From Bacteroidales bacterium (GTDB lineage: Bacteria; Bacteroidota; Bacteroidia; Bacteroidales; UBA932), in NCBI GenBank assembly GCA_024401695.1, contig JAKSKN010000013.1:1-64000 (forward strand): a DNA stretch of 64,000 bases. Reading direction: 5' to 3'. Within the stretch, counting starts at the first letter, position 1, and every line of letters starts with the position of its first letter. Positions 1 through 64,000 of the stretch are shown piece after piece. Under the pieces are notes generated by a model. The model was not told the DNA's origin. It worked only from the letters and a program-made list of their open reading frames with translations, and searched no databases. The position numbers and the translations under genes were made by a program.

Positions 1-55
1 AACCCCTGACCTTAAGATTGCGAACCTTACGCTCTACCAACTGAGCTAATACCCC
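1..55 (-). tRNA. tRNA-Ala (anticodon CGC), 3' part cut by window edge
   Basis: Read on the minus strand, this begins GGGGTATTAGCTCAGTTGG, a typical acceptor and D-arm of a bacterial alanine tRNA. The D-stem GCTC/GAGC is intact. The anticodon stem TAAGG/TCTTA closes a seven-base loop TTCGCAA, which puts CGC at positions 34-36 (reads GCG, Ala). The T-arm and 3' acceptor strand lie outside the window, so only about 55 of some 73 bases are visible. The gene lies upstream of nothing on its own strand here; mnmA ends 40 bases to the right on the same strand. Confidence 0.85.
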
Positions 56-94
56 ATTTCGCGTTTTGCGGATGCAAATATAAGAATAATTCCT

Positions 95-1321
95 TTATGC
101 TATCACTCCGCTGCCAAGAAGTGCATCGCCGTCGTACCAGGCGGCGAACTGTCCCGGCGTAATGCTGCGCTGCGGCTCGTCGAAGAGGATGTACATCCCA
201 TCCTCGCGCATTATGAGCACAGCGTCCTGCAGAGGCTGGCGGTAGCGGATGCGCACGCGCAGCCGGCGCTGCTCGCCGACGGTCATCGCGTCAGCCGGGC
301 GTATCCATTTCACCTCGTCAGGAGCGATGCGCAGCGCCCTCTGGAAAAGACCGAGATGGTTCTCCCCCTCCCCGACGTACACCCTGTTGGCGGCGATGTC
401 GGTGCCGATGACGAAGACCGGCTCGGCGTGTCCGCCGACCCCGAGGCCCTTGCGCTGCCCGAGCGTGTAGAACTGCGCGCCCTCGTGGCGGCCTATTATT
501 TTCCCGTAAGGGTTATCCTTCCAGCGGGTCTTCTTGATATGTTTCTTTCCGGAACGGTAAGTCTCCGATTCGAAGACTATCGATGAATAGTTGTACGGGG
601 TGGACAGCGTCTCGAGGCTGTCATCCGCAAGAGGATGGTCTTCATAGAATTTCGGATAGACCTCGACAATGTCGCCCTCCACACTCTTCAGCTTCTGCTG
701 AAGGAATACCGGCAGGTCAACCTTCCCGACGAAGCATATGCCCTGCGAATCCTTCTTTTCGGCCGACATCAGGTCGGCCTCGCGCGCCAGCCGGCGCACC
801 TCCGGTTTTTCCAGTTCACCTATCGGGAACATCGCCTTTGCAAGCTGCTCCTGCGAAAGCTGGCAGAGGAAGTAGCTCTGGTCCTTGTTGCCGTCGGCAC
901 CTGCAAGGAGACGGAATGTACCGTCAGGCAATTCCTCCTTGCGGCAGTAATGCCCCGTAGCGACATAATCAGCACCAAGTTTCTCCGCCGCCTGAAGGAA
1001 AGCGTCGAACTTGATCTCACGGTTGCACAGAACGTCGGGGTTCGGAGTGCGCCCCCGGGCGTATTCGTCAAACATATAATCCGCCACACGGGCCATATAC
1101 TGCTTTGAAAGGTCAACGAAATAGAACGGGATACCTATCTTCCGCGCCACCATCTCCGCCACGAACTTCTCCTCCTCCCATTCGCAATCGCCGTGAAGCG
1201 TGCCTTCGATATCGTGCCAGTTCTGCATATACATTGCAAACACGTCATAGCCCTGCTGCTTCAGCAACAGTGCCGCAACGGATGAGTCAACTCCGCCTGA
1301 CAGTCCGACACATACTTTCAT
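95..1321 (-). CDS. mnmA: tRNA-specific 2-thiouridylase MnmA
   Basis: MnmA activates the C2 of wobble uridine 34 in tRNA Lys, Glu and Gln with ATP and inserts sulfur, giving the s2U part of mnm5s2U; it acts in the cytoplasm. The N-terminus carries the PP-loop SGGVDSSVAA (residues 8-17). The two catalytic cysteines are visible as C99 in the segment NPDVLCNREIKF and C196 in SQGICFVG. The middle has the extra loop (about residues 210-270, rich in Tyr, Lys and acidic residues) that Bacteroidetes MnmA proteins carry, followed by GRHEGAQFYTLGQRKGLG. The ATG at 1321 (408 aa) is preferred over an upstream in-frame ATG at 1363 because the protein then starts MKVCVGLSGG as in the family, and because a promoter box lies between the two. 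No operon partner on this strand. Confidence 0.93.
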   Translation of the reverse strand: MKVCVGLSGGVDSSVAALLLKQQGYDVFAMYMQNWHDIEGTLHGDCEWEEEKFVAEMVARKIGIPFYFVDLSKQYMARVADYMFDEYARGRTPNPDVLCNREIKFDAFLQAAEKLGADYVATGHYCRKEELPDGTFRLLAGADGNKDQSYFLCQLSQEQLAKAMFPIGELEKPEVRRLAREADLMSAEKKDSQGICFVGKVDLPVFLQQKLKSVEGDIVEVYPKFYEDHPLADDSLETLSTPYNYSSIVFESETYRSGKKHIKKTRWKDNPYGKIIGRHEGAQFYTLGQRKGLGVGGHAEPVFVIGTDIAANRVYVGEGENHLGLFQRALRIAPDEVKWIRPADAMTVGEQRRLRVRIRYRQPLQDAVLIMREDGMYILFDEPQRSITPGQFAAWYDGDALLGSGVIA

Positions 1322-1327
1322 AACGTG

Positions 1328-1335
1328 CAAAAGTA
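1328..1335 (-). promoter_or_regulatory. Promoter -7 box (TACTTTTG) of mnmA
   Basis: The minus strand reads TACTTTTG, matching the Bacteroidetes -7 consensus TAnnTTTG. It ends only six bases before the mnmA ATG at 1321, so the transcript would start at or next to the start codon. It excludes the longer reading frame starting at 1363 if this is the only promoter. The same box occurs upstream of tsaD. Confidence 0.6.
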
Positions 1336-1375
1336 CTAAATAATTGCTATATTTGAAGAACATTAAGGAATGATG

Positions 1376-1515
1376 AAAAAATAAGTTGGTAAAGATTTAT
1401 GAGGGATTGTTTATGTATTTTGGATATGGAATGAAGGAGCGTAGCCGTGCTACGTGACTGAATGACATGTTCAAAAGACAAAACAAGAACCATAAAGATT
1501 ACCAAGTTATTTTTT
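1376..1515. repeat. 140-bp imperfect full-length palindrome (MITE-like element) between mnmA and cdd
   Basis: The ends are near-perfect inverted repeats: AAAAAATAAGTTGGT at 1376-1390 and the complement of AAAAAATAACTTGGT at 1501-1515. The resemblance continues inwards along both arms, with small gaps, to a centre GCGTAGC-cgt-GCTACGT at 1439-1455. The whole 140 bp could fold into one long hairpin. It has no open reading frame of note, is AT-rich at the ends, and stops four bases before the cdd ATG. This is the layout of a miniature inverted-repeat element or a large cis-acting hairpin. Target-site duplications were not obvious. Confidence 0.7.
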
Positions 1516-1519
1516 AAGA

Positions 1520-2011
1520 ATGACTAACCACAACGAAATGACCGAAAAGCAAATCAATATCACCTATCAGGAGTTCAGGACAGTCGACGAGATGATTCCC
1601 GAAGACCGTGAGCTCGCCAATGAAGCCATCGCGGCGATGAACTGCGCATACGCCCCATATTCACATTTTCACGTAGGTGCCGCCGTCAGGATGTCCAACG
1701 GACAGATCGTGCGCGGTTCCAATCAGGAGAATGCCGCCTTCCCGTCAGGTCTCTGCGCCGAACGCACGGCATTGTTTGCCGCAGGCGCCCGTTACCCCGA
1801 CAAGGACGCACGCAGCATCGCCATTGCCGGCGGAGTGTACGGACGGCTTGGCATAGAGCCCTGCACACCCTGCGGTGCGTGCAGGCAGGTGATGGCACAA
1901 TACCAGACAAAGGCGGGGAAACCTATGTCCGTGATAATGATAGGCTCGTCAAGAATATGGAAATTTGAAAAGGTTGACGACATTCTTCCTTTAATTTTCG
2001 ATAGTATCTGA
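1520..2011 (+). CDS. cdd: Cytidine deaminase
   Basis: Hydrolytic deaminase that turns cytidine and deoxycytidine into uridine and deoxyuridine in pyrimidine salvage; cytoplasmic, usually a homotetramer. The 163-residue protein has the substrate loop YSHFHVGAAV (47-56), the HAE-type site in its cytidine form C79-A-E81, and the second zinc motif PCTPCGACRQ with C118 and C121. About 25 extra N-terminal residues precede the usual start of small tetrameric Cdd proteins. The ATG lies four bases after a 140-bp palindrome, so any message starting upstream carries that hairpin in its leader. The SRP RNA promoter begins nine bases after the stop. Confidence 0.93.
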   Translation: MTNHNEMTEKQINITYQEFRTVDEMIPEDRELANEAIAAMNCAYAPYSHFHVGAAVRMSNGQIVRGSNQENAAFPSGLCAERTALFAAGARYPDKDARSIAIAGGVYGRLGIEPCTPCGACRQVMAQYQTKAGKPMSVIMIGSSRIWKFEKVDDILPLIFDSI

Positions 2012-2019
2012 AAAATTTA

Positions 2020-2027
2020 TAACTTTG
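2020..2027 (+). promoter_or_regulatory. Promoter -7 box (TAACTTTG) of the SRP RNA
   Basis: TAACTTTG matches TAnnTTTG exactly. It ends just before the first base of the SRP RNA stem at 2031-2038. No clear -33 TTTG is seen; the upstream stretch is T-rich. Confidence 0.65.
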
Positions 2028-2030
2028 CGC

Positions 2031-2135
2031 CGGGAAAGTCGTACACGACCAGCTCCCTCAAAACTCCCCCAGGGTCGGAAGGCAGCAAGGGTATGAGGTC
2101 GTAGCGGTGCGATGTGCTAAGCTTTCCCTTTTTTT
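2031..2135 (+). ncRNA. ffs: Signal recognition particle RNA (small bacterial type, 4.5S)
   Basis: The conserved SRP helix 8 core is present at 2071-2093: AGGGTCGGAAGGCAGCAAGG, with the GGAA tetraloop and the asymmetric GCAGCA loop that binds Ffh. Outer helices can be drawn: GGGAAAG (2032-2038) with CTTTCCC (2122-2128), and ACGACC (2045-2050) with GGTCGT (2097-2102). A run of eight T follows from 2128, which would serve as the terminator tail. The RNA works with Ffh and FtsY to deliver nascent membrane and exported proteins to the Sec translocon. The exact ends are estimated from base pairing. The next ATG (GH127 lipoprotein) lies only about nine bases after the T-run. Confidence 0.9.
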
Positions 2136-2143
2136 GTATCCAT

Positions 2144-4048
2144 ATGAAAAAACTGATGACACTCCTCTGCGCCGTTCTGGCGCTTGCGTCCTGCAGCCAG
2201 GACAAGACCATTTCAAACGGCTATCCCATCGGCCAGGTTCCTTTCACCGATGTAAAAGTCGACACCGACTCCTTCTGGGGACAGCGCCTGCAGGCCAGCC
2301 GGGAAGTCACGATTCCGCTTGCGTTCAGCAAGTGCGAGGAAACTGAGCGCTACACCAATTTCGAACGCGCCGCACACCCTTCCGACACCAACAGGCCAAC
2401 GGCATTCCCGTTCGACGACACCGATGTCTACAAGACCATCGAGGGTGCCAGCTACCTTCTGCAGACTTATCCGGACCCTGAGATGGAGGCATACATCGAC
2501 AGCGTCCTTGTCATCGTCGCCGCAGCTCAGGAACCGGACGGTTATCTCTACACTGCCCGCACCCAGAATCCCGCTCATCCTCACCCCTGGTCCGGAATGG
2601 AGCGCTGGTCCGAAGTCGAAGGCGGCAGCCACGAGTTCTACAACCTCGGACATATGCTTGAGGGCGCCGTCGCCCATTATCTAGCCACAGGCAAACGCAA
2701 CTTCCTCGACATCGCCATCAGATACGCCGACTGCGTCTGCCGCGAAATCGGTGACAAAGAAGGCCAGCAATGTCTGGTTCCGGGACACCAGATTGCCGAG
2801 ATGGGACTCGCAAAGCTCTATCTCGTCACCGGTGACAGGAAATATCTCGACCAGGCGAAATTCTTCCTGGACTACCGTGGGAAGACTTCGCGGCGCGACC
2901 CATACAGCCAGTCACACCTGCCTGTCACAGAGCAGGACGAAGCCGTCGGACACTCCGTCCGCGCTGAATATATGTATTCCGGCATGGCCGATGTAGCCGC
3001 CCTCACCGGCGACCAGTCCTACATCGATGCCATCGACAGGATATGGGAGAATATGACGGGCAAGAAGACCTACATCACCGGAGGCGTCGGATCCAGCCAC
3101 CACAACGAAGGCTTCCTCGGCAACTACGAGCTGCCTAACAACTCCGCTTACTGCGAGACCTGCGCATCCATAGGCAACGTCTATACCAACTACAGGATGT
3201 TCCTCCTCCACGGAGATTCCAAATACTATGACGTTCTCGAGCGTTCTCTCTACAATGCGCTCCTGTCAGGCATCTCGCTCGACGGCGGTGCGTTTTTCTA
3301 CCCTAACCCGCTCGAATCCGACGGCAGCCACCAGCGCCAGCCTTGGTTCGGCTGCGCCTGCTGTCCGTCCAACATCTGCCGTTTCATCCCTTCCGTTCCG
3401 GGCTACATCTATGCCGCCGAAGGGAAGGACCTGTACGTGAACCTCTACGCATCCAACACGATGACGCACAAGCTTGAAGGCCGCGAGGTGTCCTTGAAGC
3501 AAACCACAGCCTACCCTTGGTCAGGAAATGTACAGATCGACATCCTCAAGAACAAGGCCGGAGTCTTCACCCTCAAGCTCCGCATCCCCGGCTGGCTTCG
3601 CGGAGAAGTCATTCCTGGCGACCTCTATACCTTTGCCGATATGGTTGACACCCGATATCACGTTCTGGTCAACGGCGAAGAAGTCGCGTCCGAGCTCGAA
3701 AACGGCTATTTCAGCATCGAGCGCAAATGGAAGGAGGGCGATGTCATCTCTCTCGAAATGGATATGGAAGCCCGTTTCATACGTGCAGACGAGAATGTCG
3801 AGGCCGACCGCGGACGCCTTTGCGTGCAGCGCGGACCGCTTGTCTATTGCGCCGAGTTCGCCGACAATGAAGGCGATGTACGCGAGGCCTGCCTGTCAAT
3901 CGACGACGACCTTGAGGTTGAGATACGCCCCGACCTGCTTTACGGCATCAACGTCATCAAGGATGGCGACCTTACGCTCATTCCTTACTATGCCTGGAAC
4001 CATAGGGGCAAGGGCGAAATGGAAGTCTGGTTCAAGGAGATAGAATAA
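2144..4048 (+). CDS. Glycoside hydrolase family 127 lipoprotein (beta-L-arabinofuranosidase type)
   Basis: GH127 enzymes release beta-L-arabinofuranose from plant glycoproteins and arabinans by a cysteine-based retaining mechanism with a zinc cluster. This 634-residue protein begins MKKLMTLLCAVLALASC, a lipoprotein signal peptide with lipobox LASC, so it should be anchored in the outer membrane or periplasm. The zinc and acid/base group is visible as YCETCASIGN (E338, C340) and GCACCPSN with C406-C407, the first being the expected nucleophile. The (alpha/alpha)6 barrel occupies roughly residues 40-420, beta-sandwich domains follow. The ATG at 2144 is chosen because it starts the signal peptide; an in-frame ATG at 2114 lies inside the SRP RNA. 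The following flavoprotein gene starts five bases after the stop. Confidence 0.87.
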   Translation: MKKLMTLLCAVLALASCSQDKTISNGYPIGQVPFTDVKVDTDSFWGQRLQASREVTIPLAFSKCEETERYTNFERAAHPSDTNRPTAFPFDDTDVYKTIEGASYLLQTYPDPEMEAYIDSVLVIVAAAQEPDGYLYTARTQNPAHPHPWSGMERWSEVEGGSHEFYNLGHMLEGAVAHYLATGKRNFLDIAIRYADCVCREIGDKEGQQCLVPGHQIAEMGLAKLYLVTGDRKYLDQAKFFLDYRGKTSRRDPYSQSHLPVTEQDEAVGHSVRAEYMYSGMADVAALTGDQSYIDAIDRIWENMTGKKTYITGGVGSSHHNEGFLGNYELPNNSAYCETCASIGNVYTNYRMFLLHGDSKYYDVLERSLYNALLSGISLDGGAFFYPNPLESDGSHQRQPWFGCACCPSNICRFIPSVPGYIYAAEGKDLYVNLYASNTMTHKLEGREVSLKQTTAYPWSGNVQIDILKNKAGVFTLKLRIPGWLRGEVIPGDLYTFADMVDTRYHVLVNGEEVASELENGYFSIERKWKEGDVISLEMDMEARFIRADENVEADRGRLCVQRGPLVYCAEFADNEGDVREACLSIDDDLEVEIRPDLLYGINVIKDGDLTLIPYYAWNHRGKGEMEVWFKEIE

Positions 4049-4053
4049 TTTTT

Positions 4054-5430
4054 ATGAAGGCTGATATAATCGTAGTCGGAGGAGGTGCTTCCGGGCTCAT
4101 GGCCGCCTACAGCGCAGGACGTGCTGCAGCGGATGCCGGGCTTGCACTTCAGGTTGTTGTTCTTGAAAAGATGCCGCGCCCCGGTCGCAAGATAATGATC
4201 ACCGGCAAGGGCAGATGCAATTTTACTAACGTAAAGAACTGGAACGTTTTTTCCGGCCACGTGCAATCGAAATCCAATTTTGTCAAGTCAGCTTTTTACA
4301 GTCTTGATTCGCAGGGCGTCGTTGATTTCTTCGAAGGGTTCGGGATGAAGACCGTGGTGGAGCGTGGAGACAGGGCTTTCCCCGCATCCTACCATTCTTC
4401 CGATGTCGTCGACACGCTCGTTTCGGCCTGCCATTCCGTCGGAGTCAAGATAGAGTGTGAAGCGGAAGTCGCGGGCATTGAATTCGGAGATGGCTTCAAA
4501 CTCACAATGGCCGACGGCACAGCCTGGATCTGTTCGAAACTGATAATAGCCACCGGTGGTCTAAGCTACCCTGCAACCGGAAGCACCGGAGACGGTCTCA
4601 GATGGGCCGCTGACGCCGGTCACAGGATCTCACAGACATTCCCCGCCCTCACGGCTCTGGTGCCGAAAGCTTACAAATCCGATTCTGATGATCCGGAGCA
4701 GAAATCACGGAAAAAGAGCACTTTCATAAACCGCGAGACTCCCCTTTCCGAACTGGGACAGAGCCTGTGCGGAATCCAGCTCAAGAACATACAGGCGACC
4801 CTTTTCATTGATGGCAATGAAGCGCAGAGCGAATTCGGTGACATTGACTTCACCGATGGCGGCATAGAAGGGCCGATAGGGTTCCAGCTCAGCCGCAAGG
4901 CAGTCAAGGCAATGGTCAACGGTTCGAAAGCCACGCTTTCCCTGGACCTCAAGCCAGGTGTCAGCCTTACGGAAGTGACAGAAAGAGTCAAATCCCTGTG
5001 GACCGAAATAGACAAGGACCCGCGTTCACGCAATGTGCGCGAGAAAGAGCGCTGCCGCATCCTCCTCGGCAAACTTATGCCTTGGGACCTGATCCCGGGA
5101 TTCATGGCGATGCACCCTGAAATCATCACCCTCGAACGCCGCAGCCGCACAGATACAAAAGTCTGGATCAACCTCCCGACAATGGCAAAAGCGCTGAAGG
5201 ACTGGCGTTTTGAACTGGCCGGACACGTCGGCTACGAACGTGCCGTCATAACTGCCGGCGGCATCTCGCAGGACGAAGTCGTTGCAAAGACTATGGAATC
5301 ACGCATCCACCACGGGCTGTATTTCTGCGGCGAAGTACTTGACATCGACGCCGACACCGGAGGCTACAACCTCCAGCTTGCATTTTCGACCGGTGCCCTC
5401 GCCGGCCGCTCCGCAGCGCTGTCAGAATAA
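4054..5430 (+). CDS. NAD(P)/FAD-dependent flavoprotein of the BaiN/RdsA (HI0933-like) family
   Basis: This 458-residue protein has an N-terminal dinucleotide fold IIVVGGGASGLMAAYSAG (5-22) and the family signature GRKIMITGKGRCNFTN soon after. The C-terminal FAD motif ends in YFCGEVLDIDADTGGYNLQ. The family is widespread; some members reduce C=C bonds (BaiN in bile acid dehydroxylation), but most have no tested substrate, so none is assigned here. It is cytoplasmic by sequence, with no signal peptide. It starts five bases after the GH127 gene and is probably co-transcribed, though nothing in the sequence ties the two functions together. A repeat-rich, AT-richer region begins right after the stop. 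Confidence 0.85.
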   Translation: MKADIIVVGGGASGLMAAYSAGRAAADAGLALQVVVLEKMPRPGRKIMITGKGRCNFTNVKNWNVFSGHVQSKSNFVKSAFYSLDSQGVVDFFEGFGMKTVVERGDRAFPASYHSSDVVDTLVSACHSVGVKIECEAEVAGIEFGDGFKLTMADGTAWICSKLIIATGGLSYPATGSTGDGLRWAADAGHRISQTFPALTALVPKAYKSDSDDPEQKSRKKSTFINRETPLSELGQSLCGIQLKNIQATLFIDGNEAQSEFGDIDFTDGGIEGPIGFQLSRKAVKAMVNGSKATLSLDLKPGVSLTEVTERVKSLWTEIDKDPRSRNVREKERCRILLGKLMPWDLIPGFMAMHPEIITLERRSRTDTKVWINLPTMAKALKDWRFELAGHVGYERAVITAGGISQDEVVAKTMESRIHHGLYFCGEVLDIDADTGGYNLQLAFSTGALAGRSAALSE

Positions 5431-5456
5431 CTATGACACCTGGTGCAAAATTTGCC

Positions 5457-5503
5457 AAAAATGTGACTCCTGTTCCAAAATTTAAGGGAGGAGTAACATT
5501 TTT
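5457..5503. repeat. REP-like hairpin with flanking degenerate direct copies
   Basis: Arms AAAAATGTGACTCCT (5457-5471) and AGGAGTAACATTTTT (5489-5503) pair with a single mismatch around a 17-base loop. Aligned base for base, it matches the hairpin at 8788-8832 at most positions and shares the block AATTT(TT)AAGGGAGGAG. Partial direct copies lie beside it: TGACACCTGGTGCAAAATTT (5434-5453) against TGACTCCTGTTCCAAAATTT (5464-5483), 17 of 20 identical, and a weaker third near 5513-5535. It could end the flavoprotein transcript. A RAYT transposase gene lies 450 bases away, the usual partner of such repeats. Confidence 0.6.
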
Positions 5504-5574
5504 AGAGCAAAATGACACACGTCCTGCAACATTTTAATGGCAAATTCGTTCAATATAGAGAAACGGCATTGAAT

Positions 5575-5940
5575 ATGAGTTTGATTGGTAATATTCTTTG
5601 GATTCTACTAGGTGGATTCATAGTTGCGATAATGTACTTCATCGCAGGATTGATTATGTGCGTAACAATTATCGGCATTCCTTTTGGGCTGCAACTGATG
5701 AAACTGGGAGCACTGGCCTTGAACCCTTTCGGAAAATCAGTTAAGTTAAAACCCAATCCAGGTGTTTTTTCCATCATTTTCGGCGTTCTGTGGATTATAT
5801 TTGGCTGGTGGGAAATTGCAATACTGCATTTCGTATTTGCCTTGCTTTGTGCCATTACAATCATCGGAATTCCATTTGCAAAAGCGCATCTTCGCCTGGC
5901 TGCCATGAGTTTCGCCCCATTCGGTTTCACCCGGGCATAA
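5575..5940 (+). CDS. YccF family inner membrane protein
   Basis: A 121-residue membrane protein made of two similar halves, each with a hydrophobic segment followed by a short Gly/Pro turn: ITIIGIPFGLQLMKLGAL in the first half and ITIIGIPFAKAHLRLAAM in the second. This duplicated YccF (DUF307) pattern and the N-terminal MSLIGNILWILLGGF identify the family; no biochemical role is established. The ATG at 5575 is taken because it starts exactly at the family N-terminus; a longer frame from 5512 would run into repeat sequence. The gene is more AT-rich than its neighbours and converges on the RAYT gene, with seven bases between the stops. Confidence 0.8.
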   Translation: MSLIGNILWILLGGFIVAIMYFIAGLIMCVTIIGIPFGLQLMKLGALALNPFGKSVKLKPNPGVFSIIFGVLWIIFGWWEIAILHFVFALLCAITIIGIPFAKAHLRLAAMSFAPFGFTRA

Positions 5941-5947
5941 TGCCAGT

Positions 5948-6823
5948 TCAGCCAATTATTTCTCTCAATTCTTTGGGCTGGATATGGACAATCCTTGATA
6001 ATTGGCCAATATTTCCACCGACCTCTTTCCTGAGTGCCATACAAAGCTTTATCCTTTGTTTAACAGTCAACAAATCAATATCATATTCACCGAACATCCT
6101 TGCGGATATCTCTGAAGCCATTTTTAGGACATCACCATCAGGAAGAGACACTCTTTCAGCCATGATTTCAGAGTTGACTTTTTCCTCTACTCTCTTATTC
6201 ATTTCATATTGATAGTTCCACGCAGTCTTGAATACTGCTTCTATTCTTTTGAATTCGGTGTAACATCCAGACCAGATTTCTCCCCCTGGCAAGTATCTCC
6301 AATCATCTGGAAATTCAATCTTTGTATTGAACAAAGAGCGCCTTTCACGTTGTGACAGGCCATTGACAGGGAGGAGTATTTTAGAGAACATTGTTTTATC
6401 TGTAAAATATAACGATGCAGAGCTCCATCTGTATCCGTTTGGGACAAGATTTATGTTGGCGACGATCGGATTCCTGTGGACATATGCCATCTTCTCTTTC
6501 AGCATTTCTGCATTGGGAATCAGCCAGGCTTCGTGCTTCCAATCTTTGAGAGTCCCTTTTTTATCTCGATGAAAAGCGAGCCAGAGTCCTGTCAGTTTCT
6601 TATAATCATCCATAAATCTGATGCAATCTTCGTACGTTCCATATAAGATGAAATGAACGTGATTGTCCATAAGGCAAAAAGCAAGGATAATCACCGGGTG
6701 GCTTTTTAGCGACAGTAAATAGCAGAGCCCGATTCTATTCATCCCGGCAATAAATTCTTCTTCAGTTCTAAAGAGGATTTCATCCTCCAGCCCCTTCGAG
6801 GCGCAATGATAATATTGTTTCAT
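5948..6823 (-). CDS. REP-associated tyrosine transposase (RAYT, Y1/HUH family)
   Basis: RAYT proteins are single-copy relatives of IS200/IS605 transposases that cut and join single-stranded REP hairpins. The 291-residue protein has the HUH motif LMDNHVHFILYG (H55, H57), and a candidate catalytic tyrosine Y74 in DDYKKL, both in the usual spacing for Y1 enzymes. The text VHRNPIVANINLVPNGYRWSS matches the conserved end of the Y1 domain. The C-terminal 45 residues look like a DnaA-type or Trp-repressor-type DNA-binding helix bundle. There are no flanking IS ends, as expected for a RAYT rather than an insertion sequence. The gene is AT-rich compared with its surroundings, suggesting transfer. The nearby hairpins at 5457 and 8788 are candidate substrates. 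Confidence 0.82.
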   Translation of the reverse strand: MKQYYHCASKGLEDEILFRTEEEFIAGMNRIGLCYLLSLKSHPVIILAFCLMDNHVHFILYGTYEDCIRFMDDYKKLTGLWLAFHRDKKGTLKDWKHEAWLIPNAEMLKEKMAYVHRNPIVANINLVPNGYRWSSASLYFTDKTMFSKILLPVNGLSQRERRSLFNTKIEFPDDWRYLPGGEIWSGCYTEFKRIEAVFKTAWNYQYEMNKRVEEKVNSEIMAERVSLPDGDVLKMASEISARMFGEYDIDLLTVKQRIKLCMALRKEVGGNIGQLSRIVHIQPKELREIIG

Positions 6824-6910
6824 ATACGCAAGCTGGAAAGAATCCGTCAGAAGGCAATGGAATACAAAAAAAAGAAGGGCAGAATTTTCTCTTTCTTAAA
6901 GTTTTGTATG

Positions 6911-6918
6911 TATTTTTG
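6911..6918 (+). promoter_or_regulatory. Promoter -7 box (TATTTTTG) of the aldolase gene
   Basis: TATTTTTG fits TAnnTTTG and lies 36 bases before the ATG at 6955, giving a leader of about 30 bases. The 130-base gap between the RAYT gene and this gene holds nothing else that I recognise. Confidence 0.5.
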
Positions 6919-6954
6919 CATTCCTGCATGAAAACATAACACATATTCATCACA

Positions 6955-7980
6955 ATGATAAGTTTTGACAGCGATTATCTTGAAGGGTGTCTCCCCGAGA
7001 TTCTCGAAGCATTTCAGAAAACCAACTTCGAACAGACTCCGGGATATGGTAAGGACATTTACTGCGATGAGGCCCGCGATATCATAAGAGAGGCCTGTGA
7101 GGCCCCGGAAGCCGACGTCCATTTCCTCGTCGGCGGTACCCAGACCAATGCGACAGTCATTGCTTCTCTGCTCAAACCTTACCAGGGTGTCATCTGCGCC
7201 GATACAGGACACATCAACGTTCACGAAACAGGAGCCGTGGAGCATACGGGCCACAAGGTCCTCGCAATTCCGAACACAGATGGCAAGATCAGCGCCGCTC
7301 AGATACGCGAAGTTCTCGATGCCCATTACTCCGATCCTTGCGCCGAGCACACCGTGCAACCTGCGATGGTGTATATCTCTTTTCCGACTGAACTTGGTAC
7401 CATTTACTCGAAAGAGGAGATGCGTGCAATCTCGAAGGTCTGCCGCGTAGCAGGCATCCCGCTGTTCGTGGACGGAGCCCGGCTCGGCTACGGCCTTGCC
7501 TCGCCGGGCTGCGACCTGACCCTTCCCGACATCGCCTCCCTCGCCGACGTGTTCTACATCGGCGGCACAAAGCAGGGCGCGCTCTTCGGCGAGTGCATAG
7601 TATTCCGCAACTCTTTGCTGTCCAAAGACTTCCGCTATAGCATCAAGCAGAATGGAGGAATGCTGGCCAAAGGCCGTCTCCTCGGCATCCAGTTTGCCGA
7701 GCTTTTCCGCGACGGGCTATACTTCCGCGCCGCGAAACACGCAGTGGAGCTTGCGCAGCTGCTGAAGTCCTCCCTCAAGGAAAAGGGATACAGCTTCCTG
7801 GTTGACTGCCCGTCAAACCAGCAGTTCCCGATTCTCAAGAATGACGACGTTGCACGCCTGCACGAACTGTTCGGCTTCGAGGACTGGACGAAAATCGACG
7901 GGGAACATACCGCAGTGCGCTTCTGCACCAGCTGGGCGACCACCCGCGAAGCGGTCGATGCCCTGCTTTCCGAATTGTAG
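6955..7980 (+). CDS. Low-specificity L-threonine aldolase family protein (PLP enzyme)
   Basis: Fold-type I PLP enzyme of the beta-eliminating lyase/threonine aldolase family, which cleaves L-threonine or allo-threonine to glycine and acetaldehyde. The 341-residue chain has the early DSDYLEGCLPEIL and YGKDIYCDEA segments, the cofactor-binding VGGTQTN, the aspartate motif LFVDGARLGYGLA and the lysine motif YIGGTKQGAL in which K206 should form the Schiff base. The length fits the family. Close relatives in gut Bacteroidales are annotated simply as aminotransferase or aldolase, so the exact substrate is uncertain. The cyclophilin gene begins 21 bases after the stop and is probably in the same transcript. 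Confidence 0.82.
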   Translation: MISFDSDYLEGCLPEILEAFQKTNFEQTPGYGKDIYCDEARDIIREACEAPEADVHFLVGGTQTNATVIASLLKPYQGVICADTGHINVHETGAVEHTGHKVLAIPNTDGKISAAQIREVLDAHYSDPCAEHTVQPAMVYISFPTELGTIYSKEEMRAISKVCRVAGIPLFVDGARLGYGLASPGCDLTLPDIASLADVFYIGGTKQGALFGECIVFRNSLLSKDFRYSIKQNGGMLAKGRLLGIQFAELFRDGLYFRAAKHAVELAQLLKSSLKEKGYSFLVDCPSNQQFPILKNDDVARLHELFGFEDWTKIDGEHTAVRFCTSWATTREAVDALLSEL

Positions 7981-8001
7981 ATCATAACAAACCATACAAT
8001 A

Positions 8002-8742
8002 ATGGCAAGAATAAAAATCATCACCTCAATGGGCGACATCGTGGTTCGCCTTTACGACGAAACTCCGGCCCATCGCGACAACATACTCAAACTCGCACGC
8101 GAGGGATTCTATGACGGCACCCTCTTCCACCGTGTCATCAAGGATTTCATGATCCAGGGAGGAGACCCTGACAGCAAGGGCGCTCCGGCAGGCAAGCAGC
8201 TCGGCTGCGGCGACGCCGGCTACACAATCCCTGCCGAATTCAATCCGGCTCTCTTCCACAAGAGAGGAGCCCTTTCGGCCGCCCGCCAGGGCGATCAGGT
8301 CAATCCCGAGCGCCGCAGCAGCGGTTGCCAGTTCTATATAGTCTGGGGCAAGACCTACAAGGAATCTGAAATCGGCCAGCTCGAGCGCCAGTCGCAGATG
8401 CAGGCGCTCCAGAGCACCTTCAACTCCCTCGCCCTCCAGCACAGGGACGAGATAATCACCCTCCGGAAGAACCGCGACCAGGCCGGCCTCAGCAATCTCC
8501 AGGACCAGCTTGAAGCAGAAGCAAATGCCATCGTCATCTCCAAAAAGCTCGGCAGGCTCCCTGAAGAGGCAAAGAAGGCCTACAGCACCATCGGCGGCAC
8601 CCCGTTCCTCGACGGCCAGTACACCGTCTTCGGCGAAGTGGAGGAAGGTCTTGAGATAGTCGGAAAGATCCAGGAGGTCTCCACGGACTCAAATGACCGT
8701 CCTAAAAAGGATATTTCAATGAAGATGGAGGTGATAGATTAG
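8002..8742 (+). CDS. Cyclophilin-type peptidyl-prolyl cis-trans isomerase
   Basis: Catalyses cis-trans isomerisation of X-Pro bonds. The first half has the cyclophilin signature FHRVIKDFMIQGGDP and the RGALSAARQ segment; the C-terminal end has GGTPFLDGQYTVFGEVEEGLEIV. Between them, about residues 112-190 form a charged, Gln- and Glu-rich helical insert that splits the catalytic barrel; this split form is common in Bacteroidetes cyclophilins. There is no signal peptide, so the 246-residue protein should be cytoplasmic. It follows the aldolase gene on the same strand and is ended by a strong hairpin at 8788-8832. Confidence 0.9.
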   Translation: MARIKIITSMGDIVVRLYDETPAHRDNILKLAREGFYDGTLFHRVIKDFMIQGGDPDSKGAPAGKQLGCGDAGYTIPAEFNPALFHKRGALSAARQGDQVNPERRSSGCQFYIVWGKTYKESEIGQLERQSQMQALQSTFNSLALQHRDEIITLRKNRDQAGLSNLQDQLEAEANAIVISKKLGRLPEEAKKAYSTIGGTPFLDGQYTVFGEVEEGLEIVGKIQEVSTDSNDRPKKDISMKMEVID

Positions 8743-8787
8743 TCTTCTCCATCCAACGGCCTTGAATAACTGTTGCGTTTCAAGCCC

Positions 8788-8832
8788 AAAATGCGCCTCC
8801 TCCCCGAATTTTTAAGGGAGGAGGCGCATTTT
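8788..8832. terminator. Perfect 17-bp hairpin, bidirectional terminator and REP-like element
   Basis: AAAATGCGCCTCCTCCC (8788-8804) pairs perfectly with its complement at 8816-8832 around an 11-base loop. A-runs on the left and T-runs on the right make it usable as a terminator in both directions, and it sits between the convergent cyclophilin and flavoprotein genes. It is homologous to the hairpin at 5457-5503, with many differences falling in the paired stem. Confidence 0.8.
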
Positions 8833-8856
8833 TTAGCCTTTTTGCAACCGTTATTC

Positions 8857-10437
8857 CTATTTTACGGCCTTGGCAACATTCATACCGTCAAGAGCCGAGG
8901 AAACTATGCCTCCTGAATAACCGGCCCCTTCCCCGCAAGGATAGACGCCCGGGATTGAAACATATTGCAGGCTTTCCGGATCCCGAGGAATGCGTATCGG
9001 TGACGAAGTCCGGGATTCAACGCCGAGAAGCAGTGCGGCATTGGTATAATAGTTCTTCATCTTCACGCGAGGGAATGCCTTCTGAAGCCGCGTCGCGACC
9101 ATAGGAGGCAGGATCTCGTGAAGAGGAGCACTCACCGCGCCTGGATGGTATGAAGTCTCGGGTATTGTCTTTGAAAGCTTCCCGAGGCAGAAATCCTCCA
9201 TCCTCTGTGCAGGAGCGACCATCAGGTTGTCAGGATTGCAGTCCGGTGAAAGTGCCGGAGCATCGCCGCTCCCCTTCTTCCTGCCGGAAGCAGAGCCGCC
9301 GCCGATGACAGCGCCCCTCACGTAATCATACATCTTCTTCTCCACGGAATGCTGGAAATCCATAAGCCTGAAAGGTGAATCCCCAGGGACATCCTCCGGT
9401 TCAATCTGCACCACGACACCCGCATTCGCAAATTTGCCACTGCGTGCCGCATTCGACATTCCGTTCAGCACGACCGTGCAAGGTTCGGTAGAGGAAGGCA
9501 CCAGGACACCGCCCGGGCACATGCAGAAGGAGAACACACCCCTCCCGTCAACCTGCTCGACAAAGGAATATTCCGCCGCAGGGACACCGGGTTTCCACTG
9601 GCCGTGATACTGACTCCAGTTTATCTTCTCCTGAGGATGCTCAACGCGCACACCCATTGCAAAGCCTTTCGCCTCAAGCGCGCCTCCTGCATCTGACAAC
9701 ATCTCATATATGTCTCTGGCAGAATGTCCCGTCGCAAGTATTACACCGACACCCGTAAACACCCGCCCGTCCGCCAGGGTCACACTTGGGCGCCCGTCAT
9801 CGGCAGAACCCGACAAGCTGACCACACGCGCACCGAAATGGTATTCACCCCCATGCTCTATAACACATTTGCGGATATTCTCCACTACAAGAGGAAGCTT
9901 GTCCGTACCGATATGAGGATGCGCGTCAACGAGAATATCCGGAGAAGCACCGAACTCCACAAGCCTGTAGAGCACTTCGCGCACATCACCCCTCTTGGTA
10001 GAACGGGTATAGAGCTTTCCATCGGAAAATGCCCCCGCTCCGCCTTCCCCATAACAATAATTTGAATCAGGGTCCACGACTCCCTCACGGGAAAGCTTCG
10101 CCATATCGAATTTGCGGTCGTGCACATTCCTGCCCCTCTCCAGCACTATGGGCCTGAGGCCGAGGACAAGCAGCTGCAGCGCGGCAAACATCCCGGCAGG
10201 CCCCGCACCGACTACAATGACAGGATCTGCTGACGATACGTCTTTATATTCAGGGAGAGCGAACGGACGATAATCGTCAGATGGTTCGTAGGCTTCATAC
10301 TGATAACGCCAGACCGGCTCTTTCCTGGCATCGATGGAGCGCTTTTTCAACACCCATTTCAACCCGCCGGCGCGAGCCTCGATCTCTTTAAGACGTGGCT
10401 CCCTATTTAAAGGGCAAACAATCTCAAAAGTTTTCAT
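8857..10437 (-). CDS. FAD-dependent dehydrogenase-like protein (COG2509 family)
   Basis: A 526-residue flavoprotein with a non-flavin N-terminal domain of about 70 residues, then the FAD fold PVIVVGAGPAGMFAALQLL (starting near residue 73) with LVLGLRPIVLERG as its second strand. Later come the VILATGHSARD segment and the C-terminal PCGEGAGYSGGIVSSALDG. This order matches the large uncharacterised FAD-dependent dehydrogenase family common in Bacteroidetes; the substrate is unknown. The ATG at 10437 is chosen because it starts the typical MKTFEI N-terminus; upstream codons in the same frame overlap the end of tsaD. The gene follows tsaD by 43 bases on the same strand and is probably read from the tsaD promoter. 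Confidence 0.82.
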   Translation of the reverse strand: MKTFEIVCPLNREPRLKEIEARAGGLKWVLKKRSIDARKEPVWRYQYEAYEPSDDYRPFALPEYKDVSSADPVIVVGAGPAGMFAALQLLVLGLRPIVLERGRNVHDRKFDMAKLSREGVVDPDSNYCYGEGGAGAFSDGKLYTRSTKRGDVREVLYRLVEFGASPDILVDAHPHIGTDKLPLVVENIRKCVIEHGGEYHFGARVVSLSGSADDGRPSVTLADGRVFTGVGVILATGHSARDIYEMLSDAGGALEAKGFAMGVRVEHPQEKINWSQYHGQWKPGVPAAEYSFVEQVDGRGVFSFCMCPGGVLVPSSTEPCTVVLNGMSNAARSGKFANAGVVVQIEPEDVPGDSPFRLMDFQHSVEKKMYDYVRGAVIGGGSASGRKKGSGDAPALSPDCNPDNLMVAPAQRMEDFCLGKLSKTIPETSYHPGAVSAPLHEILPPMVATRLQKAFPRVKMKNYYTNAALLLGVESRTSSPIRIPRDPESLQYVSIPGVYPCGEGAGYSGGIVSSALDGMNVAKAVK

Positions 10438-10480
10438 AACAAAAATGTTCCAAGGTGCCGTAACAACAATGTTACAAACA

Positions 10481-11503
10481 CTAAAAATCGGCCATACGCG
10501 ACACTGGAGCAATGTTCAGAGGCGCTCTCTCGCCGGCCTGATAATGGAAATACCCGGCTATTGCAATCATTGCAGCATTATCGGTCGTAAACTTGAACTC
10601 GGGCAGATAAGTGTTCCATCCGCGTTTCTTTCCTTCGCTCTCTATCCGGTTCCTGAGCCCGGAATTCGCAGACACACCGCCACCGATTGTGATTTCCTTT
10701 ATCCCTGTGAGCTTTGCGGCTTTGACAAGCTTATCCAACAGAATGTCTATCAATGCTTTCTGGAAAGAAGCGCAGATATCTGCCTTGTTCTCCTCCATAA
10801 ACATCGGATTCTTGGCCATTTCATCGCGCACAAAGTACAGCAATGAGGTTTTAATGCCACTGAAGCTGTAATCAAGCCCTGGAATGTGAGGTTTTGCGAA
10901 ATTGAATCTTGAAGGATCGCCCTGTGCTGCAAGCTTGTCGATGACCGGACCTCCGGGATAACCGAGTCCCATCATTTTGGAGCACTTGTCAAAAGCCTCC
11001 CCTACAGCGTCATCGATGGTCTGTCCGAGAATCTCGAAATGAAGCGGGTCATCGACCCTCACGATCTGGGAATTGCCGCCGCTTACCAGAAGGCAGAGAT
11101 ACGGGAAGGAAGGTTCCCTTACAGGCTTGTCCGGCTGGCGTATGAAATTTGCAAGGATATGTCCCTGCAGGTGATTCACCATCACGACAGGAATGTCAAG
11201 AGCCAGACCCATCGCCTTCGCAAACGAAGTGCCCACCAGAAGTGAGCCAAGCAGACCGGGGCCGCGTGTGAAGGCAATTGCGGTAAGGTCCGATGCTGCC
11301 ACGCCGGCGCGGGACAGAGCCTCGCTCACTACAGGCACGATATTCAATTCGTGCGCTCTGGATGCCAGTTCCGGCACAACGCCGCCGAACGCACGATGCA
11401 CATCCTGACTCGCAATCACATTCGACAAAAGCACACCATCCTTGATGACAGCGGCTGAAGTGTCGTCGCAGGACGACTCAATCCCCAAGATGATATCGTT
11501 CAT
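10481..11503 (-). CDS. tsaD: tRNA N6-adenosine threonylcarbamoyltransferase TsaD
   Basis: TsaD transfers the threonylcarbamoyl group from TC-AMP to A37 of tRNAs that read ANN codons, working with TsaB and TsaE. The 340-residue protein starts IILGIESSCDDTSAAVI, has the metal-binding HLQGH motif (H111, H115), the SGGNSQIV loop, and the C-terminal GGGVSANSGLR and DNAAMIAIAGY segments. All are standard for the family, as is the length. Its product is the substrate of MtaB, encoded at 17186-18454. A promoter box lies 26 bases upstream, in a divergent intergenic region shared with tamB. Confidence 0.95.
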   Translation of the reverse strand: MNDIILGIESSCDDTSAAVIKDGVLLSNVIASQDVHRAFGGVVPELASRAHELNIVPVVSEALSRAGVAASDLTAIAFTRGPGLLGSLLVGTSFAKAMGLALDIPVVMVNHLQGHILANFIRQPDKPVREPSFPYLCLLVSGGNSQIVRVDDPLHFEILGQTIDDAVGEAFDKCSKMMGLGYPGGPVIDKLAAQGDPSRFNFAKPHIPGLDYSFSGIKTSLLYFVRDEMAKNPMFMEENKADICASFQKALIDILLDKLVKAAKLTGIKEITIGGGVSANSGLRNRIESEGKKRGWNTYLPEFKFTTDNAAMIAIAGYFHYQAGERAPLNIAPVSRMADF

Positions 11504-11529
11504 ATTTTTTCAGCTCATATCTGCTGCTG

Positions 11530-11569
11530 CAAAAGTACTAAATATTTAAGTAAATATTTACTATTTTTG
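11530..11569. promoter_or_regulatory. Divergent tsaD/tamB promoter region with two TAAATATTTA palindromes
   Basis: On the minus strand TACTTTTG (11530-11537) is the -7 box for tsaD. On the plus strand TATTTTTG (11562-11569) is the -7 box for tamB, ending ten bases before its ATG. Between the boxes are two copies of the perfect palindrome TAAATATTTA, at 11539-11548 and 11551-11560, two bases apart. They sit where a shared operator would bind, but may simply be AT-rich promoter spacer. Confidence 0.55.
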
Positions 11570-11579
11570 TAGATTAAGG

Positions 11580-14500
11580 ATGAACGGCAAGGGAATACAT
11601 ATCACATCGAGAGTAATGGGCGGCATTCTGCTCATACTTTGTGCCGGTGCCATCGCCCTCCGAAGCGATGCCGTCCAGCGCAGGCTCGCCCGGACCGTCG
11701 AGAGCAAGGTCGAGTCCATATTTGAAAGCGCCGACGTCTCCCTGTCCTCCATCCGCATCACCACATACGGCGCCATCGTCCTGAAGGACCTCGCAATCAT
11801 CGACCCCACGCCGTACAGGAAGGATAAGTTCAGCACAGGATACACCCCCGTTGACACCATCCTTTTCGCAAAAACGATATCCGCAACGCTGACCTTGAAA
11901 GGGCTCTTCAGAAAAGAAGGCGTGCACATCGGCCGCCTCAACGTAGAGAACGGCGGATTCTACCTCGTTTCCGAACCCGTCGAAGACAGCGGCCGTTCCA
12001 CCAATTTCGAGGCCCTGTTCCCATCACAGCCTATTGATTCCGATTATGTCGCACAGCCGGGCCCCAACCTCTTCGACATCCGTCGCGTGAATATAAGCGA
12101 TTTCCGATTCCGTTTCGTGAACTTCAGCAGCGAAGAGAGCATCTACAAGGGCTGGGGGATCAACTTTGAAGATATGGACCTCAGCGCCAATGCACGCGCC
12201 CACAGCCTGAAAATGGCCGGCGGCAAGATGTATGGCGTCCTGGACCACCTTGATGCCGTAGAGAAATCAGGCTACCGCCTCACCGAAGTCACCGGCCGCA
12301 CGGAAGTCGGACTCGGCAAGGCCCTCATCACAGACGCGCACATTGTGGATGACTGCTCCGACATCCGTCTCAAGTCCTTTTCGATGAGTTTCCGCAACAT
12401 CCTCGACTTCAGCGATTACGTCAACAAAGTCGTGATGGACGGAGAATTCGCACGCAGCAAGGTCGCGATGGCCAGTATCAACTGGTACTCAGGAAACGCG
12501 CTCAGGGACAACGATCTTGTCGCAGACATTTATGAAGGCCACGTTCACGGCACGACAAACGACATTCTTGCCACCGGGATCAAATTCACCGAACTTCACT
12601 CAGGCATTTCAACCACCGCCAACTGCCGCGTCAGCAACGTCGTCCCGAATGTCGATGACATGTTCCTGGAAGGCACGGTCACCGGCTTGAAGGCCGACTC
12701 CCGCCAGCTTTCCCTCTTCCTCACCGAATGGGCAAGGCGGAACGGCAAATCCGTCGACCTCTCGAAACTTGTTCCAGGCCTGACGCTCACTGCAGACGCC
12801 AGCTGCAGGGGGAACATAAACAGACTTGGTGTGGCCGCCACAATCCACAACGGAGAACTCGGCACGCTGAAATACGACGGAATCGTCCGCAACACAATCA
12901 CCGAAGGCAAGCCTATCATTGTGGATTGCCACATAGTTTCCGGCGACCTCAACTCCGGTCTCATCGCAAAGACCGACAAGCTCAACCTCCTGGCCGCAGA
13001 AGGGGCTTTCAGCATCATTGTCAACGAAAACAACGATATCAAGCTCGATTCCCTGCAGATCCACAGCCTCGAGGCGATAGGATACGAGCTTCACGACATC
13101 GCCATCCAGGGGGATATGACCGACAACACCGTCAGCCTTAAGGTGAACAGCGCAGATCCGGCACTGAAAACCAACCTGATAGGGCTGATTGATCTCAAAC
13201 CTTTTGACGGATGCAGGCGCTACCGGCTGGCCTGCAACATCGACAACATCGATTTCCACGCACTCAACTTCGACAAGCGCGGCGAAATATCCAGCCTCTC
13301 GGCCAACGTATATGCCAATTTCGTCAAGGACAGCCTGTTCACGCTGGGCGATGCCTTCATCGACAGCATCAAGATAGTCAGTGACAACGGAATTCACGAC
13401 ATCGGGAACGTCAACGTGCGCGCTCACGCCCGCGACGGGATGCAGCATTTCCGTCTGAACTCTCCATTTGCCGATGCCACCTATGAGGGCAGCGGCACAG
13501 TCAAGGATCTCCTTGATGAGATCCAGGACCTTACCCTGCGGACCCATCTCCCCGCCATTCAAGGCATTGCTGCAGGAGAGCCGCAGGAGAATCACTACGA
13601 GATGGATGTCAACATACACGACTCACGCACCCTGCTGACCTACCTGATGCCTAAACTGTACATTGCCGACAGCACCAATGTGAACCTGTCAATCAACAAC
13701 GGCGTCCTCCAGGCAGGCATCCAGTCCGACCGTATCGCGATGGGGACGACCTTCGCCCGCAAGCTTGCCATCGATATCGACAACCTCGACAACAGCCTCA
13801 ACGCCTTTCTCACCAGCTCCCAGTTCATCCTCGGAGGGATGGAAGTCACAGAGCCGGCATTCGCGGCATATGCCGACAGCAACAATGTCGACGCCACATT
13901 CCAGTTCGACAACTTCAACGGCAGCAACAGCAAGGGCGAGATATTCCTGGACGGCGAAATACTCCGCGACGAAGCCGACAGCCTTGTCATCAAGGCCCGC
14001 CCGGTCAATTCGCACCTCCGCGCCGGCAAGGATCTATGGGAATTCGGCGCATCGGAAATAATGATGCGAGGGAAAGACATCAGCATCGACAGCCTGTCCA
14101 TCCACAACGGACTTCAGGAAATATTCCTTGACGGCAGCCTGTCCTCCGTCAACAAAGGCTCTCTTTCATTGGCGCTGAATGCGCTTGACCTTTCCGGCCT
14201 GAGCCAGTTCCTGCCCAACAAATACAGACTCGACGGCGTCGCTGACGGCCGTATCGTCATCAACTCCCCTACGAAGAGCCAGCTTGGCCTTTTCGTCAAT
14301 CTCAATGCCGACGACCTTGCATTCGGCGACAGCGAAATCGGAAACCTGAAAATCACCAGCTCCTGGAAAGACGGCAGCGACGAAATCGAATGCCGTATCC
14401 TCAACGACCTTCAAGGGCGCAGCACTCTCAGGGCTGACGGCACAATTAACGCCAAGGACAAGAGCATTGCAGCCAGAGCGGCCTTCGACGATTTCCCACT

Positions 14501-16169
14501 CGAGGCAGCCACACCTTTCCTCAGTCAGATATTCACATCGATGGGAGGCAGCATAAAAGGTGGGGTAAGAATCTATGGCAAACCTGATGACCTTCATCTC
14601 TCAGGCCGCGGCGTCCATCTGAACGACGCATTGATACAGGTAGGTGTGACAAATGTCACCTACCTCCTCGACGGCCCGATCGACATCAATGAGGACGGCA
14701 TATTCCTGAATGGGATGTCCGTCCGTGACAGGAGCGGCGGCAGCGCCTCACTCAACGGCTCTCTCCGTCACAAGAACTTCAAGGACATCTCCCTGGATGC
14801 GGCCCTCCAGATCAACAACCTTGAAATGATTTCCGTTCCGGAAGAGGGCAACAACGGATTCTACGGCAACCTCAGGGCCAACGGAAGCATCGGCCTCAGC
14901 GGTCCGGTCAGCAACATCATCGTCGATGCAGACGTAGCGACGTCCGGCAACGGCGACATTCACGTCCCCCTTTCAGGAGGCCTCAACAGCAATGTCAGCA
15001 ATCTCCTCACATTCACCGAACACGAAATCGTACTGGACCCTTATGAGCAGATGCTTCTCGAATATCAGGAAAGCAAGGAGCACAAGGCCACCAGCGATTT
15101 CATCGCAAGAGGACGGCTGCGCATCACGGACGGTCTGAAGGCATTCCTGGAGATTGACAAGAGCGCAGGACATATTATGTCCGTCAACGGCGCCGGCACG
15201 ATAGGCCTCGAGATACGGCCGAAAAAGGACATTTTCAACCTCAACGGCGACTATATCATCAATTCGGGAAACTATCATTTCGTTCTTCCGGGCCTCCTGG
15301 AGAAAGACTTCAACATCAACGAGGGCAGTTATCTGAGGCTTGGGGGCAACTTGATGGAAAGCGAGATCAACATAGATGCCGTCCACCCTGTAAAGACCTC
15401 GCTCAACACTTTGGTTTCCGGCGAAGACATTGGCAACACCCGACGTCTGGTCAATTGCGGACTGAACATATCCAACAACCTCAAGTCACCAAAGATAACC
15501 TTCTCGGTTGATGTCCCTGACCTCAGCCCACAGGTCAAGTCACGCATAGACGGCGCCCTCAACACGGAAGACAAAGTCCAGAAGCAGTTCGCGGCGCTCC
15601 TGCTTATGGGCACCTTCATCCCGGACCAGGCAGGAATCGTGAACGGCTACAATATGCTGTACTCCAACGTGAGCGAGATAATGTCGAGCCAGATCAACAA
15701 CGTACTTGCAAAACTCAACATTCCCGTTGACATCGGTGTCGGCTATCAGCAGACCGACGCAGGCACCAATATGTTCGATGTGGCAGTTTCCACCCAGCTT
15801 TTCAACAACAGGGTCGTCGTCAACGGATCCGTAGGCAACCGCAAGGACAAAAACGGAACCTCGTACTCCAACGGAGATATCGTGGGCGACATTGATGTCG
15901 AACTCAAGCTCGACAAGGCAGGCCGCTTCCGCCTGAACGCATTCTCCCACTCTGCCGACGACTACACCAACTTCCTCGACCAGTTGCAGAGGAACGGTAT
16001 CGGTGTCAGCTACCAGAAGGAATTCAACACTGCAGGCGAATTCTTCAAGACTTTGTTCGTTCCGCAGCGCAAGCAGCCGCAAGAGGAACTCACGCCTCAG
16101 GACAACGTAATCATCAGAATCGAAAATGAGCAGCAAGCTATACCTGATTCCCTCTCCGTTGGGCGATAA
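11580..16169 (+). CDS. TamB-like translocation and assembly module protein
   Basis: A 1529-residue AsmA/TamB-type protein. It has one N-terminal membrane segment (about residues 9-26, MGGILLILCAGAIAL) and then a very long series of beta-rich repeats, as in proteins that form a hydrophobic groove between the inner and outer membranes for lipid or outer-membrane protein traffic. The C-terminal 300 residues carry the conserved TamB domain (DUF490), including FNLNGDYIINSGNYHF and the late VQKQFAALLLMGTFIP and FDVAVSTQLFNNRVVVNGSVG segments. No TamA-type barrel gene is next to it. The promoter box lies ten bases before the ATG. The last 44 bases overlap the next gene in another frame. Confidence 0.88.
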   Translation: MNGKGIHITSRVMGGILLILCAGAIALRSDAVQRRLARTVESKVESIFESADVSLSSIRITTYGAIVLKDLAIIDPTPYRKDKFSTGYTPVDTILFAKTISATLTLKGLFRKEGVHIGRLNVENGGFYLVSEPVEDSGRSTNFEALFPSQPIDSDYVAQPGPNLFDIRRVNISDFRFRFVNFSSEESIYKGWGINFEDMDLSANARAHSLKMAGGKMYGVLDHLDAVEKSGYRLTEVTGRTEVGLGKALITDAHIVDDCSDIRLKSFSMSFRNILDFSDYVNKVVMDGEFARSKVAMASINWYSGNALRDNDLVADIYEGHVHGTTNDILATGIKFTELHSGISTTANCRVSNVVPNVDDMFLEGTVTGLKADSRQLSLFLTEWARRNGKSVDLSKLVPGLTLTADASCRGNINRLGVAATIHNGELGTLKYDGIVRNTITEGKPIIVDCHIVSGDLNSGLIAKTDKLNLLAAEGAFSIIVNENNDIKLDSLQIHSLEAIGYELHDIAIQGDMTDNTVSLKVNSADPALKTNLIGLIDLKPFDGCRRYRLACNIDNIDFHALNFDKRGEISSLSANVYANFVKDSLFTLGDAFIDSIKIVSDNGIHDIGNVNVRAHARDGMQHFRLNSPFADATYEGSGTVKDLLDEIQDLTLRTHLPAIQGIAAGEPQENHYEMDVNIHDSRTLLTYLMPKLYIADSTNVNLSINNGVLQAGIQSDRIAMGTTFARKLAIDIDNLDNSLNAFLTSSQFILGGMEVTEPAFAAYADSNNVDATFQFDNFNGSNSKGEIFLDGEILRDEADSLVIKARPVNSHLRAGKDLWEFGASEIMMRGKDISIDSLSIHNGLQEIFLDGSLSSVNKGSLSLALNALDLSGLSQFLPNKYRLDGVADGRIVINSPTKSQLGLFVNLNADDLAFGDSEIGNLKITSSWKDGSDEIECRILNDLQGRSTLRADGTINAKDKSIAARAAFDDFPLEAATPFLSQIFTSMGGSIKGGVRIYGKPDDLHLSGRGVHLNDALIQVGVTNVTYLLDGPIDINEDGIFLNGMSVRDRSGGSASLNGSLRHKNFKDISLDAALQINNLEMISVPEEGNNGFYGNLRANGSIGLSGPVSNIIVDADVATSGNGDIHVPLSGGLNSNVSNLLTFTEHEIVLDPYEQMLLEYQESKEHKATSDFIARGRLRITDGLKAFLEIDKSAGHIMSVNGAGTIGLEIRPKKDIFNLNGDYIINSGNYHFVLPGLLEKDFNINEGSYLRLGGNLMESEINIDAVHPVKTSLNTLVSGEDIGNTRRLVNCGLNISNNLKSPKITFSVDVPDLSPQVKSRIDGALNTEDKVQKQFAALLLMGTFIPDQAGIVNGYNMLYSNVSEIMSSQINNVLAKLNIPVDIGVGYQQTDAGTNMFDVAVSTQLFNNRVVVNGSVGNRKDKNGTSYSNGDIVGDIDVELKLDKAGRFRLNAFSHSADDYTNFLDQLQRNGIGVSYQKEFNTAGEFFKTLFVPQRKQPQEELTPQDNVIIRIENEQQAIPDSLSVGR

Positions 16170-16827
16170 CGACCCGTCGGAGGTCATACCGGCCAGCGTC
16201 CTGGCCATATTGCCGCAGATCAAGGTCTATGTGGCGGAAGAAGTGCGCACAGTACGCAGATACCTGTCGAAGGCTGGTCTGAAGGGCCATATCGACGAAC
16301 TCGAATTCTTCGTCCTGAATGAGCATACGACGCCCGCAGAAGTGGAAGCACTCCTGCCGCTCTTCGACCGCGGAGACGTCGGACTCATCAGCGAAGCCGG
16401 CCTTCCGGCTGTCGCCGATCCCGGCTCCGCACTCGTCAGCCTCTGCCACCGTCACGGGATCGAGGTCGTCCCTATGGTCGGTCCATCCTCCCTTATGCTG
16501 GCCCTGATGGCTTCCGGGCTCAACGGCCAGGGGTTCGCCTTCCGCGGCTATCTGCCGGCAAAGACAGACCAGCTCCGCAGTGCCTTGAAGGATATCGAGA
16601 AACAGTCACGCGCTCTCGGCCAGAGCGAAATCTTCATCGAGACACCATACCGCAATGATTCGATGTTTGCCGAGATGCTCGCCACTCTCAACCCTGACAC
16701 ACGTCTCTGCCTGGCTGCCGACATTACCCTGCCAACCCAGTTCATAAAGACAAAATCCATAGCACAATGGCGCAAGCAGCCGGTCACCATAGGCAAGCGC
16801 CCCTGCGTTTTCATAATACTCGCTTGA
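16126..16827 (+). CDS. RsmI-like SAM-dependent methyltransferase (tetrapyrrole methylase fold)
   Basis: A 233-residue protein of the tetrapyrrole methylase superfamily, most like the RsmI group that 2'-O-methylates C1402 of 16S rRNA. Visible marks are LYLIPSPLGD at the start, the EEVRTVRRYLSKAG segment, GLISEAGLPAVADPGS, and VGPSSLMLALMASGLNGQGFAFRGYLP. Bacteroidetes often carry a short paralogue like this beside a full-length RsmI, so assignment to the rRNA site is not certain. The ATG at 16126 overlaps the tamB end by 44 bases; the strong family match from residue 4 supports this start. folB follows after one base. Confidence 0.82.
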   Translation: MSSKLYLIPSPLGDNDPSEVIPASVLAILPQIKVYVAEEVRTVRRYLSKAGLKGHIDELEFFVLNEHTTPAEVEALLPLFDRGDVGLISEAGLPAVADPGSALVSLCHRHGIEVVPMVGPSSLMLALMASGLNGQGFAFRGYLPAKTDQLRSALKDIEKQSRALGQSEIFIETPYRNDSMFAEMLATLNPDTRLCLAADITLPTQFIKTKSIAQWRKQPVTIGKRPCVFIILA

Positions 16828-16828
16828 T

Positions 16829-17182
16829 ATGAAAGGCACAATAGAACTCAGCGGAATGAAGTTCCACGCCTATCACGGCGTATTGCCGGAGGAGCGGATC
16901 AACGGCAACGAATTCATTGTCGACTTCAGCTGCTCATACGATTTCTCCAAGGCAATGAGGACCGACGACATCGCCGACACCATCAACTACAGCGACGTCT
17001 ATGACGTCATCGCCCGCGAGATGCAGCAAGCATCAAACCTTCTGGAACACGTCGCCGGACGCATCGTCTCGGCCCTTAAATCCGAATTCCCGGAAATGCG
17101 CAAGCTCAAGGTCAAAGTCATAAAAAACAATCCGCCCGTGAACGGCTGCGCGGCCTCATCAGGCGTCATAATTGAAGAATAG
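16829..17182 (+). CDS. folB: Dihydroneopterin aldolase
   Basis: FolB converts 7,8-dihydroneopterin to 6-hydroxymethyl-7,8-dihydropterin and glycolaldehyde in folate synthesis. The 117-residue protein has the diagnostic start ELSGMKFHAYHGVLPEER, the DTINYSDVYDVI substrate segment, the LLEHVAGRI helix and the C-terminal VKVIKNNPPVNG with the conserved lysine. Length and order fit the family exactly. It sits between the rsmI-like gene (one base upstream) and mtaB (three bases downstream), so it is part of the long rightward transcript from the tamB promoter. Confidence 0.93.
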   Translation: MKGTIELSGMKFHAYHGVLPEERINGNEFIVDFSCSYDFSKAMRTDDIADTINYSDVYDVIAREMQQASNLLEHVAGRIVSALKSEFPEMRKLKVKVIKNNPPVNGCAASSGVIIEE

Positions 17183-17185
17183 CGG

Positions 17186-18454
17186 ATGACTGTCGCATTC
17201 CTGACCCTCGGCTGCAAGCTCAACTACGCCGAGACTTCGACATACGAGCGCGGATTCAAAGCTGCAGGCCTCCAGGTCGTTCCCTGGAGCGCCAAAGCCG
17301 GCATCTACCTGATCAACACCTGTTCAGTCACCGCAACCTCAGATGCCAAGTCCCGCAACCTCATCCGCAAGGTCCATCGCATAAATCCCGACGCCATCAT
17401 CATCGTCACAGGCTGCTCGGCAGAACTCCGAAGGAAAGAAATCGAGAAGATCGAAGGAGTCACCAGGGTCTTCGGCTGCTACGAAAAACAGATCGTCGTC
17501 TCCGAGACCCTCTCCCTCTTACGTGTCCGAGGGTGGACACGGGTAGCCAGGGATGACTGCTCCGGACAATTTGCCGACGGGGTCTTCGCGGCGTATTCAA
17601 CCGGAGAGAGGACCAGGTCGTTCCTGAAGGTTCAGGACGGCTGCAACAACTTCTGCAAATACTGCACTGTGCCGTTTGCACGCGGCAGGAGCAGGAACGT
17701 ACCAATTTGCGAATGCGTGAAGATGGCAGAAGCGATAGCGGCGGACGGCGTGAAGGAGATAGTGCTGACCGGTGTGAATACAGGAGATTTCGGACGCACG
17801 ACGGGGGAAAGTTTCCTTGACCTGCTTAAGGCGCTGAACGGGGTTCAGGGCATCGAAAGATACAGGATATCAAGCATAGAGCCGAATCTGCTTACCGAAG
17901 AGACGATAGACTGGATTGCCTCGGGGACCAAGTTCCAGCCTCATTTCCATATTCCTCTGCAGACAGGCTGCGACTCACAGCTCGAAAGGATGGGAAGGCA
18001 CTATGACACTGCTTTCTTCGCCGCAAAGCTCGAATACATCAGGAAAGCTATGGAAGGCCCCGGCAAGCCGAAGGTGTTCTTCGGAATCGACGTAATGGTG
18101 GGACTTCCGGGCGAGACCGAGGAAAGATTCCTTCAGACCAAAGCTTTCATCGAAAGCGTCAGGCCTGCATTCATACACGTATTCCCGTACTCCAGAAGGC
18201 CGGGGACCCCTGCCGACCGGATGCCGGACCAGGTCAGTGAAGAGACAAAGAAACAGCGCGTTGCCGCCCTGGAAGAGCTGTGCGCACGGCTGAGTGCGGA
18301 ATTCCGTGAGGCCAACAAAGGCATTGCCGAAAGGGTTCTCTTCGAATCGACAAACAGGAAAGGCACGATGGAAGGATACACCGGAAACTATATCAGGGTC
18401 GAACACGCATATGACCCCGGACTCGTAAACAAACTGGTTGATATAATACTGTGA
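17186..18454 (+). CDS. mtaB: tRNA t6A37 methylthiotransferase MtaB
   Basis: MtaB adds a methylthio group to C2 of t6A37 in tRNA, using two 4Fe-4S clusters. The N-terminal MTTase domain has its three cysteines at C10 (LGCKLNYAE), C46 (NTCSVTA) and C77 (TGCSAEL). The radical SAM cluster is CNNFCKYC with C153, C157 and C160, followed by VPFARGRSR. A TRAM-like tail of about 70 residues closes the 422-residue protein. The GCKLN start and the RSR after the cluster separate MtaB from MiaB and RimO. Its substrate t6A is made with TsaD, encoded nearby. The stop overlaps the GTG start of recQ by four bases. Confidence 0.92.
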   Translation: MTVAFLTLGCKLNYAETSTYERGFKAAGLQVVPWSAKAGIYLINTCSVTATSDAKSRNLIRKVHRINPDAIIIVTGCSAELRRKEIEKIEGVTRVFGCYEKQIVVSETLSLLRVRGWTRVARDDCSGQFADGVFAAYSTGERTRSFLKVQDGCNNFCKYCTVPFARGRSRNVPICECVKMAEAIAADGVKEIVLTGVNTGDFGRTTGESFLDLLKALNGVQGIERYRISSIEPNLLTEETIDWIASGTKFQPHFHIPLQTGCDSQLERMGRHYDTAFFAAKLEYIRKAMEGPGKPKVFFGIDVMVGLPGETEERFLQTKAFIESVRPAFIHVFPYSRRPGTPADRMPDQVSEETKKQRVAALEELCARLSAEFREANKGIAERVLFESTNRKGTMEGYTGNYIRVEHAYDPGLVNKLVDIIL

Positions 18455-20307
18455 CACCGGAGGAGATACTGAAGCAATACTGGGGCTACGACAACTTCAG
18501 ACCGATGCAGCGGGAAATAATCGGCGCTGCATTGGAAGGTCGCGACGTGCTTGCGATCCTCCCCACAGGAGGCGGGAAGTCCGTATGCTTCCAGGTACCC
18601 GGGATGATGCGCGACGGTGTGACGCTTGTCATCACTCCCCTTATCGCCTTGATGAAAGACCAGGTACAAGGCCTCGAGCGCCGCGGTATAAAAGCTCTCG
18701 CGGTGCACGCAGGTATGAGCAGGCGCGAAGTGGACCTTACCCTGAACAACGCCGCATACGGCGACTTCAAGTTCCTTTATGTATCCCCCGAGCGTCTTGG
18801 CACAGAGCTCTTCCAATCCTATATCGACGTTCTGAACATAAGCTATATTGTCATAGACGAAGCGCACTGCATATCACAGTGGGGCTACGATTTCCGTCCC
18901 GATTACCTGCAGATCGCGGAGATCAGGAAGATAGTTGACGCACCCGTCATCGCACTCACCGCAACCGCAACGCCGGAAGTCGCAGAAGACATCATGGACA
19001 AACTTGCCTTCCGCGAAAAGCTTATGCTCAAAAGCGGATTCGAAAGACCGAACCTGTCCTACATCGTGCGCCGCACGCCGGACAAATCAGGGCAATTGCT
19101 TGAAGTCTGCAAGGGTGTCAAGGGTTCCGGCATCGTTTACCTGCGGCACCGCCGCAAATGTGAAGAGGTGGCGGCGATGCTGAGAGGCAATGGCATTTCC
19201 GCGTCCTTCTACCACGCCGGCCTCGGCACGGAGGCGCGCGCCGAGAGACAGGAAGCCTGGAGAAAGGGCGACATCCGCGTAATGGTCTGCACGAACGCCT
19301 TCGGTATGGGCATCGACAAGCCGGACGTACGCTTTGTAGTGCATCTGGAACTTACCGACAGTCCGGAGGCTTATTTCCAGGAAGCCGGACGGGCCGGACG
19401 CGACGGGCAGAGGTCGTATGCTGTCCTGCTGTGGGAAAGCAACGATGCCAAGCGTCTGCGTCAGGTCGGCGAACTATCCTTCCCTGACCCGGAATATATC
19501 GAGGACATTTACCACAAAATACACATAATCAACCAGATACCATACGAGAACGGAATGGGGCGGCAGCTCAAGTTCAATCTCGACGAATTTGCGGCACATT
19601 ACAAGCTCAACAAGGCATCGGTGCACTATGCGATGAAATATCTTCAGCAGTCCGGCCATATCACATATGCCGAGGACGTCGAGATATCAACCCAGGTGCG
19701 CATATCCGCAGACCGGGAGGCTTTATACGACATCGACCTTCCCGAGCCGGAGATGGTGACGCTGCTTGAGAGCCTGATGCGGGGATACACCGGCATTTTC
19801 TCATATCTGGTACCGGTGAATGAAGAGAAGCTGGCCTCGGCCTGCGGCACCACCGTGCCTATGCTGCGGCAGCTTCTTTACAAGCTGTCGCTCGAACACG
19901 TCATCCGCTATGTGCCTTGCGACCGCAGCAGCGTGGTATTCCTGCATCACAACCGGCTTATGCCGGGAAACGTCAACCTTCAGCTCGACAAGTATGAGTT
20001 CCTGAAGGAGAATGCGCGCAGACGAAGCGAAGCGATGATAGCATATGCATCGGAAGACGACCTTTGCCGTTCACGCTTCCTGCTGAAGTATTTTGGGCAG
20101 GAAGAGTCGGCGGACTGCGGGACCTGCGATGTATGCCGCTCGCACGCAGGCGATGCTGCAACCAAAAAGAAGATTTTGAAGTATTTCAAGGATAATCCGT
20201 CTGCGGACATCAGTGCGTTCAAGGCATTTCTGGTTGATCCGGCCAACGGGATGCCGGCAAATTCGGCTGCGGTGTACCGCAAGATGCTTGACGAAGGAGA
20301 ATTATGA
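18451..20307 (+). CDS. recQ: ATP-dependent DNA helicase RecQ
   Basis: A 3'-to-5' superfamily 2 helicase for recombination and replication-fork repair. The helicase core has the Walker A segment PTGGGKSVCFQVP, the DEAH box VIDEAHCISQWGYDFRPDY with the aromatic-rich loop, and the motif VI region QEAGRAGRDGQ. The zinc-binding part is visible as CRSRFLLKYFG followed by CGTCDVC. A winged-helix part and a short tail follow, but no full HRDC domain is apparent in the 618 residues. The start codon is GTG, overlapping the mtaB stop (GTGA), typical of translational coupling. The end overlaps the next gene as ATGA. Confidence 0.92.
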   Translation: MTPEEILKQYWGYDNFRPMQREIIGAALEGRDVLAILPTGGGKSVCFQVPGMMRDGVTLVITPLIALMKDQVQGLERRGIKALAVHAGMSRREVDLTLNNAAYGDFKFLYVSPERLGTELFQSYIDVLNISYIVIDEAHCISQWGYDFRPDYLQIAEIRKIVDAPVIALTATATPEVAEDIMDKLAFREKLMLKSGFERPNLSYIVRRTPDKSGQLLEVCKGVKGSGIVYLRHRRKCEEVAAMLRGNGISASFYHAGLGTEARAERQEAWRKGDIRVMVCTNAFGMGIDKPDVRFVVHLELTDSPEAYFQEAGRAGRDGQRSYAVLLWESNDAKRLRQVGELSFPDPEYIEDIYHKIHIINQIPYENGMGRQLKFNLDEFAAHYKLNKASVHYAMKYLQQSGHITYAEDVEISTQVRISADREALYDIDLPEPEMVTLLESLMRGYTGIFSYLVPVNEEKLASACGTTVPMLRQLLYKLSLEHVIRYVPCDRSSVVFLHHNRLMPGNVNLQLDKYEFLKENARRRSEAMIAYASEDDLCRSRFLLKYFGQEESADCGTCDVCRSHAGDAATKKKILKYFKDNPSADISAFKAFLVDPANGMPANSAAVYRKMLDEGEL

Positions 20308-21167
20308 AAGCAAAACTGACATTCCTGGGTACTGGTACATCCCAGGGCATACCTATCATAGGATGCGGGTGTCCGGTCTGCAGGTCGGCTGACCCGCGGG
20401 ACAGAAGGCTCCGCGCCTCCGCACTCGTGGAATACGGCGGGCTGACCATCCTGGTCGATGCCGGCCCCGACTTCCGCTACCAGCTGTTGAGGGCCGGAGT
20501 GTCCCATCTCGACGCAATACTGCTCACCCACAATCACAAGGACCACACGGGAGGACTCGACGACACCCGTTCCTTCAATCTGATAGAAGGGCACCCGTTG
20601 AACATCTTCTGCGAGCAGTATGTACTGGAGACCCTGCAGCGCGAATACTCCTACGTCTTCGCTGAGCCTAAATACCAGGGCGTGCCGGAATGGCATATGC
20701 ACGTCATCGATTCCTCACAGCCATTTGAAGTGCACTCCAACACGCAGGACGAAAGGCTTCAATGGCAGCACGGGGTCGGCTACCTCCACCTTCCGCCGGT
20801 CAATCCCCTGCCGGACACAGCAACGGTGATCCCTGTCCAGGGATGGCACCACAAGCAGAAAAAGCAGTCGGTCCTCGGATACCGTTTCGGCAACATAGCC
20901 TATCTCACCGACATCAACCTGATTGACGACAGCGAGATCGAGAAACTGCGCGGCGTGGAATACGTCACGCTCGGCTGCGTCAAGATCACCGCGCACCACG
21001 CACATCCTTCTCTCGAGGAATGTCTGCGCTTCTTCGAAAAGGTCGGTGCCCGCGAATCCTACATAACCCATATGTCGCATCTGCTCCCGTCCCACGCGGA
21101 ATTCGAAAAGATGCTCCCGCCCCACGTCCATCCCGCCTTCGACGGGCTTGTGTTGACAAGCGAGTAA
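20304..21167 (+). CDS. MBL-fold metallo-hydrolase (PhnP-like)
   Basis: A 287-residue metallo-beta-lactamase fold protein with the metal motif LTHNHKDHTGG (H76, H78, D80, H81) and later histidines in GCVKITAHHAHPSLEE and ITHMSH. The N-terminus reads LGTGTSQGIPIIGCGCPVC, with cysteines C21, C23 and C26 of the structural zinc site found in PhnP-type cyclic phosphodiesterases. Proteins of this group in Bacteroidetes are not biochemically assigned, so only a phosphodiesterase-like hydrolase is proposed. It overlaps recQ by four bases and is the last gene of the run that starts at tamB. Confidence 0.87.
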   Translation: MKAKLTFLGTGTSQGIPIIGCGCPVCRSADPRDRRLRASALVEYGGLTILVDAGPDFRYQLLRAGVSHLDAILLTHNHKDHTGGLDDTRSFNLIEGHPLNIFCEQYVLETLQREYSYVFAEPKYQGVPEWHMHVIDSSQPFEVHSNTQDERLQWQHGVGYLHLPPVNPLPDTATVIPVQGWHHKQKKQSVLGYRFGNIAYLTDINLIDDSEIEKLRGVEYVTLGCVKITAHHAHPSLEECLRFFEKVGARESYITHMSHLLPSHAEFEKMLPPHVHPAFDGLVLTSE

Positions 21168-21182
21168 ATCACTGATTATTAC

Positions 21183-21190
21183 TATATTTG
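21183..21190 (+). promoter_or_regulatory. Promoter -7 box (TATATTTG) of the GH5 gene
   Basis: TATATTTG matches TAnnTTTG and ends seven bases before the ATG at 21198, so the message should start at or beside the start codon. This separates the GH5 gene from the preceding run. Confidence 0.65.
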
Positions 21191-21197
21191 CAACAAT

Positions 21198-22508
21198 ATG
21201 AAAAAACTGATAACATTTTTATCCATCATCGCCATCGTAGCAGCCATTGCCGCCTGCGAGAAGAAAGTACCTGATTTCGTGCCGCAAAAACAGGATCAGG
21301 GCCAACAAAAAGACAAGGACAAGGATAAAGACAAGGAGCCGACGCAGCCGGTACCTCTGTCAAAGGATTTCATAAGTGCCGGAAAGGTCATTGCCGAGAT
21401 GGGAGCAGGCTGGAACCTCGGCAACACGTTGGACGCAAACTCGGGAGACACCACCAATATGTGGATCGAGTGCTGGGGACCGCACGGAATCGAAGATTAC
21501 GAGAAGGCCTGGGGCCAGGTTCCTGCCACCCGGGAACTTTTCCATATGATGCGCGAGGCAGGTTTCCGCACCATCCGCGTTCCGGTGACCTGGTATCCGC
21601 ATATGGGAACGGATTTCGATTTCACCGGACACCAGCCGGTCTGGTATCCTTCCGTCAATCCGTTGGGGTATACCGTGGACGAGGATTGGATGGCCAGGGT
21701 CAAGCAGGTCGTGGATGACGTGCTCGCGGAAGATATGTACTGCATAATCAACGTCCACCACGATACAGGCACCGCAAATACGCACTGGCTGGTCGCCAGC
21801 GAAGAGAACTATGCAGTCAGCAAAGACCGTTTCACAGGCCTGTGGAAGCAGATCGCCACTACGTTCAAGGACTACGACAACCGCCTTATGTTCGAAGGAT
21901 ACAACGAGATGACTGACGACGCCGACTCCTGGTGCTTTGCCTCCTTCGGCACGCCGGGGAATTACGATGAGGGAATGGCCACGTCTGCCTACAATGCCAT
22001 CAACTCATACGCACAGGATTTCGTGAAAACGGTCAGGGAAAGCGGAGGCAACAACGACAAGAGGAATCTCATTGTGAATACATACGCAGCCTGCAGCGGC
22101 GACGGCAACTGGAACAGTCATCTGAAAGACCCTCTCATACGGATGAAGCTTCCTGAAGACCCGGCAACGGACCATCTGATGCTGCAGGTTCATTATTATC
22201 CGTCATTCAAGGCAAACGATGACTACGAAGGCAGTGTCAAGACCTTCATCAAGAATCTGGACGAGAACCTTGCATCGAAGGGTGCGCCTGTGATCATCGG
22301 GGAATGGGGCGTGTCAGACACTTCAGAGATAAGGTATGACCAGAACAATTCGAAATTCATCAAATTCGCAGAGTTCTTCGTAAAGACGGCCAAGGCACAC
22401 AATATGGCCACGATCTATTGGATGGGCATCACCGACGGCAGCGACCGTGCCGTTCCGAAATTCACCCAGCCCGACCTCAAGGACGCCATCATCAGTGGAG
22501 CACAATAG
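21198..22508 (+). CDS. Glycoside hydrolase family 5 lipoprotein (endo-beta-glucanase type)
   Basis: A surface or periplasmic endoglycanase, probably acting on cellulose-like or mixed beta-glucans. Signal MKKLITFLSIIAIVAAIAAC gives a lipobox AIAAC, followed by a Lys-Asp repeat linker (KDKDKDKDKE) and Pro-rich spacer. The GH5 barrel follows: MGAGWNLGNTLDAN near the start, FRTIRVPVTWYPH, YCIINVHHDTG, the acid/base E237 in FEGYNEM, and the nucleophile E369 in IIGEWGVSD. Both catalytic glutamates are present and the 436-residue length fits a single catalytic domain without a carbohydrate-binding module. The subfamily cannot be told with certainty by eye. Confidence 0.9.
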   Translation: MKKLITFLSIIAIVAAIAACEKKVPDFVPQKQDQGQQKDKDKDKDKEPTQPVPLSKDFISAGKVIAEMGAGWNLGNTLDANSGDTTNMWIECWGPHGIEDYEKAWGQVPATRELFHMMREAGFRTIRVPVTWYPHMGTDFDFTGHQPVWYPSVNPLGYTVDEDWMARVKQVVDDVLAEDMYCIINVHHDTGTANTHWLVASEENYAVSKDRFTGLWKQIATTFKDYDNRLMFEGYNEMTDDADSWCFASFGTPGNYDEGMATSAYNAINSYAQDFVKTVRESGGNNDKRNLIVNTYAACSGDGNWNSHLKDPLIRMKLPEDPATDHLMLQVHYYPSFKANDDYEGSVKTFIKNLDENLASKGAPVIIGEWGVSDTSEIRYDQNNSKFIKFAEFFVKTAKAHNMATIYWMGITDGSDRAVPKFTQPDLKDAIISGAQ

Positions 22509-22589
22509 AGCCTCCATCACGCCCTGCTGCCGCTGCGAAGCTCTGCTCACTTGTGTTCTGTGGAAGTAACTGATATAACAATAATTACG

Positions 22590-22626
22590 CGAAATGACCC
22601 CTCTGAATTTCGTGGGGGTCATTTCG
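22590..22626. terminator. Hairpin after the GH5 gene
   Basis: CGAAATGACCCC (22590-22601) pairs with GGGGTCATTTCG (22615-22626) around a 13-base loop that contains GAATTT, with T-rich sequence after it. It can end the GH5 transcript. The loop GAATTT and the C-rich/G-rich arms resemble the hairpins at 5457 and 8788, but similarity is weak. Confidence 0.7.
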
Positions 22627-22681
22627 TTTATTTTATTGAGTTATAGCAACTTGCTCAGAACGGAGGCAATAAGATATAAAG

Positions 22682-22729
22682 AAAGAGGATGACCTCAAAG
22701 TCTCTAGGACTTTTTAGATCACCCTCTTT
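22682..22729 (-). terminator. Terminator of pckA, with a nested inner hairpin
   Basis: On the minus strand AAAGAGGGTGATCT (22729-22716) pairs with AGGTCATCCTCTTT (22695-22682) over 14 pairs, two of them G-U. Inside, AAAGTC and GACTTT form a second stem. A T-rich run follows in the direction of pckA transcription. Confidence 0.7.
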
Positions 22730-22756
22730 TAATTCAGCGACTGAGGTCGCGTCAGA

Positions 22757-24364
22757 CTAAAGCTGAGGGCCGGCGGCTACAAGTGCCTTGCCTGCCTCGT
22801 TGCTCTCGTACTTGTGGAAGTTCTTGATGAAGCGGCCTGAAAGGTCCTTTGCCTTCTCTTCCCACTCTGCAGCATTTGCATAGGTGTCACGAGGATCAAG
22901 GATCTTGGTGTCAACACCCTTGAGCTCGGTAGGAACCTCGAAGTTGAAGAAAGGAATCTGCTTGGTAGGAGCCTTGTCGATGCTGCCGTCGAGGATAGCG
23001 TCGATGATGCCACGGGTGTCGCGGATTGAGATACGCTTGCCGGTACCGTTCCAGCCGGTATTAACAAGGTATGCCTTGGCACCGCTCTTTTCCATACGCT
23101 TTACGAGTTCCTCGGCATACTTTGTAGGATGGAGCTCGAGGAATGCCTGGCCGAAGCATGCGGAGAAGGTAGGAGTAGGCTCTGTGATACCGCGCTCTGT
23201 ACCTGCAAGCTTGGCGGTGAAGCCGCTGAGGAAGTAGTACTTGCACTGCTCAGGGGTGAGGATGGACACTGGAGGAAGTACTCCGAATGCATCTGCTGAG
23301 AGGAAGATGACCTGCTTTGCTGCAGGGCCCTGGCTGTATGGACGGACGATCTTGTTGATGTGGTAGATAGGATAGCTTACGCGGGTGTTCTCGGTAACGC
23401 TCTTGTCGGCGAAATCGATCTTGCCCTCAGCGTCAACGGTAACGTTCTCGAGGAGAGCGTCGCGACGGATTGCGTTGTAGATATCTGGCTCTGACTCCTT
23501 GTCGAGGTTGATGACCTTTGCGTAGCAGCCGCCTTCGAAGTTGAAGACGCCCTCGTCATCCCAGCCGTGCTCGTCGTCACCGATGAGGAGACGCTTAGGG
23601 TCGGTTGAAAGGGTGGTCTTGCCGGTGCCTGAGAGGCCGAAGAAGATGGCGGTGTTCTCGCCGTTCATATCGGTGTTGGCAGAGCAGTGCATTGCAGCGA
23701 TGCCCTTGAGTGGAAGATAGTAGTTCATCATAGAGAAGAGACCCTTCTTCATCTCACCGCCGTACCAGGTGTTGAGGATAACCTGCTCTTTGCTTGTAAC
23801 GTTGAAAGCAACGCAGGTGTCGGTGCGGAGACCGAGTTCCTTGTAGTTCTCAACCTTGGCCTTTGATGCGCAGTAAACTACGAAATCAGGCTCCTGGTCA
23901 AACTCTGCCTGGTTCTGAGGACGGATGAACATATTGGTGACGAAGTGTGCCTGCCATGCAACCTCCATGATGAAGCGAACCTTCATACGGGTGTCCTTGT
24001 GTGTACCGCAGAAACCATCGACCACGAAGAGGCGCTTGTCGCTGAGCTGGCTTACAGCAAGCTTCTTGACCTCTTTCCAAACCTTCTCAGACATCTCGTG
24101 GTTGTCATTAGGATAGCCCTCTGAGTTCCACCATACGGTGTTCTTTGAGTTCTTGTCCATCACGATGTACTTGTCCTTAGGGGAGCGGCCGGTATAAACG
24201 CCAGTCATGACGTTGATTGCGCCAAGTTCAGTTACCTGACCCTTGTCGAAGCCCTCAAGCTCAGGCTTGGTTTCCTCATTGTAAAGTACTTCGTAAGAAG
24301 GATTGTAAAGAACCTCGGAGGTACCTTTGATGCCATACTGGCAAAGTTTGATTTTTGATGACAT
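22757..24364 (-). CDS. pckA: Phosphoenolpyruvate carboxykinase (ATP)
   Basis: Catalyses oxaloacetate + ATP to PEP + CO2 + ADP; in gut Bacteroidales it often runs in the carboxylating direction toward succinate. The 535-residue protein has the ATP-type P-loop [11 protein letters not shown] near residue 240, preceded by [18 protein letters not shown], and followed by [21 protein letters not shown]. The early [10 protein letters not shown] and the RVSYPIYHI segments are also family marks. Its codon use (repeated GAG, AAG, CTC) looks like that of a highly expressed gene. A promoter box lies about 80 bases upstream and a hairpin terminator 28 bases downstream, so it is a single-gene transcript. 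Confidence 0.96.
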
Positions 24365-24446
24365 AATATTATAGATTTAAGATAATTTCCTGCTACTGTT
24401 TTCCTGCAAAATCCGAGCCGTTTACAAGCCCTTTTTTCAGGCGTCG

Positions 24447-24497
24447 CAAATTTAGTATAAATTTGTCAATAGTCCAATGTATTTTTTTGTAAATTTG
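24447..24497. promoter_or_regulatory. Divergent promoter boxes for pckA and the radical SAM gene
   Basis: On the minus strand TAAATTTG (24454-24447) fits the pckA -7 box, leaving a leader of roughly 75 bases. On the plus strand TAAATTTG (24490-24497) ends eight bases before the radical SAM ATG at 24506. A second plus-strand copy lies near 24463. The 141-base gap holds no other feature that I can name. Confidence 0.55.
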
Positions 24498-24505
24498 CCC
24501 CTGCT

Positions 24506-25261
24506 ATGATAAGGGAAGAAACAGTTTTCGGGCCGATAAAATCGCGCCGCCTGGGCACCTCGCTCGGCATAAACCTGCTGCCCACGAAGGGCAAGTTCTG
24601 CAATTTTGACTGCATCTACTGCGAATGCGGATGGAACAGGGACGGACGTGACGACACCAGGCTGCCTTCGGCTGCGGAAGTGCGCCGGGCTCTCGAAGAC
24701 AAACTCGCCGAACTGCTTCTGGACGGCACCCGGCTCGACTCCATCACCTTCAGCGGCGACGGCGAGGGTACCCTGAATCCGGAATTCCCACGTATAATCG
24801 ACGACACCCTCCGGCTGCGCGACGCCTATTGTCCGGAAGCAAGGATTTCCGTCCTGTCCAACGCCACCCGCGTCCATATCCCGGAAGTATTCGAGGCGTT
24901 GCAAAAGGTCGACAATCCCATTATGAAAATAGATGCTCCAAGCAATGAGCTCATCGCCAGGATCAACAAGCCGGCCCCGGGCTACGACCTCGCAAGGGTG
25001 ATTGACGGGCTTCGCCGCTTCAATGGGAATTTCATCCTTCAGACAATGTTCCTGCGCAGCTCGGACTATGATTCCTCTGAGCCGGCAGCAGTGGCAGCGT
25101 GGATGGATATCGTGCGCGACCTGCACCCGCGCGAGGTGATGGTCTACACCATAGACCGCGAGACGCCTCAGGAGGGATTGCAAAAGTTCTCCGTAGAAGA
25201 AATGAGGAATCTCGTAAAACCACTGATCGATGAAGGATTTTCCGTGCAGATAAGGGGATAA
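24506..25261 (+). CDS. Radical SAM protein (COG0731-like)
   Basis: A 251-residue radical SAM enzyme with the cluster motif CNFDCIYCECGW (C32, C36, C39) close to the N-terminus, preceded by the phrase FGPIKSRRLGTSLGINLLP that marks the COG0731 group related to wyosine-base synthesis enzymes. Later segments are ITFSGDGEGTLNPEFP, in which the GDGE binds the SAM amino group, and ISVLSNATRVHIPEV. There are no extra C-terminal cysteine clusters. The substrate in bacteria is unknown. A promoter box eight bases before the ATG suggests a leaderless message. The next gene has its own promoter. Confidence 0.85.
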   Translation: MIREETVFGPIKSRRLGTSLGINLLPTKGKFCNFDCIYCECGWNRDGRDDTRLPSAAEVRRALEDKLAELLLDGTRLDSITFSGDGEGTLNPEFPRIIDDTLRLRDAYCPEARISVLSNATRVHIPEVFEALQKVDNPIMKIDAPSNELIARINKPAPGYDLARVIDGLRRFNGNFILQTMFLRSSDYDSSEPAAVAAWMDIVRDLHPREVMVYTIDRETPQEGLQKFSVEEMRNLVKPLIDEGFSVQIRG

Positions 25262-25274
25262 AAAAAATATATGC

Positions 25275-25282
25275 TATATTTG
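25275..25282 (+). promoter_or_regulatory. Promoter -7 box (TATATTTG) of the acyl ligase-ACP-oxoamine synthase gene
   Basis: TATATTTG matches TAnnTTTG and lies 29 bases before the ATG at 25312, which leaves a short AT-rich leader of some 20-25 bases. Confidence 0.6.
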
Positions 25283-25311
25283 CACGCTTGTTATAAAGTA
25301 CAAAACCTAAT

Positions 25312-28300
25312 ATGCCTGAATCATTCACTTACGATGTTCTGCGCGATTGCGGGCTTCTTGCCAAGGACAAATCGTTCAGAAATCTATACAAGCTCATCTG
25401 CGCTCACGGAGACATCCCTGCAGCCGCATGGCTTGAAAAGGACGTAGAGAAGTCTCTCACGTTCAATGAGTTGGCTCAACTCGCGGACAATTATGCCGCA
25501 CGACTCCAAGATATTTTCGGTAAAGAAGGAAGAGTCTGCATCTCTCTCGACTGCTGCAAGGAATGGTTTCCTCTTTTCTGGGGCCTCACCCGTTCCGGCC
25601 ACGACACACTGCTTCTGGACGCCTCGATGGCCGACGACAAGGCCAATGATATCCTCAGCCAGACAAAATGCATCGGTATGGTGTCCGGCAAACTCCACAA
25701 CGTCGATCCGAAAATCAAACAGATCCTTGTCACAGACCTGGCGGATTGCCCGGAAGTGACCGGATACAAGCCGGTCTGGAGCCACGACATCGCTCTTTGC
25801 ACCAGCGGCACCACATCCGACAGCAGAATCTTCATCTATGATGAGGAGACAATCTGTTACCTTGCACTCTTCTCAGCCAAGGTGCGTATGGACAACAGGA
25901 ACCTCATCGACGACTGCAATTTCAGGGGTCTCGCATTCCTTCCGTTCCATCATATCCTCGGATTCGCGGCCATCTTCATATGGTGCCACTTCCTGGGCGA
26001 CACGATGGTATACCTCAAGGACCGTTCTCCTCTGACCATCTCACGCACGGTGCAGAAATGCCGCGTGAACCAGATCGTGGCAGTCCCTCTCCTTGCCAAC
26101 AGCATCGCCAAGACGCTCAAGGCAGAGGTCAGGAAGCAAGGCATACTCGAGCGCGCAGCATTCAATGCAATGCTCGGGATAAGCCTCGGCGTCCAGAGCA
26201 TAGCCCCGAAGGCAGGTCTCAAGCTTGCAGGAAAGATGTTCAAGGGCGTGCAGAAGAAAGTCTTCGGCACCGAAATGAAGAGCATCGTGCTCGGTGGCAG
26301 CCACACCGATCCTGAAAGTCTCCGCATACTCAACGGAATCGGCTACTTCACCATCTGCGGCTACGGTATGACAGAAACCGCAATCACGGGGTTCAACTCT
26401 TCATACGTCCTCGAGAACCGTCTCACCGGCTCCATCGGCGCCCCTATGGAATTCACCGAATACCGCATCAAGCCTCTTGAAGGCGGCGCTTCCGACGGCA
26501 AGGAACGCAAAAACGCAAAGGCAGGCCGCACAGGTGAGCTTCAGATCCGAGGCAAGGGCCTTCACGACGCCCGCATAGTCAACGGCGAGGTACTTCCTCC
26601 AGACGTTGACGCAGACGGCTGGTTCAGCACCGGCGACATCATCCGCATCATCGATGCAAAGCAGGAATACTACATCGAAGGCCGCATCAAGGAGGTCATC
26701 ATCAACGAATCCGGCGAGAACGTCTACCCTGACGAGCTTGAGGACGCATTCAAGGATCTCGAAGGCATCGCACAGTACACCATCGTCGGTCTCAAGAAAA
26801 AGAACAGCCACTACGAGGACATAGCCCTCGTGATGAATGTTGCCGACAAGATTGCCGACGAAGGATTCATCCAGTCTCTCAGCCAGTCCGTCCGCATCAT
26901 AAACAAGGACCTCCCGGTATTCAAGCGCCTGAGCCGCGCAATCATCACAGGCGACTCCCTCCCTGTCGCCAACGGCTTCAAGGTCAAGAGGATCGCACTC
27001 AAGAAGATGATCGAAAACCGCGAGCTCAACCTCCGCAACCTTGACCTTTCTTCCAGGAACGGAGACGACACCGCCGCCGTTACGGCTCAGAAGGCATCCT
27101 CAAAGGCAGAAGACAAGCGCAACGAAGAGCTCAAGACAATGGTCAAGGGCATCTTCTCACAGGTTCTCAATATGCCTGCCGACAGCATCGACGACAACGC
27201 GAACTTCATCGACGACCTCGGCGGCGACAGCCTCCAGGTCCTCTCCATCATCACCAAGGCCGAAGAGACCTTCAGCGTGATGATCCCTACCGAAGCATAC
27301 GGAAGGTGCGCTTCGATCAACGGTTCCGTCGAACTGCTCAGCGAACTCATCTACGGCTCCTCCAACAGCGGCGCGGCCACGGGTGCACAGCAGCTCGTGA
27401 AGCGCCAGCCGGTCACCGACTTCGAAGCCACCCCTGAATATCAGCATTTCCTCGAACGCCGCAAGGGTCTTATGGCCGACGGCGCGAAGGACCCGTACTT
27501 TGTCGTCCACGACTCCCCTCTTCTCGACAAGAGCGTCGTCGACGGAAAGGAATATCTCGACTTCGGCAGCTACAACTATGTAGGTATGAGCGGCCGCAAG
27601 GAAGTCAATGATGCCGCAAAGGCAGCCATCGACAGATGGGGCACCTCGGCATCCGGAAGCCGCCTGCTCGCCGGCGAGAAGCCTATCCACAGGGAACTTG
27701 AGGCTGCCATCGCAAAATGGAAGAACGCCGAAGCTGCGATCGTCCTCGTAGGCGGTCACTCGACCAATGTCACCGTAGTCGGCAACTTCTGCGGCAAGAA
27801 CGACCTCATCCTGTACGATGCATTGTCCCACAACTCCATCGAGCAGGGCTGCCGTCTTTCCGAGGCCACGGCAAAGCCATTCCCTCACAATGATCTCCAG
27901 ACCCTCGAGCAGATCCTGAAGACACAGCGTCAGTACTTCGAGAAGGTCCTCATCGTCATCGAAGGCGTATACAGTATGGACGGTGACGTCTCAGACGTTC
28001 CGGGATTCGTGGCATTGAAGAAGAAATACGGCTGCTTCCTGATGGTTGACGAAGCCCACAGCTCCTGCGTGCTCGGTGCACACGGCGGCGGCGTGGACGA
28101 ATACTTCAACCTGGCCCAGGACGACATCGACCTGAAATACGGCACCCTCTCAAAGGGTCTCGGCACCTGCGGCGGCTATATCGCGGGACGCAAGTCCGTT
28201 GTGGAATACTTCAAATACAACCTTCCTGGTTTCGTGTTCAGCGTAGGCATCTCCCCTGCTCTCGCAGCAGGTTCACTCAAGGCCATCCAGCTGCTCCACG

Positions 28301-28635
28301 AGAATCCGGAGATAATGGACAACCTCCACCGCAACATCAAGTGCTTCGCCGATGAGGCCAAAAAGCGCAAGCTCGACATCTGCCTCGGCGGCAAGACGGC
28401 CATCCTCCCTGTATTGATAGGAAAAGACGAAGACGCCGTCGTACTCAGCAACGAGATGAACGCGCGCGGCATACTCGTTCCGCCTGCCGTATATCCTGCA
28501 GTGCCAAAGAACAAGGCGCGCCTGCGCTTCGACGTGATCAGCGAGCACAAGCCTGAACAGATCGTATTCGTGCTCGACACTCTCGTACAGGCTGCAAAGG
28601 ATCTGGGAATCAAGCTTCCTGAAAGGGAATACTAA
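25312..28635 (+). CDS. Three-domain fusion: acyl-AMP ligase, acyl carrier protein, alpha-oxoamine synthase
   Basis: A 1107-residue multidomain enzyme. Residues about 20-575 are an ANL-type adenylating domain: ALCTSGTTSDSRIF near 160-173, GYGMTETAITGF near 350-361, STGDIIRI, and the hinge IKEVIINESGENVYPDELE. Residues about 605-680 are an acyl carrier protein with the phosphopantetheine site DDLGGDSLQVL, S640. Residues about 705-1100 are a PLP-dependent alpha-oxoamine synthase (serine palmitoyltransferase/BioF/CqsA group): DFGSYNYVGMSG, VDEAHSSCVLGAHGGGV, and K948 in GTLSKGLGTCGGYIAG. The layout predicts that a fatty acid is activated, loaded on the built-in ACP and condensed with an amino acid, giving a long-chain amino ketone such as a sphingoid or capnine-like base; the amino acid is not known. 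Own promoter and terminator. Confidence 0.85.
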   Translation: MPESFTYDVLRDCGLLAKDKSFRNLYKLICAHGDIPAAAWLEKDVEKSLTFNELAQLADNYAARLQDIFGKEGRVCISLDCCKEWFPLFWGLTRSGHDTLLLDASMADDKANDILSQTKCIGMVSGKLHNVDPKIKQILVTDLADCPEVTGYKPVWSHDIALCTSGTTSDSRIFIYDEETICYLALFSAKVRMDNRNLIDDCNFRGLAFLPFHHILGFAAIFIWCHFLGDTMVYLKDRSPLTISRTVQKCRVNQIVAVPLLANSIAKTLKAEVRKQGILERAAFNAMLGISLGVQSIAPKAGLKLAGKMFKGVQKKVFGTEMKSIVLGGSHTDPESLRILNGIGYFTICGYGMTETAITGFNSSYVLENRLTGSIGAPMEFTEYRIKPLEGGASDGKERKNAKAGRTGELQIRGKGLHDARIVNGEVLPPDVDADGWFSTGDIIRIIDAKQEYYIEGRIKEVIINESGENVYPDELEDAFKDLEGIAQYTIVGLKKKNSHYEDIALVMNVADKIADEGFIQSLSQSVRIINKDLPVFKRLSRAIITGDSLPVANGFKVKRIALKKMIENRELNLRNLDLSSRNGDDTAAVTAQKASSKAEDKRNEELKTMVKGIFSQVLNMPADSIDDNANFIDDLGGDSLQVLSIITKAEETFSVMIPTEAYGRCASINGSVELLSELIYGSSNSGAATGAQQLVKRQPVTDFEATPEYQHFLERRKGLMADGAKDPYFVVHDSPLLDKSVVDGKEYLDFGSYNYVGMSGRKEVNDAAKAAIDRWGTSASGSRLLAGEKPIHRELEAAIAKWKNAEAAIVLVGGHSTNVTVVGNFCGKNDLILYDALSHNSIEQGCRLSEATAKPFPHNDLQTLEQILKTQRQYFEKVLIVIEGVYSMDGDVSDVPGFVALKKKYGCFLMVDEAHSSCVLGAHGGGVDEYFNLAQDDIDLKYGTLSKGLGTCGGYIAGRKSVVEYFKYNLPGFVFSVGISPALAAGSLKAIQLLHENPEIMDNLHRNIKCFADEAKKRKLDICLGGKTAILPVLIGKDEDAVVLSNEMNARGILVPPAVYPAVPKNKARLRFDVISEHKPEQIVFVLDTLVQAAKDLGIKLPEREY

Positions 28636-28647
28636 TGTTATGATAAC

Positions 28648-28676
28648 AAGGGCCCCGCCAATTCAGCGGGGCCTTT
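28648..28676 (+). terminator. GC-rich hairpin terminator after the fusion gene
   Basis: AAGGGCCCCGC (28648-28658) pairs with GCGGGGCCTTT (28666-28676) around a 7-base loop CAATTCA, with one G-U pair. It starts 12 bases after the stop. The DMT transporter gene begins 16 bases further on without an obvious promoter. Confidence 0.8.
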
Positions 28677-28692
28677 CAATATCAGGCTTGCA

Positions 28693-29652
28693 ATGCAGTA
28701 CATTGGTGAAATAATCTCCCTGCTGGTAGCGGTCTCCTGGACAATCACCGCCCTGGCGGCCGACGTGGCCAGCCACAGGCTCGGCGCGCTCAACCTGAAC
28801 GTCATCAGGATGGGGCTCTCCCTGGCATTGCTGGCATTGTTCCTCTGGATTTTCACCGGTGCTCCATACCCGCAGTTCGCCTCCGCCAGGACTTGGTTAT
28901 GGCTTGCCCTGTCCGGTCTGGTAGGATATCTGTTCGGCGACTGGTGCCTCTTCAATTCTTATGTAATCTTCGGCTCGAAGTACGGGCAGCTGTTCATGAC
29001 GATCTCGCCTATGATCGCCGGCCTGTCCGCCTGGCTTTTCCTCGGAGAGACACTTACCTGGAGGTCCCTGCTCGCCATGGCCGTCACCCTCGGCGGCATC
29101 GCCCTCGCCATACTCGCCCGCAGCGACGACGGCCGGCGCCTCCGCGTCCGCCTGCCTTTGAAAGGCATCCTCTTCGGCCTCGGCGCCGGTCTCGGTCAAG
29201 GCCTGGGCCTTGTACTTTCCAAAATCGGCCTCGCCGAATACTCATCCAGCTTCGCCTCTGCGGCTTCATCCGCTATTTACAACGGACTGCTGCCTTTCGA
29301 AACGGCGATGCCTTTCGCCGGCACATTCATACGGGCCACCTTCGGGCTGCTGGGCTTCATCGTGATCGTCAGCTGCAAACACCGTTTCAGCAGCGTCGCC
29401 GGCAGTCTTCACGACCGCAAGGGAATGAAGTTCGCCCTCATCACCACCTTCTTCGGCCCGTTCCTCGGCGTCTCGCTCTCCCTCGCCGCCGTCTCCCACG
29501 CCCCCGCCGGCATCGCCTCCACCCTGATGGCCCTCACCCCGATGCTCATCATCGTCCCATACGCCATCATCAACCACCAGCGCATCTCCCTCCGAGAAGT
29601 CATCGCCACCGCGATCACCCTCACCGGCGTCGCCCTCTTCTTCCTTCTATAG
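28693..29652 (+). CDS. DMT superfamily transporter (EamA family)
   Basis: A 319-residue inner membrane protein with about ten hydrophobic segments in two EamA repeats. The first repeat starts IGEIISLLVAVSWTITALAAD and includes WLALSGLVGYLFGDWCLFNSY; the second includes ILFGLGAGLGQGLGLVLSKIG and ends with a membrane helix VIATAITLTGVALFFLL. Members export amino acids, nucleotides or other small metabolites; the substrate here cannot be told. It lies just after the terminator of the fusion gene, so it may depend on read-through; a role in exporting something made by that enzyme is possible but unsupported. Two small hairpins follow the stop. Confidence 0.87.
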   Translation: MQYIGEIISLLVAVSWTITALAADVASHRLGALNLNVIRMGLSLALLALFLWIFTGAPYPQFASARTWLWLALSGLVGYLFGDWCLFNSYVIFGSKYGQLFMTISPMIAGLSAWLFLGETLTWRSLLAMAVTLGGIALAILARSDDGRRLRVRLPLKGILFGLGAGLGQGLGLVLSKIGLAEYSSSFASAASSAIYNGLLPFETAMPFAGTFIRATFGLLGFIVIVSCKHRFSSVAGSLHDRKGMKFALITTFFGPFLGVSLSLAAVSHAPAGIASTLMALTPMLIIVPYAIINHQRISLREVIATAITLTGVALFFLL

Positions 29653-29672
29653 ATCATTATAGCTCCTCCCCT

Positions 29673-29736
29673 TTGCCTTCGGCATTTTGCCGAAGGCAAC
29701 GAGCAAAAACCGCCTTGCGTTCGGCATTTTGCCGAA
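29673..29736. repeat. Pair of near-identical hairpins spaced 42 bases apart
   Basis: The core TTCGGCATTTTGCCGAAGG occurs at 29678-29696 and again at 29720-29738. The first copy has a perfect 12-bp stem (29673-29699), the second a 7-bp stem (29720-29736), each with a TTT loop. The flanks also agree (GCnTTCGG and GAAGGnAACG). This is the layout of a paired REP unit. It lies between the DMT transporter and the deaminase promoter. Confidence 0.7.
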
Positions 29737-29776
29737 GGGAACGGGGGTAAGGGTGACAGAGGACGGAGGGATTTTG

Positions 29777-29784
29777 TATATTTG
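29777..29784 (+). promoter_or_regulatory. Promoter -7 box (TATATTTG) of the deaminase gene
   Basis: TATATTTG matches TAnnTTTG and ends four bases before the ATG at 29789. Transcription would start at about that ATG, so either the message is leaderless or the next in-frame ATG at 29825 is used. Confidence 0.6.
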
Positions 29785-29788
29785 TTGT

Positions 29789-30301
29789 ATGAAGAACAAT
29801 AAAAAAGGCCTGGCGGAAAGCAAGATGTTTTCCAAGGAAGATGCAAAGTATATGAGAATGGCCATAAAGATGGCCTGTGACAACATAGACACAAACGGAG
29901 GACCGTTCGGAGCGGTTATCGTGAGGGACGGAAAAGTGATTGCGAAGGGGGCGAACAGAGTGGTCCCGAACAATGACCCGACGGCACACGCGGAGGTTAT
30001 GGCCATAAGGAAGGCGTGCAGGAAGCTCGGGACATTCGACCTGAGCGGATGCACCATATATTCATCGTGCGAACCGTGCCCGATGTGCCTGAGCGCCTTG
30101 TACTGGGCAGGGGTCGAGCGCATCTGCTACGGCAGCACCAAGAAGGACGCCGCTGACGTAAATTTCGATGACTCATTCATCTACGACCAGCTTGAACTGA
30201 GCTACAAGGACCGCTCTATCAAGTGCGAGCACTTCCTGCGCGACGAAGCGCTGGCTTCTTTCAGGAAGTGGTCCGACAAAGAGGACAAAGTCGAATATTA
30301 G
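29789..30301 (+). CDS. Nucleoside/guanine deaminase family protein
   Basis: A 170-residue zinc deaminase of the CMP/dCMP deaminase fold, closest by eye to guanine deaminases of the GuaD type. The active site reads HAEVMAIRKAC (H67, E69) and CEPCPMCLSALYWAG (C97, C100). GGPFGAVIVRDG precedes the site, and the C-terminal YKDRSIKCEHFLRDEALASFRKW resembles GuaD tails. A TadA-type tRNA deaminase is less likely because of that tail. The start is ambiguous: ATG 29789 lies almost at the expected transcript start, ATG 29825 would give 158 residues beginning MFSKEDAKYM, nearer the family length. A frame from 29687 would run through the hairpin repeats and is rejected. Confidence 0.83.
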   Translation: MKNNKKGLAESKMFSKEDAKYMRMAIKMACDNIDTNGGPFGAVIVRDGKVIAKGANRVVPNNDPTAHAEVMAIRKACRKLGTFDLSGCTIYSSCEPCPMCLSALYWAGVERICYGSTKKDAADVNFDDSFIYDQLELSYKDRSIKCEHFLRDEALASFRKWSDKEDKVEY

Positions 30302-30313
30302 TATTAATTTTCG

Positions 30314-30321
30314 TATATTTG
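30314..30321 (+). promoter_or_regulatory. Promoter -7 box (TATATTTG) of recG
   Basis: TATATTTG ends six bases before the recG ATG at 30328, again predicting a message with almost no leader. It favours this ATG over the longer frame from 30223, which would overlap the deaminase gene. Confidence 0.6.
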
Positions 30322-30327
30322 AAGGTT

Positions 30328-32472
30328 ATGGGAGAATTGGGGAACAGCATACAGTTTCTGAGCGGAGTCGGACCCAAAAGGGCCGACCTCATCAAGCGTG
30401 AACTGGGTCTGGAAACCCTGAACGACCTCATACATTTCTTCCCGTTCAGATACATAGACCGCAGCGGAATACAGATGATCGGCGAGCTCACTCCCGACCT
30501 GGCGTATTGCCAGATCAAGGCCAGGGTTCTCACCCGCACCCTCTACGGGCCGTCCGCCTCAATAGTGTCGCAGGAAACGAATCCCATCCACTGGGGCGCC
30601 GTCAAGCGGCTGAGCGTAATGGTCGAGGACGAAAGCGGCCGCATCGAACTGGTTTTCTTCAAAGGTATAAAGTGGAGTTTCTCAAGGCTCACTCCGGGAA
30701 GTACCTTCATATTTTTTGGAAAGCCCCAGGAGTTCAACGGCAGACTCAACATCCCCCACCCGGAGATTGATGCACCGCAGGAAGGCACTATGGCTCAGAA
30801 CACCCTCACAGGCGTGTATCCAAGCACTGAGAAGCTCAAGAACGGAGGCGTGACCGGCAAGCAGATGTGCAGGCTGCAGTCAGCGGCACTCGCCCTCTGC
30901 CTCCCTGAAATTCAGGAAACCCTGCCGGAATACATCATCAGGGACAAGGGGCTCGTCAGTCTACAGTATGCCCTCAAGAACGTGCACTTCCCAAAGGACA
31001 GCTACGCCCTCCAGAAGTCGGTCCACCGCCTGAAATTCGAAGAGCTCTTCTTTCTTCAGCTCTCTCTGCTGAAGCAGAAATACATCCGCTCGCGCGGAGA
31101 AAAAGGCATTCCGATGCCGAAGGTCGGGCCTGAATTCAATGCCTGCTACAATGCACTGCCATACTCCCTTACCGGGGCGCAGCAGCGCGTGATCAAGGAA
31201 ATCCGCGCCGACCTCATTTCCGGCCACCAGATGAACCGGCTCCTCCAGGGAGACGTCGGCTCCGGCAAGACAATGGTTGCCGTCCTGAGCGCACTCCTGG
31301 CGATAGGAAACGGTTACCAGGCCTGCATAATGGCGCCTACCGAAGTCCTCGCACAGCAGCACTTTGCCAACATTTCCAGGTATCTGTCGCCGACAGGCGT
31401 CAAATGTGCACTGCTGACAGGAAGCAGCACGCAGAAGGAAAGGAGGGAAATCCACGCCGGCCTCGAAGACGGCAGCATCGGTCTCATCGTCGGCACGCAC
31501 GCGCTGATAGAAGATGACGTCAGATTCAAGGCGCTCGGCCTTGCGGTCATTGACGAACAGCATCGTTTCGGGGTCGACCAGCGCGCCAAGCTTTGGGCTA
31601 AGGGCCCAAACGGCCTGCCACCGCACGTGCTGGTGATGACAGCTACGCCGATTCCCCGGACGCTGGCAATGACACTCTACGGCGACCTCGACGTCAGCGT
31701 CATAGACGAGATGCCTCCCGGCAGGAAGCCGGTGCAGACGATATGCATAGGGCAGAACCGCAGAAACGCGATGTACAGATTCCTTCGCGACGAAATAGCG
31801 CGCGGACGCCAGGTATTCGTTGTCTATCCGCTCATTTTCGAAAGCGAAAAGATTGACCTGCAGAACCTGCAGAACGGCTACGAGGAGATTGTGAACGCAT
31901 TTCCGCTTCCGGACTACAAGGTGGCGCTGGTGCACGGCCAGCAGAAGGCGGAGGAGAAGAACTTCAACATGTCCGCCTTTGCGGCAGGAAGGGCCAACAT
32001 ACTTGTGAGCACGACTGTGATAGAGGTGGGAGTGGACGTGCCTAACGCATCGGTGATGGTGATAGAGAGCGCGCAGCGTTTCGGGCTCAGCCAGCTGCAC
32101 CAGCTGCGCGGCAGAGTCGGCCGCGGCGCCGAGAAGTCGTATTGCATCCTCGTCAAGGATGTCAAGACGACAAAGGAGGCGCAGCAGAGACTTGACCTTA
32201 TGTGCGCCACGGAAGACGGCTTCGAGATTGCCGAGGAGGATATGAAGATGCGCGGTCCCGGCGACCTGGAAGGCACGCAGCAGAGCGGCCTCCCGATCAA
32301 CCTCCGCATCGCCTCGCTCGCGAAGGACGGCCTGCTTCTCAATGAGGCACGCGCCTATGCCCAGAGCGTACTCGACGCCGACCCGTCGCTGACCGAGCCT
32401 CAAAACAGGCTGCTCATCACAGAGCTCAGGAAAGACAAATACGTTGCCAAAGACTACAGTAATATCAGTTAA
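30328..32472 (+). CDS. recG: ATP-dependent DNA helicase RecG
   Basis: RecG regresses stalled forks and remodels branched DNA. The 714-residue protein has the N-terminal wedge/OB region starting IQFLSGVGPKRADLIKRELG, then the helicase core: LLQGDVGSGKTMVAVLSALL (Walker A), MAPTEVLAQQHF, the DEQH box VIDEQHRFGVDQR, VMTATPIPRTLAMTLYGDLD, TTVIEVGVDVPNASVMVIE and QLRGRVGRGAEKSYC. The C-terminal GDLEGTQQSGLP is also a RecG mark. The start at 30328 gives the usual length and N-terminus and lies six bases after a promoter box. lemA follows 21 bases after the stop. Confidence 0.95.
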   Translation: MGELGNSIQFLSGVGPKRADLIKRELGLETLNDLIHFFPFRYIDRSGIQMIGELTPDLAYCQIKARVLTRTLYGPSASIVSQETNPIHWGAVKRLSVMVEDESGRIELVFFKGIKWSFSRLTPGSTFIFFGKPQEFNGRLNIPHPEIDAPQEGTMAQNTLTGVYPSTEKLKNGGVTGKQMCRLQSAALALCLPEIQETLPEYIIRDKGLVSLQYALKNVHFPKDSYALQKSVHRLKFEELFFLQLSLLKQKYIRSRGEKGIPMPKVGPEFNACYNALPYSLTGAQQRVIKEIRADLISGHQMNRLLQGDVGSGKTMVAVLSALLAIGNGYQACIMAPTEVLAQQHFANISRYLSPTGVKCALLTGSSTQKERREIHAGLEDGSIGLIVGTHALIEDDVRFKALGLAVIDEQHRFGVDQRAKLWAKGPNGLPPHVLVMTATPIPRTLAMTLYGDLDVSVIDEMPPGRKPVQTICIGQNRRNAMYRFLRDEIARGRQVFVVYPLIFESEKIDLQNLQNGYEEIVNAFPLPDYKVALVHGQQKAEEKNFNMSAFAAGRANILVSTTVIEVGVDVPNASVMVIESAQRFGLSQLHQLRGRVGRGAEKSYCILVKDVKTTKEAQQRLDLMCATEDGFEIAEEDMKMRGPGDLEGTQQSGLPINLRIASLAKDGLLLNEARAYAQSVLDADPSLTEPQNRLLITELRKDKYVAKDYSNIS

Positions 32473-32493
32473 ACAATCTAATACATTAAATTT

Positions 32494-33042
32494 ATGACAC
32501 TTATCATTATCATCGCCGTCATCGCGATCATCGTCCTCTGGGCCATCAGCCTCCAGCGCAACCTCGTATCACAGGACGAAATGTGCAAGAATTCAATGAG
32601 CCAGATCGGTGTCCAGCAGCAGAGCCGCTGGGATGCCCTCACCGCTCTCGTCGAGCTCGTGAAGTCATACAACGAGCACGAGTACAACACCCTCAGGGAT
32701 GTGATCGCACAGCGCAAGGACATCAACGGCACCAGCACCGCTTCTGACGTCGAGGCTCAGGAAAAGGCTATGACAGGACTCCTCCGCGACATCAAGGTTG
32801 TCGCCGAGCAATATCCTGACCTCAAGGCCAACGAGAACTACGCCAAGCTTATGGACAGCGTCAACACCTACGAGAACCAGGTACGTATGAGCCGTATGGT
32901 CTACAATGACACCGCCACCAAGTTCAACACCACTGTCCGCCAGTTCCCTAACAGCCTCATCGCAGGTATGCTGGGCTTCAGCGCAAAGGATTATCTCAAG
33001 GAACCTGAGGGAAAGACCGAAATGCCTTCAATGAAAATCTAA
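32494..33042 (+). CDS. LemA family protein
   Basis: A 182-residue protein with one N-terminal membrane helix (residues 2-18, TLIIIIAVIAIIVLWAI) and a long cytoplasmic or periplasmic helical domain. The LemA pattern is visible: RNLVSQDEMCKNSMSQIGVQ, WDALTALVELVKSYNEHE, the middle Ala- and Glu-rich helix, MSRMVYNDTATKFNTTVRQFP and the end SLIAGMLGFSAKDYL. The molecular role is not known; LemA proteins often neighbour membrane peptidases, and here an S9 peptidase lipoprotein follows 11 bases later. It probably shares a transcript with recG upstream. Confidence 0.9.
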   Translation: MTLIIIIAVIAIIVLWAISLQRNLVSQDEMCKNSMSQIGVQQQSRWDALTALVELVKSYNEHEYNTLRDVIAQRKDINGTSTASDVEAQEKAMTGLLRDIKVVAEQYPDLKANENYAKLMDSVNTYENQVRMSRMVYNDTATKFNTTVRQFPNSLIAGMLGFSAKDYLKEPEGKTEMPSMKI

Positions 33043-33053
33043 GTCATTCATAA

Positions 33054-35261
33054 ATGAAAAAAGCGTTTTTAGCATTAGCGGTATTTTCAATGATGATGAG
33101 CAGTTGCAATAACGACAAAGAGGCAGGCGGATACATCGGCCGGAGCGACATCCAGGTGGCCGATGGCAGGATGACGCCGGAGACCCTCCTTGCATTCGGC
33201 CGCCTCAGCGACCCGCAACTGTCACCCGATGGCAGCCTCATCCTCTATGGTGTCAGCTATACCGACGTCAAGGAGAACCGCAGCTGCCGCAACCTCTTCG
33301 TCTGCAAGCCGGACGGCAGCGCCCGCAAGCAGATCACACGCTACGGGAAGAGCGTGAACAACGCCCGCTGGAGCGCTGACGGCAAGTCGATCTATTTCCT
33401 CCAGGACGGACAGCTCTGGAAGGCGGCTTTCGACGGCAGCAGGCTGGGCAAGAAGCAGAAACTCTCCGACTTTGCCGCCGGCATCAACGAATTCACCTTC
33501 TCCCCGGACCAGAGCCAGATACTCTTCACCAGCACCATCAAGAACAAGTTCGTAGACCAGCCGGCCGATATTTGCGAAGACCTTGACAAGGCCCGGGCAT
33601 ACGCTACCGAGGAACTGATGTACCGTCACTGGGACCACTGGGTAACCGAAACCCCACGCAGCTACGTTGCCAACTTCCAGAACGGTCCGGTCACCGCCGA
33701 CAATTCCGTCGACATCCTTGGCGACGAGCCTTTCGAACTCCCTACCGAGCCTTTCGGCGGAGTCGAACAGCTGAGCTGGAGCCCTGACGGACGCTACATT
33801 GCCTACTCCTGCCGCAAGCTCTACGGCAAAGAATACGCGTTCAGCACCAACAGCTGCATCTTCATCTATGACATCCTCACCGGCGCAACCCTGGCCGTCA
33901 CCACTGACGGCGGATACGACACCGACCCAGCCTGGAGCCCTGACGGCGGCAAGCTCGCCTGGATATCAATGGAGAGAGATGGTTACGAGGCTGACCGTCA
34001 GCGGCTTATGGTAGCCGACCTGTCTTTCGTCACCGAGAGCGAAGGTCAATGTTTCGGAGTAATGGTTGACGCCATCCGCGAACTCACGACCGGATTCATC
34101 TATGATGCAGCCGGCATATTCTGGACTGACGACAGCCGGAACATAATCTTCAACTATACCAGGAAAGCCTGCGACTTCATCGCGAAAGTCAATGTCGAAG
34201 GCGAGCCTGTCATCGAGGACCTCACCGGAGCAGACTGGAGATATGGTTTCAGTGCACCGTTCGCAGCAGTCGGCAACAAGCTCTATACGACATACCAGAG
34301 TATGGAATTCCCTGCCGAACTCGCCTGCATAGAACTCGGGGAGGCCCCGTCCATCAGTGCCATAACCACTGAGAACAAACACATTCTCGACCAGCTAGGC
34401 CAGATCAGGATGGAGCAGATCATCCTCAAGACCCCCGAGGGAGAAGATCTCTACAGCTGGGTACTCTACCCTCCTGAATTCGACGAGAGCAAGACATACG
34501 CCGGCATCGAGATGTTCAACGGCGGTCCTCAGACCAGCCTCGACCAGCACTGGAGCTATCGCTGGAACTTCCTCCTGATGGCGCAGCAGGGCTACGTGGT
34601 ACTTCTGCCGAACCGCCACGGCGACAGCGGCTTCGGACAGCCTTGGAAAGAACAGATATCCGGTGATTATCAAGGACTTAATATGCAGGATTATATCCTT
34701 GCAGGCAAGTGGTTCAAGGATCAGAAGTGGGCCGGCAGACTTGCAGGCGTAGGCGCCTCCTACGGGGGATTCTCCGTCTACAATATGATGGGCATCCACG
34801 GCGACCTCTTCGACTGCTTCATCTCCCACGCCGGAATCTTCGACGAGAGGATTATGTGGTACACCACCGAAGAAGCCTGGTTCGGCAACTGGGACAACGG
34901 AGGGCTGACCGAATACGCGTATGAAGCGGGCAAGGTCGGACCTGCCGGCGACGGGGTCACCTTCGGCGGACTCCAGCAGGCGGGAGCCCCTTATGCCAAG
35001 GGAGCAAAGGTTGCCGAGCATTACGGCAACGATCCGTCTGCAAAGGTCACCAAATGGCACACGCCTATACTCTGCATACACGGAATGATGGATTTCCGCA
35101 TTCCTTACACACAGGGAATGGCCGCTTTCAACGCCGCACAGATGATGGGAGTACCGTCCAGGCTTGTCATCTTCCCTGAAGAGTGCCACTGGATACTTCA
35201 GCCTCAGAACTCGCTCTATTGGCACAGAGAGTTCTACAACTGGCTTGAAAAGTGGCTTTAG
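33054..35261 (+). CDS. Prolyl oligopeptidase family (S9) peptidase, lipoprotein
   Basis: An exported serine peptidase of the DPP IV/acylaminoacyl-peptidase type. The signal MKKAFLALAVFSMMMSSC gives a lipobox MSSC. Residues about 60-440 are a beta-propeller with WSADGKSIYF- and WSPDGRYIAYS-type blades. The C-terminal alpha/beta hydrolase domain shows S569 in GVGASYGGFS, D680 in IHGMMDFRIPY and H712 in PEECHWILQPQNS, a complete catalytic triad. The 735-residue length fits. In the periplasm it probably trims peptides. It lies between lemA and a thioesterase gene that starts 11 bases after the stop. Confidence 0.9.
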   Translation: MKKAFLALAVFSMMMSSCNNDKEAGGYIGRSDIQVADGRMTPETLLAFGRLSDPQLSPDGSLILYGVSYTDVKENRSCRNLFVCKPDGSARKQITRYGKSVNNARWSADGKSIYFLQDGQLWKAAFDGSRLGKKQKLSDFAAGINEFTFSPDQSQILFTSTIKNKFVDQPADICEDLDKARAYATEELMYRHWDHWVTETPRSYVANFQNGPVTADNSVDILGDEPFELPTEPFGGVEQLSWSPDGRYIAYSCRKLYGKEYAFSTNSCIFIYDILTGATLAVTTDGGYDTDPAWSPDGGKLAWISMERDGYEADRQRLMVADLSFVTESEGQCFGVMVDAIRELTTGFIYDAAGIFWTDDSRNIIFNYTRKACDFIAKVNVEGEPVIEDLTGADWRYGFSAPFAAVGNKLYTTYQSMEFPAELACIELGEAPSISAITTENKHILDQLGQIRMEQIILKTPEGEDLYSWVLYPPEFDESKTYAGIEMFNGGPQTSLDQHWSYRWNFLLMAQQGYVVLLPNRHGDSGFGQPWKEQISGDYQGLNMQDYILAGKWFKDQKWAGRLAGVGASYGGFSVYNMMGIHGDLFDCFISHAGIFDERIMWYTTEEAWFGNWDNGGLTEYAYEAGKVGPAGDGVTFGGLQQAGAPYAKGAKVAEHYGNDPSAKVTKWHTPILCIHGMMDFRIPYTQGMAAFNAAQMMGVPSRLVIFPEECHWILQPQNSLYWHREFYNWLEKWL

Positions 35262-35272
35262 CCTGATTTGAG

Positions 35273-36007
35273 ATGACGTCCAAGACCATTCAGAAGCTGG
35301 ACCTTCCGTGCTATATGTTCGACTGCCGTGAATGTCTCCGGCCATCGTCCTTTATGGACATCGCCCAGGAACTCGCGGCAGCCGGCAGTGCGGACGGTGG
35401 ATTCTCTGACCAGGACATCGCGAAACACGGGCTGGTCTGGATACTCGCAAGGATGAAGGTGGTATTCAACAAAGTACCTCACCGTTGCGACAGCGTTACC
35501 GCAGAGACCTGGCACAGAGGGCTCTCGGGACCATATTTCATCAGGGACTACCGTCTGCTCGACACAGACGGGGGTGTTGCCGTATCCTCAACCAGCACCT
35601 GGGTCATAATGGACACGGCAAGCCGCAGGGCCGTACGCGGCGACCATATCACCGACATAATCCCCTCTTCGCCCCAGTGCGACGAGGAGGCTGCCGGCGA
35701 TCCGGCGGACAAGATCATTTTCCCGAAAAACGCTGCCGGCACCATAGTGGCAGAGCACAAGGTGGTATATTCCGACCTTGACTACAACGGCCACGCCAAC
35801 AACGCCAAATACACCCTCTGGGCACTGGACGTCCTTCCTCCGGAGCTGACCACAAACAACACCCCGAAGGAAATCACGGTCAACTTCAACAACGAGGCCA
35901 GGCTGGGTGAGGTCGTGACACTGCTTCACTGCCAGCACGCCAACGTCCATATTGTCGAAGGCCGGTCAAACGGTCTCCAGGTCTTCATCGAAAAAATCAT
36001 TTACTGA
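35273..36007 (+). CDS. Acyl-ACP thioesterase
   Basis: A 244-residue double-hotdog thioesterase of the FatA/FatB-like bacterial group, which frees fatty acids from acyl carrier protein. The first hotdog holds RPSSFMDIAQELAAAG with the long central helix and HGLVWILARMKVVF; the second holds the active-site stretch YSDLDYNGHANNAKYTLW, with Asn and His of the catalytic set. Family members are common single genes in Bacteroidetes. Free fatty acid produced here could in principle feed the acyl-AMP ligase at 25312-28635, but the genes are 7 kb apart and no link is shown. The GH3 gene begins four bases after the stop. Confidence 0.88.
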   Translation: MTSKTIQKLDLPCYMFDCRECLRPSSFMDIAQELAAAGSADGGFSDQDIAKHGLVWILARMKVVFNKVPHRCDSVTAETWHRGLSGPYFIRDYRLLDTDGGVAVSSTSTWVIMDTASRRAVRGDHITDIIPSSPQCDEEAAGDPADKIIFPKNAAGTIVAEHKVVYSDLDYNGHANNAKYTLWALDVLPPELTTNNTPKEITVNFNNEARLGEVVTLLHCQHANVHIVEGRSNGLQVFIEKIIY

Positions 36008-36011
36008 TCAT

Positions 36012-38354
36012 ATGAAAAAAGTCTTTTACATTTTTGCCGCACTTATGATAGCAGCTTGTTCCACACCCGGAGAGAAATCCGAACAAGACCTGCAGAAGCA
36101 GGTTGATGAGGTATATTCACGTCTGAGCATCAACGACAAGGCAGCCCAGCTATTCGGATTCTATCCCAACGAACTTATTACGGACGGAAAGCTCGACCTT
36201 GAACTCTGCCGTCAGAAAATCCCTTATGGAGTAGGTCATATCTGCCAGTGCACCAGCTCGCTGGATATGGATGCAGACCAGATCAGGCAATTGGTGAAAG
36301 ACATCCAGGACTACCTGGTCAATGAGACCCCTGCCGGCATTCCTGCCATCGTCCACGACGAAGCCCTGGCCGGCCTCACCGCCAAAGGTGCCACATCTTA
36401 TCCACAGGCCATCGGCATAGCCTGCACCTGGAATCCGGAACTTCTCAAGCAGAAGACAACCCTCACCGCCGGGAAGATGCGCGCCGTAGGCCAGCAGCTT
36501 GCACTCTCCCCTATGGTCGACCTTATACGCAATGCCAACTGGTCCAGGATCGAGGAGTCCTGCGGCGAAGATCCATACCTCACCGCAGCAATGGGCGCCG
36601 CCTTCGTCCAGGGTCTCCAGAGCAAAGGCTTCAGGGAAGGCGTAGCCGCCACCACCAAACACTTCCTCGGCTACGGCGGAGCCAACACCCTGCCGTGGAA
36701 AGAAATATACGAGGAAGTCCTCTATCCTCACGAGGCCATCATCCGCACAGCCGGCAGCACCTCGCTGATGACCTCATATGACAAGTTCCGCAGCCAGTAC
36801 GCAGTCGCCAGCGACACCCTCATCCGGCACATCCTGCGTGACTACCTCCATTACGACGGTCTCGTAGTCACAGACTACTACGCAATGAACCAGAATGACA
36901 ATTCAGGCAAGATCGAGAACCTGAAGCGTTATGCCGTCGAAGCCATCAAGGCCGGAAACGACCTGGAATTCCCAGACAACGAGTGTTATCGTCTCATACC
37001 TCAACTGATTGAAGAAGGCGTACTTACCGAGAAAGATATAGAACCTTCCGTAAAGCGCGCCCTGCTTATGAAAGCCCGCGCAGGCCTTCTCGACAAGAGC
37101 CCCAAGCTCTTCGAAGAAGGGCCTCTGGACCTCGATCCTTCCGAAAGCCGTCAGACAGCCTACGAGCTTGCCGCACAGTCCATCGTTCTCCTGAAGAACA
37201 ACGGCGAGCTGCCACTTGCTGAGGGAAAGACCGTCGCCGTCGTCGGTCCTAATGCCAATTCAATCTGGAGCATGCTGGGAGACTACACTTTCCAGAGCAT
37301 GCAGAAGTTCTTCTTCAACCACGACGTCGATGAGTCAGCCCTCCCTGTCGAGACCTTCCTTGAGGCCTTCAGCGCCAAATATCCGGGCAAGGTCGCATAC
37401 GAACGCGGCTGCGACTGGAGTTCCCTAAACGATATGCAGATTATGAAAGGCGGAGATGCACGCACCCGCCTCCTTCCGGTCCGCAGGCTCGAATCCGATG
37501 AACGGACCGACTGGGATGCAGCAGTCAGCCTTGCCTCTGAAAGCGACATCGTGATTGCAGCGATGGGTGAGAATGTCTTCCTCTGCGGTGAGAACCGCTC
37601 CCGCAGCAGCATCCGCCTCCCGGGTGAGCAGGAGCAGTTCGTCAAGGACCTCATCGCCACAGGCAAACCGGTCGTGCTGGTAATGTTCGGCGGACGCCCG
37701 ATGGTCATTGACGCCATCGCCGACGGTTGCGCCGCCATCATCGAGGCCTGGTATCCCGGCGAGGAAGGAGCCAATGCCCTCACCGATATCCTCAACGGAA
37801 CAGTCAACCCTTCAGGCAAACTCTGCGTCTCCTACCCTCGTACAGAAGCCGGGGAACTCTACTGCTACAACAACCAGGTCGAACCGGAGAAGGTCGCCTG
37901 GCCGTTCGGCTTCGGTCTCTCATACTCTGCGTTCAAGTACGACAATATGGAGATAGAAGGGGCTTCAACAGAATATCCAACTGACACAGAATGGATTACA
38001 ATCGGCTGTGACGTCACGAACGTCTCAAGTGCCGCAGGAGCCGAAATAGTCCAGCTATACGCATCCCCTGCCTCAGGTCAGCCACTCAAGCCTCTGCAGC
38101 TCAAGGGCTTCACCCGCGTAGTCCTCGCCGCCGGCGAAACCACACACGTCACTTTCCGTCTCGCACTCGACCAGCTCGCCTGGTTCACGGTGAACGGTCC
38201 CGATGCTGAAAACGCCGGATTCTGGACCATATCAGACGGCGACTACACCCTGAAGATCGGAGGTTCAAGCGACTCACTGCCGCTTTCAGCCACACTGTCT
38301 CTTTCAGGCGCCCCGGTCACCAAGGCCCTCAGAGACCACTATTTCGCAGAATAG
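36012..38354 (+). CDS. Glycoside hydrolase family 3 lipoprotein (beta-glucosidase type)
   Basis: A 780-residue retaining beta-glycosidase. Signal MKKVFYIFAALMIAAC ends in lipobox MIAAC, so the mature protein should be lipid-anchored. The GH3 N-terminal barrel shows PAIVHDEALAGL, EESCGEDPYLTAAMGAAFVQG, TTKHFLGYGG and the nucleophile D288 in LVVTDYYAMNQ. The alpha/beta sandwich follows (TVAVVGPNANS, IVIAAMGENVFLCGENRSR), and a fibronectin-like C-terminal domain closes it. Beta-glucosidase or beta-xylosidase activity is likely; specificity cannot be read. The ATG at 36012 begins the signal peptide; an in-frame upstream start would overlap the thioesterase gene. A reading frame with no start continues after the stop. 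Confidence 0.9.
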   Translation: MKKVFYIFAALMIAACSTPGEKSEQDLQKQVDEVYSRLSINDKAAQLFGFYPNELITDGKLDLELCRQKIPYGVGHICQCTSSLDMDADQIRQLVKDIQDYLVNETPAGIPAIVHDEALAGLTAKGATSYPQAIGIACTWNPELLKQKTTLTAGKMRAVGQQLALSPMVDLIRNANWSRIEESCGEDPYLTAAMGAAFVQGLQSKGFREGVAATTKHFLGYGGANTLPWKEIYEEVLYPHEAIIRTAGSTSLMTSYDKFRSQYAVASDTLIRHILRDYLHYDGLVVTDYYAMNQNDNSGKIENLKRYAVEAIKAGNDLEFPDNECYRLIPQLIEEGVLTEKDIEPSVKRALLMKARAGLLDKSPKLFEEGPLDLDPSESRQTAYELAAQSIVLLKNNGELPLAEGKTVAVVGPNANSIWSMLGDYTFQSMQKFFFNHDVDESALPVETFLEAFSAKYPGKVAYERGCDWSSLNDMQIMKGGDARTRLLPVRRLESDERTDWDAAVSLASESDIVIAAMGENVFLCGENRSRSSIRLPGEQEQFVKDLIATGKPVVLVMFGGRPMVIDAIADGCAAIIEAWYPGEEGANALTDILNGTVNPSGKLCVSYPRTEAGELYCYNNQVEPEKVAWPFGFGLSYSAFKYDNMEIEGASTEYPTDTEWITIGCDVTNVSSAAGAEIVQLYASPASGQPLKPLQLKGFTRVVLAAGETTHVTFRLALDQLAWFTVNGPDAENAGFWTISDGDYTLKIGGSSDSLPLSATLSLSGAPVTKALRDHYFAE

Positions 38355-38549
38355 CTGACAGAAAGGGCATTGCTTCTGATGCCTTTCGATATAGATACCT
38401 ATTTCCAGAAGGAAGTCGATGATCGTGATATCCACGGAGCATACAACTTTGAACTAATCTCTGATCTTCTTCCCAAGGTGGATATCTTCACCGGGGAGGA
38501 GATGGAAACAAGCGTACGGCACGGATTACCGGCAATGCTCTTCTCATAG
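38355..38549 (+). pseudogene. Unrecognised open stretch directly after the GH3 stop, probably a gene remnant
   Basis: After the GH3 TAG the same frame stays open for 64 codons to a stop at 38547, with one possible ATG at 38379 (56 aa, beginning MPFDIDTYFQKEVDD). The residue make-up looks protein-like (FELISDLLPKVDIFTGEEMET). Shifting frame after it gives another protein-like piece (RILPDVFPECRLDFAVESYF) ending near 38615, so a frameshifted or decayed gene is plausible. I do not recognise the family. The rest of the gap, to 38698, holds nothing I can name; a reverse-strand frame at 38399-38683 has shadow-like Ser/Arg-rich content. Confidence 0.3.
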
Positions 38550-38698
38550 CAGGAGGATACTGCCCGATGTCTTTCCGGAGTGTCGACTCGATTTTGCTGT
38601 TGAAAGTTACTTTTAGGAATGTTCGAGCCGGTAGCGGTACAGCCGAAATTGCCGGTATTGTCAACAGGAATGGCGGTCATCATCCGTAATCATAAAGA

Positions 38699-39865
38699 CT
38701 ACAGATTGAAATGCAGTCTGGTTTCGTAGTCTTTGTCCACGCAGACGGTTGCAGTATTTTTCGTGAGATTGTAGACCACTGACCATTGGGTATTGCTCGT
38801 GATTTCCTCAGGGTTGAGAAGCTGATGGACATCCTGCAGCAGCTGCATCGCTTCGTCTTCGGTGAGGATACGTTGTTTTTCCTGAAGTCTGTTGTGAATG
38901 ATGTCATAGCGGTTCTGGCCAACGCCGAGATTCTGCCAGCCTTCTGTCAGGTAGAAGTTGGTAACATGGTCTTCATCGAGTACATTGAGAGTCCAGTCCT
39001 TGGCTTTCGCGTCCTCGACCGGAGCTTCTTCTCCAGGACGGAAGTACTCGATCACGACTGATTTGCCGCTGGCATCTGCAAGCAGGAAATGGTAATTGTT
39101 CGGAGAATCCTCGCCGTCGGCGAAGAAATTGTGGTTTCTGAACATCTCCACCGCCTCATCAACGTTCGCACATTCGTCCAGGGCGATGCGGATGGCGAGG
39201 GACGGAACGATGTCGGACTTGTTGGAATCGTGCTGAACAGCACCGCCGCCCCGCAGCGAAAGAACTCCGATGAACAGGCCGGCATCATTCATTCCGTCAA
39301 GGCAACAGTAAACGGAAGCTGCAGTAGGGACAGAAATATCGGTCGTGCCGTCGGAGAGCGAACCTGCGACAAAAGTCTTTTCGTCTAGATAAGGCATCGC
39401 TGAGATGCACATCGACTCATACGCACCCGGGAAGATGTTGTGGACAGCTACGTTAGCTGAGGATACGAATCGATAGTCGAAGTTTCTGCCGACTATGACA
39501 TCCCCATCCGGAGACTTTACGCAAAAAGCGCTGCAACCATAGTCCATCTTGGAGTCCGATGCGCTCACTGGAAGATTAAGCAGGTTCTGAAAGACTTTCA
39601 TGATCAGGTCTTCGCTCGATTTGGCGCCACCTTGGTCCATTATTTCATTCAGTTTGTAGTCTGCGGTATTTTCCATCGTGTAAAGATGACCTTCTTTGAT
39701 GTCTCTGAGGGTAGCGGCTGTCGCTTTCTGAGCGTCAGTTTGGAGAATGGTGGCGGGATTGTCGGAAGGGACTCCTTCAATTTCCGAGAATCTGTGGCTG
39801 TTGCAGGATTGTATCGTTGTAAGAGCAGCCAGCACTATAAACAGGAAACCTTTATTCTTCATCAT
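38699..39865 (-). CDS. Linear amide C-N hydrolase (choloylglycine hydrolase-like Ntn hydrolase) lipoprotein
   Basis: An exported N-terminal-nucleophile-type hydrolase related to bile salt hydrolases, penicillin V acylases and acid-ceramidase-like amidases. Signal MMKNKGFLFIVLAALTTIQSC has lipobox IQSC (C21). The catalytic segment is YGCSAFCVKSPDGDVIVGRN, with C111 as the likely nucleophile, followed by FDYRF, and later NDAGLFIGVLSLRGG and the conserved NYHFLLADASG. About 90 residues lie between the lipid anchor and the nucleophile, so maturation at C111 or a non-processed form are both possible. Substrate unknown: a bile acid conjugate, N-acyl amino acid or lipid amide. Two start codons are adjacent (39865 and 39862). 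Confidence 0.82.
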   Translation of the reverse strand: MMKNKGFLFIVLAALTTIQSCNSHRFSEIEGVPSDNPATILQTDAQKATAATLRDIKEGHLYTMENTADYKLNEIMDQGGAKSSEDLIMKVFQNLLNLPVSASDSKMDYGCSAFCVKSPDGDVIVGRNFDYRFVSSANVAVHNIFPGAYESMCISAMPYLDEKTFVAGSLSDGTTDISVPTAASVYCCLDGMNDAGLFIGVLSLRGGGAVQHDSNKSDIVPSLAIRIALDECANVDEAVEMFRNHNFFADGEDSPNNYHFLLADASGKSVVIEYFRPGEEAPVEDAKAKDWTLNVLDEDHVTNFYLTEGWQNLGVGQNRYDIIHNRLQEKQRILTEDEAMQLLQDVHQLLNPEEITSNTQWSVVYNLTKNTATVCVDKDYETRLHFNL

Positions 39866-39899
39866 AAAAAATACTGCTATAAAAATATATATCTATGTC

Positions 39900-40886
39900 C
39901 TAAATCCAACCAGAAATTTTGAATACCTCGAAATCCTCGTCAACATAATTGAACGTGCTCCTGCAGGCCGCTGCAGAAAAGCTCGTCGCTATACATAGAC
40001 TCCGGCTCCACCAGCCGGAGTCTATATGTTTCCGGCCATCACGGCCCAAGTCCTTAAGGTCCTGGAGACGTATTCCCTCCGATATCAGCGAATAGACGAA
40101 CCCGGCATTGAAGTTATCTCCCGCGCCTATTGTTGACACGGTCTCGATCTGCTCCACAGGGAACTCCATCTCTCCGTCACCGGTGAACACCTGGACCGGG
40201 GCGGAGCCTCTTGTCAGTATGAAATTGCGGCATAAGGGGGCGATATGCTTCTCATATATCTCGCGTCCGTCACCCGTACCGAACAGAAACTGAAAATCCT
40301 CCGCCGAACCACGCACCACATCCGAGAAGCGGCAGTTCTCAACGATATTGCCCATTGTCTCCGGAAGGTCCTTGATATGATTCGGGCGGAAGTTGATGTC
40401 ATAATAGATGATTGCACCGGATGCACTCGCCCGGGAGAGAAGTTCCCTTGTGTGTTCCCTGATCACCGGATTGATTGCAAAATAAGATCCGAACAGGACG
40501 ATATCGTCCTTCTTGAACTCCACCGCCCCCACTCTTTCCGCTGACAGCCCGGCGTGGGCGTGGTCCTTGTAGAACTCGTAGCGGGCGTCGTTGTTCTCGT
40601 CCAGAAAGGCCATTGATATATGGCTCTGGCTGCCTTTGTTTCTGGTCACGGCATCCGTACATATGCCGTTCTTCTCCATAAAGGAAACGATGATATCTCC
40701 GATATGGTCATCTCCCACCTCTGTCACCATCCTGATTTCCGACTCAGGGCTGACTTTCTTTATAGTCCTGCCCAGAGAGACCAGGGCGTTGAAGGTCGAG
40801 CCGCCGGGGACGGCAGCCGTGGGGTTGTCATTTCTGAAAATCACGTCAAGGACGGTCTCACCTATTCCGATTATATTCCTTCCCAT
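39900..40886 (-). CDS. PfkB-family carbohydrate kinase with an in-frame hairpin near its 3' end
   Basis: A ribokinase-like sugar kinase of 328 residues, probably fructokinase. The first PfkB motif is seen in VPGGSTFNALVSLGR and the substrate region in GSQSHISMAFLD; the second signature with the catalytic aspartate is STIGAGDNFNAGFVYSLI. The C-terminal ATP-pocket end reads ATSFSAAACRSTFNYVDED. Between the two, about residues 284-294 (HIDSGWWSRSL) are encoded by a perfect 13-bp inverted repeat that looks inserted without breaking the frame. The gene lies 34 bases upstream of the Ntn-hydrolase gene on the same strand and 12 bases downstream of uvrD. Confidence 0.87.
   Translation of the reverse strand: MGRNIIGIGETVLDVIFRNDNPTAAVPGGSTFNALVSLGRTIKKVSPESEIRMVTEVGDDHIGDIIVSFMEKNGICTDAVTRNKGSQSHISMAFLDENNDARYEFYKDHAHAGLSAERVGAVEFKKDDIVLFGSYFAINPVIREHTRELLSRASASGAIIYYDINFRPNHIKDLPETMGNIVENCRFSDVVRGSAEDFQFLFGTGDGREIYEKHIAPLCRNFILTRGSAPVQVFTGDGEMEFPVEQIETVSTIGAGDNFNAGFVYSLISEGIRLQDLKDLGRDGRKHIDSGWWSRSLCIATSFSAAACRSTFNYVDEDFEVFKISGWI
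39995..40025. repeat. Perfect 13-bp inverted repeat inside the PfkB kinase gene
   Basis: ATAGACTCCGGCT (39995-40007) and AGCCGGAGTCTAT (40013-40025) are exact complements with a 5-base loop CCACC. It lies wholly within the coding region and keeps the frame. No other copy is seen in this window. Confidence 0.75.
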
Positions 40887-40898
40887 ATGCAGCAGATA

Positions 40899-43262
40899 TT
40901 ATTCGGCAGAACGGATTTTGGCATACTTCAGAAGAAGAAGCTTCTCGCCGGATTCCTCAAAGTCAATCGTGGCCTTCATATCAGGTGCGATACCGGAAAG
41001 AGACCGTATCCTGCCATAGCCGAAACGGTTGTGCTCGATACGCTGACCGACGCGCAAGGTACGCATATCCACCGCAACGAAGTCCGGGTCCTCCACCGGA
41101 GCCGCCGTTCTGCGTACCGAAGCCGAAGACGGGCGTACCGGAGCCGGAGACGGGCGCCCCGCACGGGAGAGCTGTCCTCCCTGCCGGAAACTGCGCTGAA
41201 CAACCGGCCCGAAAGAGAAGTGCGTCTGATCGGGCTCGTCCAACGGGTTCTCGATATAGCGGGAATCGATTTCCTTGATGAAGCGCGAAGGCGGATTCGA
41301 CTCCGACTTGCCATTACGCATCCTCGTAGAGGCAAAAGACAATGTCACAGCCTTCTTTGCGCGGGTAAGCGCCACATAGAAAAGGCGGCGCTCCTCCTCA
41401 AGGTCGGCACGGGAACTTATCATAGTAAGGCTCGGAAAGAGGTTTTCCTCAAGACCGGCCACGAAGACGTATGGGAACTCCAAGCCCTTTGCCGAGTGCA
41501 CGGTCATAAGGGCCACCTTGTTGCTGGCATCCACCTCGGCACCATCAGCATCCTCGGCAGACACGGGATTGTCCACGTTTGAAAGCAGGGAGACATTCTC
41601 AAGATAATCGTCAAGGGTGAAGACCACGGAAGCATCGGCGAACTCATCGTCCATCTCGTTGAACCTGTCGGTGACGAAAACCTGTACAGAGTCCACAAGT
41701 TCCTCGACATTGGCGGTGCGGGCCTGGCCTTCGATGGAGTTATCCTCCTTGTAGAATGCATACAGACCGCTCTCGTCCGCAATCCTCTTCGCCAGCTCAT
41801 ATGCATCCGTCGAAGCTACACGGGAATGCCAGGATTCAACCAACTGGCAGAATGCGGCAATCTTCAGACGAGCTGCCTCACGGAGGCCGAAGGAGGCTGT
41901 ATCATCATAGGAAACGGCCTTGAAAAGTGCACAGCCGTGAGCCCGTGCGCAATCAAGCAGGGCGGCCACAGAAGTGTCACCGACCCCGCGTGCAGGCTTG
42001 TTCACGACACGCTTGAACGACTCCTCGTCAAGAGGATTGACAGCCAGCTTGAAATAGGCCATCATATCCTTCACCTCAGCACGTTCAAAGAACGAATTGC
42101 CGGAGTAAACCATATAGGGGATATTGCGCCGGCGCAGCTGCTCCTCAAGCGCACGCGACTGTGCATTCGTCCTGTACAGAATCGCGAAATCCTGATACCG
42201 GGCGTGATCGGTGCGCACCTTGTCCATAATCCCGGCCACGATCTGCACCGCCTCCTCTGAACCGTCGTAAGCTTTCAAAAGCTTGATCTTCTCGCCCTCG
42301 GAGCCAACGGAATAGCAGTTCTTCGGGATCCGTCCCTCGTTGCAGGCGATCACCGAATTCGCAGCTTCCACGATGGTGCTTGTGGAGCGGTAGTTGCGCT
42401 CAAGTCTGAAAAGCCTGGCCTCGGGATAGTCCTTCTGGAACTTCAGGATATTCTCGATCTTCGCCCCGCGGAACGCATAGATTGACTGGGAGTCGTCGCC
42501 CACCACGCAGAGGTTGCGATGCGCCGACGCCAGCTTGCGCAAGATCAGGTACTGCGCATAATTCGTATCCTGGTACTCATCCACCATAATGTGCGTAAAG
42601 CGCGAGCCGATGGACTCGAGTGCCGCAGGGCAGTCCCTGAACAAGTAATTGGTATTCAGAAGAATATCATCGAAATCCATCACTCCGGACTCCTTCAGCT
42701 TCTTCTGATAAAGTTCATAAAGGTCCACGATGCGGGGCTTCTTGTGCTGGAAATCCGCGTCCAGAAGCGCCTGATTCCCCCGGTAGCCCTGCACCGTCAC
42801 GAGATTGTTCTTCGCCATCGAAATGCGCGACAGGACATCCTTGGGCTTGTATATCTTGTCGTCAAGCCCCATCTCCCTCACGCAGGCCTTCATAGCGCTC
42901 ACCGAATCCGATGTGTCATAAATGGTAAAAGCCTGGGGATAGCCCAGTTCCGAAGCATACTCCCTCAAAAAACGTACGAAAACCGAATGGAATGTACCCA
43001 TCACGACCCGGCGGGCGCGTCTCTCGCCCACCATCAGCGCAATGCGCTCCTTCATCTCGGAAGCCGCCTTCTTGGTGAATGTCAGTGCCAGGACCTGCGA
43101 CGGCTCCACACCCTGCGCAAGCAGGTAAGCCACCCGGCTTGTAAGCACCCTTGTTTTCCCCGACCCCGCACCTGCTACTATCAGCACCGGTCCGTCCACA
43201 CAGCTGACCGCGTTCTTCTGTTCGTCGTTCAGCCCTTCTAAGATAGCATCTACTTTCTCCAT
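40899..43262 (-). CDS. uvrD: ATP-dependent DNA helicase UvrD/PcrA
   Basis: A superfamily 1A 3'-to-5' helicase for nucleotide excision and mismatch repair. The 787-residue protein starts EKVDAILEGLNDEQKNAV and has Walker A in IVAGAGSGKTRVLTSR, the motif II stretch IMVDEYQDTNYAQY, motif III GDDSQSIYAFRGA, and the late VALMTVHSAKGLEFPYVFV and VALTRAKK segments. The C-terminal tail has a short tandem repeat (RPSPAPV, RPSSASV, RRTAAPV) before a Tudor-like end RVGQRIEHNRFGYGRI. The ATG at 43262 is taken as start because it begins the family N-terminus; an in-frame ATG at 43283 is less likely. It diverges from the nqr operon. Confidence 0.94.
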   Translation of the reverse strand: MEKVDAILEGLNDEQKNAVSCVDGPVLIVAGAGSGKTRVLTSRVAYLLAQGVEPSQVLALTFTKKAASEMKERIALMVGERRARRVVMGTFHSVFVRFLREYASELGYPQAFTIYDTSDSVSAMKACVREMGLDDKIYKPKDVLSRISMAKNNLVTVQGYRGNQALLDADFQHKKPRIVDLYELYQKKLKESGVMDFDDILLNTNYLFRDCPAALESIGSRFTHIMVDEYQDTNYAQYLILRKLASAHRNLCVVGDDSQSIYAFRGAKIENILKFQKDYPEARLFRLERNYRSTSTIVEAANSVIACNEGRIPKNCYSVGSEGEKIKLLKAYDGSEEAVQIVAGIMDKVRTDHARYQDFAILYRTNAQSRALEEQLRRRNIPYMVYSGNSFFERAEVKDMMAYFKLAVNPLDEESFKRVVNKPARGVGDTSVAALLDCARAHGCALFKAVSYDDTASFGLREAARLKIAAFCQLVESWHSRVASTDAYELAKRIADESGLYAFYKEDNSIEGQARTANVEELVDSVQVFVTDRFNEMDDEFADASVVFTLDDYLENVSLLSNVDNPVSAEDADGAEVDASNKVALMTVHSAKGLEFPYVFVAGLEENLFPSLTMISSRADLEEERRLFYVALTRAKKAVTLSFASTRMRNGKSESNPPSRFIKEIDSRYIENPLDEPDQTHFSFGPVVQRSFRQGGQLSRAGRPSPAPVRPSSASVRRTAAPVEDPDFVAVDMRTLRVGQRIEHNRFGYGRIRSLSGIAPDMKATIDFEESGEKLLLLKYAKIRSAE

Positions 43263-43293
43263 AATTATTAGGCGAAAATACAAAAAAAATGGC

Positions 43294-43301
43294 TACCTTC
43301 G
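43294..43301 (+). promoter_or_regulatory. Possible nqr operon promoter box (TACCTTCG)
   Basis: TACCTTCG differs from TAnnTTTG at one base and lies 36 bases before the nqrA ATG, in the only upstream intergenic stretch the operon has (75 bases, shared with uvrD). Confidence 0.35.
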
Positions 43302-43337
43302 CATCACTTTTAGAAATTCATATAACGTTATATCTCA

Positions 43338-44681
43338 ATGTCACAAAACTTCGTTCTGAAAAAGGGCCTCGACATACCTGTAAAGGGTATTTCCGAGCTC
43401 CGAATCTCCAACGCGAAGACACCGGACATCGTAGCAGTCAAACCCACGGATTTCAAAGGCCTTGCTCCAAGGCTTCTGGTCCGCGAGGGTGACCCTGTGC
43501 TGTGCGGTTCTCCTGTCATTGCGGACAAGACGCACGCTGAGATTCTCCTGACCTCCCCTGTCAGCGGCAAGGTCAAGACCATCCTCCGCGGCGACAAACG
43601 CAAGCTTCTCGCCGTTCTCATCGAGAACGACCACGATTTCAACTGCGTCGAATTCAAGACTCCGTCCAACGCCGAGGAAGTCAGGCAGACCATCCTCGCC
43701 AGCGGTATGTGGCCTTGGCTCGTGCAGCGTCCTTACGGCATCATTGCCAATCCTGAACTTACCCCGAAGGGAATCTTCGTATCCGGCTTCAGCACGGCTC
43801 CGCTCGCTGCCGACGTCGACTTCTGTTTCGCCGACCAGTTCAAATTCATCCAGGCCGCCGTGTCAGCGCTCGCCAAGCTTGCGCCAGTCCACGTCTCCCT
43901 CGATGCCTGCAACCCGGAGGCAGCCAAGCTCAACAAGCTTGAGAACTGCACCCTCCATTTCTTCCAGGGCAAGCACCCTGCAGGCAATGTAGGCGTACAG
44001 ATCAGCCACATCTCCCCTATCCAGAAGGAAGAGACGGTATGGACCATCTCCCTCCTCGGCCTTGCAGCCATCGGAAAGGTTCTCGTAAACAAGAAGGTTG
44101 ACCTCACCCGCAAGGTGGCCGTCTGCGGCCCTATGGCAATCGAGCCAAGCTACATCGTCACTATGCCGGGTCTCCCTATGAAGGACATCACAGGCCAGTG
44201 GGGCACCCTCGCCGACGAGGCACGCATCGTTTCCGGCGATATGCTCTCCGGCGCCGCCATCGGACCTGACGGTTACCTCGGATTCTTCGACAACCAGGTC
44301 ACAGTCATCAAGGAAGGCCGCGAAAAAGAAGCCTTCGGCTGGATCCGTCCTATCCGCTACAAGCAGTTCAGCACAGACCACAGCTATTTCAGCTGGCTCA
44401 TGCCTTGGCGCAAATACGACCTCGACACCAACCTCCACGGCGGACCTCGCGCATTCCTTATGAATGACGCCTACTATGCCAAGGTTCTGCCGATGGACAT
44501 CTATCCTCTCTATCTCACCAAGGCCTGCCTCGCAGGCGACATCGACAAGATGGAGAAATTCGGAATCTACGAAGTGCTTCCTGAAGACCTCGCCCTCTGC
44601 GAGTTCGTGGACCCTTCAAAGAATTATATCCAGGACATAATCGCAAAGGGTATCGACCTGATGCTTAAAGAAATGGCTTAA
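43338..44681 (+). CDS. nqrA: Na+-translocating NADH:quinone reductase subunit A
   Basis: First gene of a complete nqrABCDEF operon encoding the respiratory sodium pump that oxidises NADH, reduces quinone and exports Na+. NqrA is the cytoplasmic peripheral subunit with the quinone-binding region. The 447-residue protein starts MSQNFVLKKGLDIPVKG, the family N-terminus, has SPVSGKVKTILRGDKRKL early, and ends with the NqrA tail LCEFVDPSKNYIQDIIAKGIDLMLKE. Length is typical. Its codon choice (CTC, AAG, GAG) suggests high expression. nqrB starts four bases after the stop. Confidence 0.96.
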   Translation: MSQNFVLKKGLDIPVKGISELRISNAKTPDIVAVKPTDFKGLAPRLLVREGDPVLCGSPVIADKTHAEILLTSPVSGKVKTILRGDKRKLLAVLIENDHDFNCVEFKTPSNAEEVRQTILASGMWPWLVQRPYGIIANPELTPKGIFVSGFSTAPLAADVDFCFADQFKFIQAAVSALAKLAPVHVSLDACNPEAAKLNKLENCTLHFFQGKHPAGNVGVQISHISPIQKEETVWTISLLGLAAIGKVLVNKKVDLTRKVAVCGPMAIEPSYIVTMPGLPMKDITGQWGTLADEARIVSGDMLSGAAIGPDGYLGFFDNQVTVIKEGREKEAFGWIRPIRYKQFSTDHSYFSWLMPWRKYDLDTNLHGGPRAFLMNDAYYAKVLPMDIYPLYLTKACLAGDIDKMEKFGIYEVLPEDLALCEFVDPSKNYIQDIIAKGIDLMLKEMA

Positions 44682-44685
44682 AAGT

Positions 44686-45807
44686 ATGAAACCAATCTTC
44701 GAAAAAGGCGGAAAGTTGTACTGGTTGCACAGCACCGTCGACGCTTTTGAGACATTCCTCGCCGTCCCTGCCACCACGACCAAGAAGGGTGCGCACGTCC
44801 GCGACTGCATCGATCTCAAGCGAATCATCATCCTCGCCCTCATCGCCGTCTGCCCGGCAGCACTTTTCGGTGTGTGGAACGTAGGTTACCAGCACCAGCT
44901 CGCAATGGGTGTCACCGGCACATTCTGGGCCAACCTCTGGCCAAACCTCTGGTTCGGCATCCTCAAGGTCCTTCCTCTCTATCTCGTATCCTACATCGTA
45001 GGTCTCACAATCGAGTTCGGCACGGCACAGATCCGCGGGGAGGAAGTGAATGAAGGTTACCTTATGACAGGTTTCCTCATCCCTCTCATCATCCCTGTCA
45101 CCACTCCTCTCTGGATGGTCGCAGTCGCCACAGCCTTCTCAGTCATCTTCTGCAAGGAAGTGTTCGGCGGCACCGGAATGAACTTCTGGAATCCGGCTCT
45201 CGTAGCCCGCGCATTCCTTTTCTTCTCATACCCTAACCAGATGTCCGGCTCCAATGTATGGATCGCCTTCAAGAAGGGTGAAACCATGCTCGATGCCTGC
45301 ACAGGCGCAACTCCACTCGCATTGGACGGCCCTGCACAGTACGGCACCGGCTGGTGGGACCTCTTCCTCGGCACAGTTCCGGGATCAGTCGGTGAGACTT
45401 CCACCCTCTGCATCCTCCTCGGCGCCATCCTCCTCATCTGGACAGGTGTCGGCAGCTGGAAGATAATGTGCGGCTCCGTTGCCGGCGCCCTTCTCGTGGG
45501 CTTCCTCGGCAACCTTGCAGGTGCAACCGACATCCCTTGCTATATGCAGCTTCTCTACGGCGGCTTCGCATTCGGTACCGTATTCATGGCCACCGACCCT
45601 GTGACATCCTGCCAGACAGAATGCGGCAAATGGATCTATGGCCTGATCATCGGTATGCTCTGCGTCACCGTCCGCCTCTTCAACCCTGGCTACGCCGAAG
45701 GAATGATGCTCGCAATCCTGCTTGCAAACACCTTCGCTCCGCTCATCGACCACTGCGTGACCACCACGCACATCAACCGTAAGGCTAAAAAACTTAAAGC
45801 AGCATAG
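44686..45807 (+). CDS. nqrB: Na+-translocating NADH:quinone reductase subunit B
   Basis: Integral membrane subunit carrying a covalently bound FMN and forming part of the Na+ path. The 373-residue chain has several membrane helices from residue 46 (IIILALIAVCPAALFGVW) onward. The FMN-anchoring threonine is T209 in the motif ACTGATPLAL, in the S/TGAT pattern recognised by ApbE flavin transferase. The loop GMNFWNPALVARAFLFFSYP and the C-terminal YAEGMMLAILLANTFAPLID are family marks. No apbE gene lies in the window, so the flavin transferase must be encoded elsewhere. Confidence 0.96.
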   Translation: MKPIFEKGGKLYWLHSTVDAFETFLAVPATTTKKGAHVRDCIDLKRIIILALIAVCPAALFGVWNVGYQHQLAMGVTGTFWANLWPNLWFGILKVLPLYLVSYIVGLTIEFGTAQIRGEEVNEGYLMTGFLIPLIIPVTTPLWMVAVATAFSVIFCKEVFGGTGMNFWNPALVARAFLFFSYPNQMSGSNVWIAFKKGETMLDACTGATPLALDGPAQYGTGWWDLFLGTVPGSVGETSTLCILLGAILLIWTGVGSWKIMCGSVAGALLVGFLGNLAGATDIPCYMQLLYGGFAFGTVFMATDPVTSCQTECGKWIYGLIIGMLCVTVRLFNPGYAEGMMLAILLANTFAPLIDHCVTTTHINRKAKKLKAA

Positions 45808-45809
45808 AT

Positions 45810-46586
45810 ATGAATACCAACAGTAACGTTTATACCGTCATCTATACTACCATAGTGGTAGTCATAGTGGCCGCTGTGCTCGCTTTCGTTTCACTCAAGC
45901 TCGGTCCTGCACAGCAGGCGAACGCCAAGGCCGAGACACTCCGCCAGATGATGGCGGCAGCACAGGTCGCATCCACCGACGAGCTCTACGCCTCCAACAA
46001 CGACGCAGTCCTCACGATGTACGCCGACAATATCCAGGATGCATACACCATCAACCTCAAGGGTGAGAAAGTGGCAGACCTCGGCATCACCAAAGACAAC
46101 ATCGAGCTCATCAGCAACCTCAAGCCGCAGGACAAGGCCATCAAGGCAGGCGCAGACGCCACCCTTCCGGTCTATGTCTTCAAGAGCGGCGTGAGCGTCA
46201 TCCCGGTCTACGGAGCCGGTCTCTGGGGACCTATCTGGGGCTACATCGCTTTCAATGACGACTGCCAGACCATCGCAGGCGCCTACTTCGACCACGAGTC
46301 GGAGACTCCAGGCCTCGGAGCCAAAATCAAGGACGAGCCTTGGTTCCGCGAGAAGTTCGCGGGCAAGAAGGTTGCCTTCGGCACCGACAGGTTATTCTCA
46401 CTGGCAAAGAATGCAGAAGCCACCGGTGCGGACAATGCAGTTGACGCAATCACCGGCGCAACTATGACTTCAAAGGGTCTCAACGAGGCTCTCAACGTCT
46501 GGTTCAAGGCTTACGAGCCACACATCTCCGTGGCCGCTTTCCTTGCAGGCATCGCCGACGAAAACTCTAACGCAGAGGAGGAATAA
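45810..46586 (+). CDS. nqrC: Na+-translocating NADH:quinone reductase subunit C
   Basis: Subunit with one N-terminal membrane helix (residues 8-26, YTVIYTTIVVVIVAAVLAF) and a periplasmic FMN-binding domain. The FMN attachment threonine is T218 in VDAITGATMTSKGLNEAL. The segment GAGLWGPIWGYIAF and the ETPGLGAKI stretch are typical of the FMN-binding domain. At 258 residues it fits the family. It starts two bases after nqrB and ends three bases before nqrD, consistent with one polycistronic message. Confidence 0.96.
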   Translation: MNTNSNVYTVIYTTIVVVIVAAVLAFVSLKLGPAQQANAKAETLRQMMAAAQVASTDELYASNNDAVLTMYADNIQDAYTINLKGEKVADLGITKDNIELISNLKPQDKAIKAGADATLPVYVFKSGVSVIPVYGAGLWGPIWGYIAFNDDCQTIAGAYFDHESETPGLGAKIKDEPWFREKFAGKKVAFGTDRLFSLAKNAEATGADNAVDAITGATMTSKGLNEALNVWFKAYEPHISVAAFLAGIADENSNAEEE

Positions 46587-46589
46587 GCT

Positions 46590-47201
<612 letters not shown>

Positions 47202-47213
47202 TCGCGACGCCCT

Positions 47214-47828
47214 ATGGAATACGTAAGCTTATTCGTAAAGTCAATCTTCGTTGACAATATGATCTTCGCATACTTCCTCGGTATGTGTTCATACCTGGCA
47301 GTATCGAAGAACGTGAAGACAGCCAACGGCCTCGGCCTCGCTGTTATCTTTGTGCTCCTTTTCACACTTCCGCTCAACTACCTGCTGAACAAGTTCGTTC
47401 TCCAGCCGGGAGCGCTGAAGTGGCTCAACCCTGAATTCGCCAATGTCGACCTGAGCTTCCTCAGCTTCATCATCTTCATTGCCGTAATTGCAGCGTTCAC
47501 CCAGCTCGTGGAGATGATCGTGGAGAAATTCCTCCCTTCACTCTACTCTTCGCTCGGTATCTACCTGCCTCTCATCGCTGTTAACTGCGCCATCCTCGGA
47601 GGTTCACTCTTCATGCAGCAGAAGGACTTCGCCAACTTCGGCGAGTCCGCAGTATACGCCCTCGGTTCCGGCATCGGCTGGTACCTCGCTATCGTCTGCC
47701 TTGCAGCCATCCGCGAAAAGATGAGCTACTGCAACGTGCCAGCCCCTCTCAAGGGCATAGGCATCACCTTCATCACCGTGGGTCTGATGGGTATGGCTTT
47801 CATGATATTTATGGGTATTCAGCTTTAG
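47214..47828 (+). CDS. nqrE: Na+-translocating NADH:quinone reductase subunit E
   Basis: A 204-residue membrane subunit, the inverted-topology partner of NqrD. The N-terminus [20 protein letters not shown] and [20 protein letters not shown], with the cysteine of the shared iron-sulfur site, are diagnostic, as are [20 protein letters not shown] with the second cysteine and the C-terminal [12 protein letters not shown]. The gene starts 12 bases after nqrD and ends 12 bases before nqrF. Confidence 0.95.
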
Positions 47829-47840
47829 GAGGACCGCCAT

Positions 47841-49115
47841 ATGAATTCAACTATAATTCTTGCAGTAGTATTCATCGTAATCATTACGATCATACTCGTG
47901 GCGGCTCTTCTTATCGTCAAGAACGCCATCACCCCTAAGGGTACAGTCAAGATCGACATCAACAACGGCAAGAAGGAGCTCAACGTCACCCCTGGCGGCA
48001 ACCTTATGGGCACTCTCGCCGGAGAGAAGATATTCCTCCCGTCAGCCTGCGGCGGCAAGGCCAACTGCGGCCAGTGCAAAGTCATCGTAGAAGAGGGCGG
48101 CGGCGAGATTCTCCCTACTGAAGTCGGTTTCTTCAACCGCAAGCAGATCAAGGACGGCTGGCGCCTCGGCTGCCAGGTCAAGGTCAAGGACAACCTCAAG
48201 ATTCAGGTTGCAGAGAGCGCGCTGAGCGTCAAGAAGCTCGAGTGCGAGGTCATCTCCAACAAGAACGTGGCTACCTTCATCAAGGAGTTCACCGTCAAGC
48301 TTCCTGAGGGCGAGAACCTCGAGTTCAAGTCCGGTGAGTACATCCAGATCGACATCCCTAAGTATGAACTTGATTTCAAGGATATAGAAGTCGAGCCGGA
48401 ATATCGCGCAGACTGGGAGAAATACGGTTTCTTCAACCTTCACTCATCCAACCCGGAGAACACCATCCGCGCTTACTCAATGGCCTCTTATCCTGGTGAG
48501 AAGGGCATCATCAAGCTGAATGTCCGCATCGCCACTCCACCGTTCGACCGCAGCGTTCCTCGCGAACTCGGTCCGAAGCTTCTCCCTGTCAACCCTGGTA
48601 TCGCATCGTCATACGTCTTCACCCGCAAGCCGGGCGACAAGGTGATGATCAGCGGTCCTTACGGCGAGTTCCTCCTTCCGAAGAACGACCCGGACGACAT
48701 CGAATACATCTTCGTCGGCGGCGGCGCCGGTATGGCACCTCTCCGCTCACATATCATGCAGCTCTTCAAGACCCTCAAGACCGGTCGCAAGGTTCACTTC
48801 TTCTATGGCGCACGCGCCCTCGTGGAAGCCTTCTATCTCGAAGACTTCGCCGAGATCGAGAAGGAGTTCCCGAACTTCAAGTTCCACCTCGCCCTCGACC
48901 GTCCGGATCCTGCAGCAGACGCAGCAGGCGTTGCCTACACCGCAGGTTTCGTTCACAATGTGATGTACGAGACATACCTGAAGCAGCACGACGCTCCTGA
49001 AGACATCAAGTACTTTATGTGCGGTCCTCCGATGATGACGAAATGCGTTGTCGACCTTCTGGATTCTCTCGGCGTAGCGCCGGAAAACATCCTCTTCGAC
49101 AACTTCGGAGCATAA
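47841..49115 (+). CDS. nqrF: Na+-translocating NADH:quinone reductase subunit F
   Basis: The NADH-oxidising subunit: a membrane helix (residues 4-27), a ferredoxin-type 2Fe-2S domain, and a ferredoxin-NADP reductase-type domain with FAD. Cluster ligands are C70, C76, C79 (SACGGKANCGQCKV) and C111 (LGCQVKV). The FAD motif RAYSMASYPGEKG and the NADH motif YIFVGGGAGMAPLRSHI are clear, and the chain ends in FMCGPPMMTKCVVDLL-type sequence and DNFGA. Length of 424 residues is standard. A strong terminator follows within five bases of the stop. Confidence 0.97.
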   Translation: MNSTIILAVVFIVIITIILVAALLIVKNAITPKGTVKIDINNGKKELNVTPGGNLMGTLAGEKIFLPSACGGKANCGQCKVIVEEGGGEILPTEVGFFNRKQIKDGWRLGCQVKVKDNLKIQVAESALSVKKLECEVISNKNVATFIKEFTVKLPEGENLEFKSGEYIQIDIPKYELDFKDIEVEPEYRADWEKYGFFNLHSSNPENTIRAYSMASYPGEKGIIKLNVRIATPPFDRSVPRELGPKLLPVNPGIASSYVFTRKPGDKVMISGPYGEFLLPKNDPDDIEYIFVGGGAGMAPLRSHIMQLFKTLKTGRKVHFFYGARALVEAFYLEDFAEIEKEFPNFKFHLALDRPDPAADAAGVAYTAGFVHNVMYETYLKQHDAPEDIKYFMCGPPMMTKCVVDLLDSLGVAPENILFDNFGA

Positions 49116-49119
49116 CGAC

Positions 49120-49155
49120 AAAAAATCCTGCGGTTCAGGCCGCAGGATTTTTTTT
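49120..49155 (+). terminator. Rho-independent terminator of the nqr operon
   Basis: AAAAAATCCTGCGG (49120-49133) pairs perfectly with CCGCAGGATTTTTT (49140-49153) around a 6-base loop, followed by more T. It ends nqrABCDEF and could also serve the opposing lipoprotein gene, which ends 28 bases to its right. Confidence 0.9.
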
Positions 49156-49182
49156 AAGAATGACTAAATTTATCTGGAGAAT

Positions 49183-49569
49183 TTATTCTCCTTCCGATTT
49201 CTTGGTGTAGGTCTTGATCGCCCGACCTCCCTTGTAACAGGTGATCACGATATCCATTGAATACGGCTTGTAATCAGAGCCGGTATAAGGGGTGATCGCG
49301 CCGTCAAAGGCAACCTTGGCAAAATCAAACTCCTTGCCGATAAGTTTCACGCAATCCTTGCGAAGGACATCCTCAAGATCGATGGATGCCTGCTTCCGCT
49401 GTGCATTTGTCAGCTTTGGAGCATTCGTTTCGTAGAAAAATGAAGTGATTTCATAGGTTGCGTCCCCTGTAGCAGGATCATCTATGAGAGACCGCTCTTT
49501 TGAGCAGGAATTCAAGCATAGCGCCGCTGCGAACGTGCAGGCTGCCAGAATTATGGTTTTGAAATTCAT
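49183..49569 (-). CDS. Small lipoprotein of unknown function
   Basis: A 128-residue exported protein. The signal MNFKTIILAACTFAAALCLNSC ends in lipobox LNSC, so the mature 107 residues should be lipid-anchored. The mature part mixes charged helices (LTNAQRKQASIDLEDVLRKD) with beta strands (YSMDIVITCYKGGRAIKTY) and shows no family I recognise. It is convergent with nqrF and has a promoter box 33 bases upstream, so it is a single-gene unit. Confidence 0.72.
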   Translation of the reverse strand: MNFKTIILAACTFAAALCLNSCSKERSLIDDPATGDATYEITSFFYETNAPKLTNAQRKQASIDLEDVLRKDCVKLIGKEFDFAKVAFDGAITPYTGSDYKPYSMDIVITCYKGGRAIKTYTKKSEGE

Positions 49570-49601
49570 AGTATCAGTGTCGTTTCAATGGTATATTTAT
49601 G

Positions 49602-49609
49602 CAAATATA
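49602..49609 (-). promoter_or_regulatory. Promoter -7 box (TATATTTG) of the small lipoprotein gene
   Basis: On the minus strand TATATTTG fits TAnnTTTG and ends 32 bases before the ATG at 49569. Confidence 0.55.
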
Positions 49610-49725
49610 GAAAAAAGAAGTCCAGAAAAAAACGAAAACACATCAAAATAAAAACGGAATCCAAATATTCTTCGCTATTTGGAAAATGTTTTTGCAGATT
49701 TCATTGCGATGGCAGGCAGGCTCCA

Positions 49726-49733
49726 TAGCTTTG
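49726..49733 (+). promoter_or_regulatory. Promoter -7 box (TAGCTTTG) of the Mfa2-like gene
   Basis: TAGCTTTG fits TAnnTTTG and lies 25 bases before the ATG at 49759. A TTG at 49704-49706 sits about 19 bases upstream, near the expected -33 position. Confidence 0.55.
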
Positions 49734-49758
49734 CAACCGAGAGAAAAACTTTTTGATT

Positions 49759-50748
49759 ATGGAACCTAAAGGCCGGAACAAAAACCCTCTCGCACAGTCT
49801 CCAGGTTTGGGCACTCTGCTCAAAAAGCTGTGCGCCGAGTCTTCTGCAGTGCTATTATTAATGAACGTCATTCCGGCCTTGACGGTTCTTTCCTGCCAGA
49901 GGGAGGACCTTCGGGTCACGGAAGACACATCCGGGCCGGAATCCTCCGACAGCACGGCCAACGAACTGAGCAGCGTCACGATCGACTACTATACAAAATG
50001 CAGGCTGGAGGATATCGTCATCGAGAGACTTGACATCTTCATATATGGCAACGAAGGCACCCGCAGCCTCCTCAGCCTTCAGAGCATATCCGAGGGCCTT
50101 GATCTCCAGGGACACCTGAATCTTTCATTTCCGGGAGGGGGCAACGGCAAGGCAGTGACCGCCGTTTTCATCGCCAACTGCCCCAAGGCCCTGAACATCC
50201 AGGCCCTCAGCCGTTTCGACTCGATGAGCATCCTGGAATCCAACTTCGCCGACGACCGTCCTGAAGCGCCGCTTCTCACAGGCTCTGCCAGCGTCATCCC
50301 CTCCGGCGGACCGGAATCCACCAGCCAGATAATGCTGACACCTATGCTCTCCCGGGTCATCCTGACAGCCGTTACCAACGGATTGAGCGGCTACGAGCTT
50401 CTAGAAGACCCGCAGGTCCTCCTCCACGACATCACCCCCTCGGCAAAAGTCCTTCAGCAGGAAGAATTCCGCCCCAGCGAGACGATAGAAAGCGGCAAAA
50501 CGCAGCCACTCCCCTGCGATGTCGGCTTCTACACCCAATACCCCAACCTGAGCCTGTACTGCTATCCCAACGACACTCCCGAAACGACCCTCGGCAGTCC
50601 CCGCACAAGTCTCGAATTCACCTGCAGGATCAAGGGAGTCGAATGCAGCTTCCCCGTCGAGCTGCCACCTGTAGCACGCAACTCCATAATCCGCATCGAA
50701 CTTACCGTCAACGGAGTCAACGACTACTCAAGTACCATATTGGAATGA
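49759..50748 (+). CDS. Probable FimB/Mfa2-like fimbrial anchor or fimbrillin-type lipoprotein
   Basis: A 329-residue exported lipoprotein. A hydrophobic stretch ending NVIPALTVLSC gives a lipobox VLSC some 46 residues from the start, an unusually long N-region. The mature part has features seen in Bacteroidales fimbrillin and Mfa2/FimB proteins: IERLDIFIYGNEGTRSL near the start, KAVTAVFIANCPKA, a later LSRVILTAVTNGLSGYE strand pair and an LTVNGV end. The assignment rests on this general pattern, not on a diagnostic motif. No partner fimbrial gene is next to it, so it would be a lone subunit. The start is ATG 49759; a TTG two codons upstream in frame is less likely. Confidence 0.5.
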   Translation: MEPKGRNKNPLAQSPGLGTLLKKLCAESSAVLLLMNVIPALTVLSCQREDLRVTEDTSGPESSDSTANELSSVTIDYYTKCRLEDIVIERLDIFIYGNEGTRSLLSLQSISEGLDLQGHLNLSFPGGGNGKAVTAVFIANCPKALNIQALSRFDSMSILESNFADDRPEAPLLTGSASVIPSGGPESTSQIMLTPMLSRVILTAVTNGLSGYELLEDPQVLLHDITPSAKVLQQEEFRPSETIESGKTQPLPCDVGFYTQYPNLSLYCYPNDTPETTLGSPRTSLEFTCRIKGVECSFPVELPPVARNSIIRIELTVNGVNDYSSTILE

Positions 50749-50779
50749 AGCCGGCTTTGCACTTTTGCATAAAATATGT

Positions 50780-50787
50780 TACTTTTA
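50780..50787 (+). promoter_or_regulatory. Probable pse operon promoter box (TACTTTTA)
   Basis: TACTTTTA differs from TAnnTTTG only in the last base and lies 25 bases before the pseB ATG at 50813. A TTTTG at 50763-50767 stands about 12 bases upstream, closer than the usual -33 spacing. No other promoter-like gap occurs before 58227, so the seven pse genes probably form one transcript. Confidence 0.45.
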
Positions 50788-50812
50788 CAAGATAAAAGAA
50801 CAACATATCACT

Positions 50813-51817
50813 ATGCTCAACAACAAATCAGTCCTCATCACAGGAGGCACAGGCTCCTTCGGAAAGGAATTCGTAAAAACCATCTTCGAAAGATATCCCA
50901 ACGTCAAAAGAGTGGTAATATACTCCCGGGGAGAGTTGAAGCAGTTTCAGATGAAACAGATTTTCCCAGAGGAAAAGTATCCGCAGATAAGGTATTTCAT
51001 CGGAGACGTCAGAGATGCAGACAGGCTCAAGCGTGCCTGCGAGGACATCGACGTCATCGTACACGCAGCCGCCATCAAGCAGGTCGACACCGCCGAGTAC
51101 AACCCGGACGAGTGCATCAAGACGAACGTCAACGGCGCCCAGAACGTGATCAATGCCGCCCTCGACTGCGGCGTACACGACGTCATCGCCCTCTCCACCG
51201 ACAAGGCCTGCGCCCCTATCAACCTCTACGGCGCGACCAAACTCACCTCCGACAAGCTCTTCGTCGCCGCCAACAACATCAGCGGCCGCAAGGACATACG
51301 CTTCTCCGTCGTAAGATACGGCAACGTGATGGGCTCCCGCGGCTCCGTCATCCCATTCTTCATCGACAAGAGAGACAAGGGCGCACGCGAGCTCCCAATC
51401 ACCGACAAGCGTATGACACGCTTCAACATCTCCCTCCAGGAAGGTGTCGAGCTTGTGCTCTTCGCTCTCAAGAACCATCTCGGAGGCGAAATCCTCATCC
51501 CAAAGATACCTTCATACCACATCACCGACGTAGCTACCGCCATCGCGCCTGAGCTTCCTCAGGTGGAGGTCGGCATCCGTCCGGGCGAAAAGCTTCACGA
51601 AGAGATGATCACTGCGACCGATGCGCTCAACACCATCGATCTCGGCAAGTACTACGCCATACTTCCGTGCGCTTCATACAACGGCAAGCGCTCAAAAGAC
51701 GATTACATCAAGCACTACGCCGCCAAGCCTGTCCCTGAGAATTTCCACTACAGTTCCGACAGCAATACCGAATGGGAAACCGTCGAGACCCTCCGCGAAA
51801 AAATCAGCAGTCTATGA
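50813..51817 (+). CDS. pseB: UDP-N-acetylglucosamine 4,6-dehydratase (inverting) PseB
   Basis: First step of pseudaminic acid synthesis: UDP-GlcNAc is dehydrated and epimerised at C5 to UDP-2-acetamido-2,6-dideoxy-beta-L-arabino-hex-4-ulose. This 334-residue SDR protein has VLITGGTGSFGKEF (8-20) for NADP, and the catalytic set T129-D130-K131 with Y139 in STDKACAPINLYGATK, as in the FlaA1/PseB group rather than membrane-bound PglF types. The start at 50813 begins the family N-terminus; an earlier in-frame ATG at 50765 lies inside the promoter region. The stop overlaps the pseC start as ATGA. Confidence 0.94.
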   Translation: MLNNKSVLITGGTGSFGKEFVKTIFERYPNVKRVVIYSRGELKQFQMKQIFPEEKYPQIRYFIGDVRDADRLKRACEDIDVIVHAAAIKQVDTAEYNPDECIKTNVNGAQNVINAALDCGVHDVIALSTDKACAPINLYGATKLTSDKLFVAANNISGRKDIRFSVVRYGNVMGSRGSVIPFFIDKRDKGARELPITDKRMTRFNISLQEGVELVLFALKNHLGGEILIPKIPSYHITDVATAIAPELPQVEVGIRPGEKLHEEMITATDALNTIDLGKYYAILPCASYNGKRSKDDYIKHYAAKPVPENFHYSSDSNTEWETVETLREKISSL

Positions 51818-52977
51818 TCGACCATCCGATTCCATATGGTCATCAGCATATAACGGACGAGGACATCCGGGCAGTGGTCGAAGTCCTGAAGTCCGACTAT
51901 ATGACTCAAGGGCCGAAGATTGGCGAGTTCGAGAAAAAATTCGCCAGATATGTCGGCGCAAGCTACGCGTGCATGGTCAGCAACGGCACCGCCGCACTGC
52001 ACCTGTGTGCGATGGCACTCGACATCAAACCGGGCGACAAGGTCATCACGACCCCTATCACCTTCGTGGCAAGCGCCAACGGATTCCGCTACCTGGGTGC
52101 CGAGATCGTATTCTGCGACATCGACCCGAAGACCTACCTTATGGACCTCGACAAGCTCGAGACCATCCTGAAGTCTGAGCCGAAAGGCAGTTTCAAGGCT
52201 GTCGTACCGGTCGATTTCGCAGGCTATCCGATTGACGAGGAGCGCCTCCGCGAACTCGCGGTCGAATACGGCTTCGCAATCGTAATCGATGCCTGCCACG
52301 CACCGGGCGCCACTTTCACCGACAAGAAAGGCCGCATCCAGAAGGTGGGGGCCTGCAAGTACGCCGACCTCACCTGCTTCTCATTCCACCCAGTCAAGCA
52401 TATTGCCACCGGCGAAGGCGGTGCGGTGACCACCAACAATCCTAAACTCTTTCAGCGCGTAAGCCTCTACCGCACACACGGCGTGACCAAGGACCCTAAT
52501 CTTCTGACACGCATAGACGGCGGGTGGTACTACGAGATGCAGGAGCTCGGCTACAACTACCGCATCACCGAGATGCAGGCCGCCCTCGGCATATCACAGC
52601 TTGATCGGCTCGACTGGAGCATCAGCCGCCGCAACGGGATCGCAAGACGTTACGACGAGGCCTTCGCCTCGACAAAATCCATTCTGACCCCATACAGGGC
52701 CGACGGCATCACCCACGCATTCCACCTTTACATCATCCAGGTGGAGCGCCGCAAGGAGCTCTACGACTTCCTGCGCACCAACAACATATTCGCCCAGGTA
52801 CTCTACATTCCAGCCCACACAATGCCATACTACAGGCAGTTCGGATGGAAGGAAGGCGATATGCCGGTGGCGGAAGAATACTACAGGCACTGCCTTGCCC
52901 TCCCTATGTTCCCATCGCTCACCGACGAGGAGCAGGACTGGGTCATTGAGAAAGTCCTCGAATTCACAAGCAGATGA
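51814..52977 (+). CDS. pseC: UDP-4-amino-4,6-dideoxy-N-acetyl-beta-L-altrosamine transaminase PseC
   Basis: Second step: PLP-dependent amination at C4 of the PseB product, with glutamate as donor. The 387-residue protein is of the DegT/DnrJ/EryC1/StrS family: VSNGTAALHLCAMALDI, TTPITFVASANGFRYLGAE, the aspartate in AIVIDACHAPGA, and K195 in CFSFHPVKHIATGEGG as the Schiff-base lysine. YNYRITEMQAALGISQLDRL is the usual later signature. The start overlaps pseB by four bases and the stop overlaps the next gene by four bases, indicating translational coupling. Confidence 0.94.
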   Translation: MIDHPIPYGHQHITDEDIRAVVEVLKSDYMTQGPKIGEFEKKFARYVGASYACMVSNGTAALHLCAMALDIKPGDKVITTPITFVASANGFRYLGAEIVFCDIDPKTYLMDLDKLETILKSEPKGSFKAVVPVDFAGYPIDEERLRELAVEYGFAIVIDACHAPGATFTDKKGRIQKVGACKYADLTCFSFHPVKHIATGEGGAVTTNNPKLFQRVSLYRTHGVTKDPNLLTRIDGGWYYEMQELGYNYRITEMQAALGISQLDRLDWSISRRNGIARRYDEAFASTKSILTPYRADGITHAFHLYIIQVERRKELYDFLRTNNIFAQVLYIPAHTMPYYRQFGWKEGDMPVAEEYYRHCLALPMFPSLTDEEQDWVIEKVLEFTSR

Positions 52978-53813
52978 AACAAGTTTCCAAACTTGTCCTC
53001 GGCACGGTGCAGTTCGGATGCCAGTACGGCATAAACTCCGCCGGCAGACCCTCTCAGGATGACGTGAAGGCCATCCTGGATGAAGCTTCTGCCAACGGCA
53101 TAACGACGCTCGACACTTCCTGCGCATACGGTGATGCGGAGCAGGTGCTCGGCAGGACCGGACGGACCGGAAACTTCCGCATCGTCTCCAAATACCTGCG
53201 CACCCCGGGAACGACATTCGACGGTGTGTTCCGCCAGAGCCTTGAGCAGCTCGGAACCGACAAGGTTTACGGATATCTCGTACATCATTTCAGCGACTGG
53301 GCCGACGACCCTTCGCTCTGGGAAAAGATGCAGGCTCTGCGTGAGGAAGGACTCGCCGCACACATAGGATTCTCCCTCTACTCCCCCTCCGAGCTGGAAA
53401 AGCTGCTGGAGGCAGGCATAGACTTCGACATAATTCAGATTCCGCACAACATCTTCGACCGCAAGTTCGACCCTTACCTGCATCCGCTGAAAGAACGGGG
53501 GGTGGAGGTCCACGTACGCAGCACCTTTCTGCAGGGCCTGTTCTTCAAGGACCGCGACACGCTGCCGGAGAAGATGCTTCCGCTGAAGAAGTATCTCCTC
53601 GAACTGGACGATTATTCCAAGTCAAGCGGGATAGGGATATCAGAGCTGGCGCTGAACTACAACGCACAGAATCCCGATATCTCCGGCGTACTGATAGGTG
53701 TCGACAATGTGGCACAGCTTAAGGCAAACGCCGCATCGCTGTCGGACAGGGGGATCGACCTGGACATCAACGTAAAAGAACAAGAACTGTTAAACCCAGT
53801 CAATTGGAAATGA
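52974..53813 (+). CDS. Aldo/keto reductase family protein within the pse operon
   Basis: A 279-residue NADPH-dependent aldo/keto reductase barrel. The catalytic tetrad is visible as D47 and Y52 in TLDTSCAYGDAE, K73 in IVSKYLRTPG and a histidine in YLVHHFSDW (H104 or H105). The C-terminal half has IGISELALNYNAQNPDISGVLIGV, the family's cofactor-binding region. It overlaps pseC and pseF by four bases each, so it is tied to the operon, but the established PseB-C-H-G-I-F pathway has no such step. It may reduce a sugar intermediate to make a modified nonulosonic acid or a second nucleotide sugar. That role is inference. Confidence 0.88.
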   Translation: MKQVSKLVLGTVQFGCQYGINSAGRPSQDDVKAILDEASANGITTLDTSCAYGDAEQVLGRTGRTGNFRIVSKYLRTPGTTFDGVFRQSLEQLGTDKVYGYLVHHFSDWADDPSLWEKMQALREEGLAAHIGFSLYSPSELEKLLEAGIDFDIIQIPHNIFDRKFDPYLHPLKERGVEVHVRSTFLQGLFFKDRDTLPEKMLPLKKYLLELDDYSKSSGIGISELALNYNAQNPDISGVLIGVDNVAQLKANAASLSDRGIDLDINVKEQELLNPVNWK

Positions 53814-54583
53814 AGATATTAGCCATAACGCAGGCAAGATACGGCTCCACCCGCCTCCCTGCCAAGATACTTAAGGAAGTGGGCGGACAGACCCTTCTCG
53901 AAATCCACCTCAGGCGCATTCTGCAGGCAAAGACGATCGACAAGCTCAAGATCGCCACGACCGACGAAGAAGGCTCCAGATTCATAGTCGAGGTTGCCGA
54001 CAAGGTCGGAGTCGAGTATTTCAAGGGTTCGGTCGACGATGTCCTGTCACGCTTCTACGGCACCGCGGAGCCTGAGAAGCCTGACTACGTAATCAGACTT
54101 ACCTCCGACTGCCCTCTCATAGACCCGGCTGTCATAGACTACATCGCAGGCTACGCAGTGGAGCACGACTGCGACTACGCGAGGACCGACCCTGCAAGCT
54201 TCCCGGACGGACTCGACACCGAAGTAATGCGTTTCTCGGCACTTGAAAAGGCTTACAACGAGGCCAACCTGACCTCTGAGCGTGAGCACGTGACTCCGTA
54301 CATCTGGAAAAACGGAAGCGCGGAAGGCGGCGACAAGTTCAAGACCGTCTATCTTCCGAACCCTCAGGGAACCTACAATGCCGGTGAATACCGCATCACC
54401 ATCGACGAGCCTGAAGACTTCGAAGTGCTGAGTTCGCTCATCAGCGCACTCGGCATAGACAAGCCGTGGAAAGACTATATCGATTACCTGTGCAGCCACG
54501 AAGACATCCAGAGGCTCAACAGCCGCTTCGGTTACAACGAGGGCTACGCCAAATCTCTCAAGAACGACAAGAAAATCAAATAG
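53810..54583 (+). CDS. pseF: Cytidylyltransferase, probable pseudaminic acid CMP-transferase PseF
   Basis: Activates pseudaminic acid with CTP to CMP-Pse, the last step before transfer to glycans. The 257-residue protein has the N-terminal nucleotide motif ILAITQARYGSTRLPAKIL and the second motif VIRLTSDCPLIDPAVIDY of the SpsF/CMP-sugar cytidylyltransferase group. SpsF-like proteins annotated as PseF occur in many pse clusters, so the pathway context decides the name; strictly the sequence shows only a cytidylyltransferase fold. The ATG at 53810 overlaps the previous stop (ATGA); a TTG two codons upstream is less likely. Confidence 0.83.
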   Translation: MKILAITQARYGSTRLPAKILKEVGGQTLLEIHLRRILQAKTIDKLKIATTDEEGSRFIVEVADKVGVEYFKGSVDDVLSRFYGTAEPEKPDYVIRLTSDCPLIDPAVIDYIAGYAVEHDCDYARTDPASFPDGLDTEVMRFSALEKAYNEANLTSEREHVTPYIWKNGSAEGGDKFKTVYLPNPQGTYNAGEYRITIDEPEDFEVLSSLISALGIDKPWKDYIDYLCSHEDIQRLNSRFGYNEGYAKSLKNDKKIK

Positions 54584-54589
54584 AATAAA

Positions 54590-55897
54590 ATGGGAAAAGG
54601 ACAAGAGCTTTACAAAAAAGCCAAGACGATGATTCCCGGAGGGACATCGCTTCTCTCAAAAAGACCTGAACAGCTGCTGCCGGAGAACTGGCCTGCATAT
54701 TTCAGCAAATCCAAAGGCTGCCACGTCTGGGACCTCGACGGCCGCGAATACATCGACTGCGGGCTGATGGGCGTCGGCACCAACACCCTGGGCTATGCAC
54801 GTGAAGAGGTGGACGAAGCCGTGATGGAAGTCGTGAAGAACGGCAACCTCACCACCTTCAACTGCCCTGAAGAAGTCTATCTTGCAGAGCGCCTCATAAA
54901 GATGAATCCCTGGGCTGGCGGCGTGCGCTACACGCGCGGCGGCGGCGAAGCCAACTCGATGTGCGTGCGCATCGCACGCGCCTTCACCGGACGCGACAAG
55001 ATCGCCATCTGCGGCTACCACGGATGGCACGACTGGTATGTCTCCGTCAACCTCGGCGACAGCGATGCCCTCGCAGGTCACCTTCTGCCGGGAATCCCTA
55101 CCGGAGGCGTGCCGAAGGCACTCCGCGGCACCTCGATACCATTCCACTACAACGATTTCGAGGAGATCGAGAACATCATAAAGAACACCCCGGACCTGGC
55201 CGCCGTCAAGATGGAGGTCTGCCGCAATTTCGGTCCTGAAAAGGGCTATCTTGAGATGATACGCCAGCTCTGCGACCAATACGGAGTCATACTCATCTTC
55301 GACGAATGCACATCAGGATTCCGCGAGACCTTCGGCGGCATCCATACGAAATACGGCGTATACCCGGATATGACCATCTACAGCAAGACGATGGCAAACG
55401 GTTATGTCCTCGCCGCCGTTCTAGGCCGCAAGGATATAATGGATGCGGCGCAGGGTTCCTGGATCAGCTCCACCTTCTGGACCGACCGCATAGGACCGAC
55501 AGCCGCCCTCGCAGCACTTGACGTAATGGAGAAGACAAAGTCCTGGGAATACATCACCGAAAAAGGCAGGCAGAACAAGCTCCGCTGGCAGGCGCTGGCC
55601 GACAAATACGGCCTCAAGATCAATCAATGGGGCATCCCGGCACTCGCAGGATATACCTTCGACAGCCCGAAAGCCCTCGAATACAAGACATACATCACTC
55701 AGGAAATGCTCAAGAAAGGCTATATCGCCGGCACCCTGATGTACACCTGCCTTGCCCACACCGACGAAGTCCTGAACGGCTATTTCGAAGCCCTCGACCC
55801 GATCTTCGCCGACATCCGCGACTTCGAGGACGGCAAGGACGTGATGAAAGCTCTTGAAGGCCCTGTCTGTCAGGCAGGATTCAAACGACTCAACTGA
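54590..55897 (+). CDS. Class III aminotransferase (glutamate-1-semialdehyde aminomutase-like) within the pse operon
   Basis: A 435-residue PLP enzyme of fold type I, class III. It starts GQELYKKAKTMIPGGTSLLS, as glutamate-1-semialdehyde 2,1-aminomutases do. YTRGGGEANSMCVRIARAFTG, CGYHGWHDWYVS, the aspartate motif VILIFDECTSGFRETFGG and K266 in TIYSKTMANGYVLAAVLG are all present. In place of haem synthesis, such paralogues in surface-sugar clusters are thought to aminate sugar-derived aldehydes or ketones. It lies between pseF and pseGH, six bases after the former, so it likely acts on a nonulosonic acid or on a precursor linked to it. The substrate is unknown. Confidence 0.87.
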   Translation: MGKGQELYKKAKTMIPGGTSLLSKRPEQLLPENWPAYFSKSKGCHVWDLDGREYIDCGLMGVGTNTLGYAREEVDEAVMEVVKNGNLTTFNCPEEVYLAERLIKMNPWAGGVRYTRGGGEANSMCVRIARAFTGRDKIAICGYHGWHDWYVSVNLGDSDALAGHLLPGIPTGGVPKALRGTSIPFHYNDFEEIENIIKNTPDLAAVKMEVCRNFGPEKGYLEMIRQLCDQYGVILIFDECTSGFRETFGGIHTKYGVYPDMTIYSKTMANGYVLAAVLGRKDIMDAAQGSWISSTFWTDRIGPTAALAALDVMEKTKSWEYITEKGRQNKLRWQALADKYGLKINQWGIPALAGYTFDSPKALEYKTYITQEMLKKGYIAGTLMYTCLAHTDEVLNGYFEALDPIFADIRDFEDGKDVMKALEGPVCQAGFKRLN

Positions 55898-57190
55898 TTG
55901 AAGAAGATTTATCTCAGAGCAGACGCGGGCCGCGCGACAGGGTACGGACATTTCGTCCGCACCTGCGCCCTCGCAGCTATGCTCAAGGACGAATTCGACT
56001 GCACGATTTTCTCCGCCGGGCCCGACGATTTCCAGCGCCGCGAGGCTGCGGGAGTATGCCCTCTGGTTGCACTGCCTGACGACGAATGCCGCCACGAGCA
56101 GTTCCTGAGCATTCTGGACGGCAGCGAAATCGTTGTACTCGACAATTACTTCTTCACCGAAGAATACATTTCAGAACTCAGGCACAAAGGCTGCAAGGTC
56201 GTCCGCATCCAGGATTTCTTCGAAGAGAAATCATCAGCGGACGCCATTGTCTTCCCCTGTCGCGACCCACGTCGGGCGTTGCTTCGCCAGCCTTTCTTTT
56301 CCGGTGTGAAGCCGGCCGGCAAAAAGGCGGGACGCTGGATCATCGCGATAGGCGGCACCGACCCCCTGGGCCTCTCCGAGCATTTCAAGCAGGAGATGGA
56401 GCAGAGGGGAATCGATGCCATTGTCCTGGGAGGCGGAAAGAACGCCGCAGAGGTGGCAGAACTGCTGCGAAGCGCGGAAGGAGTGGTCTGCTCGGCCAGT
56501 TCGGTCTGTTACGAAGCCCTCGCGTGCGGATGCAAGGTCTGCGCCGGATGGTACGTGGATAACCAGCAGGACTTCTACAGGCTGCTTTGTGACCGGGGAC
56601 TGATACTCCCGCTTGGCGACCTGCGCAGCGCGGTGCTGCCAGAGGATCCGGGCGCAGCGCCGTCCGACCCGGAAATGGCAGATGAGATGGGACTGGCCCC
56701 AAAATTCTACAGGACCCTGTTCAAGTCCCTTGAGCTTGAAATGATAAATTACACGGCACTCACGGAGGCCCGGAGCAGAGAAGTCTGGGAGGTGCGCAAC
56801 CTTGAGGAAATCAGGAAATGGATGACGAATCCGGACCCTTTCAGCTTTGAGTCCCATTCGCGCTTCATCGAATCACTCAGGACCAGAAAAGACAAGGAAT
56901 ACTATGCCTTCTATCAGGACGGGAAGCTGGTGGGCTCCTTCGATATGGTAAACATAATCGAAAACGATTCCGCCGAAACCGGTCTCTTCGTCAATCCGGC
57001 CGTCCAGGGCCGCGGAATCGGCAGACAGATGTTCTGCAGGATGGAGTCAAGGGCTCACCAGCTCGGGCTCGGCACATTGAGGGCCGAAGTGTTCAAGGAC
57101 AACGAAAAGTCACTGAAGCTTCACCTTTCAATGGGATACAGGGCAACAGCCGGAAAGGACGGGATGCAATATCTTACAAAGACACTGTAA
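55898..57190 (+). CDS. PseG-PseH fusion: nucleotide-sugar hydrolase joined to GNAT N-acetyltransferase
   Basis: A 430-residue two-domain protein. Residues 1 to about 280 match PseG, which removes UDP from UDP-2,4-diacetamido-2,4,6-trideoxy-beta-L-altropyranose: the start IYLRADAGRATGYGHFVR carries the PseG signature with the catalytic histidine, and the later GGGKNAAEVAELLRSAEGVV and CSASSVCYEALACG loop binds UDP. Residues about 282-430 match PseH, the GNAT that N-acetylates C4: LTEARSREVWEVRNLEEIRK, then NPAVQGRGIGRQMFCRME, the acetyl-CoA loop. The start codon appears to be TTG, directly after the stop of the preceding gene, because the PseG signature begins at residue 4 and no ATG is near. 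The stop shares one base with pseI. Confidence 0.9.
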   Translation: MKKIYLRADAGRATGYGHFVRTCALAAMLKDEFDCTIFSAGPDDFQRREAAGVCPLVALPDDECRHEQFLSILDGSEIVVLDNYFFTEEYISELRHKGCKVVRIQDFFEEKSSADAIVFPCRDPRRALLRQPFFSGVKPAGKKAGRWIIAIGGTDPLGLSEHFKQEMEQRGIDAIVLGGGKNAAEVAELLRSAEGVVCSASSVCYEALACGCKVCAGWYVDNQQDFYRLLCDRGLILPLGDLRSAVLPEDPGAAPSDPEMADEMGLAPKFYRTLFKSLELEMINYTALTEARSREVWEVRNLEEIRKWMTNPDPFSFESHSRFIESLRTRKDKEYYAFYQDGKLVGSFDMVNIIENDSAETGLFVNPAVQGRGIGRQMFCRMESRAHQLGLGTLRAEVFKDNEKSLKLHLSMGYRATAGKDGMQYLTKTL

Positions 57191-58227
57191 TGGGAAAGAC
57201 AATGATAGTCGCGGAGCTCTCCGCCAATCACGGGCACAAGCTGGAACTGGCTCTCGAGTCAGTCCGGGCTGCTGCCGCCGCCGGTGCAGACGCCATCAAG
57301 ATCCAGACCTATACCGCCGACACTATAACCCTTGACTGCGACTCGCCCGACTTCATAGTCGGAGGAGGCACCCTTTGGGACGGGCGTACCCTTCATAATC
57401 TCTACGAGGAGGCGTTCACCCCCTGGGAATGGCACGAAGCCATTTTCGCGGAAGCGGAAAAAGCCGGAATAAAGTGTTTCTCGACCCCATTCGACAAGAC
57501 AGCCGTTGACTTTCTCGAAGAGCTCGGCAACCCGATAATGAAGATAGCCAGCTTCGAGATAACCGACATCCCTCTCATCCGTTACGCTGCGCTCAAAGGC
57601 AAGCCAATGGTCATCTCCACCGGCATCGCCACACTTGAGGACATAGAACTGGCAGTAAAGACCTGCCGTCAGGCCGGCAACGAAGACATAACCCTGCTCA
57701 AGTGCACCTCCGCCTACCCCGCCCCCATTGAAGCTGCCAACATCCTGACAATGGACGATATGGCCGTACGCTTCGGCGTCAAGGCCGGACTTTCCGACCA
57801 CACTACGGGCAGCGAGGTCGCCCTCACCGCAGTCTCGCTCGGAGCCACGATGGTCGAAAAGCATTTCATTCTCGACCGGTCCATCGGAGGCCCTGATGCC
57901 GCATTCTCAATGGAAGCTGCCGATTTCGCACAAATGGTTCGGGATATCCGCAAAGTCGAGGAAGGCGCGCAGAACATCTGCCGTGCGGCGCTCGGCCAGA
58001 TCTTCTACCCAAGCGATGCATCCACCATCTCCGGCCGCCAGTTCTGCCGTTCCCTCTATGTCGCTGAAGACATCAAGGCTGGAGAGACATTCACGGAACA
58101 GAACCTCCGGAGCGTACGGCCGGGATACGGCCTCCACCCGAAGCACCTGCCCGATCTCCTGGGCAAAAAAGCCGTCAGAGACCTGTGCAAAGGTGAAAGG
58201 ATGAAGCTGGAATACGCCAGATACTAA
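57190..58227 (+). CDS. pseI: Pseudaminic acid synthase PseI
   Basis: Condenses 2,4-diacetamido-2,4,6-trideoxy-L-altrose with PEP to pseudaminic acid. The 345-residue protein has the NeuB-type barrel and the PseI-specific wording VAELSANHGHKLELAL, IKIQTYTADTITLDC, and EEAFTPWEWHEAIF, and ends in a SAF domain (YVAEDIKAGETFTEQNLRSV, PGYGLHPKHL) that closes the substrate site. The TPWEW segment favours PseI over NeuB and LegI. It is the last gene of the operon; its stop overlaps the stop of the opposing FemAB-like gene by a few bases. Confidence 0.93.
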   Translation: MGKTMIVAELSANHGHKLELALESVRAAAAAGADAIKIQTYTADTITLDCDSPDFIVGGGTLWDGRTLHNLYEEAFTPWEWHEAIFAEAEKAGIKCFSTPFDKTAVDFLEELGNPIMKIASFEITDIPLIRYAALKGKPMVISTGIATLEDIELAVKTCRQAGNEDITLLKCTSAYPAPIEAANILTMDDMAVRFGVKAGLSDHTTGSEVALTAVSLGATMVEKHFILDRSIGGPDAAFSMEAADFAQMVRDIRKVEEGAQNICRAALGQIFYPSDASTISGRQFCRSLYVAEDIKAGETFTEQNLRSVRPGYGLHPKHLPDLLGKKAVRDLCKGERMKLEYARY

Positions 58228-59246
58228 TAATCCTTACGGAAATAGATCTTTGGGATTTCGGCAGAACGGAATCCCTTTTTGTATTTTGCGATTTCAAGAA
58301 GCTTGCGGTCATTCGCAGAATCCGAAAGCCCGTAATAATTGTCGCCCATCTCATAAATCTCCATTCCTGCAGCCTTGAGATGGCGGATAGCCTCCCATTG
58401 GAGTATATCGCCCACGTGCCCGTTCAGGAAGGAGGAGTCAAGTATGCCGTAAGAGGCATAGTATGCGGCTTTCTTGTAATGCATTATGAGAGCGGCCGCG
58501 CCATAGTCGGCAATTGAGTCAAGCCAGAGCATCACAAGGCATCCGCAGCCGGACGCCACCCACTCGTACATACATTCCCAGGAAGCATCGGTACGAGTCT
58601 GGCGGCCTGCGTCAATCTTATGTATCTCCTTGAAACGCAGCATCTTGTCCATAGTGATATTGGACTTGTCGAAGACATCCACACGGTAGCCCGGAGTCTT
58701 CATTATCTGCTTGATGGCTGCCTTGTGTCCCTTGCGCATCCTGCGGAGTATCTCATCCTCCGGAGCGGTGAGGTCAACCACATTAGTGGTGGAGAAACGC
58801 AGCGAAGCACCTTCCTCAAGCATATTGAAAATGGAGAAATCCTTGAAATAAGGCCGCGTGATCAGAGGGTCGATGATGAACTTCCCATATCTGATGCCTT
58901 CACGTTCCGCGATTGCTGCCATCTCCTCCCTTATCGCATCCACCACGCTGGACTTCTTCACCTCGTCGTCATTCGCAAACGCAGGAAGCGGGGTGTAGTC
59001 GCCATACATCGCAAAGCAGTCGAAATCCATCTCGGGATAGCTGTATTCCGCGAGCAGCGGCACTATCGCCTGGATGCGGCCGTTCTGCTTCACCATAAAT
59101 GAAAAATTACGCGTATTGGAGTCAAACCTGCAGCAGGAAGAATACTTCTGCCAGGCCAGCGTATGCCTGAACCACGCAGAGTCGGACTCAAGCGCAAAGG
59201 CCTCCCATTCGCGGGCATTACTCTCATTCAGATACTCAATCTCCAT
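58224..59246 (-). CDS. FemAB/GNAT-like acyl- or aminoacyltransferase
   Basis: A 340-residue protein with a tandem GNAT-type arrangement as in FemAB and the BioF2-like GNAT family (COG2348-like). Visible parts are AFALESDSAWFRHTLAWQKY near the start, a central charged block LRRMRKGHKAAIKQIMKTPG like the RKNIRKAEK block of FemX proteins, and the late YASYGILDSSFLNGHVGDILQWEAIRH. In surface-sugar clusters these enzymes often acylate an amino sugar, which fits its place between pseI and waaA, but this is inference. The ATG at 59246 is chosen; an in-frame TTG at 59258 overlaps waaA. Leftward gene, converging on pseI with overlapping stops. Confidence 0.7.
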   Translation of the reverse strand: MEIEYLNESNAREWEAFALESDSAWFRHTLAWQKYSSCCRFDSNTRNFSFMVKQNGRIQAIVPLLAEYSYPEMDFDCFAMYGDYTPLPAFANDDEVKKSSVVDAIREEMAAIAEREGIRYGKFIIDPLITRPYFKDFSIFNMLEEGASLRFSTTNVVDLTAPEDEILRRMRKGHKAAIKQIMKTPGYRVDVFDKSNITMDKMLRFKEIHKIDAGRQTRTDASWECMYEWVASGCGCLVMLWLDSIADYGAAALIMHYKKAAYYASYGILDSSFLNGHVGDILQWEAIRHLKAAGMEIYEMGDNYYGLSDSANDRKLLEIAKYKKGFRSAEIPKIYFRKDY

Positions 59247-59250
59247 ATTT

Positions 59251-60420
59251 TCAATCAATTATCTTAGCAATTTTCTCCGCCACTCCGCCACCATCCTCGC
59301 AATATCTGCGGGCAGCGTCGCCTGCCGATGCAAGCCTGGAAGGTGAAGAAAGCATTTCGTCATATAAAGAACAAAGTTCAACGGCATCGTGCACGCAGAA
59401 GCCGGCACCGGCATCAATCATCCTGCTGCAATGCCAGACAGGTCCGAACTCCGGCCCGTAGCACACCGGGATGCCGTATGCGGCCGGTTCGATGATACTG
59501 TGCGGCGCGCCGTCGAAGCCGGCGCCAACATACGCCATAAAGCCATATCGGTATAGCCGCGACAACAGGCCGACCTTGTTGACGATCAGCACCTGTGCAC
59601 CATCGTCGACAGTCCCGTCAGTGTAAAGGGCGGTACGCCCTTCGAACAAAGCCCTGAGCTGCGCCACTTCAGCTTCGCCCACCTCGTGAGGCACAACCAG
59701 GAATTTGTCGGCGGGATGCATATTCGCCAGTTCGCACACGAGCGCGGCATCCTCGCCCGGCAGCGTGCTGCCGGCAACGAAAACCTTCCTGCCGCCAGCC
59801 CAGGCGTCCACCACAGGGTCATTCCAATCCTCTGAAGCGAGGGCAAGCACACGGTCCATCCTCGGGTCGCCCGTCAAGACGAAATTATCGATTCCATTGG
59901 CTTCCAGGACCTCCGCCGACTCCGGAGTATTCACAAAAAGCTTTGTGAAACAATGCTTGAAACAATAGCGGAACGGCTTGCCGAAAGTTCCGAAATAGGA
60001 CATCTCCGCATTGAAGCGGCCGGACACCAGATAAGTCTCAATGCCACGCCTGTGCTGTTCGCGAAGGAAACTCGGCCAGAAATCGGCAATGCAGATTATC
60101 ATCTTCACCGGTCTGACGGCCGACAGGAACCATTTTGCATTCCAAGGGGTGTCCAGAGGCATATAATACACAAAGTCAGCAGCAGGGTCATCCTTCAGAT
60201 GCTCATATCCCGAAGGCGAGAAGAAAGTGAACAGGAACTTGTACTCCGGATGGATCTTACGCATCACGGACAGCACAGGCCTCACCTCCTCCAACTCGCC
60301 GTATGATGGTGAATGAACCCACACTATGTTGTCAACACCCGCACAATCAGCTTCCACGCGGGCTCTCAGCCCACGTCTCCCTTCGAAGAACTTTCTTGTC
60401 TTTTCAGATAACAGCGCCAT
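59251..60420 (-). CDS. waaA: 3-deoxy-D-manno-octulosonic acid (Kdo) transferase
   Basis: Transfers Kdo from CMP-Kdo to lipid A precursor at the inner membrane. The 389-residue GT30-type protein shows VWVHSPSYGELEEVRPVLSV, with E42 as the catalytic base in the S-x-GE-x-E context, FLFTFFSPSGYEHLK, the DFWPSFLREQHRRGIETYLV stretch, VAGSTLPGEDAALV, VPHEVGEAEV and AYVGAGFDGAPHSIIEPAAYG. The usual N-terminal membrane helix before the first motif is missing: only about 31 residues precede it. Either the protein is a soluble variant or the anchor was lost. It sits 12 bases after uvrA on the same strand. Confidence 0.88.
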   Translation of the reverse strand: MALLSEKTRKFFEGRRGLRARVEADCAGVDNIVWVHSPSYGELEEVRPVLSVMRKIHPEYKFLFTFFSPSGYEHLKDDPAADFVYYMPLDTPWNAKWFLSAVRPVKMIICIADFWPSFLREQHRRGIETYLVSGRFNAEMSYFGTFGKPFRYCFKHCFTKLFVNTPESAEVLEANGIDNFVLTGDPRMDRVLALASEDWNDPVVDAWAGGRKVFVAGSTLPGEDAALVCELANMHPADKFLVVPHEVGEAEVAQLRALFEGRTALYTDGTVDDGAQVLIVNKVGLLSRLYRYGFMAYVGAGFDGAPHSIIEPAAYGIPVCYGPEFGPVWHCSRMIDAGAGFCVHDAVELCSLYDEMLSSPSRLASAGDAARRYCEDGGGVAEKIAKIID

Positions 60421-60432
60421 AGGACTATACCA

Positions 60433-63432
60433 TCAAATATATTTCGCAGTCACGCATTCCGAGCCCTTCAGGTCTTCAGGAGTACCTGCAAAATCGACTT
60501 CACCGCCGCGGTCTCCGGCATCCGGGCCCAGATTGATTATCCAGTCGGCATTGCGTATCACATCAGGATTGTGCTCGACAACCACCAGCGAATGTCCTGC
60601 AGAAAGCAGGGCGTCGAAACTCTTCAGCAGTTTCTCCACATCATAGAAATGCAGGCCCGTCGTCGGCTCGTCGAAGATGAACATTATCCTGTCCTTCGGC
60701 GCCTTGCCTGTCCCTCTGCCGCCAGCACTGAGCGACAGGAAATAGGCAAGCTTCACGCGCTGGCTTTCACCGCCGGACAGCGTCGAACTGCTCTGGCCGA
60801 GGCCGATATAGCCGAGGCCGACATCCTGCAGAGGACGCAGTTTCGCAACGACGGCCGCAGCCTCCGGCTCGCTTCCCCCACTGAAGAAATCAATCGCTTC
60901 ATCCACAGACATTTTCAGGATATCATCAATGTTCTTGCCACGGTAGCGCACCTCCAGTACTTCGGGCTTGAAGCGTTTGCCTCCACATTCCTCGCAGACC
61001 ATCGTAACGTCCGCCATAAACTGCATCTCAATCTTCACCACGCCATCTCCCTGACACTCAGGGCAGCGTCCGCCATCAGCATTGAAGCTGAAATAATTCG
61101 GGCCGAAACCATTGATCCTGGCATACTGCTGGTCAGCCATAAGCTTGCGTATATCGTCATACGCCTTCAGGTATGTCACCGCATTGGACCGCGAGCTGCG
61201 GCCTATAGGATTCTGGTCAACATACTCAACGCGCGTCACGCGGTCAAGGTTCCCCTCAAGCCCCCGGAAGACGCCCGGGAGATCACCCGCCTCATTGATA
61301 TGCCTGTACAGCGCCGGGTATAGGATATCACCCACCAGCGAAGATTTCCCGGAGCCGGAAACACCCGTCACCACGCACAGCACTCCCAGAGGTATCTTCA
61401 CATCGATATCCTTCAGGTTATGCTCCATCGCCCCCTTCACGGTGATGGAATACTGCCACGGCCGCCTCTCCCTCCTGTACCTCCCCCTCGTCCCGCGAAG
61501 ATACGCCAGAGTCAGGCTTTGCGCAGCATCAGTATCCTCACCATCAGTACGTACAATGCCAGAATAGACCACCTCGCCGCCGTTCACTCCGGCACGGGGA
61601 CCCATATCGATCAGCACGTCGGCGGCACGTATTATATCTTCATCGTGCTCGACGACAATCACGGTATTGCCTATGTCACGCAAGCGGCAGAGCACCGAGA
61701 TCAGCCTCTCGGTATCGCGCGGATGCAGGCCGATCGACGGCTCGTCGAGAATATACATCGACCCCACCAGTGAAGAGCCGAGAGCCGTCACAAGATTCAC
61801 GCGCTGGCTCTCGCCACCGGACAGGGTATTACAGGTCCTGTTCAGCGCAAGATACCCCAGACCTACATCCATAATGCATTCCAGACGCGTTATTATCTCA
61901 CGCAAAGGCTCATCCACAATCGTCAGTTCATCAGATGAGAGCATCGCAGGCATATCCCGGAAAAAAGACAGAGCCTCCTCACAAGTCATCTCAAGCACCT
62001 CAGCGATCGTCTTCCCCGCCACACGCACATACAGCGCTTCCTTCCTCAGCCTCGTCCCGCCACAGGCCGAACAAACCGCCCTGCCGCTGAATCGGCTGAG
62101 CATATACTTGAACTGTATCTTATATCTCTGAGTCTCAACCCATTCGAAGAATTCATTGATACCCACCAGCGACGTCTCATCCCCCTCCACGCTCCGGGCA
62201 TTCCAGATCAGGTCCCTGGCCTTCTGCGGCAGATTGCAATACGGGTCAAAAATCGGAATCCCATATTTCCCCGCCACAGCCACAAGATGATCCTTGAACC
62301 ACCCCATCTTCTCACCTCTCCAGCAAGCTATCGCGCCGTCATACAGACTCTTCGACTTGTCCGGCACCACCAGATCCTCCGAGATCCCTATCACCTTGCC
62401 CAGTCCTCCGCACACCGGGCAAGCGCCCAGCGGGCTGTTGAAACTGAACAGATACTCATCAGGCACACAAAAATCCATCCCATCCAGCTCAAAACGCGAA
62501 CAAAAACGCCTCATCCCCCCACCATCAACCGCCACATACATCACCCCATCACCACGCGAAAACGCATCACCGACAGAAGACAACAACCTGTCCCTGTCCG
62601 ACAAATCCGAAAACCTGTCAACCAGCAAAAACGCCTCCCCCACAACATCCGCCCCCGCCTTCAGCACCTCATCAATCCTCACCGGCTTCCCATCCACAAA
62701 CAGACGATTATACCCCTCCCCCTTCAGCCCCAACAGCACCTCCGTCCTATCCGTCCTCTCCACCCACTTCAAATCCGCCAGAATATAAAACGTCTTGTCA
62801 TCCGACTTACAAGAGAGACTGTCATCCGACTTACGGAGACAGCTGTCCGATTTCGGAAGGCTAGCCGCCCTCGGCTCTAGAGGGAGGGGCCCGCCGCATT
62901 GCGGTGGGAGGGCCTGGCCTGGAGAAATTGGAGCAGCTGCGTAGTTGTCGGATGACAAGTCATGATGAAGCGAAGCGGAAGTTTCATCAGTCAGGTTGCT
63001 GCGAAGTGTAGTCAGATATGACAGAACATCGTTAACTGTATCTGAGTGAACCAGATTACCAGAAATTGGAGAATAGGTTTTGCCGATGCGGGCAAAAATA
63101 AGACGAAGAAAATCGTAAATCTCTGTAGTCGTAGCAACTGTAGATCTAGGATTCTTCGTAGAAACCTTCTGCTCGATCGCAATCGCCGGCGGGATCCCGT
63201 CGATAGAATCCACATCCGGCTTCGTCATTCGCCCGAGAAACTGCCTCGCATACGAAGACAGGCTCTCGGCAAAACGCCGCTGGCCCTCGGCAAACAAAGT
63301 GTCGAAGGCCAACGAAGACTTCCCGGACCCGGAAATACCGGTAATCACGACAATCTTGCCCCTGGGTATTTCCAGGCTAATGTTTTTTAGATTATTAACC
63401 CGTGCGCCCTTAATGGAAATACAATCCTCCAC
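60433..63432 (-). CDS. uvrA: Excinuclease ABC subunit A, with an in-frame repeat insertion
   Basis: UvrA finds DNA damage for nucleotide excision repair. The 999-residue protein has both ABC halves: Walker A in [20 protein letters not shown] and later in [16 protein letters not shown], both [22 protein letters not shown] signatures, and zinc motifs [14 protein letters not shown] and CPECQGDG...CEECGGKRF. Residues about 145-214 are a low-complexity stretch absent from typical UvrA, between YLTTL and the [13 protein letters not shown] strand, and explain why it is longer than the usual 940 or so. The start codon is GTG, as no ATG is near and MEDCISIKG is the family start. It lies seven bases after the Wzz-like gene. 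Confidence 0.94.
62794..62959. repeat. 166-bp MITE-like insertion inside uvrA with 13-bp terminal inverted repeats
   Basis: CTTGTCATCCGAC (62794-62806) is an exact complement of GTCGGATGACAAG (62947-62959). Between them lie direct copies of TGTCATCCGACTTAC at 62796-62810 and 62820-62834 and a weaker copy from 62844, a 24-base period. A smaller palindrome-rich block follows (GGCCCGCCGCATTGCGGTGG near 62888). Its base make-up differs from the flanking uvrA code, and the reading frame passes through it, giving Lys-Ser-Asp repeats. Confidence 0.65.
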
Positions 63433-63439
63433 GGCGGAA

Positions 63440-64000
63440 TTACTCTTCCTTCAATTCCTTCAACTTAGCCAACCAGTCACGTCCCCACAAAACCCACACG
63501 GCAGAAAGGCAGAAGCCAAGGAAAATAAAGATTGCAAGCGTCTTCGCCCCGGACTCATTGTCCTTCAGAGGAGTCGTGGCCGGAGTCAGGACTGTGCAGA
63601 CAGGAGTCTCACGCTGTACCTGAGCCTTGGCCATCTGCACCTGCTGGGCACAGGAGTTATAAAGATTATACTTGAGCTGCATCTCGTTCTGAAGACGCTG
63701 CTGCTCGGTCATCACACTCTGGCGGACCATTCCCTGGTTCATATCCACATAGCGTGCATAACGCTGCTGTGCATCGAAATAGTCGGCCTGGGCCTCTTCA
63801 TACAGCTGCTCATAATACTCAAGGTCCTTGCGGGACTTCTCGGTACGATACGAGGTGATGAAGTTGCGCAGATTCTCAATGATGGTCTCAGACAGCTTCA
63901 TCGCAATGTCAGGGTCCTGGTCCGTGACATTCAAGGTGATGACAAAGGTCTTCTTGTCTGTAGCGACGGAGATATTCTTCCGCATACCCTCTATCACCTT
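63440..64000 (-). CDS. Wzz-like chain-length determinant protein, 3' part only
   Basis: The last 187 residues of a polysaccharide co-polymerase of the Wzz/BexC type, cut by the right edge of the window. Seen are a long coiled-coil stretch ([20 protein letters not shown], then [20 protein letters not shown]), the proline-rich [11 protein letters not shown] before the second membrane helix, and the helix [16 protein letters not shown] with a short cytoplasmic tail KLKELKEE. No tyrosine-kinase domain follows it. It points to a surface-polysaccharide locus continuing to the right. The upstream half, including the first membrane helix, is not in view. Confidence 0.85.

Follow-up and report, generated by a model that had tools for sequence, protein, structure and literature searches.

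In the AasR–AcpR–SPT system of Rhodobacteria (Caulobacter, E. coli BL21), serine palmitoyltransferase (SPT) combines serine with an acyl group delivered by its own special-purpose ACP, which in turn is charged by an acyl-ACP synthetase reserved for the task (PMC9386255). PfSgaB is presented as a serine-specific SPT of the PKS-linked kind whose serine product was shown, and the acyl chain of PfSgaAB comes from an iterative PKS (PMC12134224). BioWF is a pimeloyl-CoA synthetase–AONS fusion for which both activities are reported, with pimelate and alanine as natural substrates (PMC9544090). No three-domain fusion of ligase, ACP and α-oxoamine synthase (OAS) was found in the literature searched. 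A gene with this architecture lies in the window, by which we mean the whole 64,000-nucleotide stretch of Bacteroidales DNA that was analysed, and we consider it likely that its product is a single-chain, self-loading equivalent of SPT that replaces SPT. The computed support comprises the architecture, active-site conservation, purifying selection, the clade of the OAS domain, the lack of an SPT-class match in the genomes that carry the gene (carriers), and the presence of an SDR.

Architecture and surroundings of the fused gene

The initial annotation had described a ligase, an ACP and an OAS encoded by a single ORF, and the intact reading frame and its three Pfam domains bear this out (Table 1). 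The phosphopantetheine serine lies within LGGDSL and the PLP lysine within GTLSKG. S640, K948, H840, D913, H916 and R1072 are invariant in 9/9 fused sequences (own included), as are the carrier motif GGDSL and the A5, A7, A8 and A10 residues checked in the ligase domain; the A3 residues SGTT are invariant in the eight sequences that cover them (that of G203 is partial). The motif labels A3–A10 are those we presume to apply. The initial description of the adenylation motifs as intact goes slightly too far, in that the basic residue that usually closes the A3 motif is R, K or N across the orthologues.

The best PDB matches of the ligase domain, FadD13 and 4-chlorobenzoate CoA ligase, are weak. 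Among the 50 PDB matches listed for this domain none is named as a fatty-acyl-adenylate or fatty-acid AMP ligase, whereas a query with E. coli BL21 AasR, a FAAL-type ligase, finds several, and the ligase domain and AasR share a local match of 47 aa only. On these PDB matches and the short AasR match, a FAAL identity of the domain is unsupported. Plasmid matches to the ligase (15 listed of 735) are 22–26% identical, and the two gene contexts inspected among them, one unannotated, yielded nothing useful on the origin of the ligase.

Table 1 Positions of the fused gene, its domains and key residues, and other genes discussed
Feature	Position	Strand	Remarks
Acyl-ligase–ACP–α-oxoamine synthase gene (P0001)	25312..28635	+	Single intact ORF, 1107 aa, ATG and stop
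AMP-forming ligase (ANL) domain	25312..27081	+	~aa 1-590; Pfam core 33-417 (AMP-binding, PF00501, E 2.8e-27); proposed fatty-acid activation
Carrier (ACP) domain	27142..27324	+	aa 611-671 (PP-binding, PF00550, E 4.3e-11); phosphopantetheine serine S640 at 27229-27231
α-Oxoamine synthase (OAS) domain	27409..28632	+	~aa 700-1107; Pfam core 747-1084 (Aminotran_1_2, E 6.9e-43)
PLP lysine K948 of OAS domain	28153-28155	+	
V978 of OAS domain	28243-28245	+	Lys here in SulA, Ala in SPT
Radical SAM protein gene	24506..25261	+	Upstream of fused gene, 50-nt gap; considered outside the system
EamA-family transporter gene	28693..29652	+	Downstream of fused gene, 57-nt gap; considered outside the system
KdsR-like SDR gene	G000:C23:28175-28963		Contig C23, unlinked to fused gene

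The radical SAM and EamA genes flank the fused gene tightly, but they were rejected as operon partners because elsewhere they adjoin it only in a 94% identical relative. At thresholds of E 1e-20 and 35% identity, a radical SAM match is absent from the five other orthologue loci with a visible upstream side; an EamA transporter match is absent from the five others with a visible downstream side; contig ends hide the upstream side in G203 and G1112 and the downstream side in G108 and G1049. Among loci with visible flanks, no recurring biosynthetic partner was found beside the fused gene. The gene directly 3' of it is recG in G183 and G203, and the remaining visible flanks differ. PKS domains were detected neither in the fused protein nor in the 19 adjoining ORFs scanned (8857-39865). 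For the same ORFs the initial remark that no ketoreductase or sulfonolipid gene is adjacent is correct, but the genome does hold a SulA-type gene (contig C2) and the KdsR-like SDR.

Placement of the oxoamine synthase domain

A phylogeny of the C-terminal domain, which the initial annotation had proposed as a check, was run against SPT, SulA, BioF and KBL; of BioF, KBL, ALAS and CqsA only the first two were included, and PfSgaB was also left out. The nine fused rows are monophyletic (support 100/100) and form one group with six type I PKS-linked OAS (support 100/100), not with SPT or SulA. Grouping with CFB SPT was rejected (AU p = 1.7e-4), as was grouping with all SPT rows (AU p = 2.4e-5) or with SulA (p = 7.1e-5). 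The initial proposal of an unknown amino-lipid would have been undermined had the domain clustered tightly with a characterised enzyme whose product is known. This is only half the case: the domain falls in the PKS-linked clade, but it shares 43–48% identity with the three PKS-linked OAS it was aligned to, and PfSgaB is not among the tree's rows. The PKS-linked OAS genes sit in PKS neighbourhoods and, in three loci, in capsule gene neighbourhoods. We take RkpA-RkpG to be of the same kind as PfSgaAB.

Among the 13 reference rows listed, S779, C953 and G979 of the fused OAS recur only in the PKS-linked rows (5/5), N841 is common to 4/5 of these, and R1070 is shared with the five PKS-linked rows, KBL and BioF, not with SPT or SulA. 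K948, H840, D913, H916 and R1072 align with the SPT references, such that the PLP lysine, the His, Asp and His, and the carboxylate-binding arginine are all present.

The domain scores under every curated SPT cut-off (NF047600, 293 against 640; NF047599, 262 against 500; NF047603, 231 against 670). Its top NCBIfam score is for BioF (344 against a cut-off of 426), and it stays under the equivalog cut-offs of the other OAS models (KBL, 298/460 and 245/493; ALAS, 220/339; CqsA, 151/428). SPT-class enzymes of relatives likewise score 372–388 on the BioF model. Model cut-offs alone settle nothing on the identity of the domain, since those for SPT are missed too. A BioF or KBL reading is disfavoured by the tree, an ALAS or CqsA reading only by the low model scores.

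Distribution of the fusion, SPT and the SDR across the genus

The fused gene is patchily distributed, occurring in 9/400 same-genus genomes (own included); G1060 and L033, probably the same MAG (both with 5749-base contigs), are counted once. The fusion is retained among orthologues down to 57–59% identity, with the ligase domain varying more than the OAS domain. Per-domain dN/dS is 0.02–0.24 where unsaturated; the gene is under purifying selection in every domain and is maintained. Its GC (0.557) and GC3 (0.722) are inside the range of four neighbouring genes, on which basis recent transfer as judged by composition was rejected.

An SPT-class match, defined as a match to NF047600 at E<=1e-130, was found in 120/250 genus genomes, 53 of them above the curated cut-off. 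The sub-cut-off class is called SPT from three members that the OAS tree places within the clade of CFB SPT. Where SPT and SDR form an operon, the SPT class concerned scores 601–633 of 640 when complete, under the SPT cut-off. Not one of the nine carrier assemblies has an SPT-class match, and the check for a separate SPT suggested by the initial annotation thus finds none in the genome itself. Seven of the nine are less than 90% complete, which makes the absence less certain in those; the two best (97% and 96%) also have no SPT-class match. With kinship ignored, SPT is present in 0/5 carriers vs 120/245 of the rest (Fisher p = 0.037), and in 0/9 when four carriers of a larger draw are added (p = 0.003).

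The KdsR-like SDR is intact in 9/9 carriers. Its top NCBIfam model is 3-ketodihydrosphingosine (3-ketosphinganine) reductase, with scores of 292 and 320 that do not reach the cut-off of 400. In the relatives G023, G129 and G027 the SDR gene overlaps the SPT gene; other neighbours of SPT (Glu/Gln-tRNA synthetase, glucanotransferase) look incidental. No sphingolipid genes were found beside the SDR in carriers, where the neighbours are HI0933-like, AraC, LytTR, MFS and others; an 11-row SDR tree added nothing further. Within the 180-genome SDR set, taken as G000–G036 plus G061–G203 (the size fits, and all 60 positives are included), the SDR is present in 4/4 carriers vs 7/88 genomes that have neither an SPT-class match nor the fusion (Fisher p = 1e-4), and in 9/9 carriers once five tested separately are added (p = 8e-9), again ignoring kinship. 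In the rpoB tree the larger group to which the carriers belong has 11 rows, every one of them SDR-positive; the co-occurrence of SDR and fusion may therefore reflect inheritance and not partnership.

The rpoB tree was built from 30 genomes hand-picked by label, with SPT rows chosen from SDR-positive genomes, and it informs the grouping of carriers, not frequencies. An rpoB match is missing in five of the 30 (carriers G203, G1072 and G1049; also G089 and G100), and G108 fills 31% of the alignment columns. A single clade of carriers is rejected (p = 7e-5), and carriers and SPT genomes are intermixed; that carriers are not one clade fits gain or loss alike. Within part of the genus, the fused gene seems to have taken the place of canonical SPT. 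More tentatively, and at somewhat less than even chances, canonical SPT may have been swapped more than once within this one genus for a PKS-type OAS whose PKS gave way to a fatty-acid ligase and a carrier.

Proposed function and comparison with known systems

In the proposed reaction, the N-terminal ANL domain would adenylate a long-chain fatty acid with ATP, after which the acyl group would move onto the integral ACP, at the phosphopantetheine attached to S640. By analogy with the serine-specific PfSgaB, the PLP domain would form an external aldimine with L-serine at K948 and condense it with the acyl-ACP, giving CO2 and 3-keto-sphinganine, which the SDR encoded elsewhere would reduce to sphinganine. 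The initial idea of self-loading agrees with the domains and conserved catalytic residues, as far as sequence goes. The product had been left as sphingoid, capnine-like or signalling; the OAS clade, the lack of an SPT-class gene and the SDR predict a sphingoid, narrowed to a serine-derived base, and V978 and the separate SulA count against the capnine-like option.

The acid loaded by the protein could instead be short, branched or aromatic, its condensation with an amino acid giving a signal or specialised metabolite rather than a membrane sphingoid. The divergent ligase domain, with aryl-CoA ligases among its best structure matches, would suit such an aminoketone, as would the PKS and, in three loci, capsule neighbourhoods of PKS-linked OAS and the patchy occurrence of the gene. 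We nevertheless regard it as unlikely, since no biosynthetic partner recurs where flanks are visible, carriers have the KdsR-like SDR but no SPT-class gene, and carriers and SPT genomes are mixed in the rpoB tree. It is improbable that the OAS makes a sphingoid base from cellular acyl-ACP or acyl-CoA, with the ligase and ACP domains serving another use or acting only in regulation: the catalytic residues of both domains are conserved in the orthologues that cover them, both are under purifying selection, and the fusion persists down to 57–59% identity. Consistent with a cellular donor are the greater variability of the ligase domain, the use of free acyl-ACP by SulA (PMC9304779) and of acyl-CoA in vitro by PfSgaB (PMC12134224).

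A second sulfonolipid (capnine) synthase acting on cysteate would share identical OAS chemistry, and the sulfonolipid pathway is probably present in the genome, judging from the SulA-type gene on contig C2. An SDR match lies some 60 bases or less from that gene. This reading is very improbable and was rejected: the position of Lys281, a marker residue of SulA (PMC9304779), is valine (V978) in 9/9 fused sequences, grouping with SulA fails in the tree (p = 7e-5), and a separate SulA-type gene is already present.

As a self-loading SPT equivalent, the fused protein would resemble the Bacteroidota SPT (NF047600; PDB 3a2b) in OAS fold, PLP residues and probable reaction; that enzyme is a single domain as a rule and belongs to a separate clade (p≤2e-4), and the fused protein is under its cut-off. 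SulA/CFAT (PDB 28eh, 7u7h; PMC9304779) is an OAS using acyl-ACP, as proposed here, and a SulA-type gene lies in the same genome, but the fused protein lacks the Lys281 marker and falls in a different clade; the Lys marker in 7u7h is our reason for treating that structure as SulA. BioWF also unites an acid-activating domain and an OAS domain in a single polypeptide; it has two domains, a CoA carrier, no described ACP domain and BioF as its OAS part.

The AasR–AcpR–SPT system follows the same three-step logic as that proposed here, and the domain order fits; it consists of three separate proteins instead of one chain, the AasR of E. coli BL21 is FAAL-type and is matched by the ligase domain over those 47 aa only, and its SPT falls outside the OAS clade of the fused protein. 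PfSgaAB is alike in that the fused OAS belongs to the PKS-linked clade, to which PfSgaB, outside the tree, is assigned by kind; an iterative PKS builds the chain there, and here a ligase and a carrier take that place. If the fusion does the job of SPT, genomes scored as non-producers for lacking SPT would be producers, free fatty acids would be committed directly to sphingoid bases, bypassing the shared acyl-ACP pool, and the protein would offer a compact test case for carrier-channelled sphingoid synthesis. It would then connect the PKS-derived sphingolipid route of SgaAB with a simpler one from free fatty acids.

The fused gene and its conservation

The initial annotation placed a ligase, an acyl carrier protein (ACP) and an α-oxoamine synthase (OAS) in one chain, and this is borne out by three Pfam domains within a single intact ORF. 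The reverse-strand frame that was translated is interrupted by stops, and no reverse-strand ORF >243 aa lies within the gene. The 19 neighbouring ORFs scanned include PEPCK, a radical SAM protein, an EamA transporter, a cytidine-type deaminase, RecG, LemA, an S9 peptidase, an acyl-ACP thioesterase and a GH3 enzyme. The thioesterase, 6.6 kb downstream, could be a source of free fatty acid for the ligase domain. The window also encodes a protein matching the AAT and choloylglycine hydrolase families.

Coordinates of the features discussed
Feature	Location	Strand	Remark
Fused gene	window 25312-28635	+	1107 aa
AMP-binding domain	aa 33-417 of fused protein		Pfam
PP-binding domain	aa 611-671 of fused protein		Pfam
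Aminotran_1_2 domain	aa 747-1084 of fused protein		Pfam
Acyl-ACP thioesterase	window 35273-36007	+	
AAT/choloylglycine hydrolase match	window 38699-39865	-	linear amide C-N hydrolase
SDR match	window's genome (G000), contig C2, 76792-77526		
SulA-type gene (L036)	window's genome (G000), contig C2, 77588-78724		
SPT-class ORF of G027	L044:6623-9181	-	852 aa

Full-length relatives were found in 5 of 250 and then 9 of 400 same-genus genomes (the window's own included), one relative being shortened by a contig end. In order-wide (393 genomes, E<=1e-75) and phylum-wide (395 genomes, E<=1e-80) draws the only match was the window's own genome, and none of 72,556 plasmid records had at least 80% query coverage at one place. 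A GTDB pattern scan, which detects close relatives only, returned a single 94% identical relative (L033) from a Bacteroidia MAG. Identity among the nine fused proteins is as low as 57-59%. The active sites had been described as all intact; the catalytic positions of the three domains are indeed identical wherever covered, but the last A3 residue varies (R/K/N). Based on unsaturated pairs with the window gene, dN/dS is 0.07-0.24 for the ligase, 0.11-0.24 for the ACP and 0.02-0.17 for the OAS. Judged from its sequence, the fused gene is real and maintained.

Placement of the OAS domain

Model scores alone are indecisive as to the family of the OAS domain, with all of them under the cut-offs (BioF 344 bits, KBL 245-298, and 231-293 for models of serine palmitoyltransferase, SPT). 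In the phylogeny that the initial annotation had suggested, a 37-row maximum-likelihood tree, the nine fused domains form one group (100/100) and join, also at 100/100, six OAS fused or adjacent to type I PKS (Planktothrix, Streptomyces, Paraburkholderia, Pseudomonas, Shinella and Caballeronia), not SPT or the cysteate acyltransferase SulA. The grouping persists after dropping the long E. coli BioF branch. The PKS-linked rows as a clade of their own have modest support (86/81; 76/55 without BioF). Placement with the CFB SPTs (p 1.7e-4), with all SPT rows together (p 2.4e-5) or with SulA (p 7.1e-5) was rejected. Identity is 43-48% to the three of six PKS-linked enzymes compared and 32% to E. 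coli BL21 Spt. Among seven proteins compared, the best match to the ACP domain comes from the Pseudomonas PKS, at its ACP end (27% over 85 aa).

PfSgaB has been shown to act as an SPT with a virtually exclusive preference for serine versus alanine and glycine (PMC12134224). We count it as of the PKS-linked kind by gene arrangement, since a Pseudomonas plasmid has a PKS gene and then an OAS gene; PfSgaB itself is outside the tree. On three proteobacterial plasmids (L045, L046, L047) the PKS and OAS pairs adjoin capsule/polysaccharide export genes, which hints that a sphingoid-type lipid may anchor the capsule.

A sulfonolipid enzyme was also considered. Lys281 is reported to set SulA apart from SPT (PMC9304779). 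This column holds Val (V978) in all nine fused proteins; in the reference rows printed it is Val in four and Ala in one of the PKS-linked enzymes, Ala in 4/4 SPTs and Lys in 2/2 SulA. The window's genome carries a separate SulA-type gene, whose protein has Lys at the marker position and scores 560 bits to PDB 7u7h, 539 to 28eh (named cysteate-C-fatty acyltransferase) and 220 to SPT. An SDR (short-chain dehydrogenase/reductase) match lies within ~60 bases on the same (minus) strand, and the two are likely a sulfonolipid start (condensation and ketoreductase) in this genome. Based on the Val, the separate gene and the rejected SulA grouping, we reject this role for the fused protein. A third SPT-model match in the window's genome is glycine C-acetyltransferase.

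SPT and the reductase candidate across the genus

At E<=1e-130 the CFB SPT model finds a match in 120 of 250 genus genomes, of which 53 exceed the curated cut-off, and in none of the five carriers of the fusion in that set. A search for a separate SPT, also proposed initially, gave no match >324 bits in any of the nine carriers, the window's genome included, versus 533-672 in the 120 SPT genomes. In the carriers, the fused protein seems to take the place of SPT. The genus has two SPT score classes, the lower (601-633) being below the cut-off of 640; lower-class SPTs of G011, G031 and G027 fall inside the CFB SPT clade. The 852-aa ORF of G027 ends in an SPT-class domain and has no Pfam match in its first ~456 aa; it is either another SPT fusion of a different kind within the genus or an atypical extension.

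In G023, G129 and G027, the start of a 264-aa KdsR-like SDR is overlapped by the stop of a lower-class SPT. For the SDRs of G023 and the window's genome, 3-ketodihydrosphingosine reductase is the top NCBIfam model (320 and 292 bits, neither reaching the cut-off of 400); this activity is published for BT_0972 of Bacteroides (PMC9278070). All nine carriers have the SDR (66-77% identity) as an intact ORF with YSASK, and its dN/dS is 0.06-0.09 where measurable. Among 180 genus genomes (E<=1e-70), it is present in 4/4 carriers, 46/51 genomes with the lower-scoring SPT class, 3/37 with the higher-scoring class and 7/88 with neither SPT class nor fusion. A strict partnership of SDR and fusion is disfavoured, because the genes are unlinked and the SDR occurs in those seven genomes (G030, G066, G109, G114, G131, G136 and G186), which may reflect another OAS, incompleteness or other SDR use.

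Kinship was assessed with rpoB, obtained from 25 of 30 hand-picked genomes, including six of the nine carriers. A single clade of carriers is rejected (AU p 7e-5). One supported group of 11 (97/96) holds the six carriers, four SPT genomes and one SDR-only genome, and within it the window's genome and G1060 join two SPT genomes at 100/99. Thus, fusion and SPT are both found, in different genomes, inside this group. The SDR is present in 11/11 of its members, which may be simple inheritance since the SPT rows were drawn from SDR-positive genomes.

Proposed reaction and known systems

In the simplest reading, for which we infer each chemical step, the ligase domain would activate a fatty acid using ATP, the acyl group would pass to S640 of the ACP, and decarboxylative condensation with serine would follow at the PLP site. 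The product is, by sequence, likely a sphingoid. A FAAL-like ligase is not supported by comparison of the ligase domain, so the parts of the fused protein and of AasR–AcpR–SPT differ in origin. Among the matches listed from open-access PMC titles and abstract starts, with subscription papers and preprints largely outside, there was no ligase–ACP–OAS fusion. The same logic of activating, loading and condensing is published for AasR, AcpR and SPT (PMC9386255), although as separate proteins there and one chain here, and BioWF (PMC9544090) likewise fuses a ligase to an OAS, but with two domains rather than three. Separate-protein acyl loading for SPT and the two-domain BioWF are already known, and the three-domain ligase–ACP–OAS chain appears to be a new arrangement.
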